This document shows, one piece after another, positions 1-20,121 of a DNA stretch of 20,121 nt; position 1 is the first letter of the stretch; the number at the start of each line of letters is the position of its first letter. Under the pieces are notes generated by a model. That model was not told where the DNA came from and made no database searches. It saw only the letters and a program-made list of their open reading frames with translations. This DNA is from a virus. The DNA lies in IMG/VR virus record IMGVR_UViG_3300039018_000072, positions 1 through 20,121 of that record; one strand, 5' to 3'. A program made the translations under genes and the position numbers.

Positions 1-347
1 CGGATGAGCACTTCAAGTAAGTCCTCCAGAGTGAGTTCCTGTATTTCCGCTTGAGCCTTAGCCATGGTCTCAGGGCGGATGGGGAAATCACCCCAGATAT
101 AGTTCCACTCACTGACCGCAAAGTTGCACGCGGACACAAACCGCTCAACAGGGCAGCGGTAAAAGGAGAAAAATTCATATTCAACTTCACCGAGTACGCG
201 GCCAGCTTCTTGGTAACTAACATGCCCGCCATAGGCGTTACGTACGTGGCCACTGAACTGGGGATGCTTAAAATACTCCATAGCCGAGCGTGTGCCAGTC
301 TTAGGGTTAAGTAAGAGGGCCGTCTTCGCGGCATCAAAAATAATCAT
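1..347 (-). CDS. Sulfotransferase-like protein, C-terminus cut by window edge
   Basis: The first 115 residues are visible and the rest lies beyond position 1. Residues 14-21 (NPKTGTRS) look like the 5'-phosphosulfate-binding loop of PAPS-dependent sulfotransferases (KTGT core). Residues 60-74 (FSFYRCPVERFVSAC) look like the 3'-phosphate-binding segment, usually R-x-P-x-x-R-x-x-S. Members of this family move sulfate from PAPS to hydroxyls on sugars or proteins. The ATG shares one base with the TAA of the upstream hydroxylase-like gene (TAATG), so the two are probably translated together. The acceptor is unknown; a virion protein or a host glycan are both possible. The family call rests on the two motifs only; another P-loop enzyme cannot be excluded. 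Confidence 0.62.
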   Translation of the reverse strand, partial: MIIFDAAKTALLLNPKTGTRSAMEYFKHPQFSGHVRNAYGGHVSYQEAGRVLGEVEYEFFSFYRCPVERFVSACNFAVSEWNYIWGDFPIRPETMAKAQAEIQELTLEDLLEVLI

Positions 348-940
348 TAACTCTGCCTCCTACCCATAGCCCAACTTACAATCGAACGGCGTGAACCAGA
401 TGTCACCGCTTTAACCCGATGCGGCATCCAACTAGCAAACAGTAGGATATCGCCCTTATTAGGTTTAAGGCTCTTGATGTCGTCAAGGTTACCGTTGTTA
501 CAAATCTCGAACTCGCCGCCCTCGTAATCTTCAGGGTTATCAAGCAGCATAACTAAGGAAATCTTACGTTGGTAATTTTCCCACCCGAACGAAAGGTCCC
601 AATGCCACGTATAATGTTGATCTAACCCGTACTTTGTATACTGGAGCGCTTCGACGCCCTCGACGTCATACATAAAGTGGTCGTGGTTGGCCTGTGCGAT
701 AACGCCAGCAAAGCGTTGAAAAATCCAATCAGTGTTCTGGTCGGGGTGCAACCAAGCGACGTCAGAGTCCCGTACTTCCTTACGGGCGGGTTTCCCGCCG
801 TCACTACCGACCGTACCGTTCTGGAAATCCATATGGGCTTCGAGGAAGGTAATACGTGCTATTTCCTCGGGGGTAAATGCGTCCCGCCACACGGCGAAAC
901 ACTCTAGGGGTGCGTTATACTTCATTACACCAAATGGCAT
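347..940 (-). CDS. 2-oxoglutarate/Fe(II)-dependent oxygenase, prolyl 4-hydroxylase-like
   Basis: This 197-aa protein has the double-stranded beta-helix signature of Fe(II)/2OG dioxygenases. His113-x-Asp115 (in WHWDLS) and distal His174 (MPHRV) are the expected iron ligands, and Arg184 or Arg185 is the likely 2OG carboxylate anchor about ten residues later. GGEFEI (141-146) and KGDILLFAS (162-170) match the strands seen in prolyl-4-hydroxylase-type enzymes. Family members hydroxylate proline or other side chains using O2 and 2OG. The start is backed by AAAGGA eight bases upstream. The gene begins 11 bases after the stop of a protein full of X-Pro-Gly triplets and overlaps the sulfotransferase-like gene by one base. 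The substrate is inferred, not shown. Confidence 0.88.
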   Translation of the reverse strand: MPFGVMKYNAPLECFAVWRDAFTPEEIARITFLEAHMDFQNGTVGSDGGKPARKEVRDSDVAWLHPDQNTDWIFQRFAGVIAQANHDHFMYDVEGVEALQYTKYGLDQHYTWHWDLSFGWENYQRKISLVMLLDNPEDYEGGEFEICNNGNLDDIKSLKPNKGDILLFASWMPHRVKAVTSGSRRSIVSWAMGRRQS

Positions 941-951
941 TTTATCGTCCT

Positions 952-1782
952 TTATGTGGACGTAATCGTTACATAGCCTCCTGATGGCACAGAAACGGGA
1001 TACGTCGCGTTGTCTGGGTAGCTATAGTAACTAACCAGTGTTGCAGGTGTCGCCGGAGCAGGCGTGCCACCAGTGTTCGACCCGGGCATTGTGACACCCA
1101 AGGCAGTCGAGGCGTTACCCGGCACAGCCGGGGTAGTAGGGTTGTTACCGGCGAAATTACCGCCAGAGCCGGGGTTATTACCGGCGAAATTACCGGGGGT
1201 GCCGGGGTTGTTACCAGCAAAGTTACCACCCGAGCCGGGGTTAACACCGGAGTTGCCCGGGGTGGAGGGGTTGTTACCGGCGAAATTACCACCCGAGCCG
1301 GGGTTAACACCGGAGTTGCCCGGGGTGGAGGGGTTGTTACCAGCAAAGTTGCCGGGTGTGAAAGTACCGGGGGTATAATCGTCAAAGAAAAAGTTATAAG
1401 ACCCGGGGTTATAGGTCCCGGGGTTAAAGTTTGGGTTGCCCGGAGTGGATGGGTTGGAGAACGGATTGCCCGGAGTGTATGGGTTGAAGAATGGATTGCC
1501 CGGAGTGGATGGGTTGGAGAACGGATTGCCCGGAACGTACGGATTGTAGTTCGGATTGCCGGGAGTAAATGGGTTGTAGTTTGGGTTGCCGGGAACGAAC
1601 GGGTTGTAGTTTGGGTTGCCGGGAACCGCTGCTGTCCCCGTGCCGCCACGACCAGCAACAGTGATCTGATAGCGCCCGTAAGGTATAGAATAGTTATTTG
1701 GCGCGTTATACGTCTGGGTGCCAGTGCCCGAGGCACGCCAAGTTTTTTGTAGCCCGAAGGAGGGCTTACCGGGACCCGCCAT
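952..1782 (-). CDS. Pro/Gly/Asn repeat protein, probable tail fibre or virion appendage
   Basis: A 276-aa low-complexity protein. Residues 30-50 (YSIPYGRYQITVAGRGG) look like the short glycine-rich beta domain found in phage fibre proteins. Residues 53-122 are seven decapeptides of pattern x-PGNP-x-x-NP-x. Residues 145-214 are longer units built from NFAGNNP, TPGN and NPGSGG. About twenty X-Pro-Gly triplets are present, the type of site collagen prolyl hydroxylases use. The C-terminus (about 250-276) is non-repetitive and may be the exposed or folding end. Its ATG overlaps the stop of the upstream fibre-like gene (TAATG), which supports a virion role. No enzyme motif is seen. The exact function is not recognisable from sequence. 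Confidence 0.75.
   Translation of the reverse strand: MAGPGKPSFGLQKTWRASGTGTQTYNAPNNYSIPYGRYQITVAGRGGTGTAAVPGNPNYNPFVPGNPNYNPFTPGNPNYNPYVPGNPFSNPSTPGNPFFNPYTPGNPFSNPSTPGNPNFNPGTYNPGSYNFFFDDYTPGTFTPGNFAGNNPSTPGNSGVNPGSGGNFAGNNPSTPGNSGVNPGSGGNFAGNNPGTPGNFAGNNPGSGGNFAGNNPTTPAVPGNASTALGVTMPGSNTGGTPAPATPATLVSYYSYPDNATYPVSVPSGGYVTITST
1141..1350 (-). repeat. Degenerate in-frame repeats of about 60 bases, NFAGNNP/NPGSGG units
   Basis: Imperfect tandem repeats inside the repeat protein encode residues 145-214. Two units (NFAGNNPSTPGNSGVNPGSGG) are identical in protein and nearly identical in DNA; later units are shortened or rearranged. Lengths are multiples of three, so unit gain or loss keeps the frame. 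Confidence 0.85.
1417..1626 (-). repeat. Seven 30-base in-frame repeats encoding x-PGNP-x-x-NP-x
   Basis: Seven consecutive 30-base units encode residues 53-122. The third, fifth and tenth positions vary mostly between aromatic, Asn and Ser residues, while PGNP and NP are fixed. Some units are almost identical in DNA (the PGNPFSNPST units), suggesting recent duplication. Confidence 0.88.
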
Positions 1783-2594
1783 TACCTAGAATCCTTAACC
1801 GCCAACGATACAACGTAAAAACTACCGTTGTTGTAGGTGTACACGTTCCAAATGTCCACTGCGTTTGCTGTAGTCGTAATCGGCGGGGCCACAGCACCGG
1901 CATACTTGCTACCGGACGGCCAAGTAATCGAACGCCCGCCAGTGCCGTCCTGCGTGGTAATGATGGTGAACCCGTAGGGGGTAGTCGGCAGACCCGTGAA
2001 CGACGAAATGGTCAAATTACCAGTAAGGGTCAGCGAAAACGTGTCGTAGGCTGCTACGTTGATGCTGATCGACCCAGTCTGGTTACCCAGCGCATTGCTT
2101 GCCGACAGCGGCATGAGGCCGGTGGCAGCTATAGTGATCGACCCAGTACTATTGGTGACGTTGATGTTCGTACCAGCAGTCAGCGTAGCTTTAGACAGCG
2201 TGTTGCCGGTGGTGTTGCCGATCAGAAGCTGGCCGTTGGTGTATGTTGTTTGGCCTGTTCCGCCGTTGGCGACCGGAAGAGTACCGTAGCCGTCCGAAAT
2301 AACTTTCTCTGCCGGATACGAAGAGAACACGGTAGATGTGCCCGCAAGGGTAATCGCCGCGCCACCTGCACTAGATGACAGGATCGTTGTACGTGCTAGC
2401 GTAGTACCAGAGGTAGAATATGTGCCGATACCGACTTCCCAAGCGTTACCGCTGGTTATCGTATAGTAGGTAGTATTAGCGTTCCCAATAACCGAAAACG
2501 ACTGGAAACCAGCTACGGCACCAGCAAGAGTTACCGTGCCAGTGCCTGTAGTAGTTGTCGTTTCTTGTACACGGTTAGCGAGGACGAGAGCCAT
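1782..2594 (-). CDS. Tail fibre-like structural protein
   Basis: A 270-aa protein rich in Thr, Ser, Gly and Asn with alternating hydrophobic residues, typical of beta-structured fibres. Residues around 108-113 (VANGGTG), followed by QTTYTNGQLLIGN, match a motif common in phage tail fibres and collar proteins. The C-terminal third (ITWPSGSKYAGAVAPPITTTA...VDIW) resembles the distal end of many such proteins, often the receptor-facing part. The start has a one-base TAATG overlap with the upstream gene's stop. Its last base is also the first of the PGN-repeat gene, so the two fibre-type proteins are probably made together. Which receptor it binds cannot be told. Confidence 0.75.
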   Translation of the reverse strand: MALVLANRVQETTTTTGTGTVTLAGAVAGFQSFSVIGNANTTYYTITSGNAWEVGIGTYSTSGTTLARTTILSSSAGGAAITLAGTSTVFSSYPAEKVISDGYGTLPVANGGTGQTTYTNGQLLIGNTTGNTLSKATLTAGTNINVTNSTGSITIAATGLMPLSASNALGNQTGSISINVAAYDTFSLTLTGNLTISSFTGLPTTPYGFTIITTQDGTGGRSITWPSGSKYAGAVAPPITTTANAVDIWNVYTYNNGSFYVVSLAVKDSR

Positions 2595-3067
2595 TATGCG
2601 ATCCTGATGATAGCCGAGGTGTTGTTATTCGTTGGGAAGATGATGGTGAAGTCACCTGCCGTCGAAGTCTTATCTGAACCAAAATCAAGCACAGCTACAG
2701 CAGCGTTGGTAAGCGTGGTGTTCGCCGTGCCGTTAGCCGAAGGAGTTGTGTTATAGATCAACGCGCCGCGAGCCGTGACAGTTGCATTGCTGAACGTAAG
2801 GTTGCTGAAGGTCGTGAAACCTGTACCTGCCGAAGCGTTTGTGTTTGTCGCGGTCACACCACCATTAGTCAGCGCAGCGCCACCAGCGGTATAGTTTGTA
2901 CCAGTGGACTCGTTGGTCGCCGTGTAGGCAGTTGTGTTAGCGTCAATAGAAGCCGACGAGGTGTACAGCGCAAACTTGAAGGTGTCGCCACCAGTGCTAC
3001 GGAAATCGTGGACAGCCAGCATAAGTTCGGCTTTGAAACTGGTTGTCATAGCTTGGGTAATAGCCAT
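2594..3067 (-). CDS. Small virion structural protein, tail-associated hypothetical
   Basis: 157 aa, rich in Thr, Asn, Ala and Ser, with no catalytic motif. The N-terminus (MAITQAMTTSFKAELMLAVHD) is followed by a stretch with GGDTFKFALYTSSAS, a combination I associate with small phage structural proteins of unassigned role. AAGGAG sits seven bases before the ATG. It lies between the adaptor block and the fibre genes, and its stop overlaps the fibre start, so a tail or baseplate role is the best guess. Not recognised as a named family. Confidence 0.6.
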   Translation of the reverse strand: MAITQAMTTSFKAELMLAVHDFRSTGGDTFKFALYTSSASIDANTTAYTATNESTGTNYTAGGAALTNGGVTATNTNASAGTGFTTFSNLTFSNATVTARGALIYNTTPSANGTANTTLTNAAVAVLDFGSDKTSTAGDFTIIFPTNNNTSAIIRIA

Positions 3068-3078
3068 AAGTATTCTCC

Positions 3079-3363
3079 TTAATTATCAATTAGTTTAACA
3101 AGCTCAGGAAACCCAGCTTCGGTAAACTTAGCTGCCAGAGTTACGTTACGCGAGCGCATTCCCTCACGTATAAAGTAGATAAGCACTTCACGCAAGTTTT
3201 CTTGGAAGGCGCGAGCCTGATCCGCAATCACTGGGGGTGCGTTATCACCTACATTGATAATTTGATTAAGAGCACGGTCGGCAAGCTCCTCTGCGGAAAA
3301 ACCACGGTTATTCGTGGTCATAACCTGCACGGTGCCAAGGGCGGAAGAAAGTTCGTTAAACAT
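3079..3363 (-). CDS. Conserved phage protein of unknown function, mostly helical
   Basis: 94 aa, predicted largely alpha-helical. Residues 20-50 (NRGFSAEELADRALNQIINVG) and 60-75 (RAFQENLREVLIYFIREG) look amphipathic. No transmembrane segment or metal motif. GAGGT precedes the ATG by six bases, and the gene starts four bases after the adaptor-like gene's stop. The position suggests a connector or internal virion accessory protein, but nothing in the sequence proves it. Confidence 0.6.
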   Translation of the reverse strand: MFNELSSALGTVQVMTTNNRGFSAEELADRALNQIINVGDNAPPVIADQARAFQENLREVLIYFIREGMRSRNVTLAAKFTEAGFPELVKLIDN

Positions 3364-3367
3364 TATA

Positions 3368-4048
3368 TTACCTCACCGGCTGACGTATCTGTTGGGTCCG
3401 GTACATATCTTGACGATTCTTACCTTCACCGAGTTGTTTCAACATAGCAAGTGCTTCGCCATATCGCTGCTGATAATTAGCGATAATCTCTGGCTCACCC
3501 TTCATAAAGGTGTAGGCTTCAAGTAAAGAGCCATACAACAGTACGCTATCAAAGTTATCTCCAAGCCACGACGTACCCGCAGTTACAATAGATTCTGGGT
3601 AGTAGAAGTAATGCAGTTCGACGTTATAGTTCGCATCCGGCGTAGGGCCGAGGATATACGAGTTCTCATCGAAGAACGCGTAATGGGTAGGAAGCGCTGT
3701 AACACTTGGGATAGGAAACGACTCACGAATGAAGTTAACATCCTTGTTGATTAAGTACTCATAGCGCCCACTTGGGGTGATTATAGCCAGCGAGAAGTTT
3801 GCAAGCCAATCAGTGGGCACCGCGAGGTATGGATTATTTACTGTGACGTTGCCAGTTACGTTCTTACGTAGGTCCAAAAGTTGGACCATATTGTATATGC
3901 GCTGCTCTGCTTCTTGGATGAACGTGTTAATCTGTTCGGTAGATGTAAACGTCACGGTCCCCGTGCCAGCGGAGTCCGTCCATGACGTATTGGGGAAGTC
4001 GTTTTCTACGTATCCCTTAATGGTTTCGAACAGAGTAGCGTAGTTCAT
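3368..4048 (-). CDS. Head-to-tail adaptor-like protein (SU10/phiEco32-type suspected)
   Basis: 226 aa. The order of elements fits phage adaptors that sit under the portal. An N-terminal helix (YATLFETIKGYVENDFP) leads to helix EQINTFIQEAEQRIYNMVQL. A middle beta region holds YLAVPTDWLANFSL and HYAFFDENSYILGPTPDANYNVELHYFYYPE. The C-terminal helices are YGSLLEAYTFMKGEPEIIANYQQRYGEAL. The pattern y-x-L-x-P-x-P-D followed by an aromatic beta strand is typical. It shares this layout, but not close identity, with the protein at 4704-5417. TAATG overlap with the gene before it. The family name is from memory and should be treated as probable. Confidence 0.68.
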   Translation of the reverse strand: MNYATLFETIKGYVENDFPNTSWTDSAGTGTVTFTSTEQINTFIQEAEQRIYNMVQLLDLRKNVTGNVTVNNPYLAVPTDWLANFSLAIITPSGRYEYLINKDVNFIRESFPIPSVTALPTHYAFFDENSYILGPTPDANYNVELHYFYYPESIVTAGTSWLGDNFDSVLLYGSLLEAYTFMKGEPEIIANYQQRYGEALAMLKQLGEGKNRQDMYRTQQIRQPVR

Positions 4049-4251
4049 TAGCCCATCTTCGTGCTGCTGCTGTTCCCACGGGTGGTATTTTTAGTACCAC
4101 GGGTACGCAGTGTTTGAGTGTTGGCGACCTTGTTTGGATAGCCGTTATTACCTAGGTCGATGGCAGTGCCACCCTTCATATTGTGCGGCGGTGCATAAAC
4201 GCTGGCAGGGCCAACTTCATTACCACCTTTTTTCATACTGAACTTAGCCAT
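4048..4251 (-). CDS. Small hypothetical protein, basic and glycine-rich
   Basis: 67 aa, basic, with KKGG and KGGT near the N-terminus and a C-terminus rich in Thr, Arg, Asn and Ser (TRGTKNTTRGNSSSTKMG). It looks disordered. AGGAG lies six bases before the ATG, and the stop overlaps the adaptor-like start (TAATG). The KGG composition is similar to the basic proteins at 5904-8592, though the DGCA motif is absent. Function unknown; tight coupling to connector genes suggests a minor virion protein. Confidence 0.6.
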   Translation of the reverse strand: MAKFSMKKGGNEVGPASVYAPPHNMKGGTAIDLGNNGYPNKVANTQTLRTRGTKNTTRGNSSSTKMG

Positions 4252-4260
4252 AACTTACTC

Positions 4261-4695
4261 CTACGTTACTATCGTCACTGTACCGATTTCACCACTACCT
4301 ACTAGCGTACTTACGAGGTCAGGCAAAGCCAAAGGATTATTTAACCCTACAGGACCCCACCCCCACTGTATAACACGACTACCATCACTAGGGCCACCAA
4401 AAGCTAATTGGTTACTTGCTGGCACTTCACCTTGGGTTTTTATCTTAAGCCCGGTCATACCTGCTTGCCAAAAACTGACATCGGGGCGCGGGTTACGCAG
4501 CGCTTGTGGATCATCAACCGGATACATACCGAGTTGAAGCTGCGGCTGGTCAGGTTCCCAACAAGTAGGGCACACAAGGATATTGGTGCTCTTGGTCTTG
4601 ATGGTAATCTTTTTAAGCTGCTTGAGTTTATATCGAAAGCCACAGCGGTCACACTCTGCAATGGCTCTTTTACCAGAGGCAAATGGATTGGGCAT
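4261..4695 (-). CDS. Zinc-ribbon-containing phage structural protein
   Basis: 144 aa. Cys15-x2-Cys18 and Cys42-x2-Cys45 form a four-cysteine zinc ribbon with a basic strand-turn between them (FRYKLKQLKKITIKTKS). The rest is Pro/Gly-rich with GGPSDGSRVIQWGWGPVG and no enzyme motif. Short zinc-ribbon proteins of this form occur among virion genes of podovirus-like phages. AGGAGG lies four bases before the ATG. It sits between the two adaptor-like genes, so a head-tail junction role is likely; binding DNA at the portal vertex is an alternative. Confidence 0.68.
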   Translation of the reverse strand: MPNPFASGKRAIAECDRCGFRYKLKQLKKITIKTKSTNILVCPTCWEPDQPQLQLGMYPVDDPQALRNPRPDVSFWQAGMTGLKIKTQGEVPASNQLAFGGPSDGSRVIQWGWGPVGLNNPLALPDLVSTLVGSGEIGTVTIVT

Positions 4696-4703
4696 CGTAC
4701 CTC

Positions 4704-5417
4704 CTAGATAAACATCTGACGCGGAGCGATCCGCAGTGGAGCCTTTTCGCGGTCTTCGTCAGAAGCTTGCTGCCAAGCTTCATCATACATCTGCTTCAGC
4801 ATCCCTGTGCGTTCCATAGCGCCGGGGAGTTTAAGCGACAAATAATACGCTAGTCCCGCTACCATACAAGGGAGAAAGCGGAATGGGATATCCTGCGTGT
4901 TAAGACCATCACCTGCATCCTCCATACGGCGCAGGCGGTAGTAGAAGAAAGTATAATAGTTGCTTTGGTCTGGGGCTGGCCACACGTTAATCTGTGGGTA
5001 CTGTACACCTGTCGTCGTAGTCGCACCTGACTGACGGTTGATCCACACTTGGATAGGACGCCCTTGGGCATTCTTATTTGGTATCGTGATATACGTGTCG
5101 GCGCTGATACGGTTGATGTTGATATCAAGCTGGTTCGAAGTTGTACCAGCATTTGTACGTATCACATGCTCTAACAGGTCAATCGTGTCTATTGGCAGGT
5201 CATAAACAATCTGCCCCTGCACCATAGCAATAGAGCCTTCTTCTATGGTCCATAGGTTAATACCACGGTTTGCCCACTCAATGGTGAGCAAGTTCAAGCT
5301 GCGACGCGCAGTACGCAGATCATAACCGGTACGAAGCTCAGCCCCACAACGCTCAAAAGCCTCTTCGACTAGGTCGTTGAGGTTAAGATCAAATGTGGTG
5401 ATTCCGCTCGTGGTCAT
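4704..5417 (-). CDS. Head-to-tail adaptor-like / tail-tubular-type connector protein
   Basis: 237 aa. The N-terminus has a helical hairpin typical of connector proteins (LNLNDLVEEAFERCG, then LRTARRSLNLLTIEWANRG). A beta region follows (IVYDLPIDTIDLLEHV, QVWINRQ, INVWPAPDQSNYYTFFYYRLRRM), then C-terminal helices (FRFLPCMVAGLAYYLSLKLPG, LKQMYDEAWQQASDEDREKAP). The W-P-A-P-D then Y-x-FF-Y-Y pattern mirrors the gene at 3368-4048. Such proteins build the ring joining portal to tail. The start overlaps the previous stop as TAATG. Exact family assignment is tentative. Confidence 0.7.
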   Translation of the reverse strand: MTTSGITTFDLNLNDLVEEAFERCGAELRTGYDLRTARRSLNLLTIEWANRGINLWTIEEGSIAMVQGQIVYDLPIDTIDLLEHVIRTNAGTTSNQLDININRISADTYITIPNKNAQGRPIQVWINRQSGATTTTGVQYPQINVWPAPDQSNYYTFFYYRLRRMEDAGDGLNTQDIPFRFLPCMVAGLAYYLSLKLPGAMERTGMLKQMYDEAWQQASDEDREKAPLRIAPRQMFI

Positions 5418-5671
5418 TACCTAAAGCCTTTTGTTTTCTTCGCTATAGCCTTTGGCTGCTTAACAAACTGCTTGCCCTTAGCCTTACCAGCCCGCTTAGC
5501 CTTGGTTGTCGCTGCATACTCCGCAGAAGACAAGGACTTTATAGCTTTCTCAGGTAAGTAACGCTCGCCTGTTGCCTTGGACCCCTGCGTCGATGGTTTA
5601 CCACTTTTGGTTCGCCACTTCTGCTCAGTCCAAGACTTCAAGCTTTGCTGGGATTTAGCTAGTCCGCTCAC
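5417..5671 (-). CDS. Small basic conserved protein (DUF5872-like suspected)
   Basis: 84 aa from a GTG start at 5671. I chose this start because GTGA overlaps the stop of the preceding gene by four bases; a longer ATG-started reading to 5734 would lie inside that gene. The sequence is highly basic: SQQSLKSWTEQKWRTKSGKPS, then GERYLPEKAIKSLSSAEYAAT, then a lysine-rich tail with FVKQPKAIAKKTKGFR. I recall this pattern from phage and algal-virus proteins carrying a DUF, but its number (DUF5872) is from memory. Function unknown; the charge suggests nucleic acid binding or packaging inside the virion. Confidence 0.7.
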   Translation of the reverse strand: MSGLAKSQQSLKSWTEQKWRTKSGKPSTQGSKATGERYLPEKAIKSLSSAEYAATTKAKRAGKAKGKQFVKQPKAIAKKTKGFR

Positions 5672-5904
5672 TTGTAACCACCACCTCTTGCTTTGTACTG
5701 CTTGGCCATCATCTGGGCTTTTCTCGCAGACCACTGGCCCGGATTACCACCTTTACCACCGGCTTTGATGGCGTTGAAGATAGCCTTACGCATACCGGGT
5801 TTGGTATAGTTTCCAGCCTCGTTGACCTTAGACTCACCACCCGCAGCCATACCCTTAGGCTTTTTGGACTTACTTATAGCCCCCATGCCGCGAGACGGGC
5901 GCAT
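5668..5904 (-). CDS. Small basic conserved protein ending WSARKAQ...KARGGGYK
   Basis: 78 aa, strongly basic. Low-complexity N-terminus (MRPSRGMGAISKSKKPKG), then NYTKPGMRKAIFNAIKAGGKGGNPGQWSARKAQMMAKQYKARGGGYK. The C-terminal half is a recurrent phage motif as far as I recall. The ATG overlaps the stop of the large KGG protein (TAATG), and the stop overlaps the GTG of the next gene. No metal or catalytic motif. Probably acts with its equally basic neighbours; function unknown. Confidence 0.7.
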   Translation of the reverse strand: MRPSRGMGAISKSKKPKGMAAGGESKVNEAGNYTKPGMRKAIFNAIKAGGKGGNPGQWSARKAQMMAKQYKARGGGYK

Positions 5905-7199
5905 TAGCAGGTTTTACCACCCTTTTTGAACATAGCACCACCGTAGCTATCGCGTTTGCGCATCAGAGGGGACCCACCACGGGCCATTTTGACCATCGAA
6001 GTTTTGGTCTTGCCCTTGACAGCGCAACCATCAATCGAGCCGCCTTTGGCAAACTTCTTCATCGCACGACCTTCTGTGTCTGCCGACTTCTTCATCATTG
6101 CAGCGCCGAACTTGGTTGCCGCAAAGGGGTTACCCTTAGCTTTACCCTTAGCCGCTGGCTTCATCTTAGCTTTTCCACCTTTTGCCATACCTAAACTTCC
6201 CATAGCCTTCGACGAAGGCATTTCCTTGGTGACGCCACCAGCAGCATACTTCTTCATTTTTCCGCCTTTTGACATACCGGGCGTAGCATTGCGCTTCATC
6301 ATTTCCTTGCGGAACTCGTTGCGCTCTGAAGTCGCCGGAACTGTGTCCGAACCACCTGTAATTGGCTCTTTTGTTAGTTTTTTCTTTAGTGGCATTAGCT
6401 GCTTACCGCCCATAGGCATCGGCTTTTTCTGCATAATCTTACCACCTTTTGCATAACCTTTTGCTTTCTGTGCCTTAGCATACCTAGCGTTAGCTTCGTC
6501 TGAGATATAGCTAAAAGGATTCAAGTACGAGAGAGCCGCACCCATACGCTGGCGACGGCCAGCAGCGGTGTTATCCCGAGGACCAGTATCAGCCTTAGCC
6601 TTAGCCGCTGGTGTACTAGTGCCAGTGCCTTTTTCTAGGTCTTTAGACGCGCCGAGAGTTTTTGGTTTGCTGCTAAACCCTTGGTCGCTAGGTGCATTAC
6701 TCGCCCCAATTTTGGCTTTTTGCCGCGCATTGGCTGCATCCCCAACTGCCTTAAAATTAGATTTTGCTAGGCTATCTTGGAAGAATTTGTTCCGCTTTAT
6801 GTCAGCGGCAGAAGGTTTAGCCGCTGGCTTAGCAGGGGCCTTTTTAGCAGGGGTAGATAGGCCCGATTTTATCGGAGCAAGTACGTTCCCTATCTTAGGC
6901 TCCGAAACTGAAGCTTCAGTGGTCACGGACTTCGGTGCGCCATACTTGCGAGTCTTTTTAAGTTGAACTTCTGCAAGACGCTCTGCTGCGCGGGTAGCGG
7001 TACGATCAGCGCCTGTGCGCTTGGCAAAGTCATCCTTAGCGTCAGCAATACGTTGTTGGCGCTTCGCTTCAGCTACTTCAGCAGCCTTACCCGTCTTACG
7101 GGCCATAGCCTTTGCGTGGTCTTTCTCGATGTCCGCCATACGACGATCATAACGACCTTGTGCGCCACCGGCTGAGAACTTTTTCATTGTACGTGCCAT
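5904..7199 (-). CDS. Lysine/glycine-rich repeat protein with internal DGCA motif
   Basis: 431 aa, very basic and likely mostly disordered. Residues 15-85 look helical and charged (MADIEKDHAKAMARKTGKAA). Residues 110-210 are rich in Ala, Lys and Pro. A single hydrophobic patch lies at 221-234 (AALSYLNPFSYISD). From 250 on there are many KGGK/AKGG units. Residues 381-403 carry KKFAKGGSIDGCAVKGKTK, a motif that ends two neighbouring proteins; here 28 more residues follow, ending KKGGKTC. AAGGA precedes the ATG. It may be a virion core or DNA-condensing protein, by composition only. No known enzyme domain seen. Confidence 0.68.
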   Translation of the reverse strand: MARTMKKFSAGGAQGRYDRRMADIEKDHAKAMARKTGKAAEVAEAKRQQRIADAKDDFAKRTGADRTATRAAERLAEVQLKKTRKYGAPKSVTTEASVSEPKIGNVLAPIKSGLSTPAKKAPAKPAAKPSAADIKRNKFFQDSLAKSNFKAVGDAANARQKAKIGASNAPSDQGFSSKPKTLGASKDLEKGTGTSTPAAKAKADTGPRDNTAAGRRQRMGAALSYLNPFSYISDEANARYAKAQKAKGYAKGGKIMQKKPMPMGGKQLMPLKKKLTKEPITGGSDTVPATSERNEFRKEMMKRNATPGMSKGGKMKKYAAGGVTKEMPSSKAMGSLGMAKGGKAKMKPAAKGKAKGNPFAATKFGAAMMKKSADTEGRAMKKFAKGGSIDGCAVKGKTKTSMVKMARGGSPLMRKRDSYGGAMFKKGGKTC

Positions 7200-7203
7200 A
7201 TCT

Positions 7204-7377
7204 TTATTCCTTACCTAGCCATCTTCTCACGGTCTTCGTCTCATATATACGAATTACCGTCCATATAATAGTAAACAACGCAGCGATTGCTGGAAGCACA
7301 GAAATCATCGTTCCAACAACCGTGAAGAATGAAGCCGCATCTATAGCGTACTTGAGAGTATCGTGTCCGCTTGCCAT
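7204..7377 (-). CDS. Small membrane protein, possible holin
   Basis: 57 aa from ATG 7377 (MASGHDTLKYAIDAAS). GGAAG lies eight bases before it; an in-frame ATG at 7392 would add five residues and overlap the previous gene by 13 bases. The chain has one long or two short hydrophobic segments (FFTVVGTMISVLPAIAALFTIIWTVI) and a basic end (RIYETKTVRRWLGKE). Size, hydrophobicity and charged tail fit small holins, which pierce the inner membrane for lysis. No endolysin is adjacent in this window, so a minor virion membrane protein is the alternative. Confidence 0.6.
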   Translation of the reverse strand: MASGHDTLKYAIDAASFFTVVGTMISVLPAIAALFTIIWTVIRIYETKTVRRWLGKE

Positions 7378-7379
7378 CT

Positions 7380-7634
7380 TCAGCACTTCCATGCCCTAAG
7401 TGATTTGTTAATCCGGCTGTTAGGATCGTTTGCAGTCTTCTTGCTGGTCAGCTTCTTCTTCATCCCAGACATCCGAGCGCAGAATGACTTCTTGCGTGGG
7501 CCACCTTCAGGCTGCGGAGCCTTCAACCCGGGCTTACCCGGATTGGCTTTGTTATAGGACGCACGACCTTTGGCGTTCAGCCCGCCAGACTTCGCTTTGC
7601 CTTCTTTACGTGTCCAAGCAGGCGTCTTGGCCAT
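7380..7634 (-). CDS. Small basic conserved protein (DUF6321-like suspected)
   Basis: 84 aa, rich in Lys and Gly. Order of recognisable pieces: AWTRKEGKAKSGGLNAKGRASYNKANPG, then GGPRKKSFCARMSGMKKKLT, then SKKTANDPNSRINKSLRAWKC. I know this pattern from cyanophage and other aquatic phage proteins; DUF6321 is my recollection of the name. The ATG shares one base with the preceding stop (TAATG). Two cysteines, in FCARM and at the last residue. Function unknown; it belongs to the cluster of basic proteins here. Confidence 0.75.
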   Translation of the reverse strand: MAKTPAWTRKEGKAKSGGLNAKGRASYNKANPGKPGLKAPQPEGGPRKKSFCARMSGMKKKLTSKKTANDPNSRINKSLRAWKC

Positions 7635-8005
7635 TAAACCATCTTCCCTTTGGTTTTGCCGCGTATAGCGCAGCCGTCGATAGAACCACCCTTGGCATAC
7701 TTCTTAATAACCCTACCCTTAGGTGGTGGCTTGGTGGGCATTAAGCTTGGCGGCACGCGGCGCGGGCTTGTTGGTAGTGGCATGGGTTTTGGCTTTGGTT
7801 TGTCGATAGTGCCGCCAGCGGCAAAGTTGTCGTTACGGTCGGGATAGTTCTCATAAGTCGCGCCGTAACGCTTTTTATTTTTCTGACGCCGCATAAGTTC
7901 CGCCATCTCGCGCTCCAAACGCTGGGATTCGCTCTCACCGGGACGAGGTTCAAACCCACGGCGATATCCCGGCTTTGGAGGTACGGGTTTTAAATACTTA
8001 GCCAT
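7634..8005 (-). CDS. Basic Pro-rich protein with C-terminal DGCA-KGKTKG motif
   Basis: 123 aa. A charged helix lies at about 24-44 (ESQRLEREMAELMRRQKNKKR). A proline/lysine linker at 68-97 (DKPKPKPMPLPTSPRRVPPS) follows. The protein ends in KKYAKGGSIDGCAIRGKTKG-KMV (101-123). The final 23 residues are close to 381-403 of the protein at 5904-7199 and related to the end of the protein at 8005-8592. TAATG overlaps at both ends of the gene, linking it to both neighbours. Function unknown. Confidence 0.68.
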   Translation of the reverse strand: MAKYLKPVPPKPGYRRGFEPRPGESESQRLEREMAELMRRQKNKKRYGATYENYPDRNDNFAAGGTIDKPKPKPMPLPTSPRRVPPSLMPTKPPPKGRVIKKYAKGGSIDGCAIRGKTKGKMV

Positions 8006-8592
8006 TACACAAACCTTCCCTTGGTTTTGCCCTTGGTAGCGCAGCCATCGCCGCGCTTAGAAGCAGTACCGCCCTTGGCCATCTTGGTCAGTGGTTGACC
8101 CTTGTGCTTCGCACGCTCGTGTTTATGCACGGCTTCAGCGGCGCTAACCTTACTGCCCTTTTTAAAACCGGGAACTCCGCGCCCCTTGAGTACGTCCGCC
8201 CGAGTGACCTTGCCATCACCAGTGAGGTCGGTGAGCTTACCACCTTTTTTAAACGATGTTTTAAATGTACCGCCTACTTTGCCGCCCCCAAAAGGACTTG
8301 CGCCGACAGAAAAATTGCCTTTACCTACAGGGATATCCCTAAGCCCAAAGACCTTTCCAACGGGAGTTCGTACTTTACCGACGCTCATTTTGGAGCTAGA
8401 AGAACCGCCGCCGCCACCGCCGCCACCGCCGCCACCGCCGCCAGAGTCGTCGCCAAACCTGCCAACGAGGGAGCCACCGACAAAGCTAGGCTCGCGCATC
8501 ATACGATCTAGCGCACGGGCATCCTCTGCACGGCTCCCGCTTACGACGATCTCGCCGCCATCCTCATAACGCTTTGCTTTTTTGCGTGCCAT
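8005..8592 (-). CDS. Poly-Gly protein with EF-hand-like loop and C-terminal DGCA motif
   Basis: 195 aa. Residues 51-63 are thirteen glycines, followed by SSSSKMSVGKV. Residues 122-133 (DLTGDGKVTRAD) match a calcium-binding EF-hand or dockerin loop with Asp at positions 1, 5 and 12. The C-terminus (170-195) is KMAKGGTASKRGDGCATKGK-TKGRFV, the third copy of the shared motif. TAATG overlaps at both ends. A modular virion-associated protein with a flexible glycine hinge is likely; calcium binding is inferred from the loop only. Confidence 0.68.
   Translation of the reverse strand: MARKKAKRYEDGGEIVVSGSRAEDARALDRMMREPSFVGGSLVGRFGDDSGGGGGGGGGGGGGSSSSKMSVGKVRTPVGKVFGLRDIPVGKGNFSVGASPFGGGKVGGTFKTSFKKGGKLTDLTGDGKVTRADVLKGRGVPGFKKGSKVSAAEAVHKHERAKHKGQPLTKMAKGGTASKRGDGCATKGKTKGRFV
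8404..8442 (-). repeat. Poly-glycine microsatellite (gccgccacc period)
   Basis: Thirteen glycine codons, read on the plus strand as acc/gcc triplets with a nine-base period (gccgccacc repeated about three times). Slippage would add or remove whole glycines without breaking the frame, so tract length may vary between related genomes. Confidence 0.85.
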
Positions 8593-9329
8593 TATGCCGC
8601 TTCCTTCTTTGAGGGGACAATCATCGGGTAGAGGACGTCCGTGCCAAATTCACCTTCGTACTCTTGCACGCCCATGTGGCCCAGCTTGATGGTCGGATCG
8701 ACCCAGACCTCAAAGCCTACTTCACGAGCGCGGTCACAGAAGAGATAATCCTCCCCGATGTAACCTTCGTCGGTCTTCATGAAATCAAACATGCAGGGGA
8801 CACTACGCTCTGTGCGTTCATCGTAATAGCGCCACTCAGGGTGAGCAGCGTCTAGGGTCTCGAATACATCGCGGCGGACCATCATAAAGGCAGTAGCTAC
8901 GCGTTTGGCACGGACTAGACCCATCGGGTTCATAGTCAGTTCGTTGTTCTCGTCTTGGTCGAGAGTGGCGATGTATGTCTTAGTAGTGCTACGCGTGCGC
9001 GGTACGCCAGCAACAATGCCCTTCTCAGGGTCTGAAGTCCAAGCCAACAGGCGGAAAACATCAGCAGCTTCAAAATTAATGTCACTGTCGATGAACATCA
9101 AGTCCGTGCAGTCAGAGTCCAGCATATCCTGCGCGAGCAAGTTGCGAGCACGGGAGACAACAGAGCAGCCACAAATCGAGCCAATCTGAATGTCAATCCC
9201 GTGCTGCTGAGCTTGCTGAGCAAACCGAGCCAATGAAATAGCCAACTTCAAAGAGACCTTGAAGTCATAGGACGGAAGCGCAATAAATACGCTACGTCCG
9301 GCTAGGTCATAACCTTTTTCGTTTTGCAT
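8592..9329 (-). CDS. Glycosyltransferase-like protein, GT-A fold
   Basis: 245 aa. N-terminal strand (VFIALPSYDFKVSLKLAISLA). Asp81-Ser-Asp83 in LMFIDSDINF is the DxD-type metal and nucleotide-sugar site. ATAFMMVRRDVFETL (145-159) and GYIGEDYLFCDRAREVGFEVWV (189-210) match later GT-A elements, with Glu193/Asp194 as the likely catalytic region and His218 as a possible third metal ligand. Family-2 or Anp1-like enzymes move a sugar from a nucleotide donor to an acceptor. It sits inside the structural operon, so the acceptor may be a virion protein; host surface glycans or modified phage DNA are alternatives. The sequence looks intact. Confidence 0.8.
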   Translation of the reverse strand: MQNEKGYDLAGRSVFIALPSYDFKVSLKLAISLARFAQQAQQHGIDIQIGSICGCSVVSRARNLLAQDMLDSDCTDLMFIDSDINFEAADVFRLLAWTSDPEKGIVAGVPRTRSTTKTYIATLDQDENNELTMNPMGLVRAKRVATAFMMVRRDVFETLDAAHPEWRYYDERTERSVPCMFDFMKTDEGYIGEDYLFCDRAREVGFEVWVDPTIKLGHMGVQEYEGEFGTDVLYPMIVPSKKEAA

Positions 9330-9332
9330 ATA

Positions 9333-9638
9333 TCACCCGTAGAAAAGAACAGTGGAGGCTGTGTTTGTCACAGTACCATAAACCGCGCTTTCAGCAAGGA
9401 TGCCCTCACCCGGAAGAGCCATATATATAGACCCTGCATTCGCGGCTGTGGGGGTATTAAGTGTCAACAACGTGCTTCCACCGTTACCATTAGCAATTAC
9501 CACAGAACCCGCCGAAGCACCACACACTGCGTAGATGCCCTTAATACGGACACGCGCAAGTGCATTAGTACCTTGGTCTAGGAAAGACCCGGTAGCGGTT
9601 AGCGGAGCGGTAGCCTTAACATCAGTTTGCATAGCCAT
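9333..9638 (-). CDS. Small virion structural protein, hypothetical
   Basis: 101 aa, Ala/Thr/Gly-rich with alternating strands (ARVRIKGIYAVCGASAGSVVIANGNGG, SIYMALPGEGILAESAVYGTV). It looks like a small beta-structured capsid or tail component. AGGAGG eight bases upstream is a strong ribosome site, suggesting high expression, as expected of a virion component. No enzyme motif. Identity unknown. Confidence 0.62.
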   Translation of the reverse strand: MAMQTDVKATAPLTATGSFLDQGTNALARVRIKGIYAVCGASAGSVVIANGNGGSTLLTLNTPTAANAGSIYMALPGEGILAESAVYGTVTNTASTVLFYG

Positions 9639-9661
9639 AGGATTGGCCTCCTATTGAGCTA

Positions 9662-10186
9662 TTACGAGTTAGCAAACGGCGTAGCAAGCGTGCCCGAACC
9701 GATCAATGCACCTTGGATCAACCACTGGGTTGCAGTGACAGCCGTGATGACAAAGTACGAACCAGCGATACCACCAGTGGTCGTGCCGTTAAGGTTGATC
9801 GACCGAGTAGCCGTACCGTTGGCCACGAAAGCACTTGCAGCGCCAGCGCTGGTAGCAAGACTTGCTGAACCCAACAAGAAGTTGCTTGCAGCCGTGATGA
9901 CCTTAACCGTAGTGGCGGCAGTGGGGAGGAAGAACGTGTAGCTAACACCAAGGTTGTTGGGGTTGTTAGGATCAGAACCCGGACCAGACGAAGAAGGATC
10001 AGCCGTCGCGTTAAGCGCAGGTAGCGTGATCGTGGTCGTCGCCGCAGTAATGTTCATAGTACGGCCAGCGTAGGTGTTGATGTCGAGTGTCAATGTGGCA
10101 GTCGAAACTTCTTTAACCGCACCGGGACCGTCTGAAATAAAGCCGTTCAATGAGCGAACGGGACCTTGGAAAGTTGTAAGCGCCAT
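9662..10186 (-). CDS. Structural protein, probable capsid-associated
   Basis: 174 aa from ATG 10186 (MALTTFQGPVRSLNGFISDGPG). I chose this start because GGAG lies eight bases upstream; an ATG at 10210 would add eight residues without a better site. The N-terminal QGPVRSLNGF pattern recurs, as I recall, in phage virion proteins encoded near the major capsid protein. The rest is Thr/Ala/Gly/Ser-rich beta-type with a short Pro/Asn loop (ADPSSSGPGSDPNNPNN). It starts 148 bases after the capsid gene, behind a terminator. Decoration role is inferred from position and composition. Confidence 0.65.
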   Translation of the reverse strand: MALTTFQGPVRSLNGFISDGPGAVKEVSTATLTLDINTYAGRTMNITAATTTITLPALNATADPSSSGPGSDPNNPNNLGVSYTFFLPTAATTVKVITAASNFLLGSASLATSAGAASAFVANGTATRSINLNGTTTGGIAGSYFVITAVTATQWLIQGALIGSGTLATPFANS

Positions 10187-10334
10187 AATAATATCTCCGT
10201 GTAGTAGCACCCACTCATACCGTCTCTACTAAGTCTGCTAGGGCAGTCGGTACAAGTAATAATCCTAGTAGGTGTAAGCATACACCAGATAAATTAAAAG
10301 GGGAAGAGGTTTCCCCCCTCCCCTCTTTAAGTTC
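10187..10334. other. Spacer between capsid gene and next structural gene
   Basis: Non-coding spacer of 148 bases. It holds a terminator (10291-10328), a short perfect hairpin GGTGTA-AGCA-TACACC (10271-10286) and the ribosome site of the next gene. I see no convincing leftward -10/-35 pair in it, so downstream genes may depend on read-through. Confidence 0.6.
10291..10328 (-). terminator. Rho-independent terminator after the major capsid gene
   Basis: Read leftward, a G-rich arm (AAAGAGGGGAGGGG) pairs imperfectly with CCTCTTCCCCTTTT around a GGAAA loop, then TTTTAATTT follows. It starts seven bases after the capsid stop codon. The stem contains a bulge and some G-U pairs, so it may be a partial terminator that lowers expression of later genes relative to capsid. 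Confidence 0.7.
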
Positions 10335-11246
10335 TTATGTAGAACCGGATGAACCGAACATGCCGAGCGGGTCAGACCAGCCGAACGAATAACGCTCGCG
10401 GGCCTTGTAACGCACGTTGCCAGTATCGAAGTCACCGTCCATGCCCGTGCTCATTGGAGTACGAACAAAGTGCTTCATGCCGTTTGGCACGTCGGTGGTC
10501 AGGAACCAGCCGTTCGTGTCGGTCAAGAAGTGGTTTACGGTATAGCCTTCTGGGATCGAACCGTTGTTCTTGAGTGCGTTGATATCGTTATCAGCCGTAC
10601 CGACGCGAAGTTCGGTTTCGAGCAAACGAGTAGCAACAAACATCAAGTTTGGTGGAACAATCAACTTACGTGGCTTAGCAGCAATCAGAAGACCACGCTC
10701 GTCAGTCCAAGCAGCAATCTGAATGACTGCGGCTTCAAGCGACGTTTCGTTAAGGTCAGTCTGCGTTGCAGGCGTATTCGAGTTAACACCACCAGATACA
10801 ATTGGGTGTGAAGTCGAGAACAATGCTACGCCATCACCACCGGGGTAGGATGAGCTAAAGCCGTTGTTCAAAACCGCAGCCGCTTTGGTCTGCTTGGTGT
10901 AGGACATCGCACGGGCAAGAGCCTTAGTATAACGAGCCGAGAGGCTGTCATACAAGTTATCTTCAATCGCTTCTTCAGTCAGCGAGAACCCGAGGGCAAT
11001 CGTTTCATGGGTGTAGCGAGCAGTGAAGACTTCCTGACCGTTGTCGTATGCGATGGCCGAACCTTCGTTCTTAACCGGAGCAGCGGAGAAGCCCGACAGC
11101 TTGGTTTCTTCTTCGAACGAACGCTCGGAGGTTTCGGTGTCAAAGATTTCCTTATGCTCTTCGCCATAGCGGGAGTATTCCAAGCCAAACAAAGCGTTTA
11201 GGCCCGGGAGGAGTTCTTTGAGGAGTTGTGCGCGTGAAATTGCCAT
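10335..11246 (-). CDS. Major capsid protein (HK97 fold, Mu gpT-like suspected)
   Basis: 303 aa. A basic-acidic N-terminal helix (AISRAQLLKELLPGLNALFGLEYSRYGEEH) precedes ERSFEEETKLSGFSAAPVKNEGSAIAYDN, a stretch resembling the E-loop region. The spine-helix-like part (IALGFSLTEEAIEDNLYDSL) is followed by a long helix with SYTKQTKAAAVLNNGF. KPRKLIVPPNLMFVATRLLETE and the closing FVRTPMSTGMDGDFDTGNVRYKARERYSFGW match HK97-fold capsid proteins of the gpT-like type. GGAG precedes the ATG by nine bases. Placed after scaffold and decoration genes and before a terminator. No fused protease domain, so scaffold is separate, as found here. Confidence 0.88.
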   Translation of the reverse strand: MAISRAQLLKELLPGLNALFGLEYSRYGEEHKEIFDTETSERSFEEETKLSGFSAAPVKNEGSAIAYDNGQEVFTARYTHETIALGFSLTEEAIEDNLYDSLSARYTKALARAMSYTKQTKAAAVLNNGFSSSYPGGDGVALFSTSHPIVSGGVNSNTPATQTDLNETSLEAAVIQIAAWTDERGLLIAAKPRKLIVPPNLMFVATRLLETELRVGTADNDINALKNNGSIPEGYTVNHFLTDTNGWFLTTDVPNGMKHFVRTPMSTGMDGDFDTGNVRYKARERYSFGWSDPLGMFGSSGST

Positions 11247-11261
11247 GTCTTAATACTCCCC

Positions 11262-11855
11262 TTAGACGCCGGTTGGGTTGAGATAAAGATGCATACCTTG
11301 GTTCCACTTGACAACAACTTCCGTATAGGAACCTGCCGCCGACTGGGTTTCAGAAATGACATCAATGATGCGGATAGGGAACGTCGAGGTAGTAGCAGTG
11401 GTATCATCGATAGCCACAGCCGAGTTACCGGTAATGGTCGAACCTGTGTTCTGTACTAGAACGGCGTTATTGCCTACCGCAGTGCGGTTGACGTAGCCAA
11501 TAGTGGTAGTGGCCGAGACTACAGCAACTTTATACAGCGCGTCAGGGTCATCTTGCACGAATGCGACGATGTCTGAAGCAACAGTGTTAGCTGGGTAGTA
11601 CTGACGGAACGTTAATCCAAAGGTTGGGTCGGTATACGAGCAACCAAGGAAAACGCCGACAGGGGTAGCCGAGCTTGTGCCAACGTCCTTATCGAGCGTT
11701 CCCGAGCTATTCAACTTTACGACGTCACCAAAGAAGATGGACGTTGCAGAGTTAGAAGTAATCGGAATCGAACGAGTAGCGCTGGCAAAAACCTGACCGC
11801 CGATCAAATTGATCGGAATGAGACCATATGGTCCCGAAACAGTAGGGTATGCCAT
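11262..11855 (-). CDS. Probable capsid decoration protein
   Basis: 197 aa, beta-rich (MAYPTVSGPYGLIPINLIGGQVFASATRSIPI...). The start resembles virion proteins next to the capsid gene in other phages (GPYG-x-x-PINLIGG). The chain has many Ser, Thr, Val and Gly residues and no enzyme motif. TAGGAG lies nine bases upstream of the ATG. It sits 15 bases ahead of the capsid gene and after the scaffold block, the common slot of decoration or head-stabilising proteins. Role inferred from position. Confidence 0.66.
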   Translation of the reverse strand: MAYPTVSGPYGLIPINLIGGQVFASATRSIPITSNSATSIFFGDVVKLNSSGTLDKDVGTSSATPVGVFLGCSYTDPTFGLTFRQYYPANTVASDIVAFVQDDPDALYKVAVVSATTTIGYVNRTAVGNNAVLVQNTGSTITGNSAVAIDDTTATTSTFPIRIIDVISETQSAAGSYTEVVVKWNQGMHLYLNPTGV

Positions 11856-11874
11856 GTTTCTAAACTCCTAAGAT

Positions 11875-12324
11875 TTATTTGCCTGAACCAAACGATGTTT
11901 TGGACCTACGCTCCGTAAAGAGCGGCATCCTCGGATCGTTCTCGCGCATGAAGTTGCTATCCACGGACTCATTCTGGGCTTGGGTCATCTGCTCAAAGTG
12001 AGCACGACGCTGTTCCATAAACTCAGAAGGAATTTTGCAAAGCAACAAACCTGCGACTTCGATGTTGTCCTTATATCGGCTATCTGGGTCGGTTAGATTT
12101 TGAAACTTAGGTTGTTCCTCAATACGGACCGGTTCCCAGCCTTCACGGAAGGCCGATGAAGCATTACGAGCATCATTCTGTCCCAGTGTCGATACACGTA
12201 CCCAGCGGTACATATATCCGTCTAACTTATCAGGCTCAGGCAGCGTTGAAGCTGGTTGCCAAGCCTTAGGCCGTTCGGCCTGTGCACGAGTATCTACATC
12301 ACGCATAATACGATTTTCAGCCAT
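11875..12324 (-). CDS. Conserved phage protein of unknown function between scaffold and decoration genes
   Basis: 149 aa from ATG 12324 (MAENRIMRDVDTRAQAERPKAW), with AAGGAG seven bases upstream. An ATG at 12354 exists but lies well inside the scaffold gene. The accepted start still overlaps the scaffold stop by eight bases. Central motif GYMYRWVRVSTLGQNDARNASSAFREGWEPV, then VAGLLLCKIPSEFMEQRRAHFEQMTQAQ. Mixed alpha/beta, charged, no catalytic motif. Position suggests a role in head assembly, but I do not recognise a named family. Confidence 0.68.
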   Translation of the reverse strand: MAENRIMRDVDTRAQAERPKAWQPASTLPEPDKLDGYMYRWVRVSTLGQNDARNASSAFREGWEPVRIEEQPKFQNLTDPDSRYKDNIEVAGLLLCKIPSEFMEQRRAHFEQMTQAQNESVDSNFMRENDPRMPLFTERRSKTSFGSGK

Positions 12325-13264
12325 TTCTGTTCTCCTTAGCAACTTCACGAGCATACTGCTCGGGGGTTATTCCCAACTTTTTAGCGATTGTTAGTTGGGA
12401 CTGTCTCAACACGATCTTTTTGGAGGATGTGCTTCGTGACGCTGAGGCGACAACGGCTGATTTATTTGCACGCGAAGCAGGTCTTGTGTCACTGCTAGCT
12501 GGTTCAGAATCCCCGAAATACTCAGGAAAACGACGACGCATCGTTGTGTCGATAACGCCCCAATATTCGTCAGTACCGACGTATTTATCGCCGTACTGTT
12601 TTTTGAGCTTTTGATCTAGCCCTATAGCTGAGGCGGTCATTTCCTCATCCAGACCAAACCATTGATTGCGCTCTTGCCACGCAGTTGTTTTTTGATCTGG
12701 GCGCGGGATTTGGACCGCTTCCGGATCAATTTGTACCTCAGTCTCTTGAGCTTGTAAAGTGGGTTTATAGTTAGAAAGTTGTTCGAGCTTATATTGAGCA
12801 GTATTTAACTTTTCTTGAGCGTCGAGTATTTTGTCTGTGTCCCCCGCTTCATAGGCATCGCGGTAAGACCTACGAGCTTCAGAGAGTTCAAACTCTATGT
12901 TTTGCTTAACACTACCAACCAACGACTCCTGCCCATAGGCTATTGTCTGGCGAAGCTTTTCGGCTTCTTCACGGTAACGCTGCGCAGCAGTAAGAGCCTC
13001 GTTCTGTTCGCGCTGATAGCGTTCCTTTTCACGGCGCTCATCATGCCAGACCTTTTTCATCTGCTTTAGACGAAGCTTAACCTTTTCAGAATATTCTTCG
13101 AGTTCGTCGGCTTCGAGTTCGTCAACGATCTCCTTCGGCATCGGCTCACGGCCTCGGTCGGCCTCAGGGGTATCGTCTTCTACCTCAATCTCGGGTTTAC
13201 TGACTTCAGTGTCAGTGCCTTCATCTTCGATTTCGTACGAGAAATCATCATTCTCTTCAGTCAT
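12317..13264 (-). CDS. Scaffolding protein
   Basis: 315 aa with the usual scaffold layout. The N-terminus (1-60) is very acidic. A long heptad-like helical region spans about 55-170 (SEKVKLRLKQMKKVWHDERREKERYQREQNEALTAAQRYREEAEKLRQ and on). A short tail with Ser/Arg and basic helix (KKIVLRQSQLTIAKKLGITPEQYAREV, about 284-310) probably contacts the coat protein. AGGAGG five bases upstream gives strong translation. It lies between the co-chaperonin and capsid genes. No protease motif, so it probably leaves the procapsid rather than being cut by itself. Confidence 0.82.
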   Translation of the reverse strand: MTEENDDFSYEIEDEGTDTEVSKPEIEVEDDTPEADRGREPMPKEIVDELEADELEEYSEKVKLRLKQMKKVWHDERREKERYQREQNEALTAAQRYREEAEKLRQTIAYGQESLVGSVKQNIEFELSEARRSYRDAYEAGDTDKILDAQEKLNTAQYKLEQLSNYKPTLQAQETEVQIDPEAVQIPRPDQKTTAWQERNQWFGLDEEMTASAIGLDQKLKKQYGDKYVGTDEYWGVIDTTMRRRFPEYFGDSEPASSDTRPASRANKSAVVASASRSTSSKKIVLRQSQLTIAKKLGITPEQYAREVAKENRNG

Positions 13265-13279
13265 TTGTGCCTCCTAGGC

Positions 13280-13690
13280 TTATGCGCGTGAAATACCTCT
13301 GGGGTCTTCGACCACCCCTTCGATTGCATCATCGTTGATTATACGGAACTCTCGCCCATGGATTTTGACGCGGGTACCAGCGTGCGGGCGTACAAGGACA
13401 AAATCGCCCTCCTTACACCATGGACCGCTTGGAAACCGTTTCTTGTCCTTATAGGCGTCAGGACCAACTTTCATGACGAACAGCGTAATTGTCAGCAATC
13501 CTTCATGTTGGAGGGTAATATCCGCCTTGATAATCCCACCTTCAGTCGTCTTCTCGATATCCGGAATCGCACAGAGAATGCGGTACCCAGATGGGTCAGG
13601 AAGCTGCTTAGGCCGATCTTCAACAGCAAATTCGGATGCTGCGCCGACCTTGGGGATTGGACGCCCCCCAACATCAATAAGACTAGTCAT
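13280..13690 (-). CDS. GroES-like co-chaperonin
   Basis: 136 aa from the second of two adjacent ATGs (13690). GGAGG lies six bases before it and only three before the first, so the second is the better start. Residues 36-135 follow the GroES barrel: GYRILCAIPDIEKTTEGGII (mobile-loop region with GGII, the likely GroEL contact), FVMKVGPDAY, CKEGDFVLVRPHAGTRVKI and EFRIINDDAIEGVVED. Phage Cpn10 proteins such as T4 gp31 replace host GroES so that the chaperonin can fold the capsid protein. The 35-residue N-terminal extension is unusual. The placement just before the scaffold gene fits this role. Confidence 0.82.
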   Translation of the reverse strand: MTSLIDVGGRPIPKVGAASEFAVEDRPKQLPDPSGYRILCAIPDIEKTTEGGIIKADITLQHEGLLTITLFVMKVGPDAYKDKKRFPSGPWCKEGDFVLVRPHAGTRVKIHGREFRIINDDAIEGVVEDPRGISRA

Positions 13691-13874
13691 CATCAGCCTC
13701 CATACGTTCTGCGGTTTCGATGATGATATTGTTAGCTACGAGCAAGCCACGGTAGATACCGCAAGCATACTTATAAGCCCCAAAGTCAGCAGCGTTGCCC
13801 ATTGCCATGTCTGCTTCAATAACCCTTAATTCGTCCTGCACCTTTTTTGACAGGTGCCTGAGTAAATCACTCAT
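13683..13874 (-). CDS. Small conserved phage protein, unknown function
   Basis: 63 aa, helical and acidic at the end (AERMEADDD). Core DFGAYKYACGIYRGLLVANNIIIETAERME is a pattern I associate with small proteins near portal genes in other phages. AAGGG precedes the ATG. It starts three bases after the portal stop and overlaps the co-chaperonin start by eight bases. Possibly a portal or head accessory factor, unproven. Confidence 0.68.
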   Translation of the reverse strand: MSDLLRHLSKKVQDELRVIEADMAMGNAADFGAYKYACGIYRGLLVANNIIIETAERMEADDD

Positions 13875-13877
13875 TTG

Positions 13878-16340
13878 TTACCCTTCTGTTGTAGGAGAAG
13901 CCGGAGTGGCTTCCTTTTGTTGCTGGTTCATATTCATCTGCTCACGGGCAATTTCCATACCAATGCGTAGACCTTCAGCCTCTTGTTTGGCGTCTAAGTC
14001 ACCCTTAGACGTCGCAAGTTTTACGCCAGCTTGTAGGCCAGCAATTTCTTCTTGGGACTCGATGCGCATCTGCTCAAGCTCGATACGGTCGTTCTTTTCA
14101 GCAGCATCAATCATCAGCTTTTGCTTCTTAAGTTCAAGCTCGCCTTGTTTGATCTGGAGTTCCTGCATCTGCATCTGGACGATTGGGTCCTGAGCCATCT
14201 GCTGGTTCTGTTGCTGTTGCGCTTCAGCCTGCTTCTTCTGTAGAAGCTGCTGTGCAGCGGCTGCTGCGAGGCGTGAAACCTGAAGCTCAATATCCTCGCT
14301 CATATCAGCATTAGGTGGTGGAAGTGGGACGCCAGCTTGTTCTTCTACCTGTTTGCGATAGGAGAACGCTAGATGCTCTTGCATGTGCGCCTGCATAGCA
14401 GCCATGACGGTCTGGCCTTGTGGGTTCTGCCCGATCATCTCAGCTACCTGCGGGTCTTGCATCATCCCCATATGCACAGCAATATGTGAGTCGTGGTCTT
14501 GGTAGATAAACGCCTTGACTGGCTTACCGTTGATGACATCCATGTTTTCGGACACAGGGTCACGCGGCTTCATGTCGTCGCCATCTTTGAGCGGGACGAG
14601 TTTATTAGCGTTTGTAATGCCCAATACGTCAAGCATCTGGCGATGCAGGTAGGGCATGTCGTAAATCTGCGGGGCAGTCTGAGCCAATTGAAGCACAGCT
14701 TGATACTGCACGATCTTCTGCGCCATAGTAGCAGCGTTAGGGTCAGATACAGGTATAACAGCGACCATATCATAGTCGGCTTGCTTAGCCTTACGGCTAC
14801 CTTCTACTGGGTCGTAACTATACGCTACTGGCGTATAATCGCGGATAATAGTCTTGAGGAGCTTAAACTCCTGCTTCATCGAGTAATGGATGCGTGCCTG
14901 AATAGCAGACATGGACTTAAGCGTGCGCTCAAGGATAGCCAGTGTGGTGCCCACAGGAGCCTGCCCAGACATATCGCTGATCTTCATATCAGCAGCGCCT
15001 GCAAAGCGACGGCCTTCCTCTACGATGGTACCCAGAAGGCTATATAGTACTTGGCTTGGCTCCTTATAGGGCAGTGGCATGATGTTATCACGCATTGTCC
15101 CAGAGGCTACGTCTACATCGCGCCACTCAGCCGGTGCTATAGGTGTGTCATCACCCTTGACGCGCAAGCCTTTAGTTTTGAAACCACCCGGTAGATTAGA
15201 TAAGGTACCAGCATCAACAAGCTGACGAATAAGGCTGGTACCAGACTTAGCAAAAGCACCAATAAGATGAATAAGGCCAAAAGCGTAGAAGCCAAAGCCC
15301 GGAACATACGGGTAATGTACGAAATGCTGGCGTTTAGCTTTGAGTTTGTCATCAGAGTTCCAGTTACGGCGGATAGACAGGATTGTCTGCGTCGCCTTCT
15401 CAATGGTTACAATATATGGAAGAGCGATACCTTCGTCTTCCTCGTCGCGGTAGCTGTCGTCTTCAAGCTCAAGCTCGACCTGCATCTCAAGTAGCTTATA
15501 CCGGTCATCTGTCGATGCGCGGAAGCCCATGCGTTCAGCAATAGCGGACTCAACTTCATCGAGGGTGTCTACAGGGTCATCAAGCTCAATATCACGGTAG
15601 AACCCTGCTACTTGTAGCTTCTTAACTTCATTTGGCGTCTTGCGCATTACGTGAGTTACACGCGGACTAGTTTCCAAGTTGGACGAGCCATAGGGTACCA
15701 CAACATCTTCAGCAGGTACGTACATCGACGTCTGACGACCGAGTGATGGATCAAAGTAAACCTTCTTGAACGCATTTCCTGAGAGGCCCAACCCCCACAG
15801 CATACGCTCATGCTCAGGCCGATACTCGATCATCACATCGGTCAACTGGTAATTCATATCCGCTTCAACGCGCTGCGCAGCTTCTTTCTTTGCTGGCGTC
15901 TCTTTACCAAGGATTTCCGTCCGCACAGGCCCACGGGCCGGGAACGTCTCCATCATGGTCTCAGCTTGGAACTTTACGAGAGCCTCCGAGAGGAGGGGGT
16001 GGTATACACCGCACGCACCGGGCCAAGGCTCAGTCCGGTCATCAACCTTCATACCGAGCAACTCAAGACCATCTACATAAGTCTGCATCCAGTCCTTACG
16101 ACTAGAAATATCATCGTCAAACTCACCTAATAAGTCACCGGCAAGCTCTGTAAGAGCACCATCGTCCATGTCTTCAGCGAGGTTTTCAGCGAACTCGTCG
16201 TCCTCTTCCTCTTCTTCGACTTCAACGTCTTGCGCTTCTGAGTCTTCTATTACGATTTCAATATCAAGACCTTCATCCGTATCCGGTGAGTCTAAATCTA
16301 AACCTATAGGTGCTTGGTTAAGCGACTTGTCGATGTCCAT
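13878..16340 (-). CDS. Portal protein (P22-like, long barrel)
   Basis: 820 aa, the largest gene. A very acidic N-terminal arm (1-77) precedes the portal core (SSRKDWMQTYVDGLELLGMK, EPWPGACGVYHPLLSEALVKFQAETMMETFPARGPVRTEI). Mid-portal features include VYFDPSLGRQTSMYVPAEDVVVPYG and GFGFYAFGLIHLIGAFAKSGTSLIRQLVDAGTLSNLPGG, then APVGTTLAILERTLKSMSAIQARIHYSMKQEFKLL. From 683 to 820 the chain is glutamine/alanine-rich coiled-coil, like the helical barrel of P22-type portals. This dodecameric ring is the DNA channel and packaging motor dock. TAATG overlap with the large terminase gene. Full length and intact. Confidence 0.9.
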   Translation of the reverse strand: MDIDKSLNQAPIGLDLDSPDTDEGLDIEIVIEDSEAQDVEVEEEEEDDEFAENLAEDMDDGALTELAGDLLGEFDDDISSRKDWMQTYVDGLELLGMKVDDRTEPWPGACGVYHPLLSEALVKFQAETMMETFPARGPVRTEILGKETPAKKEAAQRVEADMNYQLTDVMIEYRPEHERMLWGLGLSGNAFKKVYFDPSLGRQTSMYVPAEDVVVPYGSSNLETSPRVTHVMRKTPNEVKKLQVAGFYRDIELDDPVDTLDEVESAIAERMGFRASTDDRYKLLEMQVELELEDDSYRDEEDEGIALPYIVTIEKATQTILSIRRNWNSDDKLKAKRQHFVHYPYVPGFGFYAFGLIHLIGAFAKSGTSLIRQLVDAGTLSNLPGGFKTKGLRVKGDDTPIAPAEWRDVDVASGTMRDNIMPLPYKEPSQVLYSLLGTIVEEGRRFAGAADMKISDMSGQAPVGTTLAILERTLKSMSAIQARIHYSMKQEFKLLKTIIRDYTPVAYSYDPVEGSRKAKQADYDMVAVIPVSDPNAATMAQKIVQYQAVLQLAQTAPQIYDMPYLHRQMLDVLGITNANKLVPLKDGDDMKPRDPVSENMDVINGKPVKAFIYQDHDSHIAVHMGMMQDPQVAEMIGQNPQGQTVMAAMQAHMQEHLAFSYRKQVEEQAGVPLPPPNADMSEDIELQVSRLAAAAAQQLLQKKQAEAQQQQNQQMAQDPIVQMQMQELQIKQGELELKKQKLMIDAAEKNDRIELEQMRIESQEEIAGLQAGVKLATSKGDLDAKQEAEGLRIGMEIAREQMNMNQQQKEATPASPTTEG

Positions 16341-17857
16341 TAATAATATCCCTGATTGCGATTGCTCTTGAAATACTTGATTTCGTCTGGCTCGTCTAGG
16401 TTGGTTGTAATATATCCGCCCCTACGGAACCGGTGCAAAGCCATAGATACAGTATCGACATAGTCATCATGAGTACCGGCTGGGAACTCAGCTACTTCGT
16501 CAATCACTTCTTCTGCCCACCGAGAGGCAGGTGCCCATACCCGTCCAGACGCAAAAATGTCTGCTACAGCATTCAATCGGGAGATTTTGTCGTTCCCCCG
16601 TGTAGGTGTAAACTCTTGTACCGGTATCCCCATGGCCCTCATCTCGTAGATCAAAGGCGCACCGGAAGCCTTCTTTTCGATGATGACGCTGTCCGGTTCC
16701 CAATCTCTGTACTCCTCGATAGCCACCCGCTTTAGTTCAGGAAACTCCATGCGGTCACGGAAAGCATTTAATAAGATAATGTTAGCTTGCTCGTTGCCAG
16801 CGTCGTCAGGCTGATAAAACACACCCCAAGTCGTACACGCCGAATAGTCGGCACGCTGCGTTTTCTCGAAAGCCGTATCCCATGATTGAAGAATGAAATC
16901 GCATTTAGGTGGTATGTCGCTATCCCACTCCATCCACCACTCTCTTTTAACAATAGCAGCGCTTTCTGAGACTGGATTCTGCTGGTATTGCGCCATCCAC
17001 TTGCTGTTCGGGACGTCGCGCTTAACCTTTTCAAGCTCACTTAGCGGCCAGAACTCAGGCCACAGTGGCTTATCAGACGGAAGAATCGCTGGAAACTCAA
17101 TGACTTCCCACTCATCAAAGCTGTCGTTAGCCAGCGCATCTTTAAGTATCTGCCCTGTCAAGTCTCTTTTAGACCAGCGTGTCATCACGATGACGATGGA
17201 CCCACCCGGCTGGAGACGCTGACGAGGCCCAGATGTATACCACTCGTAGGTCTTATCGTAGATGTCTGGGTTTATTTCCGCGATAGCCGCTTCCTGCTCG
17301 GAGTGCGGATCGTCAATGATGAGGACGTCAGCCCCCTTACCTGTCACGGCACCACCTATACCAATAGCAAAGTAATCCCCGCCTTTGCTCGTATTCCATC
17401 GGCCAGCTGCCTTAGAGTCCGAGGCCAGCGAAAGGTCGGGGAAAATGTTATGGTAAGTATCTGTATCTACAAGGTTTCTTACCTTACGACCAAAGCCTAC
17501 CGCTAGCTCCGCTGTGTGCGAGCACTGGATAATCTTTTTCTGGGGGTACTTGCCGAGGAACCATGCAGGGAGCAGGTAAGAGGCGAACTCCGACTTTGTG
17601 TGTCGCGGTGGCATATTAATAATGAGCCGTTTGCACTCACCACGAGCAACGCGTTCGAAGGCATCTGCCATTTTTGCATGGTGTCTCCCCGCTATAAACG
17701 TCGGCCATACGGCTTCTACAAACTTAATGAACCGATCTTGGCTCAGCTTGCGACTCTTAAGCTCCTGTAGCTTCTCAAGCTCAGCAAGTAGTATCTCCTG
17801 CTCGTGCAACGGAAGCTTGTGTAATATCTTGGGGATGTCGGTAAGTGATATACTCAC
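16340..17857 (-). CDS. terL: Terminase large subunit
   Basis: 505 aa with both domains. ATPase: NMPPRHTKSE (81-90) is the Walker A-type loop, VLIIDDPHSE (178-187) the Walker B with its catalytic acidic residues, and VMTRWSKRDLTG (224-235) the coupling region. Nuclease: Asp327 (SWDTAF), Glu394 (IIEKKASG) and Asp464/465/468 (HDDYVDT) are the expected metal ligands of the RNase H-like fold. It packages DNA into the head through the portal and cuts it. GTG start at 17857, in a GTGA overlap with the small-subunit stop; GAGGA lies six bases upstream. Intact. Confidence 0.95.
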   Translation of the reverse strand: MSISLTDIPKILHKLPLHEQEILLAELEKLQELKSRKLSQDRFIKFVEAVWPTFIAGRHHAKMADAFERVARGECKRLIINMPPRHTKSEFASYLLPAWFLGKYPQKKIIQCSHTAELAVGFGRKVRNLVDTDTYHNIFPDLSLASDSKAAGRWNTSKGGDYFAIGIGGAVTGKGADVLIIDDPHSEQEAAIAEINPDIYDKTYEWYTSGPRQRLQPGGSIVIVMTRWSKRDLTGQILKDALANDSFDEWEVIEFPAILPSDKPLWPEFWPLSELEKVKRDVPNSKWMAQYQQNPVSESAAIVKREWWMEWDSDIPPKCDFILQSWDTAFEKTQRADYSACTTWGVFYQPDDAGNEQANIILLNAFRDRMEFPELKRVAIEEYRDWEPDSVIIEKKASGAPLIYEMRAMGIPVQEFTPTRGNDKISRLNAVADIFASGRVWAPASRWAEEVIDEVAEFPAGTHDDYVDTVSMALHRFRRGGYITTNLDEPDEIKYFKSNRNQGYY

Positions 17858-18474
17858 TCCGCATCCTCCTCTTCCTGTACATCTTCATCCTCAATCTCGG
17901 TGAACTCACCCTCGATAGTGGCGATGCCCAACTCCTCGTCGAGGTCCATACCCAGCGGGATAATGTCGATGATATCAGCATTAAGCAGGCGCTTGACCCG
18001 CTCCTTGATAGCCTTCTCAAGTGCATCTGGGCTGTTATAGTTAATGTTAATCTCGCTACGCTCAGTGAACAACCCGATATCCGAGTGCTTTCCTAGTAGC
18101 TCAATAGCCTTAAGCTCATGCTTGATCTCGCCACAATCCGCTATCTCTAGCAGCTTATTGGTAAGGGCGACACGCACTTGGGCAGCATCGACAGCCAGAC
18201 TCTTGCCGTACTCCTGTAAAAACCCACGAGCAGCCGTTGCCGCCATGGGTGTACGTAATGCTGAGGCTTTCTTGTCCTGAATAGCGTCTTTGATGAGCTT
18301 CTTTTCGCGCTCAAAGTCCGCTTCGTCTACCTCTAGGGGCGCACCTAACTGCTCAAGCAGTTCCGACGTTAGCGACGTAATAGCAACCTCGTCCATAAAA
18401 GTGACGGGTTTATCCTCATCCGTAGAGTACGGGATGGGGTGGTTGGTACTAGGCTCAATTTTAATCACAGGCAT
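17854..18474 (-). CDS. terS: Terminase small subunit
   Basis: 206 aa, ends on a very acidic tail (EFTEIEDEDVQEEEDAE). The middle is helical: AARGFLQEYGKSLAVDAAQVRVALTNKLLEIADC (81-114) and GEIKHELKAIELLGKHSDIGLFTERSE (115-141), then INYNSPDALEKAIKERVKRLLN, a pattern typical of the oligomerisation part of small terminase subunits. It recognises phage DNA and stimulates the large subunit. It is immediately before the large subunit (GTGA overlap). The ribosome site is weak. No clear N-terminal helix-turn-helix is evident, so the DNA-binding mode is uncertain. Confidence 0.78.
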   Translation of the reverse strand: MPVIKIEPSTNHPIPYSTDEDKPVTFMDEVAITSLTSELLEQLGAPLEVDEADFEREKKLIKDAIQDKKASALRTPMAATAARGFLQEYGKSLAVDAAQVRVALTNKLLEIADCGEIKHELKAIELLGKHSDIGLFTERSEININYNSPDALEKAIKERVKRLLNADIIDIIPLGMDLDEELGIATIEGEFTEIEDEDVQEEEDAE

Positions 18475-18544
18475 GTAGCGCAGCGTCCGGTTTGAGGGAG
18501 CAGGTGGCCCTTATACGTTCGCTAGTATGAGTAGTAAAGAACTT

Positions 18545-18706
18545 TTAATCCTTATGTGTTAAACCACTACGCTCGTAGGTCTTTCTACGGTGGCAGTTAG
18601 AGCAGCGCACTTCGCATTTATCGCTCTCGTCTTTCGGCTCGCTTCCCTCTGCTTTATCGGGTCGTTTATAGGCATGGGTGGGGCTTATACCACCATAATG
18701 GCAGAT
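18545..18706 (-). pseudogene. HNH-type nuclease C-terminal fragment without a start codon
   Basis: A 53-codon open frame from the stop at 18707-18709 to the TAA at 18545-18547. It has no ATG, GTG or TTG near its beginning; the only one in frame is a GTG near codon 33. Its end reads CEVRCSNCHRRKTYERSG, a close match to the Cys/His end of small HNH nucleases (C-x-V-R-C-x-N-C-H-R-x-K-T). A CH pair (ICHYGG) lies near the beginning. HNH genes commonly sit beside the small terminase gene, and this one is 70 bases upstream of it in the same direction. It is probably a remnant, less likely a gene with a rare ATC or ATA start. Confidence 0.6.
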
Positions 18707-18715
18707 TTATGAAGG

Positions 18716-18756
18716 AAAAAGGGGGGTGGTGCAGACTGCGAGGGGGGCACCACCCC
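18716..18756 (-). terminator. Leftward hairpin and U-tract just downstream of the late promoter
   Basis: A perfect ten-base stem (GGGGTGGTGC with GCACCACCCC) around a 14-base loop is followed, reading left, by CC then TTTTT. A second hairpin (GGCTTCG/CGAAGCC, 18757-18775) sits directly before it. Transcripts from the promoter at 18785-18812 would reach this within about 60 bases. Confidence 0.62.
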
Positions 18757-18775
18757 GGCTTCGAGGGGCGAAGCC
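18757..18775. repeat. Short hairpin GGCTTCG-AGGGG-CGAAGCC
   Basis: A perfect seven-base stem with a five-base loop, abutting the terminator hairpin. It would form right at the 5' end of the predicted leftward transcript and could stabilise that RNA or contribute to pausing. Confidence 0.65.
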
Positions 18776-18784
18776 ACAAATATA

Positions 18785-18812
18785 ATAATACCACATATCT
18801 GAACAGTGTCAA
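18785..18812 (-). promoter_or_regulatory. Leftward sigma70-like promoter for the packaging/structural operon
   Basis: On the minus strand TTGACA (18812-18807) is followed after 16 bases by TATTAT (18790-18785), and the area downstream is AT-rich. The -35 is a consensus match and the -10 differs at one position. It points at the terminase gene, about 300 bases away, with the HNH fragment and hairpins between. It is the best promoter-like sequence I found in the window. Confidence 0.72.
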
Positions 18813-18824
18813 GGTACCCTTGAC
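18808..18824. promoter_or_regulatory. Operator-like inverted repeat over the -35 box
   Basis: GTCAAGGTACCCTTGAC is a perfect seven-base inverted repeat with a three-base centre. Its left arm covers five bases of the TTGACA box, so a dimeric protein bound here would block the promoter. No repressor gene is identifiable in the window. Confidence 0.5.
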
Positions 18825-19013
18825 GGGGGGTCTTCCTATGTGCGAGCCAGATTTAATGTAGCTACAAAAAATAGGGGGTGGGGGGTCTTTTGTGGTTTCG
18901 ATGGCGGGGGGTGTTTTCTGAGAATTTTGTGATCTTTTGAGCATAATAGTAAGTACAGGCGCGCAGCGGAATCCTATCTCCCACAGCGGGGGTCGGGGTA
19001 TAGTGGGGTCAAG

Positions 19014-19029
19014 CGTGGTACGTACCACG
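19014..19029. repeat. Perfect 16-base palindrome CGTGGTACGTACCACG
   Basis: Perfectly self-complementary, in the control region about 150 bases before the rightward gene. With no loop it is more likely a protein binding site than a hairpin. Confidence 0.6.
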
Positions 19030-19051
19030 GACACCCAGCCCTATGTTACCA

Positions 19052-19065
19052 AAACCCTAGGGTTT
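19052..19065. repeat. Perfect 14-base palindrome AAACCCTAGGGTTT
   Basis: Second perfect palindrome, 22 bases after the first. The two differ in sequence, so they would bind different proteins, or one is coincidental. Confidence 0.55.
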
Positions 19066-19178
19066 CTGCGGGTTACAGCGTGTGACACAATTAGACATTG
19101 TTCGTTTTATCAATCAAGCCCATAACAAAGAGGTCGAAAGCATCCGCCTAGACAACACTTGTCATATTGGAGAATACA

Positions 19179-19871
19179 ATGACAACACGTAAAGTAAACG
19201 CTGCCAAGGCAGCATCCGCCGCAACTGTTAATGCTGTTGCATCCGTTCAACCCGCCGCTGTTGCTAAGTATAGCAGAGCCGACACAATCGCACGCCTATC
19301 TGACGCTGATGCCAGACATCGCGTGCTTATCCTTAGTGCCTTACCAATGGGTGAGGTTGCTGCAATCGGTGGCAAGGTTGGCAAGATAGGTGCATCCGTT
19401 AATGAGGTGCTCAACATCAAGATGGTTGAGCAACACGGGATTAATTGGGTCAAGGTATACAATACCACGACAGCCAATCTGTCTGAAGGCGATAAGACGC
19501 TAAAGAAAGCAATCCACGCTAGCCTTGAGAGCATCCGCTCAACAGTGCAAGCCAACAGTGGTGGCAACAAGGACAAGGCGCGAGACATCTTGCGTAAGGT
19601 CAAGGATTGGGGAATGGGTGTTCACCAGAACAAGCAATCCAATCCGAAAGGCAATGCCAAGAAAGGCATCAAGGAATGGGCATTGAGTTACGACAATATG
19701 CCAACCAGCTATCGCCGTATCATGGACGATAACATGGAAGACGCTACACCAGCCCAAGCAGAGGCTATGCTAGCAGTAGGCGATGCAATGGCAGCTTTCT
19801 TTGAAGCATGTAACATCAAAGCCAAATCGGTTTTGGCATGCACTGGCAAGGCAGCATACGAAGCACTGTAA
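19179..19871 (+). CDS. Unrecognised protein, first rightward gene
   Basis: 230 aa from ATG 19179, with GGAG six bases before it; a TTG at 19167 would add four residues and would remove that site. N-terminus (1-30) is Ala/Val/Lys-rich and probably flexible. A region around 45-90 (HRVLILSALPMGEVAAIGGKVGKIGASVNEVLNIKMVEQHGINW) mixes strands and helices. Residues about 120-165 are basic (SGGNKDKARDILRKVKDWGMGVHQNKQSNPKGNAKKG). The end is helical (TPAQAEAMLAVGDAMAAFFEACNIKAKS). No enzyme signature. Direction and position suggest an early or regulatory gene. Function unknown. Confidence 0.75.
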   Translation: MTTRKVNAAKAASAATVNAVASVQPAAVAKYSRADTIARLSDADARHRVLILSALPMGEVAAIGGKVGKIGASVNEVLNIKMVEQHGINWVKVYNTTTANLSEGDKTLKKAIHASLESIRSTVQANSGGNKDKARDILRKVKDWGMGVHQNKQSNPKGNAKKGIKEWALSYDNMPTSYRRIMDDNMEDATPAQAEAMLAVGDAMAAFFEACNIKAKSVLACTGKAAYEAL

Positions 19872-19878
19872 CACTAAC

Positions 19879-19910
19879 GGGAGAGCGGCGCGCCGCTCTC
19901 CCTATCTTTT
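19879..19910 (+). terminator. Perfect 24-base palindrome with T-rich tail, probable terminator
   Basis: GGGAGAGCGGCG followed directly by its reverse complement (19879-19902), then TATCTTTT. In RNA it would fold to a GC-rich stem with a tight loop. The T-run is short, so termination may be partial, leaving some read-through to the membrane protein gene. Confidence 0.65.
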
Positions 19911-19921
19911 GGAGAAATGAT

Positions 19922-20080
19922 ATGAGTAAAGTATCAATCGGTTTCGTTGTGTGCATGCTAAGCATGTTCGTCTTTTGTATGGCACTGGTCTTCGGCCCTG
20001 CTGTTATGGAAGGGCATCACGTGCTAGCCATATTGCTGTTGTCAATGTTTGGCATAGGCATTGGTGGCACAAACATTTAA
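19922..20080 (+). CDS. Small membrane protein, two predicted transmembrane segments
   Basis: 52 aa from ATG 19922, with GGAG seven bases upstream. Hydrophobic segments at about 5-25 (SIGFVVCMLSMFVFCMALVFG) and 34-49 (VLAILLLSMFGIGIGG), joined by a short polar loop with EGHH. A longer in-frame reading to 19838 would overlap the preceding gene and the hairpin, so I reject it. Role unknown; superinfection exclusion or a lysis accessory are possibilities without specific support. Confidence 0.65.
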   Translation: MSKVSIGFVVCMLSMFVFCMALVFGPAVMEGHHVLAILLLSMFGIGIGGTNI

Positions 20081-20089
20081 TTCGCTTCA

Positions 20090-20120
20090 CCCCATCGACT
20101 TCGGTCGGTGGGGTTTTTTT
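20090..20120 (+). terminator. Rho-independent terminator with UUCG loop
   Basis: CCCCATCGAC-TTCG-GTCGGTGGGG forms a ten-base stem (one G-U pair) with a stable UUCG loop, followed by seven T. It ends the rightward two-gene unit. Textbook intrinsic terminator. Confidence 0.92.
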
Positions 20121-20121
20121 G

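Follow-up and report, generated by a model that had tools for sequence, protein, structure and literature searches.

A gene set encoding a tail fiber, a repeat protein, a 2OG-Fe(II) oxygenase, and a transferase suggests that phages chemically decorate their own host-binding tip. We analyzed this set in one viral DNA, hereafter the window, which is the full IMG/VR record IMGVR_UViG_3300039018_000072 (20,121 bases), and in related loci, which are given L numbers. On balance, we slightly favor the reading that the phage cassette hydroxylates the repeats of its own tail tip and then caps them with GlcNAc or sulfate. This reading draws on the near-constant adjacency of the repeat gene and the 2OG gene, the presence of one 2OG gene per repeat cassette, the PHD-like predicted fold of the enzyme, the Gnt1-family GT60 enzyme encoded downstream, and the retention of Pro in all repeat arrays.

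Gene layout of the locus

The three leftward genes of the original prediction, together with their spacing, were borne out by the ORF coordinates (Table 1). Eleven bases separate the repeat gene from the 2OG gene, and the 2OG and sulfotransferase genes overlap by one base in the sequence TAATG. A one-base overlap likewise joins the tail-fiber-type gene to the repeat gene, which extends the operon upstream of the region first described. The window terminase was 53 to 57% identical to those of the pelagiphage HTVC023P/HTVC027P type and 55% identical to that of lake phage DSL-LC04. Elsewhere in the window, three Lys/Gly-rich proteins (5904-7199, 7634-8005, and 8005-8592, all on the minus strand) have in common a motif like AKGGSIDGCA(V/I)(K/R)GKTKxxMV. 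A phrog_1574 protein (8592-9329, minus strand) lies among structural genes and weakly matches Glyco_transf_21 (glycosyltransferase).

Table 1. Coordinates of the cassette features in the window
Feature	Position	Strand	Remark
Sulfotransferase gene (PF03567-like), first 115 aa	1..347	(-)	Continues past the window edge
3'-Phosphate-binding motif YRCPVERFVSACN	123..161	(-)	Conserved in two homologs
5'-Phosphosulfate-binding motif LLLNPKTGTRS	285..317	(-)	Invariant in the three close homologs
2OG-Fe(II) oxygenase with predicted prolyl-hydroxylase fold, 197 aa	347..940	(-)	Pfam, PHROG, AF2
2OG-binding R184	389..391	(-)	
Distal iron ligand H174	419..421	(-)	
Iron ligands H113 and D115 (HxD)	596..604	(-)	
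Repeat protein, 276 aa, putative tail-tip adhesin and proposed substrate	952..1782	(-)	
Conserved C-terminal domain of repeat protein (ALGVTMPGS...YYSYPDNATYPVSVPSGGYVTI)	955..1137	(-)	
Second repeat array, PGNFAGNNPST / GGNFAGNN units	1138..1362	(-)	Follows short nonrepetitive middle NFFFDDY
First repeat array, about seven 10-residue units PGNPNYNPFV	1414..1626	(-)	
Conserved N-terminal domain of repeat protein (KTWRASGTGTQTYNAPNNYSIPYGR...)	1627..1782	(-)	Alignment A8, 17 loci
Tail-fiber-type gene	1782..2594	(-)	phrog_31660 tail fiber, 4.5e-18

Composition and divergence of the repeat protein

The repeat protein had been credited with about twenty X-Pro-Gly triplets, and 21 Pro-Gly pairs were counted, compared with a mean of 8.1 and a maximum of 19 in 10,000 permutations that left the composition unchanged. 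The triplets recur about every 10 residues, for example in PGNPNYNPFV units, and inspection of the window protein revealed no contiguous collagen-type (Gly-X-Y)n run; from this spacing, the protein is not of the collagen type. The argument from the preference of collagen-type prolyl 4-hydroxylases for X-Pro-Gly fails on the same spacing and on the existence of relatives with zero Pro-Gly, and the collagen reading was rejected.

Across relatives, the ends of the protein are kept (KTWRASG...IPYGR at the N terminus and YYSYPDNATYPVSVPSGGYVTI at the C terminus), and in most members a short nonrepetitive middle is flanked by two arrays. The arrays diverge strongly among clades: the window has PGNPNYNPFV, and units elsewhere are IPGNATGTYNI with NGPQNFNAPT, NYNTNYNVAYPIANQPEAARPATA, NPASYNPRNVAGYSGNNANYN, SYNTVTNYPYTPA, NIATYNAQ, and NFTPGGTNPPNPG. 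Pro-Gly density ranges from 0 to 12.9 per 100 residues, with none in the arrays of L064, L069, L139, and L248, each of which stands beside the same cassette. Pro is retained in every array at 3.9 to 31% of residues, lowest in L139, and Asn, present in all repeat cores at 8 to 26%, is at least as constant. Because its density falls to zero, Pro-Gly is not the common feature of the arrays, in which Pro and Asn are always found. The context of Pro differs widely by clade (TPG, GPQ, YPI, and NPA), and, with Pro as scarce as in L139, the arrays have no single recognition motif. Most arrays, even those nearly without Pro-Gly, are enriched in the pair [YF]N; as a universal target motif the pair was rejected, because the L213 and L214 repeats nearly lack it.

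Profile comparisons did not support kinship of the protein ends with Gly_rich_2 or gp38. Gly_rich_2 (PF21722) had no match at E ≤ 10 in seven repeat proteins, and hhalign of the N-terminal domain against it returned a probability of 0.5%. In L056 (2461-4674), the first repeat gene terminates in a Hint/intein-like sequence (CCFVAGTLVTM...NYFANGVLVG), with a second repeat-family ORF immediately behind it, and L283 and L287 are likewise split in two ORFs. Upstream of the cassette in L006 (3-2606, plus strand) lies the gene for a long, collagen-like, Pro-poor protein that contains GAQGxTGAQG repeats.

Linkage between the repeat gene and the 2OG gene

IMG/VR was searched with the 2OG enzyme, the downstream DUF6065 gene, the GT60 gene, and the N-terminal domain of the repeat protein, the last of which, used alone, is the least biased bait. 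A single N-terminal alignment spanning all clades was too little conserved, and this search was split in two. With the N-terminal bait, the 2OG gene adjoined the repeat gene in all 75 IMG/VR loci with sufficient downstream sequence, a count that includes a few loci with two further genes in between; the six remaining loci end at a contig edge before the 2OG position. Because many contigs are near-duplicates, dereplicated counts are preferred. Collapsing near-identical enzymes gave 58 distinct 2OG enzymes. Upstream sequence exceeded 400 bases for 56 of them, of which 55 come after a repeat gene, mostly less than 100 bases away. As the baits were conserved stretches, the counts describe relatives of the window's family rather than every 2OG gene. 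Both adjacency counts support a dedicated module of enzyme and repeat protein, as originally proposed. The three-gene neighborhood, looked for in relatives, held for the repeat gene and the 2OG gene and did not hold for the sulfotransferase, a minority partner in place of which most cassettes have a GT60/PF11397 transferase. Hydroxylases without a Pro-Gly repeat gene were found, namely, in the four loci with Pro-Gly-free arrays, and a hydroxylase without the repeat-protein family was not encountered among the sampled relatives.

Among remoter 2OG genes, those of viruses (below about 41% identity) and those of bacteria (29 to 39%) mostly had no repeat gene nearby, and none of the relatives in bacterial genomes had one. 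The exception among the remote genes was L074 (39% identity, 271-kb record), in which a repeat gene is present. The cassette was also found on a MAG contig (L291) with a 2OG relative at 49% identity, and this contig is probably phage. At least five records (L054, L056, L059, L071, and L148) carry two cassettes in tandem, in which every repeat gene has a separate 2OG gene behind it. Among 21 searched records (29 to 271 kb), only the twin record has the window terminase; it is therefore probable that several phage backbones with no relation to one another carry the cassette, to the extent that incomplete records permit this conclusion. In isolated phages, the window repeat protein had no match among 50,697 records. 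HTVC023P, a near terminase relative, has no repeat protein annotated in the part of its genome that was inspected, and in DSL-LC04, a Gly-rich protein adjoins a different 2OG enzyme.

Predicted structure of the 2OG-Fe(II) enzyme

The 2OG enzyme matched the profiles 2OG-FeII_Oxy_3 (3.5e-18) and phrog_61 (6e-31). The residues predicted to bind iron (H113, D115, and H174) and 2OG (R184/R185) were all verified in the translation, and in an alignment of 32 relatives, H113, D115, and R184 were invariant and H174 was more than 90% conserved. The AlphaFold2 model, for which an alignment of 32 relatives served as input, had a pLDDT of 91.2 and showed a double-stranded beta-helix. Its nearest fold was the Pseudomonas putida prolyl hydroxylase PPHD (4iw3; Z 21.7), with further matches to human PHD2 (Z 20 to 21), a Trichoplax PHD, PiuC (Z 19.0), PBCV-1 vCPH (5c5t; Z 18.9), and Dictyostelium PhyA (6t8m; Z 18.0). 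This agrees with the prolyl-hydroxylase-like enzyme of the original prediction. In a profile search of the PDB, PiuC-type PKHD was the top match and vCPH the second, placing the enzyme nearer to PiuC than to P4Hs. Since the structural matches are mostly prolyl hydroxylases, the predicted fold favors a peptide prolyl hydroxylase, and it leaves the substrate unfixed. An extra 2OG enzyme in two-cassette phages (L054:5722-6294, L071:6095-6667, and L148:5141) reads MPSRI instead of MPHRV. Judging from this replacement of the distal iron His by Ser, these extra enzymes may be inactive or may work otherwise.

Transferases and DUF6065 genes of the cassette

The window holds 115 of the about 207 amino acids of the sulfotransferase, and the complete gene was read in the twin contig (L002:6594-7217, 207 aa). 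The full-length protein scored 24.6 bits with Pfam Sulfotransfer_2 (cut-off, 22), the 115-aa window fragment by itself gave no match in a Pfam search, and the L213 sulfotransferase (PF03567) scored 40.4 bits. The window enzyme weakly matched phrog_3347 (galactose-3-O-sulfotransferase). Both predicted PAPS motifs, NPKTGTRS and YRCPVERFVSACN, lie inside the window portion and are conserved in two homologs. Sulfation of Tyr in the NPNYNP units would be possible but is not favored, because Phe often replaces Tyr and one relative with a sulfotransferase (L213/L214) is nearly without YN units.

The usual order in relatives is the tail fiber, one or two repeat proteins, the 2OG enzyme, DUF6065, a second DUF6065-like gene, and a PF11397 transferase. 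Without dereplication, 189 of 208 loci have the conserved C-terminal domain of the fiber immediately ahead of the first repeat gene. The PF11397 proteins closing these cassettes scored 86 to 116 bits (cut-off, 21). PF11397 corresponds to CAZy family GT60, in which Gnt1 adds alpha-GlcNAc to Skp1 hydroxyproline after PhyA (PMC6939170, PMC11570480) and which also includes a T. cruzi polypeptide alpha-GlcNAc transferase (PMC6939170). Whole-record searches detected PF11397 in 10 of 16 records and not in L007, L008, L009, L213, L214, and L255 (12.7 to 159 kb), and in all six of the latter a PF03567-type sulfotransferase adjoins the 2OG gene. Within the window's clade, GT60 was found in neither the twin record L007 (63.9 kb) nor L008 and L009, and the window itself stops inside the sulfotransferase gene. 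Both enzymes are present in L139 and L249. A group-adding enzyme in the same cassette, as originally predicted, was thereby supported, being a sulfotransferase in the window's clade and GT60/PF11397 in most relatives. The occurrence of the sulfotransferase where GT60 is missing suggests that the two may be alternative caps, a pattern with few independent lineages behind it.

The DUF6065 pair is as conserved in the cassette as the other members. A model of DUF6065 (pLDDT 89.3) gave weak Foldseek matches to dUTPase and dCTP deaminase (TM 0.3 to 0.4). A DUF6065/phrog_7084 gene also occurs in L207 (Halorubrum virus HRTV-11; 5902-6789), between thymidylate synthase and tail-fiber/adhesin genes; in haloarchaeal tailed viruses with this gene (HRTV-11), no 2OG enzyme is annotated close by. 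Extra 2OG oxygenases and sulfotransferases lie downstream of the cassette in L005 (4468-7238) and L006 (9078-12588), the latter with a fatty-acid-desaturase-like gene as well.

Proposed mechanism and alternative explanations

With its gene immediately after that of the tail fiber and its two arrays between conserved ends, the repeat protein would be a tail-tip adhesin-like protein. The PHD/P4H-like enzyme would hydroxylate the repeats of this neighbor, most likely at C4 of Pro, with O2 and 2-oxoglutarate. The new hydroxyls would be capped by a GT60 (Gnt1-type) GlcNAc transferase in most relatives and by the sulfotransferase in the window's clade, giving a stiffened or varied host-binding tip. 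We consider it likely that the repeat protein is the substrate of the 2OG enzyme and, with less confidence, probable that Pro is the modified residue; we see about even chances that the hydroxyl produced by the 2OG enzyme is what the transferase modifies. Tip stiffening or variation as the purpose, as well as the order of the reactions, is what we infer from this scheme. Several observations count against it: the profile nearest to PiuC, the varying Pro context, the window's clade without GT60, the DUF6065 pair without a role in the scheme, the T. cruzi member of GT60, which acts on Thr, and some second-cassette 2OG enzymes without the distal iron His. More tentatively, the module may be a mobile cassette that hydroxylates prolines of fast-changing tail-tip repeats and then adds GlcNAc or sulfate to the hydroxyproline, that is, a bacterial-virus counterpart of PhyA-Gnt1 that builds or diversifies a host-binding structure.

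The same cassette could instead act on the same protein by beta-hydroxylation of Asn or by hydroxylation of Tyr or Phe, with [YF]-N as the recognition unit. The enrichment of [YF]N, even in arrays nearly without Pro-Gly, and the Asn content of all cores, with L139 and L248 being N-rich and Pro-poor, are consistent with this idea; however, the fold and the nearest solved enzymes are those of prolyl hydroxylases and not of FIH/AspH-type Asn hydroxylases, L213 and L214 nearly lack the pair, and the YN spacing may be structural, and we regard such a target as unlikely. It is quite unlikely that the repeat gene is a mere neighbor in the tail operon and that the 2OG enzyme targets another product of the operon, such as the tail fiber or a DUF6065 protein, or a host protein, such as EF-Tu or one at the cell surface. 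The nearest fold is indeed that of an EF-Tu prolyl hydroxylase, and the fiber gene and DUF6065 are constant neighbors too, but two-cassette phages have one 2OG gene per repeat cassette, the linkage holds though the arrays differ completely, and the remoter 2OG genes lie away from tail repeats.

The GT60 enzyme or sulfotransferase might also act without any link to the 2OG enzyme, for instance on glycans or on Ser, Thr, or Tyr residues in the repeats, which we find rather unlikely. The arrays are rich in Thr and Ser, GT60 has a member not acting on hydroxyproline (PMC6939170), and the phage sulfotransferase PHROG is annotated as a galactose-3-O-sulfotransferase, whereas most complete cassettes have GT60 or a sulfotransferase after the 2OG gene, with the sulfotransferase taking the place of a missing GT60. 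In a further alternative, the 2OG gene would be auxiliary metabolic and serve a PiuC-like purpose, either iron-related or directed at a small molecule, with chance or shared recombination keeping it near the tail. This would fit the PiuC profile match and the usual classification of phage 2OG genes; near-perfect adjacency to one structural gene family across apparently different phage backgrounds makes this very improbable.

Comparison with known systems and significance

The Skp1 pathway of Dictyostelium and Toxoplasma (PhyA and then Gnt1/GT60) likewise combines a PHD-type 2OG enzyme with a PF11397/GT60 transferase. It is eukaryotic, serves O2 sensing, and modifies a single Skp1 Pro, whereas here a phage operon encodes the enzyme beside a repeat tail protein, and the window's clade has a sulfotransferase in place of GT60. 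PBCV-1 vCPH is likewise a virus-encoded P4H and a structural match; however, PBCV-1 is an algal virus, and the enzyme described here is genetically tied to one substrate candidate. We know of no fixed substrate gene or capping enzyme for vCPH. Pseudomonas PPHD, which is closest in fold and of comparable size, differs in having EF-Tu as its substrate, about 18% identity, and a location outside any tail operon. The gp37-gp38 genes of T4-type phages are a fiber-plus-adhesin pair in which a repeat-rich tip protein is likewise encoded directly behind the tail fiber; in contrast, no Gly_rich_2 homology was detected in the seven repeat proteins compared, and T4 is not known to have modifying enzymes. 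The PHROG_61 2OG-Fe(II) oxygenases of marine phages belong to the same broad family as the window enzyme, but the distant relatives examined are unlinked to tail repeats, unlike the window subfamily with its strict neighborhood. PHROG 61 is named in PMC12774648, along with phage 2OG genes with an EGLN3-like fold, and Eriksson 1999, as cited in PMC9301287, reported hydroxyproline in PBCV-1 proteins.

Aquatic phages commonly carry genes for prolyl-hydroxylase-like enzymes, and the viral use of P4H has been called cryptic (PMC9301287). Literature text searches, with most subscription papers outside their reach, returned no description of the cassette, the form of which seems undescribed; its nearest precedents are the PBCV-1 prolyl hydroxylase and the Skp1 pathway. 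Our results suggest self-decoration of a host-binding tip, which has not been shown before for a bacterial virus. For the cryptic phage prolyl hydroxylases, the cassette offers a specific substrate candidate and two candidate follow-on enzymes. If this reading is true, phages would subject a host-recognition protein to post-translational modification and to glycosylation or sulfation. This would bear on host range, adsorption, and the dependence of infection on oxygen, and the protist hydroxyproline-GlcNAc chemistry would gain a viral counterpart.
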